From Tetraselmis striata (taxonomy: Eukaryota; Chlorophyta; Chlorodendrophyceae; Chlorodendrales; Chlorodendraceae), in assembly GCA_006384855.1 (NCBI GenBank), contig VCJN01002642.1, forward strand, positions 62,001-126,000: a stretch of 64,000 bases of DNA. The letters run 5' to 3'. Positions 1-64,000 of the stretch are shown in pieces (position 1 is the stretch's first letter; every line of letters starts with the position of its first letter). A model generated the notes under the pieces. It searched no databases, had not been told where the DNA came from, and was given only the letters and a program-made list of their open reading frames with translations. Position numbers and translations under genes: made by a program.

Positions 1-2812
1 CGCCTCGCGCGCGCTCTTCAGGAGCGCGGCCACCGAGTCGGCTTAGTTGTCTCCTCGCTAGACGCCGCGTGGTACGCCAAGCACGTAGCTGCCATGCCGG
101 ATCTGATTCTGGTACGTCCGCCTAGCCCCCCCTCCCCCCCTCCACACACACTTGGCCACAGTCTCTCACTGAACGCTCATGAAGGGGTATTTCCAAATTT
201 TTCTTTGCGAATTTGGGTGTATTTATCAATGTGTTTGGCGGGGTAGCTGGACGAGCCCTCCATCCTCTCGGAAGACTTTGTGAAGCTCTTCATAGATAAG
301 GTAGAGCAGATGGGGACGCTGGAGCTGCTCACAAAGGTCGTCCAGATGCGGAGCAAGTTTGAGCTGTGTCCGCATGCCGAGAGCTTTGCGCACATGGTGC
401 CGCAGTACGAGGCCTTCCGGCCCGATATACTGGTGGTGGATGGCACGGGGTTGTGCGCGTTTGTGGTGGCACAGGCACTGGGCCTGCCCTACGTCACCTT
501 CTACCCCATACAGGCAAGCTGATGCAGCCACCATGTGCATCCTCTGAACCCCCTGCGCATGTCTCGCCTCGGCAATTTGCGGCTACGTCTTGCAATTTTG
601 GTCATCTAAGGCCATCCTTGTGATGTTGCTGCATCAGCCCGTCCAGCCAATGATGTCTCTGTTCCATGATGTCCCGGTGAATGCCGCGCGCTGGGGGGCC
701 GTCGGCTTTGGCTTCAACCCCTACGCCCCTGCCTTCCTGCCGCGCCTTGCCAACCAAGCAGCCATGTATGCGATGAGCGCGCTCCAACACGCCATGGGGA
801 GGCTCAAGTCTTCTTTTGCCAGAGCCGGCATGCCGGATGGATCCTGTCCACGTGAGACCGCCCAGGCTAACATGCCCCCCCCCCCCCCCCCCCCCCACCT
901 TCCTCTCTTTCCCTGAATGCACCCGAATCAGGAACCACCCTTTCCCGCAGCTGCTAGCAGCGTTCGCTTGTTTCAGTTGATGCGGAATTGTACAACTTGC
1001 ATAGACGCTACGCATGCTACAACCTGTTCTCCAACCCGATTGTGTCACAGCAACCTCACCGGCAAGGTGCGAGGAGAATGCCTGCCATGTGGAGTTGCCG
1101 CCTGAGATGGTATCCCCATGCCGTTTCGGCTTTTTTGCTCTACACTGCAGGTGCCGCAGCCGAGAGCCGTGCCGTCATGATCCTGAGCGACCCATTGCTG
1201 GATCACCCCGCCCCACTGCCCGCCAATGTGCACGCCATTGGTGCACTCCTCCCCGCGGAGGGCGGGCGCCTGGATGGCGACCTGGAAGCGCTGCTGGCGG
1301 CCGCAGATGGGCGCTCTGTGTACATGTCCTTCGGAACCACTGGCGTGGGCGGCGCCACTGCGCGGGCCTTCCTGGACGTCTGGGCGCAGCTGCCAGATGT
1401 CACTGTCATTTGGAAGGTTGCCCCCCCCCCCCCCTTCCCCCCTCTTTGCTTCTCTTTCCCAGCCCCAATGGCGTCTGTACCTGGGATGTCTACTTTCGCT
1501 GCATGGATAGCCATTGTTTAGACTAATTAACATTCGTCCCGAGATATAGGGAAGGCCTGGTATGTTGATGTCAACAGGGGATCCCCCTTGACGGCATGTG
1601 CACCCTCCCACCATTGCTAGCATGTCTGCCACACGGTGCGCAGGTCCACTGACAGCACGGCAACAGGTGTCCAATGCATCAGCAGAGCCGTTCGCTGAAG
1701 CGGCGGAGCTACCCAATGTGCGGCTGGTGGAGTGGGTGGACCAGAACGCGGTGCTAGCCCACCCTGCGCTCGGCCTCTTCCTCACGCACGGCGGCCACAA
1801 TTCTGTCAGCGAAGCTGCGTTCCACGGGGTGCCAATGCTGGCGGTGGCCATCTTTGGTGACCAGTGGGACAGCGCTGGCCGAGCGGTCGCGAACGGCTTT
1901 GCGGAACTGCTGGACAAGCGCAAACTCACGCCAGAGGCCGTCAAGGTGCGCGCCTCCGCTTCCGCTGCAGCAAGAAGCTGACCGCAGCGCAATTGCGGTT
2001 TTGAGCCTGCCCACAACAGCTTCTATGCAATGATTCTCCTGCGCTGTAAGTGATCTAGGAACGCCCTACCCATGCTCTGTAATCCTGCAGGAGCAAGTGC
2101 TCAAGCTGCTTGATGATGAGCGTTACAAACAGGTAGGAGCCCTGTCTTTCGTGCGTCGACTTGGCAAGCCAAGTAAAGCGCAAGTGCAGCTTGTTGGCAG
2201 GGTGTCGGCCACAGCCCGCGCCGAGTGGCGGGATGGCGCTCAAGCACGGGCGGTGCATGGCTGTGCAGGCTGCTGCTAGGATGTCGCGCGGGATGAAGCT
2301 ATTCCGCAGCCGCCGGCACCCTGTGGAAGTTGCGGCTGACCTGATAGAGGATAATTTGGAGGCAGTTCGAAGCGATGCCGCCAGCTCGCCGCTGCCGCTC
2401 CCGCCGCTGCGCTGGTGGCAGAGCAGACAGGTCCGTCTCGCCGGATGGCTTTGTCCGTGACTCCAAGGCGGGCAGTAACCACCGCTTGCTGGAGCATTCA
2501 TAACGCAACATAGTCACTATTCCTTAGGCAGTTCATTCATCAACACGTGGAGAAAGCCTCGGTGCCAAGCAGCGCTTTGGTGCCGTCAGTGTTGCATATG
2601 CATTGCGTTCTTACTCACCTGTCAATGGTGTTGTACTCCAGGTGGATGTGCACCTAGCTCTTGCGCTGTTGCTCGCACTGGCGGGATGGGCATTGAGGAG
2701 CCTTATCAGCTGCTGCTGCGGAGTATGGTCCCGCTGTTGCTGCAAGACCCGCTCCCAGTCGACACCCATTCTGCCTGCAGACGGGGTCGATGCCAAGCCC
2801 AAAGCTCAGTAG
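1..2812 (+). CDS. UDP-glycosyltransferase, membrane anchored (5' end outside window)
   Basis: Transfers a sugar from a UDP-sugar to a small acceptor (GT1 family). Ten exons fit by frame and phase: 1-111, 247-513, 647-851, 977-1066, 1151-1416, 1667-1945, 2091-2132, 2269-2430, 2532-2561, 2642-2812, giving 540 visible residues; only the extreme N-terminus is missing. Exon 1 starts with the family motif [15 protein letters not shown]. Exon 6 carries the sugar-donor signature: [15 protein letters not shown], then GVPM and [10 protein letters not shown]. The last exon encodes one hydrophobic segment ([19 protein letters not shown]) and a short Cys- and Lys-rich tail. That matches animal-type UGTs, which are held in the ER membrane by a C-terminal helix, better than soluble plant UGTs. 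Intron 2 begins GC (514) rather than GT. Introns 3 and 5 hold poly-C runs (875-896, 1421-1434). The acceptor substrate cannot be told. Confidence 0.9.
875..896 (+). repeat. poly-C run in UGT intron 3
   Basis: Twenty-two consecutive C, 23 nt after the 5' splice site at 852. It is one of many such sense-strand C runs in introns of this window; compare 1421-1434, 5450-5473, 9797-9814 and 10426-10446. Confidence 0.9.
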
Positions 2813-3010
2813 CAGCTCGCAATCCATGGAGGTATTGAGAAAGCTGGGTATATCATCTAACAGTGCGCACCTGGGCTCGCACACGTCCCCGGGTCAATGC
2901 CGTTTGCCGTTTGTCTTTGCTCTTGCTTTATTCCATAGCGATTCCGCCAGATGATCAAAACGACTACTAAATCAAATTACGGGAATTTGGTCACTGGAAC
3001 GCGGTCAGTA
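2813..3010. other. 3' flank of UGT gene, no gene seen
   Basis: Short spacer between the UGT stop codon and the left end of the repeat at 3011. It should contain the UGT 3' UTR. I saw no TGTAA motif close to the stop and no other feature. Confidence 0.5.
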
Positions 3011-4356
3011 TACACCCCTCCATATAAGTCCGGGTTTTGCATTTTCGATCGCAACGCGCATGCATGGGCGAGGATAACGCCGGCTGCATGTGCATACATG
3101 CTAACTACAGTGGGAATAGTTCGGGCGAACGCCTATTGCGCGCTTTATACCCACCCGCGCGACAACACGACTATTTTTGGGCGCCCTTTCAAAAACGCGA
3201 AATCAGTGCATGATGCGTTGGCGCCAGAAAGTTGTGGGTTGCGCCAACCTTCCAAACCTATGGAAATTGCGGCACTCGTCGCACCAAACTCGGTAGATAT
3301 GGCCCTTGGCGTAAGTTGCACACACCGTGCGTGTAGGCCACTGAAAGCATGTCGCTATAGGCACGACGTGACACCCCAACGTCAAGTTGGCCACTGTGGG
3401 GAGCAGTTTTGGGGTGAAAATGCTGCTGTTTCTGTGGCGAACGCACGTAGGAGAGGCGCTCGATGGCCCCCTTGGGGTAGGGCAATTCTCTAATATGGGG
3501 GCGCGTGGTGCAATGCCAGTTGCACCGTTTTGTGGGCGGGGTGGCGCGGTAGGGGCGTGGATTTTGATTAATATGAAATTCCTTGAAAAATGCTGTGGAA
3601 AATGACATTTTGGCTGGTAGATGTGTGTATCCCTAGGAGGTGACACATGCCAGGTGTTGGTGGTCCGTGGTCATCCACATACATAACTCTCTCGCGCAAC
3701 TGAGTATGGGGCTTAGACACGCACTTGGCGCAAAGCCACGAGCCCGATATGGGTGGGCACATGAGGCAGTGAGGGGCAACTTGGATGATCATCTTTGGGG
3801 ATTTTTTTCCGGGAACCCCAAAAAACGATTTTTGATTTTGGAAGATTGTTCTCGACGCAGATTCGAACGAGGAATTGCGTGGTATTTTTAAAAAGTTTTT
3901 TCTGAGCCCTGAGAAGTTATAGCGTTTTAAAGCCAAGGGGGTGTTGCTGCGCGTGGCCGACACTAATGCCATGCCAGTATCGCAACGCGACATGTACTAG
4001 CTGCCGCCCACACGGCCGCACCCCAACCAAATGCACCCGAGCCCCTCGCCAATGTGTTTCCTCACGCGTTCATGGCCATCCCGCTGTTTGGTTGTCTATT
4101 CACGCGCGTCGGCGTGTGCGTGATACCGACCCCGGTTTTGGTGCAGTTGCAGGCGACGCCCATCCACGCACCAAGTGCAGCGTGATTCCCTAGTCAAAGG
4201 TCTGAAAGCTTCGGTTTGAGCCACTCGTCATGCAGGTTTTATAAAACCCTCTGAGATTCCAGGGTTTCATCTCATATGCCCTACGTTCAGGTACCCTAGA
4301 CTTCTGAAGTCTTGAGACTGCCGAAAAGGGACCCCAAACTTATGTGCAGGGGTGTA
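3011..4356. mobile_element. Candidate non-autonomous DNA transposon with inverted ends, copy 1
   Basis: The left end TACACCCCTCCATATAAGTC and the reverse complement of the right end (TACACCCCTGCACATAAGTT at 4356 back to 4337) match at 17 of the first 19 positions, so they look like terminal inverted repeats. TA dinucleotides lie at both edges, as expected for Tc1/mariner-type insertion. The first 1135 bases (3011-4145) recur at 12208-13348 with roughly 90-95% identity by eye. Both copies keep small minus-strand open frames (147 codons at 3203-3646 and 12403-12846), but none resembles a transposase, so I treat the element as non-coding. The class assignment is inference. Confidence 0.5.
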
Positions 4357-5254
4357 ATACCACCGACCAAATTTACCAGTCAGAATTTAATGGTTTCACT
4401 GAATTGGAATCTCCGGGCTCGGAGAAAAGGAATTGTACGGGGTTATTTGGACGCTAGTTCCGCGCCGGAAACAAACCGTCCATGATGAAACACCACCTCT
4501 TGCTACTACTGATACTAAAGGTCATTTTCCGAACTCATTCTTGCAGATCCAATTCATTGTATGAAGTCATTCATTGCCTTCCAGTACCAGTACAGTGACA
4601 GTGCATCAGGTACCTGTATAGTGAACAATCGCCCCTCACCCCCTTATCACTACATCGGTGGGTTCATTATAAATGGGGGTTCATTGTAGGGGTGTAAATG
4701 TCACTGCACCGTATTCGTCGTCGAATAACGGTGTGGTGGCCACATCCAAGAACGATTATTTGGACATTGTTTGGACAATTTGTGATGTCCAAATCATGTC
4801 CAGATGAACAAATTTTGACATGCGCCAGACCACGCGCAATGGTCGACTTTACGCGGGGAATATTACTGGTACTGTATTTAAAAACTGCCGGTACAGATGG
4901 TACCTCAACGTCTCGAATCTCCGGATCCTCTCCCACATCTTCCGCCTCGGTTTGCTGGAGTGCCACTTAAATATCCAGAGAAGTTATTCGTTTATGATGC
5001 AGGTGGGGAGGTCCCAAAAATGCTCGGACATTCTTCAGTACAGCAGTTGTCGCTTCTAAAGGTACCCTGTCCCGAGCAGCATGGGCGGTGTTATTATTGG
5101 CGCAGATCACCTGTATATCAAGGCCCCCGTGCATCCACATCGTCGTCAGCGGCCACAGCACCATCTTCCACAGCGACCACTTCCTGACATACCCATGTTG
5201 TTCACTGGGCCACATCTATCGTGAGCACAGCACCAGCGCGCAGGGTCGCCGACG
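4357..5254. other. Intergenic, nothing definite
   Basis: Moderately AT-rich spacer before the ARID gene. It contains another AGGGGTGTA at 4688-4696, matching the last nine bases of the repeat at 3011-4356, which may be the end of a further degraded element. The ARID gene promoter should lie at the right end. I could not identify a TATA box or start site. Confidence 0.5.
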
Positions 5255-8200
5255 ATGGCGGACGGCGTGGCGGAGGGAGGTGACGGCGGCGGCGGGCGGG
5301 TGTCGCGGCGCGCCGCCGCGCTGTCCAAGATGGACTTCGAGACGGAGCGCGGCGAGCTGCCGGAGGAGGGCGAGGCCGGCGCGGAGCGCTTTCTCGCCTC
5401 CCTCACCAACTTCCTGGGCGAAGGTAGGAGGGCCGCGGCGTTGCTTGCACCCCCCCCCCCCCCCCCCCCCCCCTTCCACATACACACCCGGCGTTCCCCC
5501 GCATACTTCTGTGTTCCTGTCGGTCGAGTGCGCCCTACGAAATTTTCAAAATATTTGACTTCGTCCGCGCGTCGGGTCGCCCTGCACGGCCCAAGGAAGC
5601 TTCCTCTCCTGCCTCTTCGCGTACAAGCCCCCCTCCCCCTCCCCCGCAACCTCGTCTGCCCTCCCGCTTTGATATCCCTCGCGGTGGGACCACAGGCAAC
5701 TTCAGGATCCCGCAGGTGTGCGGGGCGCCGCTGGATGTCACCCGCCTGTATCGCGAAGTATGCAGCCGCGGCGGGCTGCAGGAGGTGAGCGCGCCCTCCC
5801 GCTGTCCTGGGGCGGGTTTGGAGGGGAAGGGGGGTTGGGGGTGTGGTGGGGTGAGAGGGTGCCTGGGGCTGAGCGGGCGGGTGGCGCGGCGCAGATGGTG
5901 AACCGGAAGCGCATCAAGGAGATAGGGCGCGCCATGGATCTGCACCAGCCGACCGCGAGCTACGTGGTGCGCTCGCACTACGAGCGCCTGCTTCTGCGCT
6001 ACGAGCAAACGTGCGCCCCAACCCTCCACCCCCACCCCCTCCTCACCCCTTTGCCGAGGCCGTCCCGGGTTTGGGTTCATGTGCTGAAAGGGTCACAGAT
6101 GCTCATGTAAAGATTAACGGCTAAGAAACCAGCGCTTGATTATGGCCTTCCCGAGTTGGAGAGCCGCGCTTAGCAACCAGGCGGGTGTGTCTGAGCGGCA
6201 CGCGGTCGTCCGTCCAGGTACTGGAAGGGCTCCACGGGCTCGGGTGCCGTCACCCCCGCTGCTGCCGTGTTCCCCAGCGAGCACGTCGAGGCCGCGGCGG
6301 AGGTCGCCACGCCGGCGGTGGGCCAGCGGCGCGGCGCTGGCGGCCCTTTCCCCCAGGGCATCGGCGTCGGTGCCGGGCCTCATCCCGGGCATCGCAACGG
6401 CGGGCGCGGTGCTGGGCGCGGAGGGCGAGGAGGGGAGCGGCAAGAGGCGGCGCGTGCTGGCGGAGGGGCTGCTGCCTCCGCCGCCCCCCATGACCCCGGG
6501 GGAAAAGTCCAGGGTGCCCTCCCCCCCCCCCTTCCCTTTGGATCCCCCATGTCCTCTTGTACCCATGTCTGGACGCCTTGCCATTGGCCAATTAACTACC
6601 GCAGTTGAACATCCACACAACCTCAGACCTACATAGAAGTGCAAACATACCCACCACCGCCACCATGCAAGGGGATGATATCAAACCCTTCCGCCGACAA
6701 CACTGGTAGCGAGATGGAGGGAGGCTCCGTTTTTCGCCAGGCAATGACCCCCTCGCCCCGCGCCCCGGTACACCTGCATTGCCCCCTGCCCTCGTCCGCA
6801 CAGTACCAGGAGCTGGAGGTGGAGCACATCCAGGGGTCCATGGTGCCATCCATTGGGCCGTACCTGCAGGTGGAGCTGCCGCTAGAGGACAACGAGCAGG
6901 TAAGACACCCCCGCCCTTCCCCCCAATCACCGGACCCAGCCTCTCCTCCATCCACCAAAACGCACCCCAACGGCAGGCCGAGCACGCGTTTATGCCATAG
7001 GGACGGCATAGGGAGACCCAGAAGTAGCTGGCTGATGTGTGGGGGTGGGGGACTTTCAGCATGGCGGCTGGGTGTTGGAAATTACCCTAGCCCACCCTAA
7101 TACAACCTACCCAACCCTGGTCAAGTTGTTGTACGGTTATCGCCCCTTGCATCAACATTCTGTGCGGATTAGACCGTCACCACGATTTACGTCTGCAGTG
7201 GTTTGATCATCTGTTGTCAACCCCTCCGGTGGCGAAGGAAGATCTGCATTCATCCTGACATCTGGGTGACGGGCCAATCATGTGGTTGAGCACAATGCTT
7301 TGCCCCACTTTGACCCCCTTCCCCCCCCCTCCCCTTCGCAGCTGCTGATGGCGCTGGAGTCACGCGAGGCGGGCGCGATGGCGTGGGCGCTCAACTCGCT
7401 GGCGGCGGCGTCCGCGTTCACGCACGACCGCCCGCGCCGGGGCAGCCTGCGCCTGGTGGTGCAGCTGCTGGTGGCGGTGGTGCGCGAGGGGCTGCAGGAG
7501 GCGCCGCCGCATGTGCGCTCGGCGCTGCAGGCGGAGGCGCGGCCGCGCGCGGAGGCGGAGCTGCGGCCGCCGCCCTCGCGGGGCGCCACGCAAACGGGTG
7601 CGCACCTCCGGCGGGAACACCTGCCGCGGCCCAAGCCTTTGGCCAGCACGGGAACAGCATGCCCATGCGCACTCACCAGGCCTACGCGACCGCAGCCCGC
7701 GTGTTGTCTTGCATTGCATGGATGGGGGGAGGGGGAGGGGGGGGGGGGGTTAAAGTTGGCAATGAGTGGCCCACAGGCCACTAAACCCTAAAAACCCTAA
7801 AAACAAAACCTTAAAAACCCGAAATCTGATGGTAAGCTGCGAAGAGAGTCGCATTCGCAGTGAGAGCGGCGTTACCCCCGTTATACGTGCCGCGGTACGA
7901 GGAGTGTCGGAGCACCGAGTGATTATGCACGCCGGAGGTTCCATGTTATCAACGGCAGATGATCTCGGGGCGCAGCTCTGCGGGCAGTGTTCGAAAGCAG
8001 TCCACGGAAGAGTGCGGCGTGCAGATGGGCGTGCAGATGTATGCACCCTATTGATGTAGATATAATGGGGGGGGGGGGGGGGGGGGGGGGGGGCAGATGG
8101 GGGTGAAGAGTATGACTAATGTATGTCGAGCAACAGCAAAGGGGCCGACTTCGTCGCGGGTGGCGACCGTATGAATATAAATTTGCGGATCAACGACTGA

Positions 8201-11200
8201 TCGACTACTAAGGTATGTGCGGCTGTGGTCGTCACTTTTGGCAAAGATCACTCTGTCGAACGTCAAGTGATCTTAACGACTGAACCAAATGCTAGTTCGA
8301 CTCTTTTCTTACCAGTCGGAAAGTCGACAGCATATGATCTAACTGTGCGCGGCACGGCTGTGCGGAAATCAATGTTAGAAGGCGTGGTACAATCCTCAAC
8401 ATGGGCTGGCATGCCACCGATACAAACATTTTCTTTGCTGCCGCAAGTGTGTTGCCTACACCCGGCCTCCGGCAGGGAGGGCAGGTTCTTGGTTGCAGAG
8501 CTCTGATTGCCGCGCCGGCGCTTGTCATGCCCACGCTGCGATGTCTTGATCGCACTCCGAAGGCGGCATGCCCCTTGGTGGCGCCAGGCAAGGCTCGTCT
8601 GCCATATCCCGGCAGTAGCGAGCTACACACGGCAAAAAACGCCCGGGTTCGCTACCTGTTAATGCGGCGACATCCTCGCCAAGAAGCAACTGCCATCTTT
8701 ATTGTCTGTAGGTATGTTGGAATACACCACGGAAATGGCACGGAATCTCGGACTCCGTGCGGAGCAATAGTGCGAAGCGATCCCCTGCCTTGGGGGGAGC
8801 AAACGTCTAGTGCAGTGCCGCGGTATATGCAGGAAGAAGGGCAGTTAGCGGTCCTGACGGCTGGCGCCGGCCCGCGCCCCGCAGTGACCCTGGACAGCAC
8901 ACCCGACCTGCGAATCGAGCCGTTCTGGTGGGAGGCGGAGGACGGGCTGCTCGCGCCGGCGCCCGGCCGCGAGGACGCCTTTTCGTGGGCCCTCTGCGGC
9001 TCGCACATCCTGCGCAACCTGGCGGCCATGCACGCGGGCAACCCGCTGCCCATCTGGGCGATGGTGGACCTCATCATTGACTGCCTCCAGGTGCCCCCCG
9101 ACCCACCCCCTACCCCTCTGCGCCCTCCTTGATTGATGGGTTTGGTAATGCATAGAGAAGCGTCCGGAGAAGCCACCACGGTGTACAATTTGTGGGGCTG
9201 TCACAGAGAGCGCTCAAAGTACTACCCGGGGTAGAATGCCTTCCGGAAGGACACAGCCAACAGCCATCCCGGCCATTATGGGGCGCTGGCCGGGGAGTGT
9301 ACATGTTAGGGCTGGCATGTCAACACTTCATATACCCCTCCCCCCCCCCCCCCTTCTTCTCCAACCCCATCGTACAACTGTAATCGGGTCCGCGGGTCTC
9401 AGAGGCAGTGGATTGTTTTGCCGGCCCCCATCGAGTCGCCCAGAGATTCCGTGCAGCTGCTCCATTCTGCTTGCTGGTGTGTAATGACATGTTTACAGGC
9501 AACTGCAGTGGTTCCTTCTTTGTGGGGGTTCAAGAATAGTGTTGGGTCGAAGACCTGAAGCATGGTCACGGGACATGCTTGGCCTCTCACACCGCGTCTG
9601 CCCCCCCCCCCCCCCCCCCCCCCTTCTGGCGGCGGCGCAGTACCACCTCCGAGAGTTCACGCCTGGCAGCGGCGAGCTGGCCGCCAACATGCTGGGCGTC
9701 ATGGCCTACGTGGGCGCGGACGTCAGCCTGCCGGCGCTCGACCCCGCCCCTGCAGGGGCGCTGGTGGCGGCCATCGTGGAGTGCATGCAGGCAGGACCCC
9801 CCCCCCCCCCCCCCTTCCCCCGCTCCATGGTATCAGCGGTTGAAACCCTAATTACAAGCCTGTGAGCTGTTAGGGTTTGGCAACCAGAAACCGCCCGTAG
9901 TCCGGATCGACCCATGTTCTCGTCCCGGGAACCCTACCGGAACCCGGAATGCAAATCCTGCCACAGACCAAGTTGTGGTGATTAGACCCTCGTCTTAACC
10001 CGCCATCAAACCCTGACCCACAGTGACCTGGAAACCACACCAGACAATAGTCTTCCAATACCCCAATTCCGCTCAGATTCAGAATGCGCGCCATGCCCCC
10101 CCCCCCCCCCCCCCCCCCCCCGGCCCAGGCCCTCCCTACTCTCTGCAGTTATTATGAGATACTCTTAAAGCACTGGTTGCTGTGCTGCTGCTGGAGCCCC
10201 CCCCCCCCCAACCGCCCCCCAGCCGCGTCCTCCATCCGCGGGCAAAAGCCCTGCCGCTGGTTCTCTGCGCCTTTCGAGCGACCTGACGCCTTGCCCCGCC
10301 CCCGCCGCGCTGCACCGCAGGGACCGCACAACTACATCCGCGTGCGCATTGACGCGGCCATGGCACTGGCCACTCTCGCAGGTTGAGGCCCCGCGCAACA
10401 GCGCGCCCCCGCGCTGTTGTGCCCTCCCCCCCCCCCCCCCCCCCCCAGCGTTCAACTCACCACATTCAGTATGATATGGCGTTGATGCCCCTGTGATACA
10501 CACATACATTCATGCATACCTAAATGCATGCTTAAAGACATACGTACATACATACATACATGCAAAAGTAAATAAATGGATACATCAATACATAAATACA
10601 TACATACTTAAATAGATACTTTGAAAATACTTGAATAAATACTCAATTAATAGATACATCAATAGATGCATAAATAGCGAGAGAGGGAGAGGGAGTAGTG
10701 ATACGCTATCGCCGGCGCACCTACAAACACCCTTGTTACAAGCCTGCCATAGGGCTGGCGTGCCAGGGAATGGAACAGAGTCTCGCTGTCTCGCCCTAGT
10801 GATTGCCTCGAAAAGGTGAAGCAGGTCGGGATCCCCGTTGTCGCGGCGGCACCAGTACAAGAGCCCTTGCTTCCGATGAGCCCCACACTCGGCGCTTGTA
10901 TGCTTCCGGAACATGTTTGGTGGTAGCTTCCAAAGAGAGAGAGAGAGAGAGAGAGAAACCCTCTATGGACGAGCTGGATGTGGCTGAAGGGCATCGCGAG
11001 TAGCTTCCACCAGTATGTTTTCGTCTTCATTCCGCCCCCGAGCAATTGGGCAGGTTCCGACTTGCAAAGAAGCTCTTACTGTTATTATTACAATGCCGGC
11101 ATCCGTGCGCGTGGTAACCGTACGGGTCCCGGCGCATGAGTAGGAACTCTTAGGGCAAGCCTCAAATTGGGCCGGCAACAAGCCCATGAGCACATTAAAA

Positions 11201-13893
11201 TGTCTCAGTCACAGTCGCTCCAGCGTGGGCCTTCCCAACCTGGCCCGAGGATCCCTGGGACGTCGTGGTGCGAAGCGGATCGTGCTGCTAGAGCGCTGAA
11301 GCCCCCCCCCGGGCGGGTGCGCTTGCCCCCCGCTCGCCCATTCTCCCGGGCAGACGCAACCAGCAACCAGGACGCCGTGGCGCGGTGCCTGCGCGCAGAC
11401 GGCCCGCAGGTGCTGGCGGCTCTGGTGGCGCTGGCGGGCCTGGACGAGGACGAGGCGCTGCGCGAGGTGGCGTCCGGGCGGCACGTCGAGGGCCCGGGGC
11501 GCGCCGAGGGACACGTCGCGGAGCTCAGCGGCGCACACGCGGAGGCGGTGGCGATGCGGCTGCTGGGGAGCGCGCAGGTACGGGCTCTCGGCAAGGTCGC
11601 AACGGCCCGTCATCATGATCGGATATACACACCGGCCGCGGGCTGCAACCGGTTGCTGGTGTCGACTCCCTGAACGAAGCCAAGTCGATAGAGAAGCGTG
11701 GTAGTGGCGCCTTCTTGTCACCAGTGATCTCGAACGAGGTCGCGTCGAAACGAGCGGTTGACGACGGCAAGTCCAATAGAATAACTTTCTTCGCGCCCCA
11801 AGTTGCGCAAGGCTACGGCTGCTCACACTCCGAGTAACGTCCCATGGCATCGGGTTCGCGAGTCCTAAGAGAACACCGCCGGGCACGGTTGCGCCACACC
11901 GAGTCGGAACATCATCGGACCTTCCCATGGCTGGTTGTATGAGAGTTTGAGATATAGGTATACACCACTATACGAGGTACGGCAGTAACTAAGAGGGGAT
12001 GCTACTGACGGCGAGTAGTGGGAGACCACCAATGCGCTGTGACTCGGTCGCGATGAGACCCGCATGACCTCTCGCAAAGGCCCCCCTCCCCCCCTCCCCC
12101 CCCCCGCATCGGCTTGCAGTAGACTCTTTAAGTCCGAGTTCAACGCTTTTCACGAAGCGCGCCCGGGCAGACCGCGACGCGGTGTGTGATGATTCACGGG
12201 TGTATACTACACCCCTCCACATAAGTCCGGGTTTTGCATTTTCGATCGCAAAGGGCATGCATGGGCGAGGATAACGCCGGCTGCATGTGCATACATGCTA
12301 ACTGCAGTGGGAATAGTTCAGGCGAATTCCTATTATCGTGCGCCTTATACACACCCGCGCGACAACACGACCATTTGTGGGCGCCCTTTTAAATACGCGA
12401 AATCAGTGCATCATGCGTTGGCGCCGGAAAATTGCGGGTTGCGCCAAGCGTCCAAACCTATGGAAATAGCGGCACTCGTCGCACCAAGGTCGGTGAATAC
12501 GGCCCTTGGCATAAGTTGCACACACCGTGCGTGTAGGCCACTGAAAGCATGTCGCTATAGGCACGACGTAACACCCCAACGACAAGTCGGCCACTGTGGG
12601 GGGCAGTTTTGGGGTGAAAATGCTGCTGTTTCTGTGGCGAGCGCACGTAGGAGAGGCGCTCGATGGCCCCCTTGGCGTAGGGCAATGCTCTGCTATGGGG
12701 GCGCGTGGTGGAATGCCAGTTGCATCGTTTTGTGGGCGGGGTGGCGCGGTAGGGGCGTGGATTTTAATTAATGTGAAATTCCTTGGAAAATGCTGTGGAA
12801 AATGGCATTTTGGCTGGTAGATGTGTGTATCGCTAGGAGGTGGCACATGCCAGGTGTTGGTGGTCCGTGGTCATCCACACACATAACTCTCTCGCGCAAC
12901 CGGGTATGGGGCTTAGACACGCACTTGGCGCAAAGCCACGAGCCCGATATGGGTGGGCACATGAGGCAGTGAGGGGCAACTTGGATGATCATCTTTGGGG
13001 ATTTTTTTCCGGGGCCCCAAAAATCGAATTTTTGATTTTGGAAGATTGGTTTCGACGCAGATTGGAACGAGCAATTGCGTGGTATTTTTAAAAAGTTTTT
13101 CTGAGCAAGCCCTGAGAAGTTATAGCGTTTTAAAGCCAATGGGGTGTTGCTGCGCGTGGCCGACACTGATGCCATGCCAGTATCGCAACGCGACATGTAC
13201 TAGCCGCCGCCCACACGGCTGCACCCCAACCAAATGCACCCGAGCCCCTCGCCAATGTGTTTCCTCACGCGTTCATGGCCATCCCGCCGTTTGGTTGTCT
13301 ATTCACGCGTGTCGGCGCGTGCGTGATACCGACCCTGGTTTTGGTGCAACACCGCATATATAAACAACTGCAGTAAAGAACCGCGTTGTAGCTCTTGTTG
13401 CTTCGGAAAAGTTTTATTCCTGGCGGCTCAGGGCGTCGACCTTAGTGTGCCACCATAGCGTGACCGCGATCGCGGGATGGGTTTGCATGCTTGGAAGACT
13501 GAGCCGTAGCGATGCGAACCCCCCGTGGGTGTGCAGGCTGCGGGCGCCGCGGGTTTGGCGCGCCTCTCGGCGATCCGGGTGAGCGGGGTGCGCGAGGCGG
13601 TGGCGGCCGCGCCCGGCGGCGTGGCGGCGCTACTGGCGCTCGTGCTCCGGCGGCCGCCGGCGATGGCGGCGCGCGTGGCGGCCCGCGGGCGCGCCTTCCC
13701 GACGCTGCAGCGCGGCTACGCGCAGCTGGCGGGCCGAACCGAGGCGGCGGCCGCGCTCGCGCTGAGCTCGCTGGCGCAGGTGGAGCCGACGCTGGAGGTG
13801 CTGCGCGGCGCGGAGGGCACGCTGGCGGAGGCGGCCATGCGAGCGGGCGGCCACAAGTACGCGGCGCCGCTGCTGGCGCTCATCAACGGATGA
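5255..13893 (+). CDS. ARID-domain chromatin protein, ARID2/RSC9-like
   Basis: Likely a DNA-binding subunit of a SWI/SNF-type (PBAF/RSC) remodelling complex in the nucleus. Eleven phase-consistent exons: 5255-5423, 5696-5784, 5895-6010, about 6327-6513, 6804-6899, 7342-7597, 8885-9090, 9641-9790, 10321-10381, 11354-11577, 13537-13893, giving 636 residues from the ATG at 5255. The ARID fold is spread over exons 1-3: FLASLTNFLGE, IPQVCGAPLDVTRLY, EVCSRGG, then RIKEIGRAMDL and SHYERLLLRYEQ. Exons 5-11 are Ala/Leu-rich helical segments (for example MAWALNSLAAASAF, AAALALSSLAQVEPTL) resembling the armadillo-like repeats that follow ARID in ARID2/RSC9. No RFX-type winged helix or zinc finger was seen. 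The exon 4 boundary is uncertain: an acceptor at 6217 would open another frame. The intron after exon 8 uses a GC donor (9791). The last intron holds a transposon copy. Confidence 0.75.
7781..7812 (+). repeat. Interstitial telomere-like repeats in ARID intron
   Basis: Short degenerate run of CCCTAAAA units, the complement of TTTAGGG-type plant/algal telomere repeats, inside the large intron 7598-8884. Similar pieces occur near 9845-9880, 14512-14543, 16512-16600, 17530-17740, 22824-22870 and 22925. Confidence 0.6.
8067..8093 (+). repeat. poly-G run in ARID intron (opposite orientation)
   Basis: Twenty-seven consecutive G on the sense strand of a plus-strand gene, the reverse of the usual sense-strand C runs. 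The surrounding 1.3-kb intron may contain an inserted segment in inverted orientation. Confidence 0.8.
9601..9623 (+). repeat. poly-C run before ARID exon 8
   Basis: Twenty-three C ending 17 nt before the acceptor AG at 9640. Here the C run takes the place of the usual polypyrimidine tract. A further run of 26 C lies at 10096-10121 in the next intron. Confidence 0.9.
10490..10690 (+). repeat. CATA/AAATA simple-repeat tract in intron
   Basis: Imperfect tetranucleotide repeats (catacatacata, aataaatggata, tacatcaata) in the ARID intron 10382-11353. A separate (GA)n run lies at about 10934-10957. No coding content. Confidence 0.75.
12208..13348. mobile_element. Transposon-like repeat, copy 2, inside last ARID intron
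   Basis: Begins with the same 5' end as the repeat at 3011 (TACACCCCTCCACATAAGTC) and stays collinear with 3011-4145 up to GGTTTTGGTGCA, then diverges. No matching right inverted repeat follows, so this copy is truncated or belongs to a shorter variant. Substitutions are scattered along the length without preference for any reading frame, which suggests non-coding drift. It lies entirely inside the intron 11578-13536 of the ARID gene. Confidence 0.65.
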
Positions 13894-15011
13894 CGGCCGT
13901 GCTCCGGGCGCGCCTCGGAGGTTGCTTCTATGAACCACACCTCCGCCGACAAAGCATATGGACAAAAGCCGGCAACGGCGCTCGCCAACTGTGTGAACCA
14001 TTCGCACAAGAGGCATAGCCGGGCATTCCGTGTCACTTCCGGACCGCATACGCTTCGGCGTGGTGTCCCCCCCATGTCGTGCTCTTGAGCTGCCTCAACG
14101 CACGGACCTGTCCAGAACGCTGTGCCTCTCGGTCGCGTGCCCGATGCCGCCTACAATGGCACGGACCGTATGCCAAAGCGCCGCTCCGGCCCACCGCGTG
14201 CGTGTTGTCATGCCTACAGGGCCGCACTGTAGTTTGCACCCCGTCCCAGGTGCGGCAAGGGGCTACTCTCATCCCGGGGTATATTCTGATTGCATGACCC
14301 CCCCCCCCCCCCCCCCCCCACCAACCCCAACCCACCCACCCCTTGGGCGGGACACAAAGCACACAAGGTCGGGGCATCTTGTCGGTGTCAACCTAGATGG
14401 GGGTGGTGCATTTCCCGTGGGAAACATGGGGCAGCCAATGCGCGCTTACATGCATGCAGCGGGAGCGGGGCTGCCCATCAGCACCTGCCCCGGACCGCCC
14501 CGGCGTGGCCCCTTTGGGTTTTAGGGTTTCCCAAACCCTAAAAGCCCGAGCAGCTTGCGCCCCTGCCGTCACGGCGACCATTCCACGGCCTCACTCCTCC
14601 ATCGCCTCTGCGCCTTCTTGCCTGTGGGAACGGCGGCGCGCCAACGGGGGTGGGTTTCCGTAGGGGCGAGGTGCCGGATGCGGCACCGTCCGCTGCTACT
14701 CGGCCATCACACCACAACACACCACGGACCCCATTCCTGTGCCAAGAGCCGCAACCCCTGTTCGACGGCACGGTGTGCGGGCCGGTTGGGGTGGGTTTGG
14801 GCGCATGGCCGTGGCGTGTCGTTGCACGATGTCGGATGGCCCGGACATTGCTACGTGAGCGGCACACCGGCATGGAGCCGAATGCGCCCGCATGGAGCCT
14901 CACGCATGCCCGGCTCCGCGGGGGTATTCCCAAAATTGTCTTCGAGCCCGTCCGCCCATAATTGTCTTCGATAGTTGGGTGAGCTCACATACTTCGATAT
15001 AATTGTAATAT
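13894..15011. other. Spacer between convergent ARID and SPF27 genes
   Basis: No convincing gene. Contains a poly-C run (14298-14319) and an inverted pair of telomere-like motifs (GGGTTTTAGGGTTTC / CCCAAACCCTAAAAG) around 14512-14543. The 3' UTRs of both flanking genes should fall in this region and the next few hundred bases. Confidence 0.5.
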
Positions 15012-15085
15012 CACATATTACATACCTGATGTCTATGTAAGGTATGTGAGCATACCTTACATAGATATCAGGTATGTAATATGTG
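15012..15085. repeat. Long near-perfect hairpin
   Basis: Two 35-nt arms (15012-15046 and 15051-15085) are reverse complements with one mismatch, separated by the 4-nt loop TGAG. Arm core: TTACATACCTGAT / ATCAGGTATGTAA. It lies 0.3 kb from the 3' end of SPF27, in the spacer between two convergent genes. It may be a short inverted-repeat transposable element, or may form a structured RNA if transcribed. Confidence 0.85.
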
Positions 15086-15182
15086 GGCATGACCGCTATC
15101 CTCTACATCCGGTGGCTGGGGCGGGGCTGTAGCTTGAATAAACAATGCCTGCCACAAATGCAGCTCCCCAGGTTGTAATCTC

Positions 15183-15218
15183 CGCAACTGTGATCGGCGC
15201 CAGATCGTCACAGTTGCG
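15183..15218. repeat. Inverted repeat, 11-nt arms
   Basis: Arms CGCAACTGTGA (15183-15193) and TCACAGTTGCG (15208-15218) with a 14-nt loop, just downstream of the SPF27 stop codon. It would form a stem in SPF27 3' UTR RNA. Function unknown. Confidence 0.6.
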
Positions 15219-15382
15219 AGGGGGCTCCCAAGGCAGACATTCGTGGACACGATCGGCACAAAAACTGGCTACCATTTGGGGTCGTCGCTCTCGCGAGCCG
15301 GCTGGATTGTGCCTAGTTCGCGGAAGCGACTTTGTCTTTGGGAAATGGTGCAAGCTTGGGGGGGGGGGGGGGGGGGGGGGGC

Positions 15383-18300
15383 TTACGGCGGCGCGCCCGC
15401 TCCTTCCCCTCCCGCTCCTTCCGCCTGCGCCAGCTTCTCCTCCATCAGCTTGCACTGATACTCGATGTCCGCGTTCTTTTTCACCGCCGCCACCCACTGC
15501 GCCTCGAGCGAGTCCAGCTCCGTCTTGGCTGACACCTGTGCGCCGCGCCCCGGGGGAGGGGGGGGGGGGGGGGGGGGGTCAGCCAACATGCGCTCCTCCA
15601 GACAAAGGCGTCACCTCAGCTGCGAGACTCGGAGACCAGCGCTCAGGATGGGCGCAGGGAATGGGTAGCACCCGCTCCCCCCCCCCCCCCCCACCCCTCT
15701 CTCCCCCAACTACCACTGCCAGGCCACGCTCCATCACCTCTCAGGCATGGCATCACGCGACGCACAGCTGCGCAAGTGCCCCACCCAACAGAGAGCCACA
15801 TACAGCAGACACGGCCGCGCGGCGCACCTGGTGCAGCTTTCTCGTGCGGTTGATCTCCTCGATCTCGCGGCGCAGCTCCGTCACCTCCTTCTCGTACCTG
15901 CCCCCCACCGCCAATGCGCGCCGCCGCCGGCTCAGAGGACGGGCGGGCGGGCAAGAGGCGCGGGGAGGGGGGAGGGGATATAGAGAGGGGTAGAGCAAAG
16001 CGGCATGTAACCCCCCCCGCCCCCCCCCCCCCCCTTTTGGGGGGGATCCGCATCCCCCTTATGAAGCGCTCGTCTTCTCCCCACTGACACGACGGAGCGA
16101 AACGTACATTACTCATACAGCGCGGAGATAACAGCATCGGGTACGGCACTTGGAGGATGGTACAACAAACGGTATAATCCCGGTAGGCACGTGATTTAAA
16201 CTCGTCTCTAACAGAGTCTCCACAACGCATCCGGGGGGGGCCACGGTCGCCGTCCGGGACGGGGCACTGACAGGTCAGCAGCCTTGCGCTACAAAGTCAG
16301 TTTGCCCTCCGGGATGTGCCAGGACCGGCTTTGGTCGACGGCCGGCGGCCGACAGACAGCCGGAAATCAAAAACATCCGAACACTTAAGTTGTTTTCTGC
16401 ACCCAGAGGGTCGTAGGAGCACCGGCATGGCATGTCATCACATCCCATCACATCGGGCGAGACATAGGCGCTGCTAGTACGACAAAAAAAGGTGCTCGAG
16501 TCATCACAGGTACCTAAACCCTAAAACCTAAGCCTGAAACTAAAACCCGAACCCTAACCCTAAAATCCTTTAACCCTTAAACCCTAAACTAAACTCAGAA
16601 GTCATATATATACATATATACATACATATATGACTTGCTTCTGAGACTGTATACTGCATGTGAAATTAGAAGAGCGATCACGGGTAGTCATAACCATCAA
16701 ATCAACAAAGCTGTTCCTGCGGTACGTCAGGCGCGCTGTGGAACGCTCGCAAACGAGCCGCATCTGCCTCCGGGCGAGGCCGAGTCTTACGCCCCGGGAC
16801 GGGCCTTTCAAAAGAAGGTGCGCGCCTTGGGGATCCGCCCCGGTGCATAGCTACGGGTGCCGGCTCACACACAAGCACCCTTACTGCCAGCGCCAGGTTG
16901 GGCTCGCTAGGAACCCATCATGAAAAAATAGCCGCTACATGTCCTCTATAGGTTATGGCACATTCGACCTCTGGTAGATAGGGCAGGTGCTCCTGCGCAG
17001 TGGTCTTATTTCCGCCTCGGCACCCCGAAAGGCCATCCAGGGCGCCGGTGCGCTCACATCATGCATGCGCCATTTGATCGGGTTCCAAAGGAAGGGGGGC
17101 CGCTCACCCCTTGACGAGCAGGTCCAGGTGCTGGTTGTGCGCGCGCCACACGGCGGCGCCGTACTTCACCTGCAGCTCCAGGTTCATCAGGCGCAGCTCC
17201 TGGTGCTCGCGCTGCGCAAAGGTGTTGTCCAGCGCCGCGCGCCACGCGCCGGGGTCGCCCTTCTTGGCGGCGGGCGGCGGGTTGAGCTGGTAGCGCGTGG
17301 TGTCCACCTGCGCCATGGGCTCGCCGGCCTTCAGGCGCGCCAGCTCCGTCATGATCAGCGAGTCCTCCTGCGGGCCGGCCGGCCGGTATCAGAAGGGCGC
17401 CGCCCATCAGACGACATCATCCCCCCCCCCCGCGCCCCGGGATCAAGCCAACCACCCACCAACGTTGGGGAGTTAAGTCAAAGCGTTGATGCAGATGCCT
17501 CCAGGTCGAGGTCTAGCTTAGGTCATGCCTCAGGGTTTCTAGGGTTAGATTGTGGCGTGGGGCTGTAACGCTTCGGCTTCCCGCAGCAGGGTATACGCTG
17601 TGCTGACTCTAGGGTTGTGGTTACGTAGAGTTTAGGTCATGCCTCAGGGTTTATAGGGTTAGATTGTGGCATAGGGCTGTCCCGGTTCGGCGTCGCAGAG
17701 CAGGGTATACGCTGTGCTGACTCTGGGCTTATGGTTAGGGCCTGTTAGGGTCGTGAAGTCTCTTGGGCAAGCTCAACCTTTCGGTGAAGCCGATGTTCCG
17801 TAGAGGGATCGGAAACATAGCTGAGACCGGGATTCTCAGTGCGCGACATGAAAACTCCCGGTACTCCCATCAAAAAGCGGAGGCAAAAAGGTCTCAGCGT
17901 GGCATATCTCAGCGTGCAAAACGCCCGTCTGCGGGTGTCGCCCCCGCCCCCTGAGACGCCAGGCGCGATTGATTCGGTAGCTGTTCGGCCTTCCCGGAAC
18001 ACGTCACCTGCGTCGCCCCCACGGCATCGAGCGGCGAGCGCCATCCACCGCCACCAGCGCCGCCCGCCCGGAGGCAGCATCCCCCCCCCAGCTGGCCCCA
18101 TCCCCTCCTATCCATCAGCCCCACACCCCCCGGTCCCGGCCACGGACGGCGGCGGTGGCAGCGCCGTGATCCCTGCCGCCCACCCCCGCCGACCAATGGC
18201 ATAAACTCGCCGCGAGGCCACGCTCGGGGTGGGCCGTGTGCGCAGCGGACGCATAATGTGCATATGTGGGTAGGGGGATGAGTGGCTGCAGTGGCGGGCT

Positions 18301-19233
18301 CCCCCACTGGGCGCCAGCTCTCATCGTGCCGGGCTGGCGTCTGACCAGCGGCGTATTTACGGCTGGTATTTACGGCGTATTTTCGCGCTGGGATTTACGG
18401 CAGTATGGCTGACTCCTGTCATGCGACTCTCGGCGTGCGGCTGTTCCGTCTCAGCGTGCACTTTATGGTTGGAACATAGTCTGACGTACATAGGTTCGTG
18501 TGTTCAGAAGGGATGGGGGGGCAGTGGTGATGGTCGGGCCTTTGAGACGTGTGCACCCAGCGTCCGGCGGGGGGGCAGCCTGGAGCCCTAACCGGGGATA
18601 GGGCTCCTCTGGAGAATGGCGGCCCGCGTGCCTGGCCCGCCCTGGGAAGAGGAAGGGGTTACCCGGGCAGCATGGGGAGCAGTGCGTGGCTGCGCCTAGG
18701 CGCAGCATTTGGGTGGGTGGTGGGTGGTGGTGGATGTCTGCGTGTGTGTAGAGGGTGGGTGTTGGGGGGGGGGGGGGGGGGGGGGGGGGGCACCCACCGG
18801 GATGACGGACTCCGGGACCTCGGGCAGCTCCTTCAGGTAGTCCGCTGGCCGCTTGCTGCTGCGCCGCATCTGCCGGTATAGGCGAGGTGAGGTGAGGGGG
18901 GGGCCATGCAGGGGTGCGCCCTGGGCTCCATCCCGCCAACCCCCTCTCCCCCCCTCTCTCTCTCTGGTCACTGCGCCTGCATATATCTGGGGAACCACAT
19001 TTTGGGTTCGCTGCGCATTGATGTGTTTGAACCCCTCCTTGCGAAGAGGGCAGACCGATCTTTGTCTGAAGATCTATCAGAATGCGCTCCACAAATATAC
19101 CTCGAGATACCCGAGCCGCAAGCCCAACCCAATACTCGGTTGAGCCGCGAGCCCGAATGCACTGTGGCCTTGGTAGCGGCTCGCCCTGCCCAACCCCTGC
19201 TGCGGCTGCCGGTGTGCCGGGGGTGTGCCGGGC

Positions 19234-19272
<39 letters not shown>

Positions 19273-19428
19273 CTCCTCCTCAATGAGCTGCTCCACCGAG
19301 CGCTTGGTGTCCGGCGGCAGCGGGTCCACGTACGGCAGCGCGTCGATGAGGTCCTCCCCGCGCCGCGCGCCGCCCGCCTGCCCAAACGCTGCATAGTCCA
19401 GCGCCAGGGGCTCCCCGGGGCCCGCCAT
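15383..19428 (-). CDS. BCAS2: Pre-mRNA splicing factor SPF27 (BCAS2 / Cwf7)
   Basis: Core subunit of the Prp19/NineTeen complex, which activates the spliceosome in the nucleus. Five exons in transcript order: 19428-19273, 18869-18798, 17367-17108, 15897-15828, 15535-15383; all phases agree and the product is 236 residues (human BCAS2 has 225). Family landmarks in order: LIDALPYVDPLPPD and VEQLIEEE near the N-terminus; RPADYLKELPE; the central helix block with LRLMNLELQVKYG and WRAHNQHLDLL; EVTELRREIEEINRTRKLHQ; and the C-terminal coiled coil with ELDSLEAQWVAAVKKNADIE. The start ATG at 19428 is the first in frame. The stop TAA sits inside GTAAGCCCC, which also reads as a 5' splice site followed by a poly-C run, so an alternative or extra 3' exon cannot be excluded. 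Introns 1 and 2 start with a GT donor next to a C run. Confidence 0.92.
16512..16600 (+). repeat. Degenerate telomere-type repeat array
   Basis: About 90 bases of imperfect CCCTAAA units, for example CGAACCCTAACCCTAAAATC, in SPF27 intron 15898-17107. The degeneracy shows an old interstitial array, not a chromosome end. Confidence 0.7.
17518..17740 (+). repeat. Two-copy tandem duplication, 114-bp period
   Basis: Units start at 17518 and 17632 with TTAGGTCATGCCTCAGGGTT and run to shared blocks such as CAGGGTATACGCTGTGCTGA. Copies differ at scattered positions. They lie in SPF27 intron 17368-18797 and include telomere-like TAGGGTT words. Confidence 0.75.
19236..19269 (-). repeat. 34-nt poly-C run after SPF27 donor
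   Basis: Thirty-four G on the plus strand, poly-C on the sense strand, starting right after the exon 1 donor (GAGGAG then GTGCCCC). It is among the longest homopolymers in the window. Confidence 0.9.
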
Positions 19429-20232
19429 GCCTGCCCCTGCCAGGGCACCGGCAAGCAGAGGGTGAGGCCGAGGGGAAGGAAGGGGGAGGGGGGGGGGGGG
19501 GGGGGGTGATGGACGTGCGTGGGGAGAGTAGGTGGGCATGGGGAGGAGAGGCTGGCGACGGTGGTACAGCGACCCAGCGCTGCACAGGTAGCTGAGTTCC
19601 GGAGGGACTCCGCGTTTTGGGGAAGGGCGGGGACAGGGCTGCTCTGCCGCCCTGGCCGCCTGGTGTTGCCAAGCGCGATGTGGGTGTGGATGTGGGTACG
19701 GGTGTGGATCTGTTACAAGGGGAGGTGGTAGATGCCTGGGCCTGCTGACTTGGAGGTGGCCAGCATGGATCGTGTGGGGCGAAGCGATGGAGGGGGAAGC
19801 GATGGCGAGATACAGGCCCAGAGCTGCGCTCCCAGCCGCCGAGCGCTTGGGTGATGCGAAGTGGGTGCGAGGTGGGTGCGAGGGAGGGCGAGGGGGGTGC
19901 CGAACCTGCGGCCAAGCGGGTGTCTCTGGCGATCAGGCGTCCGCGGCCCACGGGTTTGCCGACGGCCAGGGTGACAGGGTGGGTCGGGGTAGGACAAGAC
20001 GGGGCTGCGGGCTGCCTGCTGCCTGCTGACGTGCGCTCGGCTGGCTAGCTGGATGGCGTCCTATATTGGAGGGGGCTGACTGGAGGGCCGTGCGATCTGT
20101 CGCCAGCGGCTGGAGGACACAGTAGGGAACCTGGCACACGCACGTTGCCTCGCTTGAACACAGTTGTGCTTGACACAGGGGGTGCCAGGCCGTGAGGGGG
20201 CTGCCACTCTGTAGGGGGGGGGGGGGGGGCAC

Positions 20233-20400
20233 CTGGAGAGTGGACGGAACGATCCCGTCAGCGAAAACGTCTGCAAACGTTGTCGCGCCTGTTCCTTCTT
20301 GCTGCCCCGCCCGGTGGCGGCCGCCGGCGTGCGTTCGATACACGAATACGTGCGAATACACGCGCGTAGTAGTTGCCACATATATACCACATGTTTTATC
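20233..20400 (-). promoter_or_regulatory. Probable non-coding first exon / promoter region of SPF27
   Basis: On the minus strand a CTCTCCAG then GTGCCCC donor at 20232 has the same form as other donors here. A good acceptor (GCCCTGGCAG) ends at 19437, eight bases before the SPF27 start codon. This suggests a 5' UTR intron of about 0.8 kb and transcription starting at or above 20.4 kb. The upstream limit is a guess. Confidence 0.4.
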
Positions 20401-21563
20401 TGTACATTAACGCCAGTGTTAGTAAATGAGCGTAATCGTACGCCTACCGAGTTTAAAGTGGACGCGAACTCGCTGTACGCGATATGTAATCGAGATTCTG
20501 GCTGGTACAGTATCCCCCCAGAAGTACAGCATCGTGCATAGCGATTAGTCGCTTGGCTCGATGATTTTTCGATCGTCGTCTCTCGTCAGAGATCATCATC
20601 ATAAGCAGGTTAGTCGCTACAGCGACGAAAGCAAGACCGGTGAGGCATCGCGACTGATGGGTTTGGTTTTTACAGGGAAGGCGTGACCAGAACAACAGCA
20701 GTCTCCGCTCGCAAAATTTGGGTAATCACATATTGAATTCGTGCATGCGGAATACATGCAGGTACACTGGTATCCTGAATATGACGAACACCACGATGCC
20801 TGCACCGGTTGCAGGCTGTACATGCCTGACCCTCTGGCGGAAAGACGACACCTTCGAAAGCACATTGTGAACCAGTAGCAGGCAGACACCCTTCGGCGGC
20901 TCCCTCTACCAGCACTACTCTCACTCTTGTGAAGCCGCATGCCAGGTGCGCCAATCATCAGTGTGGGTGCCAAGGAATTAATCGCATCGCATACGTTAAT
21001 ACGCCGCGGAGAGGCGGCAGGCGGCAATCATCTGCCCAGATTATTGGACCCGAGACAGCGGGGAACACACCCCACGACCCCCACGGTTGCGCCTCCTGGG
21101 CCTCAGGGCATGTGCCAGCGCAGACGGAGCACCGCCCCGGGCATTTGGGACCAGCAGCAGAGTGCGGCATTCGTGACTTTCACACCAATGGCATGGCGCC
21201 ACATGCACTCTATCGTACCGCGATTCTGCTGCGTACTGTGATCCGGACTCGTGGGTCGCCCCGTCGCATCTTATTCCCCCGCAAGTGTAAATACTCTACG
21301 TCAAATTGTGTACCCACACGCAGGCGGCGGCGGCGGCATGTGCTAAACAGCCTGCCGACTCTCCTCTCTGAGATGGCTGTACAACTCCCTATTGTATCGT
21401 GAGCTTGCCGTCCGCATCTGAGGGAGCGAGCTGTGGTGTGTTTTGGGCCCGCGCGCCATCCCCGCCCGGCGTGGGGGCGACATGTCAGGGCGGCGCGCTC
21501 TGCGGCTGCGGCGGTGGTACTTGCGGGCATGCGGCCGCATTCTAGGGCGTAGCAGCGCCAGTG
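20401..21563. other. Spacer between SPF27 and PHD genes, nothing definite
   Basis: SPF27 transcription should start near its left edge and the PHD gene, on the same strand, ends at its right edge. No open frame here resembles a known protein and no array or tRNA was found. Confidence 0.5.
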
Positions 21564-24500
21564 TCAGCTTCCGCTCGGCTCGCTGCCGGGGCCGCCCGCC
21601 AGCAGCGAGGCAAGTGGGCCGCTGTGCTGCAGCGCCGCCGCCTCCGCGGGCTCACTCCAGCACGAGCTGCACGCGTGGATGTCCGCCAGCATGGCGGCCA
21701 CCTGCGGGGGCGCGGCGGCGAAGACGCTCTGCAGCCCCGCCGCCTCCTCTACCGCCTTGGGATCCGCCGTCATGACGATGACGAAGCGGTACCCCCGCGC
21801 GGAGCAGCGCGCCAGCTGCAGCGCCGCCGCCACGATGGAGCTGTTGCCGCCGTGCGCGCCGCTCGCCGCCGGCTCCAGGCCCATCACAAACTCGTCCGGC
21901 TGGGCGCTGACCGCCTGCTTGAAGATCTGAGCAACCTCGGGCGGCCACTGGGGGACACACGCACATGCCGCCAGTCAGGTGGGGGCAACCACACTGCTCG
22001 CTTGAACACCGCGGGTGCCGACTCGCCTCTAAGAGCCCTTGTCATAGTGCTCATCAGACCCGGGCAGCGCGCAACCCAGACGGACGTTCCCTGCATTTCC
22101 GATTTATTTTCGTCTACATGTGACCTCTGACAGGGAGGGCGGGTTCTCATGCGCAGGGAGTGATGTCCTCGCCGCGTCGGCACTCGCCGGCTCCGCGCAT
22201 ATCTGTTCTCTCACCGCAAAGAGGGGGGTGCTAGGAAATAGTGAAAAGGTATCAGAATACACCACGGAACACTCGCAGCCAACCACTTCGTTCACTTTGG
22301 GATCCGGGAGCCCGGTCAGACAACGGCACGTAGGTGCAAACCAGGGTTGGGCTGCAGTCCACTTTCCAGTACTGCAGGCTGCAGTGCAGCACTGCAGGCT
22401 GCAGGCAGGCTGCAGTGCAGGCTGCAGTAGCACTGAAACTGTTCATTATAGGGAAGGGCGAGACAGTGAAGGGCATATGGTTGGGGCACTTTGGGTAACT
22501 GCACTGCAGCCCCATTTCGGGAAGTACTGCAGGCTGCAGTGCGGTAGCTGAACTGCAGGCTGCAGTTTCTGCAGTCTGCAGTGCAGTAGATACTGCAGCC
22601 CAACCCTGGTGCAAACGGCGTCACGACAGGGCCATCCGCAGCCGACAGCGCGGTCGCTTCCCCGGGAGAGCCAGTGCATGCTGAGGGGACCGGACTCGGG
22701 AGAGGCGGCCTGTCAGCGCACACCTCGCGGGGAAGCACGTTGCGCACGACGTTCAGCTGCGCCTTCTCCAGCACCGGCAACCACGGGCTGCGCCTGCGGT
22801 GCGCAATGAGCGCCGTTCAGCAACCAAACCCTAACCGCCGAGAAGCATCAATCTTAGGGTTTGGAGGCTCGCATGGATGAGAATCGAGAAATCAGGGCGA
22901 AGCCCTGACATTCCTGCAGGCGCAAACCCTAACAAGTCAGGTGGCTCCGTCAGCCGCCCAGCAGCCTAGGGCCGAGGCATGCACTTCTACGGGCGGAGGG
23001 CGGAGGCCGGGCAGAGAGTTGGTCACCTGGGACACGACTCCCCGCACAGGTGGATTTGCTCCACAATGGCCGGCACCTCCCGCAGCCAGCGCTTGCCCGT
23101 GATGGTGGCCGTGTCGCTCACCACGGCTACGCCCGCCGGAAGCAGCAGGCCGCCATCGTACCCGTTCCGGTAAAGGCTCATCGGGTCGACCCATGACTGC
23201 GAGCACCGGCGGCCAACATTGAGATGGCCCAATTCAGAGCGGTCCCGCAAGACGCGAATGGCTGGCGGGGTAAAAGAGATACACTTTTACTGGATATGTA
23301 AAGAGATGCACGAGTATTAGAGTCGACGTCTATCACTTGATATGGGCATTATTCAGTGCATTGTACGAAGCTTCCATGCCAATTCGCCGGTGCTCCTGAC
23401 ATTGTAGATACTGCAGATGAATATCGCATGATGATGCCAAGAAATACCAAGACAGAGCAATGTGAGTAAAACGGACGTTCGGCATATGAAGGGGGTCGAT
23501 TGGCCCCCAATGGAGCCCTCCTCCCCGTGAAGGCCCCTTTACTGCGATACTATTCATTATCTATATTAGAATATAGATAATGAATAGTATATTTAGTATA
23601 TTTAGTATATTTAGTATAATATTATCTATTATATTAAATATATAATAGATAATGAATAATATATTCATTATCACTACAAATAAACTACAAAAAACTGACA
23701 GGTAACGTATTTCTTGGGTTCAGACGATGTACGACAGACGGCCGCAGCAACAGACACAGCGGGGGAGTAGATGTGGGTGTGAGGGCTGTCGCTTTAGCTT
23801 GCGGCCCCCGGGGGGGGGGGGGGGGGGGGGGGGCACCTGCTCCCGGGCGCACGCATGCAGCAGCCCCAGCGCTCCCGGCACAGTCATGAAGATCGCATGC
23901 GGGCAGGCCAGTAGCGCGCGCAGTCCCAGCTTGTGGACGCGCCGCAGCCCGGCGCAGCCCTCCAGCCCCCGCTGCACCCACTCCTGCCCCAGCACCACCA
24001 GCAGGACCCCGACCTCCGGCGCCGCGCAGTCAAAGCGGCCCCCGGGGACCTCCTGCACCCCGTTGGCGGCCAATCGCCGAAGCGCCGCTTGTAGTTCCTG
24101 GCGGGCGATGGCGCACGCACGCATCTTCAGCATGGCATGGATTCGATGCCAGCGGCCGCCTGGGCGCAAAGAACACCTACCTGCTGCTGGGCGCTCTCCC
24201 TCGCATGCTGCGCCGGGTCCTGGCTCCACAGGCACAGGCAGCGCACGGCATGCAGCGGCACCGGCGAAGCGGGCTGGGAGGCACACCGCAGTGCAGGCGT
24301 CATCCAGGGGCGGGCGCCATGTGTGTTGGCAACAGAGCGGGGGGGGGGGGGGGGGGGGGGGTGGGGGGGGGGGGGGGGAGACAGTCTTCAGCATAAGGCG
24401 TCTCTAGCATTTGGGCGGGGACCCAGGATAGCGCGATGCCGGCAGGTGCATGAGGTGGAGGTGTGATGTAGACTGGTCAGGTACCGCCCCGAGACGGTTC

Positions 24501-27500
24501 GCGGTATCCGTGCCTCAGAGAGGTGTGGGATCGCACCCGCCATTCGGCAACGTTGGCGCTGGTTGCTGCACTTCTTGCCGGCTCCGCTTGTTCCTGCCGT
24601 GCGGCATCCGCGACCCCGGCGCCAGAGGTCCCCGCCACCTCTGCAGTCCTACCCTGTGCAGTTGCGGCTGGTGGCGGCGGGGCGGGTCCTGCTGGCGGCA
24701 GCTTGACCTCCACAGTCGGGACTACCGATCGCCTGGGGAGCTCAGCCCCCTCAGCCGGGACGCCTGATGGCCGGGGCGGCTCGGCCTCCACTGTCGGGAC
24801 TATCGATCGCCTGAGCTCCAGTGTCGTTCGCTGCGGCTTCGCCTTTGCCTTGCCTGGGTTGATCCTCCCGACTTCTCCATACAAAGCTGGGGGAAAGCAG
24901 CAGCATGGGAGTAAATCACGTAGAATCCCAGAGCTCGGCAAGGGGGCCGAAATGCCGTCTCCAAATTGTCAGCAAAAGCGTTTACATACAGACCCAAAGC
25001 AATAATTACGCAAACACGATTGACTGGTGTGATGAGTATCAATGGGCGAACATGAAGTAAGCCGCCCGTCATGGCCCATTTGCAACAATCATATAGCGGT
25101 GAGATCAGGCCCTTACAACTACTTTCACCCAGGGGCCCAACACAGTATTGCGCATAGAAGACTGCTGTACTGCTGTACTGCTGTACCCAGCGGCACCGTT
25201 GATGCTGCACCGCAACATAGTAAAAAGAGTAGAAACAAATGCGAACTGGCTGCCACACGAACAGAGGTATAACCTTCCGCTTGTTGGCAGGGGCTATGCC
25301 TTGATCTAGGCTCGGCGTCGCGGCAGTCGTGGCATAGGCAGGCATAGACGCCTGAGCGGACTCACCGTCGCCGCGCTCACGATTCACGACTGCCGGGTCC
25401 CAGACCACCTGCAGCTGCCGCGGCGCCGCCCCCGGCTTCTTCAACAACGGCTTGAAGCGCTTCGTGGTCTCCAGGTCGCCTCGCCGGAACTGCCCCCACT
25501 CAGCGCGGTTAGCCGCGCATCACGGGTGGCCAAGGGCCAACTACCATGGTGATGAAGTGCTTCGCTATGGTCAAGCGCATGTATTCCACCGATCGTGATC
25601 TGGGGTTGGTGGGTCATAGCCTGTATGGATGATAGGGGAGAGGCGAATGGCCTCACCTTCTTGTGAAGCGGCGCAGGTCGCGGCCTAAGAAACAGTGCCC
25701 GGAAGGTCTTCAACCCGTTGCCGGGCACTAGCACCACGTGCCCGCCTCCGCGCAGCCCGGCCACCAACGCCTGGTTGTGGTGCAACGCCAAGTGGCTGAG
25801 CAGCTGCCGCGAAGCCGCCCGCGAGCCCGCATCCTCCCTGCATGCGCCACAGCAAAACAACCATTCTCACACACATGTCTGCAGAGCCAAGGCATCAAGC
25901 CCCAGTCATGCCCCTTCGGGTATTAATCTTCGCAAGGTGTATGCGGAACAGAATCCCCAGCATAGTAGGATTGACGGCCAGCCGCCACAAGGCAACGGCC
26001 AACCAGGAGCGGAGGATCCTGAGTGCGCTGGGCATGGCGGCACCTTTCGTGGTCAGTGCCGGAGGTATTTATTTTCATGGCAGTGTTTTAGACGGTAATG
26101 CAACAGTGTTGGAAATTCCGTCACTGGCCTCCAATTAGTCTTGCAGAATGCTTTGGCAATTTGCTTGATGACTATAACGGAGCGTCGCCTACCCAGGGCT
26201 TTCCATAACTGGATTGCTGCCCAAACGGCCGCCGTAGAGACGCTGCAAGGGTTTCACTGGTACCAGTCCTGTCCCGGGGGCGAAAAAAAAAATGGCGGCA
26301 CCGACTCGCCTCTTCGCGGTCAGCCCTAGTAACCCCTACGGCCACACCCGGCAACGCGTGGCAAGGGCTGACGCGGGTGGGAAGGCTACGCAAATTGGTT
26401 GATCTTGCACCGCCTGAAGAGCTGGTACGTGTACCAATATATACATGCACAACCATGGCCAGTGCCGGAGGACGTCTAGGAAACAGTATTGTACGACCAC
26501 CCGGCATGGCGCTGGATGCTCTCTGGATTCAGGACGCTTCTTCCGCCTTCACATCCGAGTGCCCGAGGCATCTGGAGACACCTAGCCGCTTGGCCGTGAA
26601 CGGTGTAGGGCAGCGCTGGAGCAAGCTGTGACATCCAAGAGCGTTCGATTGACGGGAGCACACATGCACGTGGTCGCGTGTTTCTGCCGACCTGCGTGGT
26701 TCCCTCCGGTGCGGGCCATGCCACGAACATGCTGGCGCCCTTCTACGTGCATCTTCCCCTTGTGAAACAATCAACGCGTTCCCGTACCAGTGATGGAAAA
26801 TTAGTACCGCTCTACCGTCTGACACTGTAGTACAGCCCCGTAAATAAGGACAGACGTACACAGGCCTACAGAGGCCCCGCTCAACGTACATCTGAGGAAA
26901 GGCGGGGCTCAAGCCATTGCCACCATAACGGGTAATTCATATCAGGACTTATGTCTTCATGTTGCTTGTAGTCCATGACAAATTGTCAATTGTCAGCACA
27001 AACTAGTTGATTAGGCCATCTCGGGGTGTTATAGGTTTTGCGATGCCAGGGCCTCTATGCCCGCGTACCATGGCCAACCTCACAGGCCAAGGTGAAGCCC
27101 ACTCACCGCACGCCCACAAACAACGCCGCGTGCGCCTCCGCATCTTCCCGGTACTCGTGCGCATGAGCGTCCTTCACCAGCGTGGCGGTCAGCTCCCGGA
27201 GGGGCTCCAGTGCGGCCACCGCATGTTCCGATTGCTCCACCCTTCCTAGTATCCCGTTGGCTGTCACACGCATAGACTGCCAGCAAAGCAACATGGGCAT
27301 GGGCTTAGCCACCATAGAAGACGACCCCCACCGCGTGATCCCGCACAGCAAGGACGGTAGAGGAGGGTTGGTATACCAGTCGCTCCCCATTTAGCTCGAC
27401 TACCACGCAACCCTCCCAGGTGGAGCCTTGCGTTTGGGGCTGTGCCAGCCTAATATCTGCAATCCCATGCAAGCATCCACGGCATGAGGATACACATCGC

Positions 27501-27677
27501 AGTGAGAAGCGCGAAGACGCGTTGGAGGCGCCGTTGCCCCAACGTGCCAATGGCATGGCAACTTGATCATTTTCCATCATTGTGACTTCGCAATGGTTTG
27601 GCTCCTTGACTTGGTGATGTTAGTCAGTTTAGCACATGTGAATCTCCCCCCCCCCCCCCCCCCCCCCCGCGCCCCCC

Positions 27678-27743
<66 letters not shown>

Positions 27744-28178
27744 ATGCACACAACGTACACAGGCACGCACGCGAGAGCAAGAGAGGGCCCATGATGGGAG
27801 AAAACGCGTGCAAATGCAAACATGCCCTGGTGATCCCCTTTGTGTTCTCGTCTTTGGTGCTCTGCATGCATCGGCAAGCACTGACCTCGGGTTGGTTGTG
27901 GATGTTGCTGCGGCTCTTGCTTTCGCATTTTGGCCAGGATGTCGCTTGCCACGAGCGTGCCCTTCCGCTTCTGAGGGCCTGCCAGCGCGCCCGCCGGCAG
28001 CTTCGCACCCTCATCTCGCGCATTTGCGGTGCGCGAGGCTGCGAGCAAGGCAGACAATAGACAATTGAGACATGCCTGCTAGCATGTTTACTGTATGCAC
28101 TGCATGACTACCCGGTTGTCCAGTTTGGTGCAACAATGCCTCCCCCACTGCCCCCGAAACGATCTCCAGCCACCATTG

Positions 28179-28217
<39 letters not shown>

Positions 28218-28959
28218 CCCCTTCATCCACCCCAGTGGGGAGCCCCTTTCTGCATGCCCTTGCCCCTGTTGGCCACACCTGCAGTTGCCAGAGGACGGCT
28301 GTGGGGGCGGCTCTTCAGGAAGGAGGTAACTGGCCTCGCTCGTCGGGCATGCGCACCCGTTGGCTGGAGGGCTGGAGACACCTGCGCAGCGCCAGGCAGC
28401 TGGGAGCTGTGATGAAAGGGGCGAGTCCAAGGGACGGGAGAGGGAAAACGATGGGAATGTTGCAGGGGCGCATCGTAAGCACGAGGGTGTGGTGGGCCAG
28501 GGGCAGCGTGCTCACGCTCTGTGTGCCTCTCGATGGCGCCGCCGGCAACGTCAGCCTCGGGGCCGGTCTGTCCGGCACCGGGCGCACCCGCGGCCGCCGC
28601 GCCGTGGCCTCCGCCGGCGCCTCGCGCCGCTGCACTCTGCCCTTGTTGTGCCGAGCTCGGCACGCCGCCGAGCAGAACCAGGCCTCCTTCGGCACAGCGC
28701 GCTGCACGGGCCTCATGCAGTGGATGTGCACGCAAGCCGGACCGGCCCTCCCCAGCGCGTCCACGCCCGACAGGCAGTTCTCATACTCGCAGAGAATGAT
28801 GATGTCCAGGTCTCCGTCCGCGTCCGCCCAGTCGCCACAGACGGAGCAAAGTTCAAATGTCGCGTCAGAGCGGGGGCCTGCCAGGATCGCGCGGGCATCG
28901 CCCTCGAAGTCGGGGACAGCCCGGCGGTCGCTACCTCCAAGAGCGCCATCCGGAGGCAT
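21564..28959 (-). CDS. PHD zinc-finger protein, otherwise unrecognised
   Basis: Probable nuclear chromatin reader of about 800 residues. Exons in transcript order: 28959-28516, a possible 25-nt microexon about 28408-28384, 28038-27886, 27260-27107, 25837-25657, 25489-25366, 24886-24537, 24273-24181, 24097-23837, 23196-23027, 22793-22724, 21947-21564. Phases agree throughout except for the link to the second large exon, where the microexon restores frame but is uncertain. The ATG at 28959 has an in-frame stop just upstream. Residues 38-100 form a PHD finger: Cys38, Cys41, Cys57, Cys62, His78, Cys81, Cys96, Cys100, with the usual WFC before the last pair (spacing C-x3-C). After it come a Lys-rich stretch, a helical region, a Glu/Pro-rich linker with internal repeats, and two conserved-looking blocks (VGVLLVVLGQEWVQ, GLLLPAGVAVVSDTATITG) that I cannot name. 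Introns hold several mobile elements. Confidence 0.65.
22342..22608. mobile_element. hAT-like MITE with 8-bp target duplication
   Basis: A 267-bp element bounded by perfect 17-bp terminal inverted repeats, CAGGGTTGGGCTGCAGT at 22342-22358 and its reverse complement at 22592-22608. It is flanked by the exact 8-bp direct repeat GTGCAAAC (22334-22341 and 22609-22616). CAGGG ends plus 8-bp duplications are the hallmark of hAT transposons. The interior is packed with GCAGGCTGCAGT words, which may be subterminal transposase-binding repeats. No coding capacity. It lies in the PHD gene intron 21948-22723. Confidence 0.9.
23547..23653. repeat. AT-rich double hairpin with 9-bp tandem repeats
   Basis: First hairpin: perfect 21-nt arms 23547-23567 and 23570-23590 around AG. 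Three copies of ATTTAGTAT follow. Second hairpin: 14-nt arms 23621-23634 and 23640-23653. The segment is almost pure A/T in a GC-rich region and sits in the PHD gene intron 23197-23836. It may be a foldback element. Confidence 0.85.
26045..26291 (+). mobile_element. SINE-like retroposon with A-tail and target duplication, copy 1
   Basis: Starts near TTTCGTGGTCAGTGCCGG and ends in a run of about nine A. It is flanked by the 11-bp direct repeat ATGGCGGCACC (26034-26044 and 26292-26302). A second copy lies inverted at 43222-43465. A-tail, target duplication and dispersal indicate LINE-driven retroposition. No reading frame and no clear RNA polymerase III B box were seen, so the source RNA is unknown. 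It sits in the PHD gene intron 25838-27106. Confidence 0.85.
27679..27742 (+). repeat. (AC)n microsatellite
   Basis: About 32 AC units, preceded by a poly-C run (27645-27668), in the PHD gene intron 27261-27885. Likely highly variable in length between strains. Confidence 0.95.
28181..28214 (+). repeat. 34-nt poly-C run
   Basis: Poly-C on the plus strand within a minus-strand gene, so the sense strand carries G here. This is one of the exceptions to the usual orientation. Confidence 0.9.
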
Positions 28960-31900
28960 GTCTGCCTTTCAGGGTGGCTAGCTCTGGTGGGAGAGGTGTG
29001 GTCGGGGTGGGCGGGGGGGGGGGGGGGGGGGGGGGGCGGGGGGTAATGGACCGAGGCAGTCGGCGGCGCCGTCACCCGTCCATATTTAAAAAATCCCCTT
29101 AAATATATCGCCGTCGTCATGACAACACAATTAGCCGCGCTACTCTAAAATATAGCGTCTATTATCCGACGAAGACAGGAGCGCGGTTCATTTTATTTTC
29201 GTTCTGCTCTGATCTGATATGAACCGGCGGGACTGTGATGGAACGATATATTGTTTTTTCAGCGCAGCGAATTATTATGCTGTGATATAAACTTGACCAT
29301 GCACTACGAGTGCACGACTACCAGTGGTACCCGTACCCGTATCGTACTGGTGCGGGTACAGCGCTGTGGTCGCGTCTCCCCCCCCTTGTGCACCTGCGGC
29401 AAAAAGTAGCGGTACGTACAATTATATTTGCATATATGGCGGCGGGTATCATGCATAGTTCATCAAGCATGCGAGCGCTTGTCACATCGCTCGTTGCGCT
29501 TGCGGCACACGGCTTAGCAGCCGGAAATGGGTTCGTATGACGACGATTCGGTCCCAAATCCCACCATATGGATCATGGTTACCATGTCGCGCGTTTATAT
29601 GCCAATGTCGAAATGCATTTATGCTGGCCAATTGGCGGAAGGATTGGCGCCCATCACCGTATAACATGCTTCACGGGTATATATATCTACGTGCCATGGT
29701 CGGGGACGGCTAAAATGAGCCCGGACGCGGATGCGTTTATTCCGCGATGTCATGAGAACCTCGCCGGCGGTCCCACACCCCCACCACAACTGCGTGTTGG
29801 TATACAAATTTGCTATACGAATTACAGCATAGGGGTTTAGGGTTTTAGCACCATCTGCCTAAAACCCGTATACGAATGTTGGTATACGAATTACTCACGC
29901 AATCGACCGCTTCTTAAACGGCGGCATTTGGCAACAACACCGTCAATTCGCAGCGTCGAAGGGCTACACGTGGACGTCCCACACGCGTGAGGGCTTTGCC
30001 GTCAGGGGCGTAGATTCACGGCTGTGTCATATCAATACCTATATCTACCAGTCGACAAGGTGGTATTGTACATGCAAACGCCCACATATGGGAATTCTAC
30101 TCACCTAACGACACGCCACCGCCATATGGCCCAACATCTACAATACTTGCACATGTAGGCACGCTGTACCATGATGTACTCATGTTATGGTGCAGTGCGC
30201 ATCGCCGTGTCGCTATGGACGCGGGGGCATGCCGCCATCGCCAATGAACTACATTGGATCCTTTCAACAAAACAAAAGAAAGTGCGGTAATGACGCGAGG
30301 TGGGCGTGCTACCGTCGAAATTTGGGAAATCTCATGAGTGTGCGGCTTTAGGCAGATGGTGCATGCATGTATGAACTCGCATGAGTGGCCATTGCCTCGG
30401 AAATGAATGTTCATACGGTATGTTCATACGGTATGTTCATTCGCAATGAACATAAGGAGCGCCCCCACATGGTCTGCTATGGGACGCTGAAAACTTGAAA
30501 TGCTCATTTCATGCCGCATACGCCATCGAATATTCTTCCAAACTTTCTGGATTATTGCGCTTTGATTCGGGTACCGATTCCTATGTATTTTGGAATTTCA
30601 TCGGGGTTCTTGGCATAAAAACGTGTCTCCTATACTTTTCTAAAGAGCTTGATTGCAGCGGCGCGGGGGTTCATGGGGCCTGTCCGGGGGCGTTGCTTTG
30701 GTAGGATGACCGCGATGGATGGCCTCCGCAGTGGATTTGGGCATAGTGCTGCTGCGGCGAAGTGTTTCCAACCTTGGAGTTTGATGGCCTCTACTATAGG
30801 GGTTGGTATGTTTTTTGTAGATAAGGACATGATGTATGGTGGCATGGTTGAGATCGGTACAATATTTGAACTCAATTACCTATTCTTCGTCATGCCAACA
30901 CGACGTGCAACGGTAAGATGCACGTTCTCCTTAGCGAGGGGACTGACTGGCACCTCAAAAAATGCTTTGAAATTGATGTGGAAAATGATTAAACAACATA
31001 CTAGGATGCCGCTCTCCTCCGCTCAGACCGAGTTGCTATAAGGGCATCCTATTTGAACGCCCTAACCGCGATGAAGACACATATGCGCACACAATGTGTT
31101 ATTACATCTTAAGCTACCGGCCTTATTCCTCTTCTGCTCTCAAGCCCGGCCCCCTTTTCGTAGCATGGGACTGCCCCGCAACCATGTTGCAATGATATTG
31201 CGGCGCGCCTCCGTCTCCTCGGAATGCCAATAGACTGCTAGCGCTCTAAGATCCCTTTCGTGTTTCTGTCCGCTATGCTGGGTAACCCTCATAGAAACCC
31301 TTCAGCAATCGGCCGCGGGTCTTGAACCGGCACGGCTGCCGTGGGATGGCTCTAGAAAGTTGGGTCGCATTGTGGCTACTCCGCCGTCGCACGCTGTCGG
31401 CTGTCTCGCGTTGCGCGCCCTCGCATTGGGACGTTGTGCTCCGTCGCCTCTGGCATCGCGTTTGCAATCCATTATGAGCTGAGATAACGACTCAGTAAGG
31501 TGTAGCAGCACCTCATATCGAGCATGTCATTGAAATTGAAATTGGCATGGAATAGGTCGACTAGGAGCGAGACCAACTTCGGCTCAGTGGCGCGGCTTCT
31601 TCTCCGCCTAGCATGATAGATGCGACACTTGCACTTCTATGTAATCTATCTCGGAACTGTGTCAGATTTATACACAAAAGTATAATTGTCACAATGGTAG
31701 TAACGCAATGGAATACGGACAAAATACACACTGGCGAGTGGACCCTAGAGCGGACTTGACCATCCCTACACGTACAAGTACGCAATATTTCGCTATATGG
31801 AACATAACGAAACTCGAAAGATGGCAGGCTATGCGGTAGCTTTTTGTAAGTACGCCCGTGGTGCTGCTACACACAAACTAAAGGGTACTGGCAGGTAACT

Positions 31901-32299
31901 CTAGCTACCCATACCATAGTAGCAGCACTTTTTGATTGCCTTTTATTTTGGTGATTTCCGATATCGCCTTCTGCTGCTAGCTCATGTAATTATAGTAGCA
32001 GCACGGGCAGCCATAGAGGCGGTTGGGATTTTACAATTTCCGTGTAAACCAGCATACAGCGGTCGATAACATTTTAGTCGCTATGTTGTTCGTAAGTCGT
32101 CGTCGATCATCCGCGGCAATCCTTATTAATATAGCTACGGCTATAATCCTCATCAATCCCTATCAAGCCAGTCTTAGTATAGCTACTGCTAGCTACAAGT
32201 ACTCGTACTCCCGGCACTAGATGATGAATGCATGCTGCTGATGCTTTACTGTGTGGAGGCCCGGCGGTGCTTCTATGATTGGCAAACGATGAACTTTTT
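28960..32299. other. Gene-poor spacer upstream of PHD gene
   Basis: No supported gene in 3.3 kb. A poly-G run lies at 29010-29036 and a TATA-like AT block (TTTAAAAAATCC, TTAAATATATCG) at about 29085-29110, which could be the PHD gene promoter read on the minus strand. Repeated short words occur: TGTTCATACGGTA at 30409-30440 and TTGGTATAC at 29800-29890. An open frame at 30649-31041 (+) has no recognisable product. Confidence 0.5.
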
Positions 32300-32375
32300 G
32301 GTTACAGGGAGAGCGTCCGGAGAATGCACGCAAAGTACTGGGGGAGGAAAAAGCCTACATTTAAGCAGAACCCTC

Positions 32376-33401
32376 TTAGCGCCGGGCCGCGGGGCCCGGG
32401 GATGCGGCAGGTAATTGACGGCCGGCCGGCCTAAAAGATCTTCCGCCGAAGCCGAAGGGACGGCTTCCGGTGTGCCGACAGAGATATTCGGCGAGAAATA
32501 TGTGCAGAGCCACAGAAAGCTTCGCAGTCCACTTCCGTATCCAGTGGGCAACCAGGGCGGCTGGCCGGAGCTCACGCCACGAGGGGGGTTGCTTTAGGTG
32601 GCCGCTTGCGATGCCGCGCTCCGCAAGCTCCTTGAGTAGAGCGAGCAGGTGCTCGCCCAGACGCCCGCCCTCCTCGACGACGCACGGGACGAAGCGGTGT
32701 CGCCTTGCCACGGGCTGGGACGAGCAGGCGTCAACCCTAAACTTGGTTTGCTCGCGCAAGCGCGCCGCGTAGCCGGGTTGGACCGCGACTTGCGCCGCGA
32801 TGGAGTTGCGGAAGACGCCTGTGACAGCAGCGTCTAGCACAAGGTGCACCCCCGGCCCCATGTAGTCAAGTTGCACCACGTCTCCCGGGCGCGTAGCGTC
32901 CGCGGAACGGAGGCCGCGCACCTCCGTTAGGACAGAGTCGCGCGGGGCCCCGGCCTCCTGCAAGATGGATACCATGGTAGTGGCGATGCGCGCGTGAACC
33001 TTGTGCCACGCGCCGCCGCGTGGGCAGCGCACAATGTGTCGCTCAAGTGCTTCGTCAGTGGCGCCGGGGGATAGGTCGCAGTGTGGGCACGAGTCCTCGA
33101 GCCCGAGCGGGCTGTCGCCGAGGGCGGCGATGCCGCAGCACTTGCGCAGCGCGACGCGGTACGGTTCAGGTTCCACAGCGTAAGCCGCGGGAGTGTCGGA
33201 GGTTAGGTATGTGACGCTCCCGTGGCCAGACTGGGACAGTAGGCGTATGCGCTCGGGCAGTGTGGCGGTTTTGTACAGGTCGAAGAAGACGCGCCACTTG
33301 CGCGTGTGCGACAGAACAGCGGCGACCTTCCGGAGGCCTTTTGCTTCGTCGATTGCGGAGTTCAAGGAGGGCAGCTCGCCGAGGGTGAGCCTGGGGGGCA
33401 A
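32376..33401 (-). CDS. Retrotransposon zinc knuckle and restriction-like endonuclease
   Basis: C-terminal part of the LINE polyprotein, 341 codons. Near residue 100 is a CCHC-type cluster (CPHC, then HIVRC and an H in GGAWHKVH). It is followed by RPGDVVQLDY and HLVLDAAVTGVF, matching the PD-(D/E)xK-like nuclease core that nicks target DNA in R2-type elements. No ATG starts the frame. It overlaps the end of the reverse-transcriptase frame, with coding-like sequence continuing upstream in this frame past 33403. So either a frameshift mutation split one polyprotein or expression needs ribosomal frameshifting. Confidence 0.75.
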   Translation of the reverse strand: MPPRLTLGELPSLNSAIDEAKGLRKVAAVLSHTRKWRVFFDLYKTATLPERIRLLSQSGHGSVTYLTSDTPAAYAVEPEPYRVALRKCCGIAALGDSPLGLEDSCPHCDLSPGATDEALERHIVRCPRGGAWHKVHARIATTMVSILQEAGAPRDSVLTEVRGLRSADATRPGDVVQLDYMGPGVHLVLDAAVTGVFRNSIAAQVAVQPGYAARLREQTKFRVDACSSQPVARRHRFVPCVVEEGGRLGEHLLALLKELAERGIASGHLKQPPSWRELRPAALVAHWIRKWTAKLSVALHIFLAEYLCRHTGSRPFGFGGRSFRPAGRQLPAASPGPAARR

Positions 33402-33402
33402 A

Positions 33403-36219
33403 TCAAGCGTACCGGTAGTGGTGTCGCCGGCTCTGTCGACCGGGTTGCCGACCGGCGCCAGGCACGGTAGAGGCCATGTCTGTTTCCCACGGCTGGAAAG
33501 AGTCTTCTCTGTCTTGGCTGGCCTGCCACGCCCGACGTAGTGCGGCGGCCCATGGCAGGGAGGAAGTCTCCGGGTTCGCTAGCTGCTGAATCAGCCGGGG
33601 CGCCAGGAGTCCGGGCACCTTGCGTAGGCGCTCGGCCAGAGGCCCAGCGAGGGCGAAAAAGGCCCCGAGGTGCTGCTCGTGCGACTCGTGAACTAGTGAG
33701 TCGACAGCGATACCACCGAGCATTGTGGATAGTCCGGTGCGCATCAAACTTAGGCTAGCCGCTGTCTCGTCGCCAGTGAGATCCATAATGTGCGCAAGCG
33801 TGGAGCGTACCGCGGCATCTCTCTCGAGCATAAACTCAGCAAGCGACTCGGGCGGTAAGCCTCGCAGCAGGTGTGCGAAGCGCTTGACGCCGCACACTTG
33901 CACGAGGCGCAGGGACGCGTGAATGTGGCCCGCATCAGCTATCTCGCGCGCCATAAGTAGGATGGCGTCTTGTCGCGCGGCCGGCCGCCGGAGTGCGTCG
34001 CGCACGAAGGTGGGGTCAAGCTTGCGATGGCGCGGCACCCCCAGGCAGCGGCGGAAGCCCGTGACGAGGTGGGGTAGGACAGCGGGGTCCCTGGCGCGCG
34101 AGAAGGCGGCGGCGTCCAGGGATCCAGAGGGCGGGCAGGGAGGGGGGGAAGGCGCGCCTGCGGCTCGGGGGAGGAGGCCCTCCCACTCGCGTATGGCGGC
34201 GCCGTGTTCCGCAGGCGCAAACGCCACTTCCGTCTTGTCGGGGCCCCAGGAGATCGATAGCCCAACTGCCGCTAGGGCAGGCTGAGCTGAGTGTAGAGCA
34301 AGCGCCGTGCCAAGCGCCGTGCCTAGGAGGTGCAGGTCGTCGGCAAATGCGAGGCCGAGGCCGCCCATACCCAACTTCGCAGTGATAGCATCAAAGACAG
34401 GGCCAACGGTGAGACAAAAAAAGAAGGTGGCGAGCGGGCAGCCTTGGCGAATGCCGCGCAGCTGTGTAAGCACAACTGTCGGCGCGTCGCCGTCGGACTC
34501 GTGGTCATACAACCAGTTCTCCGAGGGGCCAGCGTATAGCATGTCGAAGAGGGGTAGCAAGGAATGCAGGGCTGGGTCGGCGACCAGGCGCCTCCGTATG
34601 GCGCGCCGGTCGGTCATACCGTAGGCATTGGAGGCGTCGCTGGATGACGCAGCGAGCCGATCGTCCATCTCCATGGCGACCTGTATTACCCACTGGATCA
34701 TGTCCGTGCCGGCCGGAGTGCTTAACGCAAATTGCGATGGGCCGACAGCACGGGCTACGTGGTCGCGGATAGTCCACATGGCTGCCGAGGAGGCCACTCT
34801 AGTTAGAGCGGAGCTGAAGCCGATGGGCCGAATGGGTGGGCGGTAGGGGCTGTTCTGCGCCTCGGCCTGCCCTCGCAGATCGCCTCGCGCCTCTTCGTCC
34901 TTCTTCCACAAGGGAATGAGGGTCGAGGAGGACAGTAGCTGCTTGACGCGGTCGGAGACGTTACCAGAGCACACAACGGTCATAAAGCGAGCCATGGACT
35001 GCAGGGTATCATAGTCATCAGACAGATCACGTAGGTGGTCGACTCGCCAACCATCGCGATGGCAAGCCGAGTCGGCTGGCGCTCGCTGGAGCACGCCGTG
35101 CAAGTCATCAGGGCTGATGGTAATAGGGGGTATGTCATCTGGCTCGGGCGGGGGGAGCAGGCCGGATGGGTCGTCAGCTGCAGGGGGAGGAAACAGCCGG
35201 CGCAGCTCGTCGATGTTCTCTGCAGACGGTTCCGCAACGCCGTGGTTCTCGGCAAGCGCTGCGGCGTCGCGGAACCGACCGACGCGAATGAGTCGCACCG
35301 CCTTCCCGACCCGCCAAGAGATGCGGCCGCGCAGGTAGCCCCGCGAGGTCGCAGGGCCCGAGGCGGTTGGCTGGATCGTCTCGCGCGCGAGTGCGGCCTC
35401 GTGGAGCAGTGCAGGAATATCGCCCTGCCGCCAGAGGGCTAAGCGGTGGTCGATAGCAGTCCGTACCACGTGGGCGTTAGCGCCGGCAGCGTGCGACCAG
35501 AGAACGGCCGCCGGGAAGAGGATGGCCAGGTGGCACGCGGCCTCGCGCATGGCGCCCCGGGCGGAATGCGATATATCCCAGATTGGTCGGATAGCGGCGC
35601 CAATGGCGTCGCGGGCGGACATCGGGATTCTTGGTGACGTGCGCACGGCCGTGTCACGCACGTAGGGGAGGAAGAAGTCGGGGTTGTCGAGGGCCCATTG
35701 GATGGGTGCCCCTACTTGGGTCTGGGCAGCTTCAGCCGCTTGGCGGCGAGCGATGCCGTCGGTGGAGGTCGGCATAAAGGGAAGGAGGTCCGGGGCCGGC
35801 GGGAGGGGGTGAGCGGGGGGCACGGGGCCGGCTGGGGGGTCAAGAGCCGTGGTAGGGGCTGGTGGGGCGCCACTGGGTTCGGCCGGGGGGGCGGGGGGGC
35901 GAGGTGGCGAAGGAGGGGGGGCTGGTAGCTGGCGGGGATTGCCGTGCGCGTCGATGCGGCACTTTAGTAGATGGGTACGCATGATCTGCGCATTGCCGCT
36001 GGCTGCGACGTAGACTTTGCCGCACCGGCGGGGGCAAGGCCTTAGACCCACAGTGGGGAGGTAGGCAGCTAAGCCAGCGATTCTAGGGTCGCCGCCCTCC
36101 GCTGGGCAACTGGCGACGCGTTTGTGGTCGGCGCTGCGGGCGCGGCGGAAGTGCTCGGCCAGGTGCGCGGCGGTGTCGCACACGAAGGGGCACTCGGGGA
36201 GAGGGCACCGGAGAGTCAT
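33403..36219 (-). CDS. LINE reverse transcriptase with N-terminal zinc finger
   Basis: 938 residues from the ATG at 36219. The N-terminus has Cys/His clusters (Cys5, Cys10, Cys14, His20, His23 and a second set near 62-87), as in target-recognising R2-like elements, then a proline-rich linker. The reverse transcriptase core is complete: RPIGFSSALTRV near 464, motif A SDASNAYG at 527-534, motif B GIRQGCPLATFFF at 589-601 and the catalytic FADD at 625-628. Motif A has Asn-Ala-Tyr where many LINEs have Asn-Ala-Phe. It copies the element RNA at the nicked target (target-primed reverse transcription). The frame is uninterrupted, so the enzyme could be functional. Confidence 0.9.
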   Translation of the reverse strand: MTLRCPLPECPFVCDTAAHLAEHFRRARSADHKRVASCPAEGGDPRIAGLAAYLPTVGLRPCPRRCGKVYVAASGNAQIMRTHLLKCRIDAHGNPRQLPAPPPSPPRPPAPPAEPSGAPPAPTTALDPPAGPVPPAHPLPPAPDLLPFMPTSTDGIARRQAAEAAQTQVGAPIQWALDNPDFFLPYVRDTAVRTSPRIPMSARDAIGAAIRPIWDISHSARGAMREAACHLAILFPAAVLWSHAAGANAHVVRTAIDHRLALWRQGDIPALLHEAALARETIQPTASGPATSRGYLRGRISWRVGKAVRLIRVGRFRDAAALAENHGVAEPSAENIDELRRLFPPPAADDPSGLLPPPEPDDIPPITISPDDLHGVLQRAPADSACHRDGWRVDHLRDLSDDYDTLQSMARFMTVVCSGNVSDRVKQLLSSSTLIPLWKKDEEARGDLRGQAEAQNSPYRPPIRPIGFSSALTRVASSAAMWTIRDHVARAVGPSQFALSTPAGTDMIQWVIQVAMEMDDRLAASSSDASNAYGMTDRRAIRRRLVADPALHSLLPLFDMLYAGPSENWLYDHESDGDAPTVVLTQLRGIRQGCPLATFFFCLTVGPVFDAITAKLGMGGLGLAFADDLHLLGTALGTALALHSAQPALAAVGLSISWGPDKTEVAFAPAEHGAAIREWEGLLPRAAGAPSPPPCPPSGSLDAAAFSRARDPAVLPHLVTGFRRCLGVPRHRKLDPTFVRDALRRPAARQDAILLMAREIADAGHIHASLRLVQVCGVKRFAHLLRGLPPESLAEFMLERDAAVRSTLAHIMDLTGDETAASLSLMRTGLSTMLGGIAVDSLVHESHEQHLGAFFALAGPLAERLRKVPGLLAPRLIQQLANPETSSLPWAAALRRAWQASQDREDSFQPWETDMASTVPGAGRQPGRQSRRHHYRYA

Positions 36220-36300
36220 TGGGGATGGGTAGGAGGGAGGGGGTGCGGCGAGGCCTGAGGGGGCGGTCCGACGAGGAGGGGTTGGGGGTGGGGGTGGGGT

Positions 36301-37857
36301 TTACGGCGGTGCACTCCCCTCGTGCGCGCCGGGGGCGCTGCCATGGGGCTGGGGTAGGGGCGGTCCATCCACCTGGGGGTTGCCGGCGTCCATGCCGGCT
36401 CCGGGGAGCGCGGGGGCTCCGGGGGCAGCAAGAGCCAAGGGTACCTGGGAGACGAGGGGAGCGCCAGCTTGGAGTGCGGTGACGACGTTGTTGAGGTGGG
36501 AGGTCTCGCGGCGGCGCTCCGCCATCTCGTCGCGCAGCAGCGCAACGACAGCTGTCTGGGCGGCCATCTGCTTTTGGATCTCCATCAGCATGCCTCCTAG
36601 GAGCTGGAAGTCCGAAGTCGGGTCTGTCTGGGCTTGGGCAGGGGGAGGCAGGTGAGGTGGGAGCTGGTGTGCCGAGCCATGCGGCGATGGCGCAGCTGCG
36701 CCAGCGCCAAGGGGCGGCATGCCGGCCTCCAAGACATCCTCCAGGGTAATATCCGGGTCGGCGGGGGCGAGGTCAACGTGCAGGCGTTTGGGGGGTGGAG
36801 GGTGCTGGTGTCCCTGGCGTGGTGGTGCCGCCGAGGACGAGGCTCCGGCGGAGCCGCGGTGGAGCTGGCCGCTGCCGGGAATCCCTGCGCCCGGGGGAGG
36901 CGGCGTTCGCGTGGGGGAGAACGCAGCGTCTAGGCGCCTGTTGCAATCTGCGGCTCCGCCACTGCTTTGTGCTGGTCCTTGCGGGGAGGGGGTGCCGAAC
37001 AGGAAGGGGGTGGGATGATGGGGAGGGGGGGTGAAGGCGCCGCATGGGGCATAGGGCTGGGTCCATGTTTGCTGAGGGGGAGCAAGGTTGGGGGTTGCAT
37101 AGGTGTGGCAATGGGCATATGCCGGCGGGGGGGGGGAGTAAGCCGGGCCGGCCTGCTGGAAGAACTCCGGGTGGGGCGCGGGAGGCGCTGGGGCTGGGGC
37201 TGGGGCGACGAGAACAGAAGGGCGGTGCTCAGGCGGCTCGTAGTAGGAGGGGTCACCAGGGGGTGCAGCGCGCCAAGGGGGCAGGGTGGGGAGCAGGGCT
37301 AGCCAATCCCTGCGCTGCTCTACCCAGTGCGTTGCGGCAGGGGCGATGAGGCCCGGCAGCTCGGTGTTGGCTGCGTGCTCGGTCATAGACGACATGCTGC
37401 CCAGGCGAGCCACAGGGGTGAGGGCTGCAGGGACGAGGGTGAGTAGGTAGCATGCATCGTCGGGTCCAGTGTCTTCGCGCTTGTCCGCGTGGAGGCACCA
37501 TTTTGCAACGTAGGTCATTGTTCCGCCATGTGCAATTGCGTCCCCTCTTGCCCAACGAACGATAGCGTTGTCCATGTAGAATTTGCTGGCAGTGTGGTCC
37601 GGGGCGAACGATGCGCCGTTAACCTGGAAAACTCGGATGTACTGCGGTAGGAAGTAATGCTGGTTGGCGAGAAACCACCGCACACACACGCTGGCCTCCT
37701 GTGAGGACGCAACGCGGAAGAAGAAGGAACGGTGTCGCCCTGCCGGCCTTCGAAAATGGGGTCCTTGCATGCGGAACTTGGCATGCCCTCCGCCTCGCCC
37801 GGGCGGGTGGTGGCTGGCCGGGCTCTTGCCCTTGCGTGGGTCGCGGTGGCTCGACAT
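36301..37857 (-). CDS. LINE ORF1, proline-rich RNA-binding/gag-like protein
   Basis: 518 residues from the ATG at 37857; the frame is open ten codons further up. The N-terminal third is folded-looking (FFFRVASSQEASVCVRWFLA, NAIVRWARGD). The middle is extremely Pro/Ala-rich. A C-terminal heptad region (LMEIQKQMAAQTAVVALLRD) predicts a coiled coil, as in LINE ORF1 trimers. The role as RNA chaperone is inferred from position and shape; no RRM or zinc knuckle was seen. Confidence 0.65.
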   Translation of the reverse strand: MSSHRDPRKGKSPASHHPPGRGGGHAKFRMQGPHFRRPAGRHRSFFFRVASSQEASVCVRWFLANQHYFLPQYIRVFQVNGASFAPDHTASKFYMDNAIVRWARGDAIAHGGTMTYVAKWCLHADKREDTGPDDACYLLTLVPAALTPVARLGSMSSMTEHAANTELPGLIAPAATHWVEQRRDWLALLPTLPPWRAAPPGDPSYYEPPEHRPSVLVAPAPAPAPPAPHPEFFQQAGPAYSPPPPAYAHCHTYATPNLAPPQQTWTQPYAPCGAFTPPPHHPTPFLFGTPSPQGPAQSSGGAADCNRRLDAAFSPTRTPPPPGAGIPGSGQLHRGSAGASSSAAPPRQGHQHPPPPKRLHVDLAPADPDITLEDVLEAGMPPLGAGAAAPSPHGSAHQLPPHLPPPAQAQTDPTSDFQLLGGMLMEIQKQMAAQTAVVALLRDEMAERRRETSHLNNVVTALQAGAPLVSQVPLALAAPGAPALPGAGMDAGNPQVDGPPLPQPHGSAPGAHEGSAPP

Positions 37858-38110
37858 GTCGGTGGCGGTGGCGGCGCGGCGCAACACGAGTGTAACACAG
37901 ACGGATAAGTACTATGGAGTATTAATTAACGAGCGTAATCCAGCGGCTCGCGTGGTGCGGGGTGGGCTCGGATCGTGGGGGCACCGCTCGCAACTCACGC
38001 GCTGAGCGGACCTGGGAGAGGGGCACTCGTCCTGTCGGCCCGGAGGGGCACTCGTCAGCCGAGAGGGGCACTCGAGAGGGGGGGGGGGGGGGGGGGGGGG
38101 GGGGTCGTCG

Positions 38111-39985
38111 TCATGACGGCAAACGATCGTCGTCTAGGTGGCTTACGGTACGGAGGATTCGTCGCGCGCTTGCGCAACATGATATATTATCATTATTATT
38201 TTGGCGAGAGCAAGACCCTTAGCTAAGACCCTTAGCTATGAAGCAAGATATTAAACGTACCGGTAGTCTTACCTGTAAAATACTTGATAGTGAAAGACAA
38301 CACAGATCGAGACAAAGATAAATCGAGCTATTACTTATACTCAGGTAGCCAGTGATGAAAATACATGTATGTGCCGTCTTCATTGCTAAAATTGAGTACA
38401 ACGTGCTAGCATGCTTGTCTCCACCGCTCATACTTAGTTATTTTTAGGGCATGGCATCTCTAACTATAGTAGCGAACACACCGTGTAATTACAGCTCAAG
38501 CTTCCGGCCATCCTTTTTCGTTTCCAACCCCCATGCTTCGGTCACAACATCATGCTTCCGATCAATAGCTGTATTATGTTTCGGATAACTACGGGCAGTC
38601 GCTGATACGAGCGACTACCGGTAAGTGGCAGTACATGGATTACCAATGCATGAGTAGTGCACCGGCACCGCGATTTTTTCGGTCGCGGTGCTGCGTCTTG
38701 GCTCCATCAGTTGCCATTGTTGAGAATACCCCGCAGGTCGCGGCGCTAATCGCCACGCCGTGCCGCCTGTGGCTGTCCGCTGGCCTCGGCCGCGTTCCGC
38801 CGCCGATGTTGCCTCCAAGCGCCCGCCCGAGCTCCGCGGTAGGGTCGTCCCCGAGGCGGAGGCTTGGAGGGGGACCCCCCCCCCCCCCCCCCCCGCCCCC
38901 CCCTTTGCGCGCGCGCCGCTCTCCGCCGCAGCGCACCATCTCGTTCTAGCCGCATGTCCAAGGTGAGACCGGGACGGACGCCAGCTGACTCCTCCCGCTG
39001 CATGGCCATCACTCGCTCATGGCACTTGGCTCCTGTCTTCTGGCCCAGCATGAGTCGCCGCCATGCCCGGCCTCTCCGCCCCCAAACGCGCCCCGCCTTT
39101 AAGTGCCGGACTCAAGTCTCCTCGCGCTCGCCGCCCTCGTCATTCTTTACGGGAAGGCTGAGGGCTTCTCTGGTTGTTCCGAACATGTTGGCCGCATGGT
39201 GCCGCCAAACTCTCCGCTATACTAAGCCGGGATTCGAGGATTCACATGTGGAACAAATACGGGTGGGGGTACGCCATATCTTATGCAAGTCGGTCGCGGG
39301 TCGTGCCGCGAGGTACGAAATTTGAAATTTGAAATTTCTTACAACTGTTCCCGCGTAGTCTTTGATGCTACACGTACAAGCTGTCTTACGAACCCGCCTA
39401 AGGTTTACTACTTCAATAGTGCGAGGCGTGGCACCCTCTGAAGGCCAAGTCCCTCAACGGGTGGAGGGTGGACCCGCCTCTCTTGTATTCTCCTTGTTTG
39501 ATTCTTTTGAACCCCCTCCCCTCCTTGACCCTACCCGTACCCTAATCCTATCTGGCGGGCATTCCTCATGCTTTTCAGGCCCGCCCCATACAAATCCGTC
39601 AATCTCCCTCTTAATGATAACCACCGCTTGATATTCCGGCGGGTGCTGCTACGCCCCCATGGGCGCCCATTCTCCTCCGGTCCCTTCCCCACAAGGGGAG
39701 TTGCGATGCTCCGGCTGAGGCAGCCGAGGCGTCTCACCGGCAGCGCCGCATATGCCGGGCTCGGGGGCGGTCGGGGTCGCTGCGTTGCTCGGCTACCCCA
39801 GCGCGCTGTTGGTCTGCTCCGGGTAGCGGAGGGGGCTCCCTTGTGGCGAGACGTGGATAGTCGCGCCGTTGATCCGGGCAGCCGCGTGTGCGGCACCCCC
39901 CTCAGAAATGACGGCCAGCCGCTGCACCCTAGTGCCAGCATAGGTGAAGGATCATGGCTTTGACCTCAGCCGGCTGGCCGGGCTC
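38111..39985. other. Spacer with possible exon fragments only
   Basis: A poly-C run at 38877-38894 and good splice-like junctions (GTAGGG near 38842, CCAAG then GTGAGA near 38962) hint at a plus-strand intron-bearing gene. The predicted peptides match nothing I know and are short. I therefore leave this unannotated. Confidence 0.3.
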
Positions 39986-41670
39986 CTAGCCGCGGACCAC
40001 CACACTTAGGTCCATCAGTAGGTCCCCTTGGCGGAGGTGGCCTTCCGACGACTCGCGTACACGTACGCCCGTCCTCGGGAGGCCGCCCGCCGGCGAGTTC
40101 ACGATGCTGGCAGCGCGGCCGCGTGGGCCCACCGGGATGCGAGAGCGGTTGCCCGGGGGCGCGAGGTCACCTAGTGATCTTGCCGGGGCGGATAGGGCTC
40201 GCGCCGCCGGGGAAAGGAATGGCCGGGGCGGCGGGTTGTCGGCTCTCGTGGTGGCGTCCGATGTCGCCATCGCGGTCAGCGTAGTCGTCGTAGGGTTCGG
40301 TACCGCCGCCGCCTCTGCTGAGAGGGAGGCGGCTAGTCGATCTTCGTCGAGACCCGAGAGGTCCTCGCCCATGTTGTCCTTGTTCAAGCCGGCTGCCAGG
40401 GTGTTTGCGAGGCTCCGGTGCTCCTCGCCGCGGTAATTGCGTCGCGCGACAATGTGGCGTCCAATGCCCGGATGCGCTGGCGATTGCGATCGTGCGTGTG
40501 GCGGAGATGAGCCACCGCTTGGGACGCGAAGTCGGAGCGCGGGTCATTTGGGTGGTATGTAGCCCTAGCCAATTGCCGCCGTGGGCGTCGAGGGTTGCGC
40601 GGGTGAATATACTACCATGCTCCGCCCCGCGGGGGCCAAGGCGCGCCGCAAGTCCCGGCGTGGCGTTAGTTTGTGAGTATTCACGCGCCCGGCGATGTTG
40701 GCATACAAACGATTGAGGATCGGCGCGCGCGGCGCGATCTCTCCCGGTTCGATTGTCGGCACGTTCCGCACGCGCAGGCACTCCGACTGTCCCGGCTTTT
40801 GCTCCAGGTGTATCCGGATTTGTCGGGTTTGCACCATCCGCATGACCGCGAGAGGCGAGTGAAAGCAACCACAAATCTCCGCGTGTCGGCATCAGCCCAA
40901 ACTACGATGGTCGCCTCCCCGCTCGGCCCCGCGGGTCGGAGGTCGAACGAGTTTGGGTAGGCCTACTGGAAGTCGAGGACGGCGTCCACAATGAGCCGTT
41001 GGACGCGGCCGCGATGCGCGTTTGTCCCACCTCCCCCGGTTACACCGATATTCCACGGCCCCCGCGACTGCGACGGCCATCTCCTCCTCCATCGGGGGGA
41101 TGAGCCGGCGGTGTCCGTACCGGAGAGCGGGAGGTGGTACTCAATAACATACCAATAAAAAGGCTCATCCGGCACGCTCCGGCGTAGTGTGTCCCCTAGC
41201 CTCCGAGCCGGGTCATTCTCCGCTGATGCGGAGTCCCCATTCCTTGCCCTCATGTGTCCGGGGATACGCGAGCGCCTCCGCCGTCTGCGCGGAGGCTAGC
41301 TCGACTCTGACGAACTTGGCCCGGGGGCGGGTCTTCGAAATGAACTTGATCTGACTCCAATAGCTTCTGAAGAGTTGTTGACGGGGGCAGGTGCACCTCC
41401 GCATTTGGCACCCGGTTAAGAGCGTCGTCGTAGTAACCCCACGCCGCCGCGCTCGCCGCGTCTCTCAGCGCGGCCTCCAGCTCGACTCCCATCGCAGCTT
41501 GTCTCTCAACGTGGCCTCCAGCTCGATCCCCCCTAGCCCCGCCGCGGTGTACGGGTCCAGTAGGGTGTCGGCAAGGTATTGTGTAATCTCTTCACTTGCG
41601 AGGCCCGACACCTGCAGGTTGTCGAATACCTACACAATGTGGGGCAGGGGCTCGACGTCGTCCATCGGGT
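39986..41670 (-). pseudogene. Decayed mobile-element-like reading frames
   Basis: Reading the minus strand downward from 41670, protein-like sequence continues through at least four frame changes or stops. Fragments: VFDNLQVSGLASEEITQYLA, then VPNAEVHLPPSTTLQKLLES, KFVRVELASAQTAEALAYPR, TIVVWADADTRRFVVAFTRL, a basic stretch (RNVPTIEPGEIAPRAP) and a low-complexity tail ending at 39986. A TAG interrupts after PLPHIV and another after VLDFQ. The series resembles ORF1/gag-type proteins of retroelements, but no reverse transcriptase follows. A 30-bp word encoding ELEA-LRD is duplicated in tandem near 41480-41530. Family assignment is tentative. Confidence 0.35.
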
Positions 41671-43163
41671 CTTCCGAGGCTATCCATGGCTAAAGAAGTG
41701 GGGAGATCTGACCGAGGAACAACTCTTGAGGAGTTGATCCCTCGTCGGCTTGTCACTGGAGCACGCGGCGGGCGTCTTCCGCCCGGGGCAGCTGTAGCTT
41801 ATTGGCCCGTCGTGACCTGGCGCTTGGCCTGCCTAGCGCCTGGCTGCCGAGCCCCGAGCGTCGGCAACAGCATGATGAACGAACCTAATTCGAAGGTGGC
41901 CGGGAGCTGGGGTGATTTCCGCGATCAACCGCCTCTCGGTTTCTGCGTGGCTTGCTGCGTCGATCCGGTGGTCGGCCTTCACCGCGTCGTTCATCAAGAT
42001 GAGCGACACATGCGCGACTCAATGTACCCTCTCGGCTCGCTCGCCCGTCACCGCCAAATGTGGCGGGCGAGCTAGTGGGCGGAGGTAGTGCGTCGGGGGC
42101 CGCGGGGCCGTCGCTCCCGGAAAGTTCGGGCGGGGTAGGGGCCGGAGGGGCTGGATCTCACGGGTTCTAGCCATCTCGGCCCAAGAAAGGCTGGCGCAAC
42201 CGGCGCTAGCTCGTTATGCATCAAGTTCCATGGCGGTCGTGGCGATGGGGTGGTCGTGGGGTTGCGTCGGCTCGATGCGGACTTCTGAAGTGGGGGTAGT
42301 GGGCTGGCCATGGTGGCGGCAGGTACCCCAAAGAGACCGCACTCCGGCGGCCTTATCCACAGGGCTTCCAAAACGGGAACAACGTACTACTGTCTTAACA
42401 CCGTAAACTAGCGGCGCTGAAGTATGAAGTAAGGTACGAGAGCACGATTTATGTCGACCAACCTTCGTGAGTAGGGTGCCCCTGTCCGATTCGTACACAC
42501 ACCCCTCCCCGCACGTAGGCGGATCTCGAAGAGGTCAACGCAAGGCCGAGGTCGTACATGGGTTGTTTTTAGCAGCCCCCCGTACATGGTTGCTGCCCGG
42601 CGGTTCCAGCAAGCGCTATTGGGACTATGAGTATTACTTGAAAAGCCCCCCGGGCTTCCCGGTCGCCGCAGGATCCGAGGACCAGCGGCAACCTGCCACC
42701 CCACTCAGCTCCCTGCCGCATCCAGCAAGGCAAGGGTCATAGGGGTTATCAGCGCCCACCACGTGTAGGTAGTGGTGGTGCCGCCAAGCCTGACGCACCC
42801 AAGAGCCTCCGCCCCGGGTGGGCCGGTGTCTGGTGGCAGGCGCCGTACATATGATGCACATCGACATATTGATGGTGCCTCCCAGGGGAACATGGACTCT
42901 AGGCGTATGGTCCAAGAGCAAAAGTTAGATTTCACGGGCAAAAAGATGCGATGCAGCTGAGGAAATGACATACAACATAAACACAACAATTACGCTAATT
43001 GATGACACCATTCTGCAAGTGTAGCCTGTCTTTATTGCCAACTGCACTAGCCATGGCGGCAAGCATGATCGAGGAATGAACACATGAGACGAGCAACGCT
43101 GAGGCAGGTCTGAGTGGCACTAGCTAGTAAGATAAATCCACCATGCTACATCCAACATATATG
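41671..43163. other. Spacer, nothing definite
   Basis: Open frames exist on both strands because of the high GC content, but none shows a recognisable motif or splice-consistent extension. It may contain further remnants of the element to its left. Confidence 0.4.
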
Positions 43164-43198
43164 GTGTGTGTGTGTGTGTGTGTGGGGGGGGGGGGGGT
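43164..43198 (+). repeat. (GT)n-poly(G) microsatellite
   Basis: About ten GT units running directly into some 13 G, next to the 3' end (A-tail side) of SINE-like copy 2. Confidence 0.9.
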
Positions 43199-43221
43199 TC
43201 ACCTGATAGATCCAGCGTGCT

Positions 43222-43465
43222 GTTTTTTTTTTCGCCCGGCCCCGGGAAAAGATTGGCACCAGTGAAATCCTTGCAGCGTCTCTACGACGGCCGTTTAGGC
43301 AGCGATCCAGTTACGGAAAGCTCTGGGTAGGCGAAGCTCCGTTACAGTCAGCAAGCAAATTGCTAAGGCATTCTGAGGGACTAATTGAAGGCCAGTGACG
43401 GAATTTCCATCACTGTTGGATCACCGTCTAAAACATTGCCGTCAAAATACCCGGCACTGACCACG
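43222..43465 (-). mobile_element. SINE-like retroposon, copy 2 (inverted)
   Basis: The reverse complement matches 26048-26291 along its length, including GTGGTCAGTGCCGG, TTTTAGACGGT, GAAATTCCGTCACTGGCC and GTAGAGACGCTGCAAGG, and ends in an A run (T run at 43222-43232 on the plus strand). Identity is roughly 85% by eye. The 5' part may extend further than copy 1. AGCACGC occurs both past the A-tail and about 40 bases beyond the 5' end and could be the target duplication. Confidence 0.8.
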
Positions 43466-43847
43466 ACAGGTCCGCCCCACCCGTTTGGGCGTGCTAGTGT
43501 GTTGCCCTTTTATCAGCGTTTTACATTGTGTATAGTCGCTACATGAAACATATTATGCACTTGTATATTTTTATTTATGTGCGATGTCGACGCGATATGT
43601 TATATCTTCCCATACGGGTGCCGACACGATAAGTATGAGAACACACCATGCCCTCCACTGCTAGATTCTATTAGAAAGTACAACGGATTCAAGACGGATC
43701 AGACTCAACTTTGAAACGGGCATGTGACCATTTGCCGGTACCCCGATCCTGGGAGCAAATACACGTGTTGTCAACATCGCGTCGGCGCCCGTACATACGT
43801 GATACATGTTACATCTTCCGCATGCACGCTGCCCGTCCTCGGGGACC

Positions 43848-44369
43848 CTACAGGTGCAATTGGCGCCAGCCATGGCTGCGCGGGAGGCCGGGCTTGCGCC
43901 AGGACGGGTCAAAGTAGCCAGCGATGCCCACCCGGAAGTCGAGCGAGCAGCGGGTTGCGTGCATGCGGTTGGGCGGCGCGTAGTGCCGGCAGAGCGCGCC
44001 GTGGAAGATCGCCACTTGCCCCAGGCTGCAGGCGGGCACGTCTTGAAAGTCCCCAGCGCCTGGCCGCGTCTCGGCCTGCAGCGTTGTCCGCGTGGAGCCC
44101 GTGTCGGTCAGCGGCAGCCAGAAGTTGAGCTCCCCGGGCTGGTGACCGTACTCCAGGTCGCAGTGCGTCCGGCCCCGCTGGGCGCACGGCCCGGGCTGCA
44201 GCCGCATGCTCGGAGGGTACTGGTACCAGAAGGACACGCCCGAGGTCTCGAGGCTGGGAGCATGGCGGAGCAGCTCTGCCTTGAGAGCGGGGCAGCACAC
44301 GTCCCGTACGAGCGCCTCGTAGACGGGGAGGACGCCAAGGGTGTCGTGCGCCACAGCGTTGTACAGCGC
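43848..44369 (-). CDS. 2-oxoglutarate/Fe(II) oxygenase-like protein (PhyH/StrG type), 5' incomplete
   Basis: About 173 residues forming the double-stranded beta-helix core of a phytanoyl-CoA-dioxygenase-like enzyme. The iron triad fits THCD (first His and Asp) and a distal His in LCRHYAPPNRMH. TRCSLDFRV supplies the Arg that would bind 2-oxoglutarate. Between them is GELNFWLPLTDTG, typical of the family. The substrate is unknown. The exon starts after an acceptor-like GCCGTGCAG. The in-frame sequence just upstream hits a stop and I found no earlier exon, so the 5' part lies in an unrecognised exon or the gene is broken. It ends in TAG at 43848. Confidence 0.6.
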   Translation of the reverse strand, partial: ALYNAVAHDTLGVLPVYEALVRDVCCPALKAELLRHAPSLETSGVSFWYQYPPSMRLQPGPCAQRGRTHCDLEYGHQPGELNFWLPLTDTGSTRTTLQAETRPGAGDFQDVPACSLGQVAIFHGALCRHYAPPNRMHATRCSLDFRVGIAGYFDPSWRKPGLPRSHGWRQLHL

Positions 44370-44529
44370 CTGCACGGCGCGGGCCAGGGAGCAGCGTGGG
44401 GTGCATCACAATGCGGGCATCGATGGTGCGCATGCGGGCCACATGGAAGGCAGGCGATGAAGCGCGTAGTGTACATTCCGAGCTTTCGTAACCGTGGTTT
44501 TGGTGCAAACGAACCTGTCTATTAGGACG

Positions 44530-45189
44530 GAAGCTCGGCGTCCAGGCTAATTAGAATCGAATATAAAATATGTTGATGGTTTGGATTGTTTTTTTGAAGG
44601 AAAACTGACAGATACATCTCAGTGGTAGGGCGAATCGATTTCGGAGAGCACCACGAAGGACACTGTATGAGTTATTTGCATTGCCCGTTTATTCAGAAAA
44701 CGTACACGTGCACTGTTTGAAATCACATTGCGGTACAGGAATGCGGACCGATGCACAACGGTAAGAGTGCGCTAATCATACTGGCAGCATTACGCGTTAT
44801 ACTCTTCGCATCAGGAAATCATAACACGATGATGTATCGAAATGCGCATTTAACGTGTATATATACTGGTAAGGATTACCTGGTAAGGATTACCGTTTTG
44901 TATAAGGATATAGCAGACATGAAGGGTATATTGTAGCAATATTGCAGACACTCTGGATTACGCAATTCTTACTATCGCGTACAAGTCAACGGGTTCAAGT
45001 CTATTACAATGGACTTTCTACAATAATGACAAGGGAATAGAATAATACCAGAATAGAATAGAAATGGGGGAAAACGCTGAAAGGGAGGCAAAGCACGGCC
45101 AAGCACCGCCGATGAAAGTTTGTGCCACGGACGCGCTAGTAGAAATGATTGGGCGTACCGTAACCAAAGAGGAGTGATGCGCATCACAG
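44530..45189. other. Spacer, nothing seen
   Basis: AT-richer interval between the oxygenase-like and zinc-finger genes, without coding signal. A tandem GGTAAGGATTACC occurs near 44869-44893. Confidence 0.5.
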
Positions 45190-46074
45190 TCACCAACACA
45201 TGGGCGACAACGTGCTCTGGGAAGAGGCATGCTGCAAAGGCCGCACCTGCCGCGTCTTGAAGTTTGCAAACATTCCGGGCGCCGGCACAAATTCCTCCAG
45301 TGGGCGCGGGGCACCGGCCGGCAGGGCCGAGGCCGGGAAGCGCCCCGCTGCGGGTGTGGCTGCCAGCAGCGCCGCGGCGGCTTGCGCAAGCGGGTAGGCG
45401 GCGGGGTCAAAGCTGAGGGCGCGGGGTGCGCGCATGCTGGCCGGTAGCCCCTCTGGCCGCGCCACACGCGGCCCCTCCAGCTCCACACGCAGGGAGGGCT
45501 CCGCCGCGTCCAACGTGTGCGCTGCGCTGTGCGCCGTGGCTGGCGCCGGTGCGCACGGTGGGCGCTCGGTGTCCCCATGCTGCCCGCCAGCCGTCGAGGC
45601 GCAGGCAGTGTTGTCCTCTCGAGGCGACAGAGCGGAGGTACAGCGCTCCGGGGCAGGTGACCCCGCCTGCGGGGGCGGCCGGCTCGCAGGCAGAAGCCCC
45701 ACGTCTGGCGGCTCCGGAGCGGTGGCGGCCAGCACGCGGGTGCTATGCCGCGCCAGCAGGGACGCCAATGTGCGCGGAGGCCACCCGCCCTCCTGCAGCG
45801 GCGCGCCGTCCAGCCCCTCCCGGAGTGCGGCCTCCGCCACTGCTGCGCAGTGCCTCCGGCTGCGGACGTGAGCCGGCATGCGGGTCGGCGAGGCCAGATT
45901 CTCGCCGCACACAGCGCACATCCGGAGGCTGGGGCTCACGCCTGGCGGCAGCGCGGGCCCCTCTGCAGCGGCTTGCTCCTGCAGCGCCGCGGCCAACCCG
46001 GCCGCCAGCTTGGCTCTGGCGGGGTCACGCGGCTGAGTCGCCCCCCGCCGCCCGCGAGCGCCCAACCGCCTGCA
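45190..46074 (-). CDS. U1-type C2H2 zinc-finger protein
   Basis: About 294 codons open to the stop at 45190. A single zinc finger, CAVCGENLASPTRMPAHVRS followed by RRH, has C-x2-C-x12-H-x5-H spacing, typical of U1/matrin-type fingers found in RNA-processing proteins. It is preceded by an Ala-rich helix (RAKLAAGLAAALQEQAAAEG). The rest is Pro/Ala-rich and probably disordered, with a conserved-looking end (EEFVPAPGMFANFKTRQV). There is no ATG in the first part. An acceptor (GGGTGCAG) sits at about 46075, so the start codon is in an upstream exon not identified. A ZNF830-like identity is possible but unproven. Confidence 0.5.
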   Translation of the reverse strand, partial: CRRLGARGRRGATQPRDPARAKLAAGLAAALQEQAAAEGPALPPGVSPSLRMCAVCGENLASPTRMPAHVRSRRHCAAVAEAALREGLDGAPLQEGGWPPRTLASLLARHSTRVLAATAPEPPDVGLLPASRPPPQAGSPAPERCTSALSPREDNTACASTAGGQHGDTERPPCAPAPATAHSAAHTLDAAEPSLRVELEGPRVARPEGLPASMRAPRALSFDPAAYPLAQAAAALLAATPAAGRFPASALPAGAPRPLEEFVPAPGMFANFKTRQVRPLQHASSQSTLSPMCW

Positions 46075-46552
46075 CCCAGCAGCGCAGGGCAGTGATGCTC
46101 AGCGGCGGATCATACGTATCATCGGATGCCGGCAGTGCCGCGCAGGGATGACAACATCAGCTGTCAACATATTGCAAGTGGCATGCCATATAACCAATTC
46201 ATAACATCCACTAACCAAAAAGTGCTCATTGAGGCATGACGGTTACAGTTGAGACATCCCGCTAAAGTACGCAGGCGATATCTGCTGTGGCCACCCAGCT
46301 GACAAATACCCCTGCGATTGTCAGGAACCAGTATCATAATTGCTGCCGGAGGGCTGTTTCTGGGCGATGTTAAACCACATCGATCTCCTCCAGGAGATTG
46401 CCGGCATTTAGCGACTTATAGTAACGATGCTTCTTACATGAGTGGCGTGAGCCGCTGCAACACACTCCCCGCATGCTGCATGCGAATCGGGCGGTGTCCG
46501 GAAAACGTGTACAAACACTGCAATAACAACATGTGCTTATGCGGCGGTATGG
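46075..46552. other. Gap between zinc-finger and DTW genes
   Basis: Holds the missing 5' exon of the zinc-finger gene and the 3' UTR of the DTW gene. A TGTAA poly(A)-type signal occurs on the minus strand at 46434-46438, 115 nt past the DTW stop codon. Confidence 0.5.
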
Positions 46553-47884
46553 TTATGGGCGCACAGGCAACAGTGCGGCGGCATTGGCTTGCCTCGTCAC
46601 AAAGTCGACGAGGGGCGACAGCGCCCCCGTCAGGCACGCAGCGGCCTCCGGCCGGCCCGCCTCCCGCACGAAGAGCGCCACCGCCTCCAGCGTGCTCAGG
46701 CGTCCGCGCCCCTGCCCAGGTTTCAGCGCCTCGATGAGCGGCGACACGTGCGCCGCCACGGCGGCCTCCTGCAGCGCCACGCAGGGCAGGCTGCCTGCTT
46801 CGTCGCCGCGTCCGCTCAGCAGCTGTGCGCGCCGGGGCTGCAGGTGGTCCACCAGTGCCCGCGCGCACGCCCATGAGCCGTCAGGGACGACAACTACCGT
46901 CTTCCGCGAGTCATTGGCGTCGACATTGATGCTGCTGCCATCGGCAGGGGCAAGCGCCTCGGCCACGGACAAGCTTGGGGCGTTGTGGGGACAATCGGGG
47001 GAGGTGTCGTATACTGTTTTATCATTGGCGCCGTTGTCACCAGGTTGTGCTGACGGCTCGGCGGCCGCTGGGCTGCGTCGAGGGAAGAGGAGGACAGTCC
47101 GACTCGCAGCGTGCCCCCGGAGCAGCTCGTCGAGCCTGGTCTCGTGCGCCGAGCTGCCCAGCACCAGCAGCTCCGCCGATAGGCCCGCGGCGTCAAGCGC
47201 CTCGAGGTACGGAACGGCGACTCGGGTCGACGAGGTCGAGCGCAGGAACTCGGTCGGGTGGGAGAGCAGCACAAAGTGCAGCGCGAGTGCGGCGCCCGGT
47301 GCCCGCGCCGACTCGCCCAGCACGAGACATCGTTGTCGCAACGCCGCGCAGAAACACTCCCCTGCCGGCGTCCAGCAATATCGGCACCACCCGGAGCTCC
47401 GCGCCTCGGCACAGGCCGCCGACACGGTCGCCGCAGCCGCGTCGAGCAGCGCGTCGCCGGTTGGTTCGCCTCGTTGGATTCTGGCCGCGTCTCTGGTCGA
47501 CTCGACAAACAGGTCGTCCACCGTCTGCCGGTACGAGCTGGGGCGATCGGGGCCGTCGAGGTGGGAGGCGGGACTCGGTGCGGCTCTGAGCTCGGTGGAA
47601 GTGGCCGGCTTGGCGGCGACGAACCGCGTGAGGCGCGCGCGGCCGCGGTGGAACGCGCCCTCCCGCAGCACCACCTCCACTTCCTCGCCCACCTTCACCT
47701 CCAGCCCCTCGAAGTCCGCCGCCAGCTCCTGCCAGCTCACCAGGCACTCGGCGGATGGCCCGGGGCACCACGGCAGCTGTCTCTCTTTGCCATCAGCGCC
47801 GTCGGCAACGCTCGCCTCGCCACAAGGATGCCGCCCCTCCGCCGCTGCCGCCGCTTCCCCGCGCTGACGCGCCTGTCGGATCAC
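46553..47884 (-). CDS. DTW-domain tRNA-uridine aminocarboxypropyltransferase
   Basis: Transfers the 3-amino-3-carboxypropyl group from S-adenosylmethionine to uridine in tRNA (acp3U; TapT/DTWD1/DTWD2 family). The frame of 443 codons is uninterrupted. Landmarks: zinc-type cysteines CRYC (167-170) and CFC (177-179), LLSHPTEF (206-213), TVLLFPR (263-269), the signature VVVPDGSWACARAL with DGSW at 335-338 (a Ser variant of the DTW/DGTW motif), and STLEAVALFV near the end. A further 100 residues precede the domain (ADFEGLEVKVGEEVEVVLRE) and are not part of bacterial TapT. The open frame begins GTG with no ATG, so translation probably starts in an upstream exon; CCGACAG at 47873 is a possible acceptor. 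Confidence 0.8.
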   Translation of the reverse strand: MIRQARQRGEAAAAAEGRHPCGEASVADGADGKERQLPWCPGPSAECLVSWQELAADFEGLEVKVGEEVEVVLREGAFHRGRARLTRFVAAKPATSTELRAAPSPASHLDGPDRPSSYRQTVDDLFVESTRDAARIQRGEPTGDALLDAAAATVSAACAEARSSGWCRYCWTPAGECFCAALRQRCLVLGESARAPGAALALHFVLLSHPTEFLRSTSSTRVAVPYLEALDAAGLSAELLVLGSSAHETRLDELLRGHAASRTVLLFPRRSPAAAEPSAQPGDNGANDKTVYDTSPDCPHNAPSLSVAEALAPADGSSINVDANDSRKTVVVVPDGSWACARALVDHLQPRRAQLLSGRGDEAGSLPCVALQEAAVAAHVSPLIEALKPGQGRGRLSTLEAVALFVREAGRPEAAACLTGALSPLVDFVTRQANAAALLPVRP

Positions 47885-48270
47885 GCCACCTTATCTTCCC
47901 GCGCGTTGCACACTTCGCGGCCTCAGGATCGAAGCATGTATACGTCACGCGGCGGGGCTACCAGGGTGACACTGCCGACGGTAGCGAGCTGCACGTGGTG
48001 TCGCTGGGCTGCGATGTGTTAGAGCATACAAGGACATATTAATCGATGCTGTATATAATCGGGTAATGTTGCGGATAAACCCGCTGAATGACACATCAAT
48101 GTCCATTGCCAGGTCTGCCTGTGTTTTCACTGACTAAGCTCGTCTAAGCGGGGGGTTTCGACAGCTCATCTATGCTACCCAGGAGAACGAAATAGTCAGC
48201 GAAAACAGTGACGTATCTAAACAGCTTTATCGGCCTTTAAAACCAGAGGGAAAGGCAGCCAGGGCCCCCA

Positions 48271-48291
48271 GGGGGGGGGGGGGGGGGGGGG
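48271..48291 (-). repeat. poly-C run after methyltransferase donor
   Basis: A run of about 21 C on the sense strand, directly after ACACAG then GTGCCCAC. It marks an intron start as elsewhere. Confidence 0.85.
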
Positions 48292-48298
48292 TGGGCAC

Positions 48299-48733
48299 CT
48301 GTGTGGGCGCAAAGCACTCGATGAGGACTGTCCCGCCAGGGCGCAGCGCAGCGGCGGCAGCTGCATGCAGGCGCTGTCGCGCAGGCGGCGGCAGCATGCA
48401 AAAGATGGAGACGACAGCGTCAAAGGCCGCCGGCTTGGGGCGCCAGGCGCCCCCCAGGTCGGCGCACTCGGTGGCCAGGGAGGCCGCCGCGTCGCGCTGC
48501 TTGGCTAGCCGGCGCGCCTTGGCGAGGCCCACGGAGGAGGCGTCCACCGCGAGGCAGCTGGCGCCCAGCTCTGCCGCGAGGTACACCGCGTTGCGGCCCT
48601 GCCCTTCGCCCAGGCACAGCACCCGAGCACCGGGTGCCAGGCGGTCTGGCGCCACGCTCGCCAGCCAAGCGCTAGGCGCCTTGCCGTAGGCCCACCCCTT
48701 GCGGTAGCGTGCGTTCCAGTCCACCCCCGCCGC
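48299..48733 (-). CDS. Class I SAM-dependent methyltransferase (TehB-like), 3' exon missing
   Basis: One exon of 145 codons, phase 0 at both ends, flanked by acceptor GTCGCGCAG and donor GTGCCCAC. It encodes WNARY and YGKAPSAWLAS, typical of TehB/UbiE-like enzymes. These are followed by SAM-binding motif I VLCLGEGQGRNAVYLA (Glu where LDLGCG-type enzymes have Cys), the acidic AVDAS, DLGG and FDAVVSIFCMLPP, then LRPGGTVLIECFAPTQ. The domain needs another 40-50 residues, but the 400 bases before the DTW gene contain no matching exon. The first exon is also uncertain: a short ATG frame at 48881-48780 is a weak candidate. The gene may be truncated. Substrate unknown. Confidence 0.65.
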
Positions 48734-49121
48734 CTGCGCGACAGCAGCCGTGGGCCCACCTCCAGTGTCACGCGACCCTCGTCAAGGTTTAGTGCATCGA
48801 ACACGGCGGTACACAAACGGCAGAGCAGCCTGTGATTGTGCACAGAGCGCCTCTCGCCCAATGTGGTCAATGACCCGGTGCATCTACTCGAGGTGTCCAA
48901 ATCCTCAGCAAGCAAGGCGTTTTTTCATACGCACGCAGCATTGCGTACTGGTCCGTGGACGAGCTAGATATTGGCCTGCGGCCCACTCACACGTCAGGTG
49001 AATGAACACATACCGGCCCATCGATATTCGGGGCTTACGTAACAGGTCCATCAGTCCCCATCAGGAGGAAAGTATTGCATGAACGAACCATCTACCAGCG
49101 CAGCAGCTCCGTCATGCTAAA

Positions 49122-50537
49122 TTAACGCGTTGCCATGTCCAAGCAACGGCCATTAGCTGTGCCGGTCAGATGCCCGGGGGACCCTGAAGTGGTCCACAAC
49201 GTCTCAGTCCGCACTCTGCAGGAGCGGGGAGAGTGGGAATGCGGCATTGCTGGTGAGCTGAGGCGGGGCCAGAGCGCAGGCCGGCGCGCCACCTTTGCCG
49301 GCGGCGAGTCCTCCACAAGCGGCACAAAGCGCACGGTCCGCAAGGCGCGGCGCTCGACGCCGCCGTCGCGGGCAGTCAGCAGCGCGAGCTCCTGGTTGCT
49401 CTGCCGCTCGCCCAGCGGGATGAGCAGCAGGCCGCCGGGGCGCAGCTGCGCCAGCAGCGCGGGCGGCACCTCCGCGGCGGCCGCGCCCACGTTGATGGCA
49501 TCGAAGGGGCCGAGGTCCGCGGCGCCCTGCCAGCCGTCTCCCTGCCGCACCTGCCGGCGCCACCAGACATGGCCTGTTCACCAGTTCCGGACCACTGCCC
49601 GCGTGCATCCATCGCCGCATAAGGGCCTTGTTGGTGCGTTCACCGGTTTAGGAGCCGACATTACGACCCGCCAGGTGTAAATAACTAATCACCCGCAGCA
49701 GTTTGCCTTAAAGCATTAAAGGACACTACTCTCCGCCTATGGGGCAGGACATAATGTTGCCTACAGTAAATTCAATGGCCACTTGATTTTACACAACGAC
49801 GATACGTTATATCATATGGTACAGCGTATGTATATTTGTGTGCATTTATGCATACATTCCGCCATACCGGGACGTGCGGGTATCTTGTATGCGTTCACCG
49901 CCGCACAGCATAGTCTTTCTCGCAATACGCCGTCAACAGCCCGGATGAGGAGGCCTAAGTGGCGCACCTCGATGCGGGCGTGCTGCCCATCCCTCGGGTC
50001 GTCCCCTACCGCAAAGCCATCTGCGCGCAGGTTCGCGGCGCTCTGCTCCGCCAGCCGCCCCACGATCTCCAGCCCCACCAGCGCGGCGCTCGCGGGGGCC
50101 ATGCGAGCCATGTAGGCCAGCAGGATGCCGGAGCCGCAGCCGACGTCGAGCACGCGGGCGCCGGGCGTGCGCAGGGCGCCGGCGAGGGCCTCCAGGCACG
50201 TGGCGTGGATGTGCGGCGCGGAGATGGTCACCTGCACAGCGGGCGCCTGGCTGTCAGGGGTGTGGAGCGCTCCGCCGGCGCAACTCCCTGCGCTGGGTCA
50301 GCCGGTCTGCACCTTGGAGCCGATGGACTGCGGCGCATCGGCGTATGGGCCGTACTGGTAGCCTCCGCGCCCTGCGGCAGCGGCCGCGCTGCCCGGGTCG
50401 CCCGGCGGGACGTACAGCGCGCGGTCGGTGGCGAGCATGGCGGCGCGCACCGCCGGAGTTGACACCAGCCCGGCGGCGGCGAGCCGGGCAACTAGCTCCT
50501 CATTGCTACCGCCGCTGCAGCCCGCTGTCCACGACAT
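49122..50537 (-). CDS. PCMT: Protein-L-isoaspartate O-methyltransferase
   Basis: Repairs age-damaged proteins by methylating isoaspartyl residues with SAM, in the cytosol or plastid. Three exons: 50537-50313, 50231-49968, 49550-49122; phases agree. Start ATG at 50537. Family motifs in order: NEELVARLAAAGLVSTPAVR, MLATDRALYVP, YADAPQSIGSK, TISAPHIHATCLEAL (spanning the first splice), motif I VLDVGCGSGILLAYMARM, GDGWQG, FDAINVGAAAAEVPPALLAQ, LRPGGLLLIPLG and RFVPLVE. Family members normally end about there (roughly 225 residues). Here about 60 more low-complexity residues follow, so a GTGGCGC donor after PPAK may end the real exon and the tail may not be coding. Confidence 0.9.
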
Positions 50538-51787
50538 CGCGCCGCACCCGCTCAAAACATCCGCACCCGTTTTGAGCGCCAGGTGTCTGCTGGCGAAGGT
50601 ACAAAGGCGCCGCCCTTTATCGCACCACGATAGCCACCGCAGCAGTGCTCATTGACGGCAGTGCGCGGGACGGTTACGGCAGGCAGCGGCGCAGCGCGGT
50701 GGGTGAAGGCGGCCAGTAGTGCGAGCGCTGACGCCCAGGCACTCACGAGAGTGGCGACTGAAGAGGTCAGTGTGGCGAGGAGGCATTTGGTGGTAGTCGT
50801 GCTGGATGTGGCAACTGCGGCGAGAAGCGACGACTGCTCCCTCGCTGGCTATCGCGGAGCCCGCTTTTTTATTAAATTAATCCTCTGCTGTAACAAGAGG
50901 CAGGAATAGAGAGGTTTAGGAGCATCCTTGCCACGAGTCACGCAGTCGCCCGTATTCACGCACGTGTTCTTTCGATTTATCGACGAGGGAGGAAAGTCGC
51001 GTGGTTTAGGAGCATTGCGGCGTTGCTGGGTGGTTTCGAAATGACGGCGGTGTCGGAGCACGCCGTGAAGGCCTACTACTCTACCCTTCCTGCCGGCGCT
51101 GACCAGTTGTGTGGAGGCCTGGAGGGTTTCAGGGTTGCGGATCCACGGCACCAATAAGCAAGGCGTGTGGAAATATTGACACCATCGACAAACATGGTTT
51201 CGGAGCGTTGTTGATGTGGTCTTGGAGCCTTTCGACTAATTTACTCAAATGCACCTCAGCACATTCAATAGGTGATTACTATGCCCTCGAACCGCCAAAA
51301 TCTCCGTGTAGGGCTATTCCGCTTTCTCTAAATTCCATACTCGTCATGGAGTGAGCAAATATATTCTACGATGTGGAGCGATAATGTTACCATTCCTATG
51401 AATGCAAAAACAGGTGAGTTCAAGATGACATGGCAGTCTTGCGTATCTGACCAGCTGCAGTAGCGCCAGCAAGGGAAAGGGCAGCCTGCTGGTGCAACTA
51501 TTCGGCCATCTGGTTTCCAAATTTGTCGCAACCTACCATCACAGTATGTATGACTGGCGACTTGTTGCCAACTACAAAATAGGGCGTATAACTTTAAGCA
51601 TGCCGATGCCACTTCTCACGAGCAAAATATGTCGTAACCATCGCTGGGTGCTTGCACCCTGGTGTGTTTGAGCAGTGGTCATGACAATATACATGTATCA
51701 GTATAATATGAGTGCTTGAAACATATTTACAGATACAGCATGGTTGTGAGGGTGACGCATTTCATGCAATCGTGACAGTGTTATGGA
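50538..51787. other. Spacer, nothing definite
   Basis: Between the 5' end of the isoaspartate methyltransferase gene and the 3' end of the DOMON gene. A TGTAA signal for the DOMON gene lies on the minus strand at 51727-51731. No open frame here resembles a protein. Confidence 0.5.
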
Positions 51788-54700
51788 TCACTGCTTGCCA
51801 GCAGGGCCCACTGACATCATAATGGTGGTTGAGTGGCTGCGTGTTTGTGCAGGCTTCGCGCCCATGCCGTCCTCATTGGGTATCTCTGCTGGGACAAGTA
51901 CTTTATCAGCTCCCTTTCCACCACCTGCCACCGCCTTGCGGATACGAGCGGCACGGATCTCCAGAGCTGCCCAGGCTAGCACATACACCACGAGCCAGAT
52001 AGCATAGACCACCACTGGCCATACGCTGGCGCAGGTGTCGCGCACGCGGAAGAGGACAATGCCGATCATGACGTTGGCCAGCCCACCGAGCCAAGCCACA
52101 CGTCCCGAGGTGAGGTGCAGCGCCTCCCACTGGCCGCGCCACTTGTCGCCCTTGTGCGGGCGCACCAGCGCGTTGATCGGCTGCAGAATGCCCAGGATCA
52201 TGACGATCATGCCGATGACAGCATGGCTGCTGGCCAGAGCACCGGAGTCGGGGCCCACGTTGAGCGGGCCCAGCTTGACAAGCGCGATGATCCAGGCCGC
52301 CAGAGCCGCGGCCACGCCGGCGTAGTTGAGGCCACGGTGGAGCTTGAACCAGGTGGGGTCCTGGTCGCGCATGGTGCGCGCGATGAGGACACCACAGGGT
52401 AGCAGCACGCCCCAGCCAGCCAGCATGAGCACGCCATGCACCACCCAGAAGTTCCAGTTGGGGGAGCGCGGCGGGCAGCTGCCTGCGGGAGCTTCGCCCA
52501 GGGCGGCCCAGGCAAAGCCCTGGTTGGTGCCCGGCGAGTGCTGCGCCGTGTGGACGCCACTGCCGACGTGGTACGCGGCCAGCAGGGTGCGTGCCCCCTC
52601 CAGCGGGAACTCCTCGCTCACTGAACGGGTGAACTCCACGATGGTGAAGCCGCCATCACGGCTGACAGCCAGGCTTGCGGGGTCGATGCCAGGAATGGTT
52701 GTCGCTGGCCAGCCACCGGCCGGCGGGCTGTATCCCGGCAGCATGTAGGTCTCCACACCCTGCTCGGGCGAGCCCATGACCACCATGGCGCCCCTCATGG
52801 CGGCGCCAGACGCTGGGAAGCCCAGCGCCACCCAGCCGGCGCTGGTGGCTGCCTCCGCCGCCATGCGCACCTCGCCGGCAGCGACATCGGGCGTCCAGTG
52901 CAGTGTGTAGCCGGTGTTGACGGCAAGCATGCAGTCGTATCCCGCCAGGGAGGACGGCGTGCAGGCGCCGCTGGCAGGGGGCATGAAGTTGACGCCACCG
53001 TAGGAGCCCCGGGAGTCGTAGTTGCCTGCAGAGGTGCCGCCGCCGTGGTAGAGCAGCGCATCAGGGCGGTAGAAGGCGGTGTTGGTGCCGGTGCCCGTCT
53101 CCAGCGAGGACGCGGGTGCGTGGAACACAGCGCCCGCGGGGCTGCTCTGCCCGTACGCGTACGCGAGGCGGTACAGCACGCCGCCCATCACGCAGTAGTC
53201 AAGGGCTGCATCGCCGCTCTCCAGAGGCTTGCGGAACTTGAGGAGCGTCAGGCGTCGACCGCCCTCAGGGCGCTGGTCAATCTCTGCGCCCACCGCATCC
53301 AGGATGTCATCGGTGCCGCCAAGCTCAAGGTCGGCGATGGGCCGGGAGCGGCTGGGCGTGAAGGCGTCGTAGACGCGGAAGGCACGGCCGATAGTAGCGC
53401 CAATGACGACGTCCAAGTTGATCATGGCATGTGCGCCAGAGGGCGTGAGCGGAGCGCCGCAGACACCATCTGCAGGCATGTACCCAGGCATCTCAAGATC
53501 GGCACCGGCCCCAGGCTCGCCTTCTGGCTCTCCCTCAGGCTCGGCCCCGGGCTCGGCTTCAGGCTCGGGCTCCGTCTCGGGTTCAGGCTCGGGCGAGGTC
53601 TGCGCCAGGCGGCGCCGCAGCAGCCGCCTGGAGCCAGTGTTGATGGCTGCTGCTGCCTCTGGTTGCAGGGCTGGCAGCGCCAGGATGCCCTGTCGGGGAA
53701 CCGCACATGTGTTGGATGCCTGGGAGCCAGGGAGGGCTTTACACGTTGAACGTGTAGCCGGTGCCGAGGGTTTGCCCTCGCCTTCAGGCTCTGTCTCGGG
53801 CTCGGGCTTGGTCTCGCCCTCAGGCTCCGCCTCAGGCTCTGTCTCAGCTTCTGGCTCAGGCTCTGTCTCGGGCTCGGGCTCGCCCTCAGGCTCTGCCTCG
53901 GGCTCTGTCTCAGCTTCTGGCTCAGGCTCTGTCTCGGGCTCGGGCTCTGTCTCCGGCGTAGGCTCGGGCTCGGTCTCGCCCTCAGGCTCTGTCTGGGGCT
54001 CTGTCTCAGGTTCTGGTTCTGTCTCCGGCTCGGGCTCAGTCTCACCCTCTGGCTCGGGCTCTGGAGCGCCATAATCACCTTCCGGGTCGGGCTCGGGAGA
54101 GCCGTGGCTCCCTTCTGTTCCAGGCTCAGGGGCGTCCTCGGCTTCAGGCTCAGCCTCTCCATTGCCTTCAGGCTCGGGCTCTGGAGCGCCGCTGGTAGCC
54201 TGCTCATTGGAAGATTCATTGCCGCCAATCAGGGCCTCGGGGCGCAGTGCAACAGACACCCATGCATCCGTGTCAGCGGCGATTGCATACTCGATGAAGC
54301 CGGCGTCAGTGTCGACTGTCCAGTAGACAGTATAGTTTCCGGTGGGTGTGGAGGTGCGCGAGTCGGTGTACTCATCCTCCCACGTGGCAGGGTCGCCCAG
54401 TGTCATGCTGGATTGGCGGTCACACATGCGCATGGCGAGGCCGCCCGGGGACTTCACTGCGTCGCCAAACCAGCCCTCATTGCAGAAGCACTGCTTGCGG
54501 GGCGCGGTGTCGGCCTGCGGGACGGGGCAGTCGAAAACGTTGTGTTAGCCCCACAGCAATATTGGCGGTACATTGGGAAATGGCCTCAAATGCTGTAGGC
54601 ACTTGGGGCCCAGTGATAATCAGTTGTATATTTTTCAAGCTTCAATGAATTGTGAACTATGAATTTCAAGGGCCGAAACCCTGCAATTGCTTGTGAATCG

Positions 54701-56118
54701 TGGATTTTATTATCCAGACATGACAACATAATGCAGATACAGGATTGCAACGGCCAGAGGTCTGCAAGCACCTCAATGTCCACACAGCTACCACCAAAGC
54801 CGCAGTGGCTGTCCTCTTCGCACTCGTTCTCTTTCTCGCAGTACTCACCATACCAAAAGCCAGTCTCAGGACTTGAGTCGCAATTACATTCACCCTACAG
54901 AATGCACAGGGAGTGGATTGTCAGACTTCATAGGAATTATATCGAATACGATGAAGCAGAATTATTGGTAGCACAGAGGCAACAGACCTTTATGATATCA
55001 AAATTACCAAAGTGCATCACTGCATGCAGAAGCATTTATAGCCGTACGGTCGATTCGATTCGCCGTACCTCAACACAGCTGCCGTGGCCCGAGCAGCCCT
55101 GGCACTCGTCAACGGTCCCAGTGATGCTCACGACCGCGCAGCTCCGAAATAGATATGCACCGCCCCACTCGAGCGCCTGACGGCGCAGGCGGAGTACGCA
55201 GCGCTCGCAGGTGACGTTCGCCGGTAGGGAGAGCGTCGCGGTGGTCTCTGTGCCGTCGACGCAGCCGAAGTTCTTCTCGCACAGCACGCGCTCTCCAAGT
55301 GCGCCATCGTCGTCGTTGACGCGGTAAAGCTCCAGCTCGTACCCGCCGTTGTGTGGATAGTGAAGGCTCCACTCCACCTCGACATCGGAACCGGCACGGA
55401 AGGTCGTCGCAATGGAGTGGTTCACGGCCGGGAGGCGCCAGAGGCTGGGCTCGGCGCCGCGGGAAGTAAAGCCGCAAAAGCCGGCGGTACGGGCGCTGTC
55501 AAGGAAATCTGCACGTCGCGGTCATGCCAGGGCGATTCTTGAGTCCGATGCGGCGAACTGCGAGAGCGGGCGGCTGCCGCGCGTCGTTTAAACAGCTAGG
55601 CCTATTGCTCGCTCCAAAGCGACGATGACGTAGTATCAGCTCATCAGAATAAACAGCAGTCGAGGCTCACACACCGGCAACGAGCCAGTAAGCGTCGTCG
55701 CCGAGGAAAATGCCACCGCCACCGCCATATGGGGTACGACAATAATTCGAGACTGCCAGTTAAGGGATATAATAAGGATGAGACTGCATGGACGAACAAA
55801 ATGGAGACTGAGTGAAGATGGCGGGCGAATAGTGGTGCCAGCGTCGCTCGCGGAAATACGCCATAATAAATAAGGGCATCTGCTCTACAATAGACGCAAC
55901 CATCCAGTGCGAAGAAGCATTCCGATGCGCGCGGTAGCCGATTTAATCGCGCGGTAGCTGAATATGCAGCATGGTGAAAGTATACAGTAGCACTCACCAA
56001 CGCGGGTTGCAGGACGTGGGTACTGCAGCGCGACGTGGGCATCCACTCCAGCATGCGCAGCGGCCAGTAGGACGAGCAGCACTTCTAGCCGTGCTCCGGT
56101 GCGGAGATTTAGGACCAT
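51788..56118 (-). CDS. LPMO-like / EGF / DOMON / cytochrome b561 fusion protein, copy A
   Basis: Four phase-consistent exons (56118-55998, 55508-55069, 54894-54772, 54514-51788) give 1136 residues. Residues 1-27 are a signal peptide ([12 protein letters not shown], cleavage predicted after VDA), leaving His28 at the mature N-terminus in [14 protein letters not shown]. The next 150 residues have GFCGF, a second His in [23 protein letters not shown] and [12 protein letters not shown], the pattern of histidine-brace copper proteins (LPMO/X325-like). EGF-like Cys repeats follow ([25 protein letters not shown]). Then the first half of a DOMON domain ([20 protein letters not shown]), a Glu/Pro repeat of about 230 residues, the second DOMON half, another DOMON, and a b561 domain with four candidate heme His ([26 protein letters not shown]) and five to six membrane helices. 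Role inferred: moving electrons across a membrane to an extracellular copper site. Confidence 0.8.
53500..54190 (-). repeat. Glu/Pro-rich coding repeat inserted in DOMON
   Basis: Dozens of GAG-CC(T/C)-GAG type codons encode (EPE)n stretches. They are interrupted by a conserved island with two Cys, [20 protein letters not shown] and RRRL. The tract separates the two halves of the first DOMON domain. The paralogous gene has a shorter and differently ordered version. Confidence 0.85.
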
Positions 56119-57439
56119 TGCGCTATGCCCCAGGTGCTGCCTAACATATAGAGCACTTTCCAACAGTTTCTCTCGCTGGCTTTACGACGGTGTTGATAGT
56201 CGCCATGTGCCGAAAAAGTGGATGTGTATAATATGTGTATGTTATTATGATATCGAGTAGGAAATACCTACATGTGATGGCGTAGTGATATGTGATGGCA
56301 TAGTGATGAACGAGGGGCCGCGGCTTAAGCGAGTGAGTAGAGCAGAGGGACGACGAGCACCCTGCTGGTACTACGATTCTGAGCTAGCCTGGCCGCGACG
56401 TCCCAGCTCTGGCCTTAGTAGTGGTGGCTGATGTGATCTGGGCTGGCGGCGTCGTGCCGTTACTGATAGTCCCTGTCCGTGCCGCTCCGACCGCTCCGGC
56501 GCTCCCACCGCTGCTGGGAGCTCCCGCCTGTGCCGCTCCCGCCGCTGCTGCCGCCTGGGACTGCCGCCAGCTCGTTGTGATGGTGAATATTACGTTATGC
56601 GACTGCCGGTAGTACTATTGCCAGTACAGTATATCGCGACTACCACATCATGGCGCGGGGATGATGATATCCCGCTCAGCGTGCTGGTACGGTATACAGC
56701 ACTGCTACAGGGTATCTCATACTAATACCGCATCAGCCAGGTCGTAGCACAATCCTTATATTAGTGGTCGTTACGGTATATCCACACATAATGATATATT
56801 TCTCGTACAGGTACCCGTTCGCCGTACAGGTATGGTATGCTCCCACAGTACTACCACCCGCGGGCGGCGGCGGTGGGCGCACGAGGCGGCGGTAACAGTA
56901 TTGATTATGGTCAGTCCTCAAGAGCACGAACAATCAGCTGATCAGGAGGGCCCTCACAATCACAGATTCTGAACATTGCATTAGTTACCGACAATCGACA
57001 ACTTCACATCATCGACAATTTGTCCATAGTCGCTATTAATAATATTATAGTGATGAAAACATATTTATGTTGTGGCGGTGTCGCATTCGATGACGCTAAC
57101 GGCCCACAGACATTTCAGATTGTCTGACATCGTGTTCAGATTGTTCAATACGGTGAACTGACAGCATATCAGTGACGTACGTGCTGCAACACGGGCGGTT
57201 TCGTGTAGTTTCATCAGTGTTGCCAGTTAATTTGATCTTTTATTACATCACGGCTTTCTCAAATGCGCACTACAAATAGAACTAACAGCAACTATGAAAG
57301 GTTGCCAGCAAAAGAGAGACATAAGCATGAAACCAAGGTCGAGCAGGAGGCCAGGGAGCCAAGAACCAAGGAGGAGCCAAGGGAACCACGAAGTCGCGAA
57401 GCTGCCAGGAACCAACGGGACCACCGCCCCGGGGTAGGC
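56119..57439. other. Left part of spacer between head-to-head paralogues
   Basis: Contains the promoter of copy A at its left edge. AT-richer, with many short words such as GTAGTACT and GCGACTACC. No coding signal. Confidence 0.4.
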
Positions 57440-59033
57440 TATCAGCCGCGGCGAGGGCGCTTACAGCCAATGACCCGGGTCATAGCAACACATGCCGACG
57501 AGCGACGCGACGCTGGCGCAGGAGCACTATCACGTGCCGCACGCGCGGCCGCGACCCCGCCAAGAACGTTGTCTGCATGTGCCATGTTGATGAGCAAGGA
57601 GAAACAGCGGCGCCACGCAGATAAGAGCTGGCCGATTTTTTGGCCAGTGTGTGTGTGGGTAGCTTTCGCGAGCTCCACCAAGAAAGCCTCAGCGTGCGGG
57701 CCAACGAGCCAAACTCGGAAACGGCGAAAGGAACAAAGCAAAGCATGCTGGCGGTGTTTCGGACACCCTCGTCATATCTCTGGATTTTGTGGCGCCCTGC
57801 AGCCCGCAAAGCAGTCGTTGGATCCGACTGAGCTTGACACGCCGAGGATAGGGGCAATGGTGGAATCGACAGCAACCGTGTTCCCGCGAATACCATCATA
57901 CCAAGAAGCCCAACATCGGCCGGCCGGCCGTCGCTGCCCTTCGGAAGAGAAACAAGCACCGCCGGGTCCGTACGTGAGGGTCTGGACACCCACGCCCAGC
58001 GACTTCACATCGTGGAAAACGTCGGAAAAGCCATGTGCCGCCCACTCGTGTGCGGCGTGATTGGAGTCGCCCCCATAGCAACGTGCCACGTGATCATCGT
58101 ACGCGACCGCCCAAGTTGAAGGACGAGTGAAATCCACGCCAGCATCCTCAAAACGGGCCAACATACCTTGTACCGAGAAGGAGCAAAAAGCACAAGGGCA
58201 TGGCTCGCCAAGGGAGAGGACATGAGCCGCCGGAAGGCCAAATGGGCGGCAAGCGGCAACGCGGAACATGAAATCGTAGTACTCATAGGAACGCTCACGG
58301 ACTTCACCAAGGCGACCCTCACTTGGAGGATCAGTCATCAGGAACGCTGTCGCAAAGCGTAAGAGGCGGCCCCGGAAGCAGTTGCTGTTAGGGCCGCTTG
58401 TAGGCATACGCGCAGCAAGCTTTGCGAAGCGGACCATGCGAAAGCGGTGGCTCAGGGTTTCCTGTACTTTCCGCATGGAGTGCAAGGAAAGTCCGAGTAA
58501 TGCGGGATAGCTTGGAGGTCGGCCGCCGAGCGCATTGCAGACGCCGGCTCAGCCCCGGCGGCCGAGCAGCCGGGACGGGCAACGTGGGAGCGCTTGGAGG
58601 GGAGCACCTTTAGGACAGAGGCCAACGGCCCCGCTAGATCCTCGAGCACCGCGTCTCCACACTCGTCAACGACACGGGTATGAGCAGCGCGAAGCTCGAC
58701 AGCCCACATCGGCGCCGACACGTTGGCGCCGGCATTGGGCTCCAACGTTGGGGTGGCCAAAGCCTGGTGGATCGAGGACGACCCAACACGGTAGAGGCTA
58801 TGAGGGCTAAATACGCCGGACGGGTCGGAAAAGAACGCCCCGGCGTCGCTCAGAGTGGCGTGTTGAGCACGGAGGAAAGTCACAGCTTGGCCAACCACAA
58901 GGGCGGCATCGCCGATGTGGGAGGCATCTGCGACAACCACATTATCGCCGAGGCCGAGGCCCCCAATATGACCGGGAGGGACAGCTGCGTGCGCATGGAG
59001 GGCGTATCCAAGAGGTCGGGTCTTACACCCCAT
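57440..59033 (-). pseudogene. Unrecognised frameshifted ORFs, possible broken gene or element
   Basis: Two long minus-strand frames overlap at 58452-58485: 59033-58452 (194 codons, with GLGLGDNVVVADASHIGDAA and SAPMWAVELRAAHTRVVDEC) and 58485-57772 (237 codons, with ATAFLMTDPPSEGRLG, YEYYDFMFRVAACRPFGLPA and DDHVARCYGGDSNHAAHEWA). They look like one protein split by a one-base frameshift; a third piece may follow at 57741-57442. Amino-acid composition and few rare codons suggest real coding history. I recognise no family. It lies between the two head-to-head oxidoreductase genes. Confidence 0.4.
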
Positions 59034-60216
59034 ATGCTAAGGATTAATACCCCATATGTCAGTGTTGCCAGTTCTGTCGCCATATGATGCTTGGATATCC
59101 CGGCATATGATTCTCTAGACGCTCTCCCTGGAACCAAGAAGATTATATCCCGTCGCGCGCGCGCGGGGGCGAAAAACGGGTACAAGTACCCGTACTCGTA
59201 GCGACCATACGGATGAATGTCGAGACCCGTATATAAGATCCTGCTTATCTGCTGTACTGAATCCCTATGAATACTGCTGCTGAACGACCACGTGCTGACG
59301 CATATTTTTGTTATACAACACATAAAACAACGCGATAATAATATACGGTCTCTCGTAATGCATCTCCCTCCTGGCCAGCAATATACAGTGCTGGCACCAG
59401 TAGCGACAACTGGTGTGAATTACAAATAAAAGGACAGTAACAAATCCACGCTCAATATATAAAGCAGTACCGGATCGGCTAACTAAACGATACACACGCA
59501 CCTGTAGCGGTACTGCTGCTATACTACTTCTGCAGTTCTGCTGATGTTGTATTTCACTACTGAGTTCTGACCATATGTCGTCATGCAGCGGCAGGGAGGT
59601 TGTCATTCGCAGCATATGGCGGCTGCGCTGTGGCAGGTAGCGCTATGCTGTAAGAAATCCTTATTATAGCGACTCGTCCTCGTCATACAGGAGGTACAGT
59701 TAACAAGGTCGGGCAGCTCATATTACATCATCATCGTACATGTAGTAGCGACTATCGTACGATATTACAAGCGACTCGTATCTCATAGCCATCACCGCGC
59801 ATGCGGGCGGCGGCCGGTACCAGTACCTGTATATAAATAAAAAGAATGAAAAACAGCGGCTGACTCGCGACTGGTAGCGACTACTGGTACTGGCATTTAG
59901 AATCTTCATATATCGCTCCCTCGCGGAGGACCGACCCCATTCCCGCCCCCCACCCCCCTTCGCCGGCCGCCCTTGCGATCCTCACGGGCGACCTGCAGCA
60001 GCCGCTTCATCACAGTGGCAACCGCAAGCACTCCTTTTGTAGTGCTTGTCATCGATAAGAGAGGCGCCGAGGCGTGTTAATCCGCTTATCAGTACACTAC
60101 CCTCAAAAGTTGGCCGTGCTCGCAGTACCCCGGTTGGCCGATCACCATCTGGACGGGGATCTTCGATCGCAGCATCTGAGTGCCGACGACAGCGGCTCCC
60201 TGCTGTTCGTACGGCG
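59034..60216. other. Right part of spacer, promoter region of copy B
   Basis: AT-richer, with repeated CGACTACTGG/GTAGCGACT words and no coding signal. The last 170 bases keep the frame of the copy B start open upstream (ATG at 60046), so a longer N-terminus is possible, but the signal peptide argues for 60217. Confidence 0.45.
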
Positions 60217-63200
60217 ATGGCTCCCAAAGCCGCCGCTGCAGCGCTGCTAGCGCTGCTCGTCCTCGCCGGTCTCTTCCATGTAGATGCGCACGTCGCACTG
60301 CAATATCCACGCCCGGCGACCCGCATCGGTGAGTTTGGGGTGGGCCGCGCTTCTCCGCGTGTGCCACTGGCTAGCCGCAGTCTGGGTCATCTGTTGTTCT
60401 ATATAGCTCGCCGGGCTTCAGTTATGACATCTCCAGATCGTTGCATCTAGCCCATGACGAGCGGCGATGAGAGTACAGTACTGGGTTCAACCCCCTCCGC
60501 CCCCTGGGATTTGCCGCTCTTTCTGATCTTCAGTGATACCCTTGAGGTTATGGGTAGCGGCGTGCAAGCTCGCAGAGGGTCTCCGAACAGCAGCGGACCG
60601 GCGCGTGGAGGCAGGGCTCTCCCACCCCGGCTTTTAATATAATATATATATCGCGGGTAGTTCCGCGCGAATGTCCACCGCCGACTGTCGGTGTTGGCAA
60701 GCAGGCTCCACTGAGTGTCCCTTTACCACTCATCGCAGACTTTCTGGACAACGCCCGCACCGCCGGTTTCTGCGGTTTCGAAGCCCGTGGCGCGGAGCCC
60801 AGCCTCTGGCGCCTCCCGGCCGTGAACCACTCCGCCGCGACTACCCTCCGCGCCGGCTCCGACGTCGAGGTGGAGTGGAACCTTCACTATCCACACAACG
60901 GCGGGTACGAGCTGGAGCTGTACCGTGTCGGCGACGATGGCACACTCGGCGAGCGCGTGCTGTGCGAGAAGAACTTCGGCTGCGTCGACGGCACCGCAAT
61001 CACGGCCATGCTCTCCCTCCCGGCGAACGTCACCTGCGAGCGCTGCGTGCTCCGCCTCACCCGTCAGGCGCTCGAGTGGGGCGGCGGCTATCTCTTCCGA
61101 AGCTGCGCGGTCGTGAGCATCTCCGAAGCCATCGACGAGTGCCAGGGCTGCTCGGGCCACGGCACTTGCACACAGGTACAGTCCAGTCCAGTCGGTAGGG
61201 TGTGCGACACCACTACACATCATAAACGTGATATAGTAGTTTATAGTACACGCAGTTTAATAATGCGTACAGCGCGTACATGCGGTGTATATGTATTTTT
61301 GACTGCGACGAGGAAAGGCGCTTTCCATCGACAGGTTTGTCGTAACTGACAAACTGGGCACGTTACAGGGTGTGTGCCAATGCGACTCGAGTCCCGAGAC
61401 CGGCTTTTGGTACGGCCAGTACTGCGAGAAGGAGAACGAGTGCGAGGCGGACGGACACTGCGGCTCCGAGGGCCTTTGTTTGGATACGGAGGTGATTAGC
61501 CCATTCGCCTTTGCACCTATCATGATGCTTTCTGCACGCAACGTTGGGCTGTAATGACATATCAGTGCAATCTACCAATTTTCCAATTCACATGCTGGTC
61601 TACGGTGCCATTTCGCCATTTGTATTCATGAAATGTCCATGAAGCTGTGGTTTGGCGACAGTAATGCGAGGTTCATGAGGTGGCGTGTGCCCAACACGCT
61701 GGTAACTAACGAGACACACTGGTCCGCGCAGGCCGACACCGCGCCCCGCAAGCAGTGCTTCTGCCAATGAGGGCTGGTTTGGCGACGCAGTGAGGTCCCC
61801 GGGCGGCCTCGCCATGCGCATGTGTGACCGCCAATCTAGCATGACACTGGGCGACCCTGCCACGTGGGAGGACGAGTATGCCGACTCGCGCACCTCCACA
61901 CCCACTGGGAAACTACACCGTCTACTGGACAGTCGACACTGACGCCGGCTACATCGAGTACGCGATTGCGGCCGACACGGACGCATGGGTGTCTGTGGCT
62001 CTCCGCCCCGAGGCCCTGATTGGCGGCGATGACACTTCCGATGCTCAGACTACCGATGGCTCTGGTGAGCCTGAGCCAGAGGGTGAAGGCGAGCCCCGAG
62101 GCGGGAGGTGACTACGGCGCTCCTGAGCCGGAAGGCGAGGGCGCTCCTGAGCCGGAGGCGGAGGGTGACTACGGCGCCCCTGAGCCTGAGGGTGAGACGG
62201 AGCCCGAGCCTGCGGCGGGGGTTGACTACGACGCTTCCGAGCCAGAGCCTGAGGGGATACCGAGCCCGAGCCTGAAGCGGATGGTGACAATGGAGAACCT
62301 GAGCCAGAGGCTGAAACGGAGCCTGAGGGCGAGGGCGAACCCACAGCAACGGGTGCCACCTGCGATGCCTTCGCGGCTTCCCAGCCTTCCACCACCTGCA
62401 ATGTCCCCAGCAGTGGCGTCCTGGCGCTGCCAGCCCTGCAACCAGAGGCAGCAGCAGCCATCAACACTGGCTCCAGGCGGCTGCTGCGGCGCCGCCTGGC
62501 GCAGACCTCGCCCGAGCCTGAACCCGAGACAGAGCCCGGGCCTGAAGCCGAGCCCGAGGCCGAGCCTGAGGGAGAGCCAGAAGGCGAGCCTGGGGCCGGT
62601 GCAGATCTTGAGATGCCTGGGTACATGCCTGCAGATGGTGTCTGCGGCGCTCCGCTCACGCCCTCTGGCGCACATGCCATGATCAACCTGGACGTCGTCA
62701 TCGGCGCTACTATCGGCCGCACCTTCCGCGTCTACGACGCCTTCACGCCCAGCCGCTCCCGGCCCATCGCCGACCTTGAGCTTGGCGGCACCGATGACAT
62801 CCTGGATGCGGTGGGCGCAGAGATTGACCAGCGCCCTGAGGGCGGTCGACGCCTGACGCTCCTCAAGTTCCGCAAGCCTCTGGAGAGCGGCGATGCAGCC
62901 CTTGACTACTGCGTGATGGGCGGCGTGCTGTACCGCCTCGCGTACGCGTACGGGCAGAGCAGCCCCGCGGGCGCTGTGTTCCACGCACCCGCGTCCTCGC
63001 TGGAGACGGGCACCGGCACCAACACCGCCTTCTACCGCCCTGATGCGCTGCTCTACCACGGCGGCGGCACCTCTGCAGGCAACTACGATTCCCGGGGCTC
63101 CTACGGTGGCGTCAACTTCATGCCCCCTGCCGGCGGCGCCTGCACGCCGTCCTCCCTGGCGGGATACGACTGCATGCTTGCAGTCAACACCGGCTACACA

Positions 63201-64000
63201 TTGCACTGGACGCCCGATGTCGCTGCCGGCGAGGTGCGCATGGCGGCGGAGGCAGCCACCAGCGCCGGCTGGGTGGCGCTGGGCTTCCCAGCGTCTGGCG
63301 CCGCCATGAGGGGCGCCATGGTGGTCATGGGCTCGCCCGAGCAGGGTGTGGAGACCTACATGCTGCCGGGATACAGCCCGCCGGCCGGTGGCTGGCCTGC
63401 GACAACCATTCCTGGCATCGACCCCGCAAGCCTGGCTGTCAGTCGTGATGGCGGCTCCACCATCGTGGAGTTCACCCGTACAGTGAGCGAGGAGTTCCCG
63501 CTGGAGGGGCCACGCACCCTGCTGGCCGCGTACCACGTCGGCAGCGGCGTCCACACGGCGCAGCACTCGCCGGGCACCAACCAGGGCTTTGCCTGGGCCG
63601 CCCTGGGCGAAGCTCCCGCAGGCAGCTGCCCGCCGCGTTCCCCCAACTGGAACTTCTGGGTGGTGCATGGCGTGCTCATGCTGGCTGGCTGGGGCGTGCT
63701 GCTACCCTGTGGTGTCCTCATCGCGCGCACCATGCGCGACCAGGACCCCACCTGGTTCAAGCTTCACCGTGGCCTCAACTACGCCGGCGTGGCCGCGGCT
63801 CTGGCGGCCTGGATCATCGCGCTTGTCAAGCTGGGCCCGCTCAACGTGGGCCCCGACTCCGGTGCTCTGGCTAGCAGCCATGCTGTCATCGGCATGATCG
63901 TCATGATCCTGGGCGTTCTGCAGCCGATCAACGCGCTGGTGCGCCCGCACAAGGGCGACAAGTGGCGCGGCCAGTGGGAGGCGCTGCACCTCACCTCGGG
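60217..64000 (+). pseudogene. LPMO-like / EGF / DOMON / cytochrome b561 gene, copy B, frameshifted and cut by window end
   Basis: Same exon structure as copy A: 60217-60328, 60739-61175, 61369-61491, 61732 to beyond 64000. Exons 1-3 are intact: signal peptide (ALLALLVLAGLFHVDA), mature [14 protein letters not shown], second His in [15 protein letters not shown], all EGF-like cysteines. Exon 4 has at least four one-base indels relative to copy A: after CFC near 61770, at STPTG near 61907, at about 62094 in the acidic repeat, and at about 62257. Each breaks the frame. From about 62260 the correct frame stays open through both later DOMON parts and into the b561 helices at the window edge. Indels at short homopolymers could be assembly errors, so calling it a pseudogene is provisional. 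Confidence 0.65.

Follow-up and report, generated by a model that had tools for sequence, protein, structure and literature searches.

A putative copper domain of LPMO-like type joined to DOMON and cytochrome b561 modules in one predicted protein of Tetraselmis striata

Introduction

LPMOs normally rely on a soluble reductant or on a separate enzyme that donates the electrons. The extensions described for AA15 LPMOs are mostly carbohydrate-binding modules (PMC5823890). Among other histidine-brace proteins, BIM1 acts in copper uptake together with the importer Ctr1, and for several X325 members polysaccharide degradation is reported not to have been seen (PMC7924993). The role of histidine-brace proteins in electron transfer or as reductases is listed as open (PMC10952591). 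In plants, DOMON-b561 proteins are known as metal reductases; one of them, HYP1 of Arabidopsis, transfers ascorbate electrons through the membrane and acts as a ferric and cupric reductase (PMC10784544). One sentence in Voshol 2019 mentions LPMO_10 with DOMON/EGF, a group that branches early in the LPMO profile tree (PMC6950343). Here we describe a locus in which these elements come together.

Results

The gene and its paralogues

We have analyzed a window (the whole stretch of DNA under study) of 64,000 nt from Tetraselmis striata (GCA_006384855.1, contig VCJN01002642.1, positions 62,001 to 126,000). On its minus strand a gene predicted from sequence, gene A, extends from an ATG at 56118 to a stop that ends at 51788, precisely the interval proposed in an earlier note on this DNA. 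It has four exons separated by three introns, all GT-AG, and codes for 1136 aa (Table 1). The order of the protein is a signal peptide, an LPMO-like domain starting at His28, EGF-like modules, two DOMON domains and a five-helix cytochrome b561. The motifs that had drawn attention to the gene, His28 behind VDA, His93 in PHNGGY, TCERC and another stretch of 10 residues, are all present.

The earlier note was right on the existence and position of gene A and had missed two further copies, a paralogue (gene B) that lies head-to-head with it and a third one on another contig (C1603). The LPMO-like exon of gene B, on the plus strand of the same window, is 86% identical to that of gene A, and the first 12 residues of the predicted mature protein are the same in both, behind different signal peptides. 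The exon layout is common to A and B, and the same exons are open in the third copy, which keeps all four of them, exon 4 being free of internal stops. Two +1 frameshift differences were found in the DOMON1 exon of gene B. Comparing A with B, the LPMO-like exon had a dN/dS of 0.18, indicating purifying selection. Its dS was 0.46 versus 0.08 in the DOMON-b561 part, a difference that could reflect separate histories of the two parts or gene conversion.

Elsewhere in the genome, a weak match on contig C1859 was discarded, since it covered only positions 80-130 of the query, with a stop inside and no brace residue (E 6e-5 with the A/B profile, 2.9 with the family profile). Two other contigs (C1957 and C1116) gave DOMON matches, themselves below the DOMON cut-off; a search of about 18 kb around each match yielded no LPMO-like domain.

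Table 1. Positions of the predicted features, numbered within the window
Feature	Position	Strand	Remarks
Exon 1 (gene A)	55998..56118	-	Signal peptide, residues 1-27, ending VDA; start of the mature protein
His28 codon	56037-56035	-	Exon 1, directly after V-D-A
Exon 2	55069..55508	-	Remaining LPMO-like domain to about residue 169 (55123); first EGF-like module begins
His93 codon	55353-55351	-	Exon 2, PHNGGY; second brace histidine (putative)
Axial Phe161 and Cys164	exon 2	-	LPMO-like domain
Exon 3	54772..54894	-	EGF-like modules
Exon 4	51788..54514	-	End of EGF-like region, DOMON1, Pro/Glu-rich insert, DOMON2, cytochrome b561, stop
DOMON1, first part	54209..54325	-	About residues 292-330
Pro/Glu-rich insert in DOMON1	53477..54187	-	About residues 338-574, by eye; ~230 residues
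DOMON1, second part	53039..53473	-	Profile positions 40-124; PF03351 E 4.3e-10, insert left out
DOMON2	52484..52936	-	Candidate heme ligands Met801 (52798-52796) and His887 (52540-52538)
Cytochrome b561	51944..52465	-	Five hydrophobic helices; His921, His954, His992, His1028
Gene B	60217..64268	+	Paralogue, head-to-head with gene A; the stop, at 64268, falls outside the window
Gene B exons	about 60217-60328, 60739-61175, 61369-61491, 61732 to stop 64268	+	

Kinship of the LPMO-like domain

The amino-terminal domain is genuinely related to LPMOs, judging by profile comparisons, as had been supposed. The family alignment contains 32 rows (gene A, gene B and 30 bacterial relatives), and a profile made from 20 of them (A, B and 18 bacterial) was compared with the PDB. 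It matched structures of AA15 (5msz, E 2.6e-10), AA9 (4b5q, 7.2e-7) and AA13 (4opb, 2.2e-5). Without the bacterial rows the match to 5msz was weaker (E 0.0099 with gene A alone, 0.066 with A and B). Chance can be ruled out for this part, because gene A scored 34.4 bits against a profile of the 30 bacterial relatives and the best of 10,000 shuffled versions of it only 10.5 (6,894 of them gave a reported score).

The closest named family that we found is the uncharacterised SCE4755 "polysaccharide monooxygenase-like" of NCBIfam (NF043005), with E values of 8.2e-8 for gene A and 5.4e-8 for gene B, the latter match spanning from before the histidine to the end of the domain. Both scores (32.4 and 33.0 bits) miss the cut-off of 75, which makes these domains relatives of SCE4755 and not members. 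Pfam LPMO_10 was just under its curated cut-off of 23 (20.9 for A and 21.1 for B, E about 6e-4 in both), and up to an E value of 10 neither gene matched the BIM1-like model (PF20238). The span of 28-185 first assigned to the domain was too long, its end lying near residue 169. With 142 aa, compared to 184 for an AA15-type domain of the same genome, the domain is short, and for this reason it may lack the flat binding face seen in AA15.

Residues of the putative copper site

The two histidines proposed as a brace are maintained across the family. The first-position histidine appears in 31 of the 32 rows (the remaining one lacks its start) and the second in all 32, as does an axial aromatic residue (Tyr in 30, Phe in 2); Cys114/Cys117 (domain numbering) are found in 31. 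In the PDB alignments, counted by eye, His93 is paired with His91 of TdAA15A and Phe161 with Tyr184, the two being described as copper ligand and axial residue, respectively (PMC5823890). These alignments do not reach the first histidine; His28 aligns with the amino-terminal histidine of the bacterial relatives. The exposure of His28 by signal peptide cleavage, a point on which the copper assignment had been made to depend, is likely, since in 29 of the 30 bacterial relatives the residue before the aligned histidine is Ala or Gly, the other one being without that end. Hence, the mature protein probably starts at His28, at a predicted cleavage site.

Other positions differ from what is usual in LPMOs. 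Their second-sphere motif is given as N/Q/E-x-F/Y (PMC6950343), and none of the 32 rows had N, Q or E two residues before the axial aromatic; genes A and B have Y-L-F there, i.e. a tyrosine replaces it. Besides, a glutamate located four residues before the second histidine in 29 of the 30 bacterial rows is missing in A and B, and both have a tyrosine two residues before that histidine, where TdAA15A has Ala89. By its sequence the domain is not a canonical LPMO, given the second-sphere position, its short length and the BIM1 matches among its relatives.

EGF-like, DOMON and b561 modules

The earlier proposal of two DOMON domains and a b561 was borne out, and it had overlooked the EGF-like modules that follow the LPMO-like domain, all of them below Pfam cut-offs (PF23105, E 2.7e-5, for exon 3). 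DOMON (E 1.1e-19, 71.3 bits versus a cut-off of 32.7) and cytochrome b561 (26.2 versus 23) both exceed their Pfam cut-offs in the same chain, as in CYBDOM proteins. Three DOMON stretches were obtained, two of which belong to DOMON1, with approximate boundaries set by eye. By position and spacing we could locate four b561 histidines and a DOMON Met/His pair as candidate ligands of predicted hemes. The pair of DOMON2 aligns with a paralogue, and the candidates in DOMON1 (Met592 and His693) are uncertain. The scores and a ligand spacing close to that of HYP1 support the electron chain through DOMON and b561 that had been suggested. Comparing DOMON2 by sequence with solved structures produced only formate dehydrogenases (E 0.29 or worse), which we took as chance.

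Bacterial relatives

Proteins of the SCE4755 family were found in genomes of the phylum to which a Myxococcales MAG belongs. Nine of the 18 bacterial relatives scanned matched the BIM1-like Pfam model (best E 1.2e-9). As in the algal domain, these are short proteins with a signal peptide followed by a histidine, a second histidine (in most within an HPGH-type motif), the cysteine pair and the axial aromatic. Of the 12 in which the C-terminal end was seen, 11 had a hydrophobic stretch and an Arg-rich tail, the twelfth reaching the end of its locus. They differ from the algal domain in the conserved glutamate before the second histidine and in carrying no DOMON or b561 where the sequence was read. 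The algal one, which reaches 32-33 of the 75 bits set as family cut-off, is joined to EGF, DOMON and b561.

In a first scan of bacterial genomes no relatives appeared, and a wider profile found one. Viral contigs had no relatives in scans with A and B and with an AA15-type domain; two plasmid matches (E 5 or worse) were considered chance. The neighbourhoods of 21 bacterial loci offered no hint of function because no neighbour family recurred in at least three of them; the simple ORF picker used found the SCE gene itself at no more than 16 of these loci and may thus have overlooked neighbours as well. A literature search gave no paper on the family.

Discussion

The sequence relationships of the fusion protein are solid and its copper chemistry is putative. 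Since an LPMO-like domain, heme modules and a membrane anchor belong to one protein, electrons of the cell could reach a copper site outside. We propose a secreted, membrane-anchored redox chain within a single polypeptide. Cytosolic ascorbate, the presumed donor, would reduce the inner b561 heme (His954/His1028), from which electrons would pass to the outer one (His921/His992), then to the heme of DOMON2 (Met801/His887), possibly also to that of DOMON1, and from a DOMON heme to copper bound by His93 and the amino-terminal His28. The EGF-like modules, together with the Pro/Glu-rich insert, might serve as a flexible spacer or tether. Once reduced, the copper would activate O2 or H2O2 and oxidise a wall or matrix polymer close to the plasma membrane. 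The loading with metal and heme, the electron donor, the direction of transfer and the substrate are all parts of this scheme that we infer.

The protein probably has some kind of extracellular copper site that is fed with electrons. That this site oxidises an extracellular polymer comes close to an even chance, and the most specific version, a self-powered copper oxygenase acting on the own wall or matrix and switched by the cytosolic redox state, is a tentative suggestion. Most likely, cytosolic electrons feed a copper site whose use is either oxygen chemistry directed at wall polymers or the reduction and uptake of copper. The second option, as possible as the switched oxygenase, would amount to a BIM1/X325 protein with a built-in cupric reductase: the brace would capture Cu(II) outside (or the system might serve iron) and DOMON-b561 would reduce it to Cu(I), which an importer could then take up. 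The metal reductase activity of the HYP1 type (PMC10784544) means that copper handling fits the DOMON-b561 part as well, and the BIM1-like matches (9 of 20 scanned family members, counting A and B), the association of BIM1 with Ctr1 together with the X325 results (PMC7924993) and the missing second-sphere residue point in the same direction. However, A and B themselves are closer to LPMO_10 than to the BIM1-like model, and among solved structures the best match is to an AA15 LPMO that is active (PMC5823890).

It is improbable that an ordinary CYBDOM ferric reductase carries here a non-catalytic amino-terminal module for sugar binding or adhesion, with histidines that are relics. The EGF-like modules and the long flexible insert would suit an adhesion-type surface protein, and several near-site residues of the bacterial family have changed in A and B, but these two have retained the histidine pair and the aromatic axial residue under the purifying selection mentioned above. 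Very improbable is an artefact of the gene model joining two genes, one with the LPMO-like and one with the DOMON-b561 exons, which the frameshift differences of gene B might suggest, given the shared order and exon layout of A and B, the four exons kept in the third copy and the LPMO_10 with DOMON/EGF grouping already in print (PMC6950343).

If a fed copper site is confirmed, a brace copper covalently wired to transmembrane hemes would couple the redox state of the cell to copper chemistry outside it, and the part of histidine-brace proteins in electron transfer or as reductases would become directly testable. The fusion also gives the bacterial SCE4755 family a functional hint.

Comparison with known systems

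The architecture class singled out by Voshol 2019 is apparently that of gene A; the available text of that paper gives no sequence anatomy or mechanism for it, and the word b561 appears nowhere in it (PMC6950343). The fusion of LPMO, DOMON and b561 seems to be undescribed in the published open-access literature searched. Several matches for polysaccharide monooxygenase with DOMON were attributed to the author name Domon (seen in PMC5823890), and a search for LPMO with b561 retrieved a mite transcriptome paper.

The AA15 LPMOs (TdAA15A, 5msz) are the best solved relatives, with His91 and the axial position aligned, but they are longer, and the AA15 copies of this same genome have a glutamate two residues before the axial one. 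BIM1/X325 proteins resemble the fusion in being membrane-linked brace proteins of LPMO-like type; they are not known to carry hemes. BIM1 differs in its GPI anchor (PMC10952591) and in the PF20238 model, which A and B do not match. The CYBDOM proteins of Arabidopsis, HYP1 and apparently also CRR, share with gene A the DOMON, the five-helix b561, the four heme histidines and the DOMON Met/His pair. As described, HYP1 consists of one DOMON and one b561, whereas the protein of gene A has two DOMONs, to which EGF modules and a putative copper domain have been added.

Gene structure and domain order

Gene A lies on the minus strand, with its ATG at 56118 and a stop codon ending at 51788, the span proposed in the earlier note. 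The predicted gene model gives a product of 1136 residues once four exons are spliced across three GT-AG introns. Two DOMON domains and a cytochrome b561 do occur in one chain, as had been claimed, and both domain types passed the Pfam cut-offs, which the EGF models and LPMO_10 missed.

Features of the gene A product in chain order
Feature	Position	Description
Signal peptide		first in chain; ends V-D-A, directly before His28
LPMO-like domain	His28 to ~residue 169	after the signal peptide
EGF-like modules		between LPMO-like domain and DOMON1
DOMON1		split by Pro/Glu-rich insert
Pro/Glu-rich tract	window 53477-54187	inside DOMON1; ~230 residues
DOMON2		after DOMON1, before cytochrome b561
Cytochrome b561	C-terminal part	five hydrophobic helices

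A paralogue with the same exon layout, gene B, is found head-to-head with A on the plus strand, from 60217 to a stop just past the window end. The LPMO-like exons share 86-87% protein identity. The signal peptides differ, yet a run of 12 residues is identical in both. That the sequence becomes invariant so abruptly at the histidine supports cleavage before His28, so that the mature protein would start with His as predicted earlier. Synonymous divergence between A and B was far lower in the DOMON-b561 part (0.08) than in the LPMO-like exon (0.46), with dN/dS of 0.36 and 0.18, respectively. The DOMON1 exon of gene B differs by two +1 frameshifts, one near 61761 and one near 61903; the gene may be broken or mis-assembled. 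Reverse-transcriptase frames of retrotransposon type, judged by eye from the translation, lie downstream of B (window 66118-67500, past the window end). Contig C1603 carries a third copy, with 97.6% identity to the A gene region and 96.3% across 9.4 kb (window 47718-57047); its LPMO-like exon protein is 100% identical to A, exons 3 and 4 are open, and it may be the other allele.

Kinship of the LPMO-like domain

Gene A alone gave sub-threshold values against Pfam LPMO_10 (E 6e-4 to 9e-4) and E 0.0099 against the AA15 structure 5msz. The NCBIfam SCE4755 model matched A (8.2e-8) and B (5.4e-8), both under the family cut-off. Chance similarity is spoken against by the shuffle control, since gene A scored 34.4 bits against a profile of 30 bacterial relatives and the best of 10,000 shuffles 10.5 (6,894 received a reported score). 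A wider profile scan of bacterial genomes yielded one relative, and the family was present in 30 of the 195 genomes of the phylum set reached through that relative's genome.

Of the 32 rows in the resulting alignment (A and B with 30 bacterial loci), all have the second His and an aromatic at the axial position, and 31 have the first His; each of the four main cysteines occurs in 31 or 32. Ala or Gly directly precedes the first His in 29 of the 30 bacterial rows, the remaining one being without its start. Searched against the PDB, a profile of 20 of these rows matched AA15 (5msz, 2.6e-10), AA9 (4b5q, 7.2e-7) and AA13 (4opb, 2.2e-5). AA15 copper is described as bound by His1 and His91, with Tyr184 axial (PMC5823890, available text). 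Counted by hand on the 5msz alignments, our second His pairs with His91 and the axial column with Tyr184, which supports the PHNGGY histidine as the putative brace residue proposed before. The PDB alignments do not reach the first His, whose match comes only from the bacterial rows and the SCE4755 model.

The LPMO-like identity of the earlier note thus stands as homology, through the family profile, but not as a canonical LPMO. None of the 32 rows has the N/Q/E-x-F/Y motif known from these enzymes (PMC6950343, available text), the residue two before the axial aromatic being C (15), D (10), S (4), Y (2) or A (1). Four residues before the second His, bacteria have Glu (29) or Asp (1), whereas A and B both have Leu. 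The domain of A is 142 residues long; the bacterial domains have a median of 153 (29 rows), and the host genome's own AA15-type domain has 184. Among 20 scanned family members, 18 matched LPMO_10 and nine the BIM1-like model of copper-acquisition proteins (best 1.2e-9), while the Pfam profile comparison gave no BIM1-like match for A and B at E up to 10. The family therefore seems to be intermediate, with enzymes on one side and copper carriers on the other.

A small secreted CxxCH protein, which we take to be cytochrome-P460-like, adjoins one bacterial SCE4755 gene (L074:3855-4319), and CxxCH frames lie near another (L073); no pattern appeared across the bacterial loci examined.

The host genome

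The host genome searched comprised 224 Mb in 2903 contigs. Several near-identical canonical AA15-type LPMO genes (L013-L020) occur on contigs C384, C107, C630 and C1197, clustered on the first two. At L011:1429-3177 Cys-rich repeats and the beginning of a GH18 chitinase (Pfam E 1e-26) come after an AA15-type domain, an arrangement that suggests chitin use or remodelling in the alga. Light-harvesting chlorophyll a/b proteins gave 57 matches; two checked against solved structures matched LHCII chains closely, ranked after one LHCI chain, and the entries matched are presumably largely of the green lineage. We take the genome to be that of a green alga.

Proposed electron chain and comparison with known systems

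The Arabidopsis DOMON-b561 protein HYP1 is described as a transmembrane carrier of electrons taken from ascorbate that reduces ferric and cupric substrates (PMC10784544, available text). The b561-DOMON chain of gene A would deliver electrons to the brace copper, and the protein probably holds an electron-fed extracellular copper site. The favoured reading, that this site uses oxygen or peroxide to act on a polymer close by, is a tentative proposal, with the balance slightly against it. The rival reading, copper reduction for uptake, we consider somewhat less probable again.

Voshol and colleagues (PMC6950343, available text) already mention LPMO_10 sequences with DOMON/EGF that branch early in the LPMO tree; the b561 fusion, its parts and its function are apparently undescribed in the literature searched. 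The protein is best filed as a CYBDOM protein bearing a divergent LPMO-superfamily copper domain. Its b561 histidines (921, 954, 992 and 1028) are spaced 33, 38 and 36 apart, against 34, 33 and 36 in HYP1, and Met801 and His887 of DOMON2, both of which align with a paralogue on contig C1957, lie 86 apart, against 84 in HYP1 (PMC10784544, available text).
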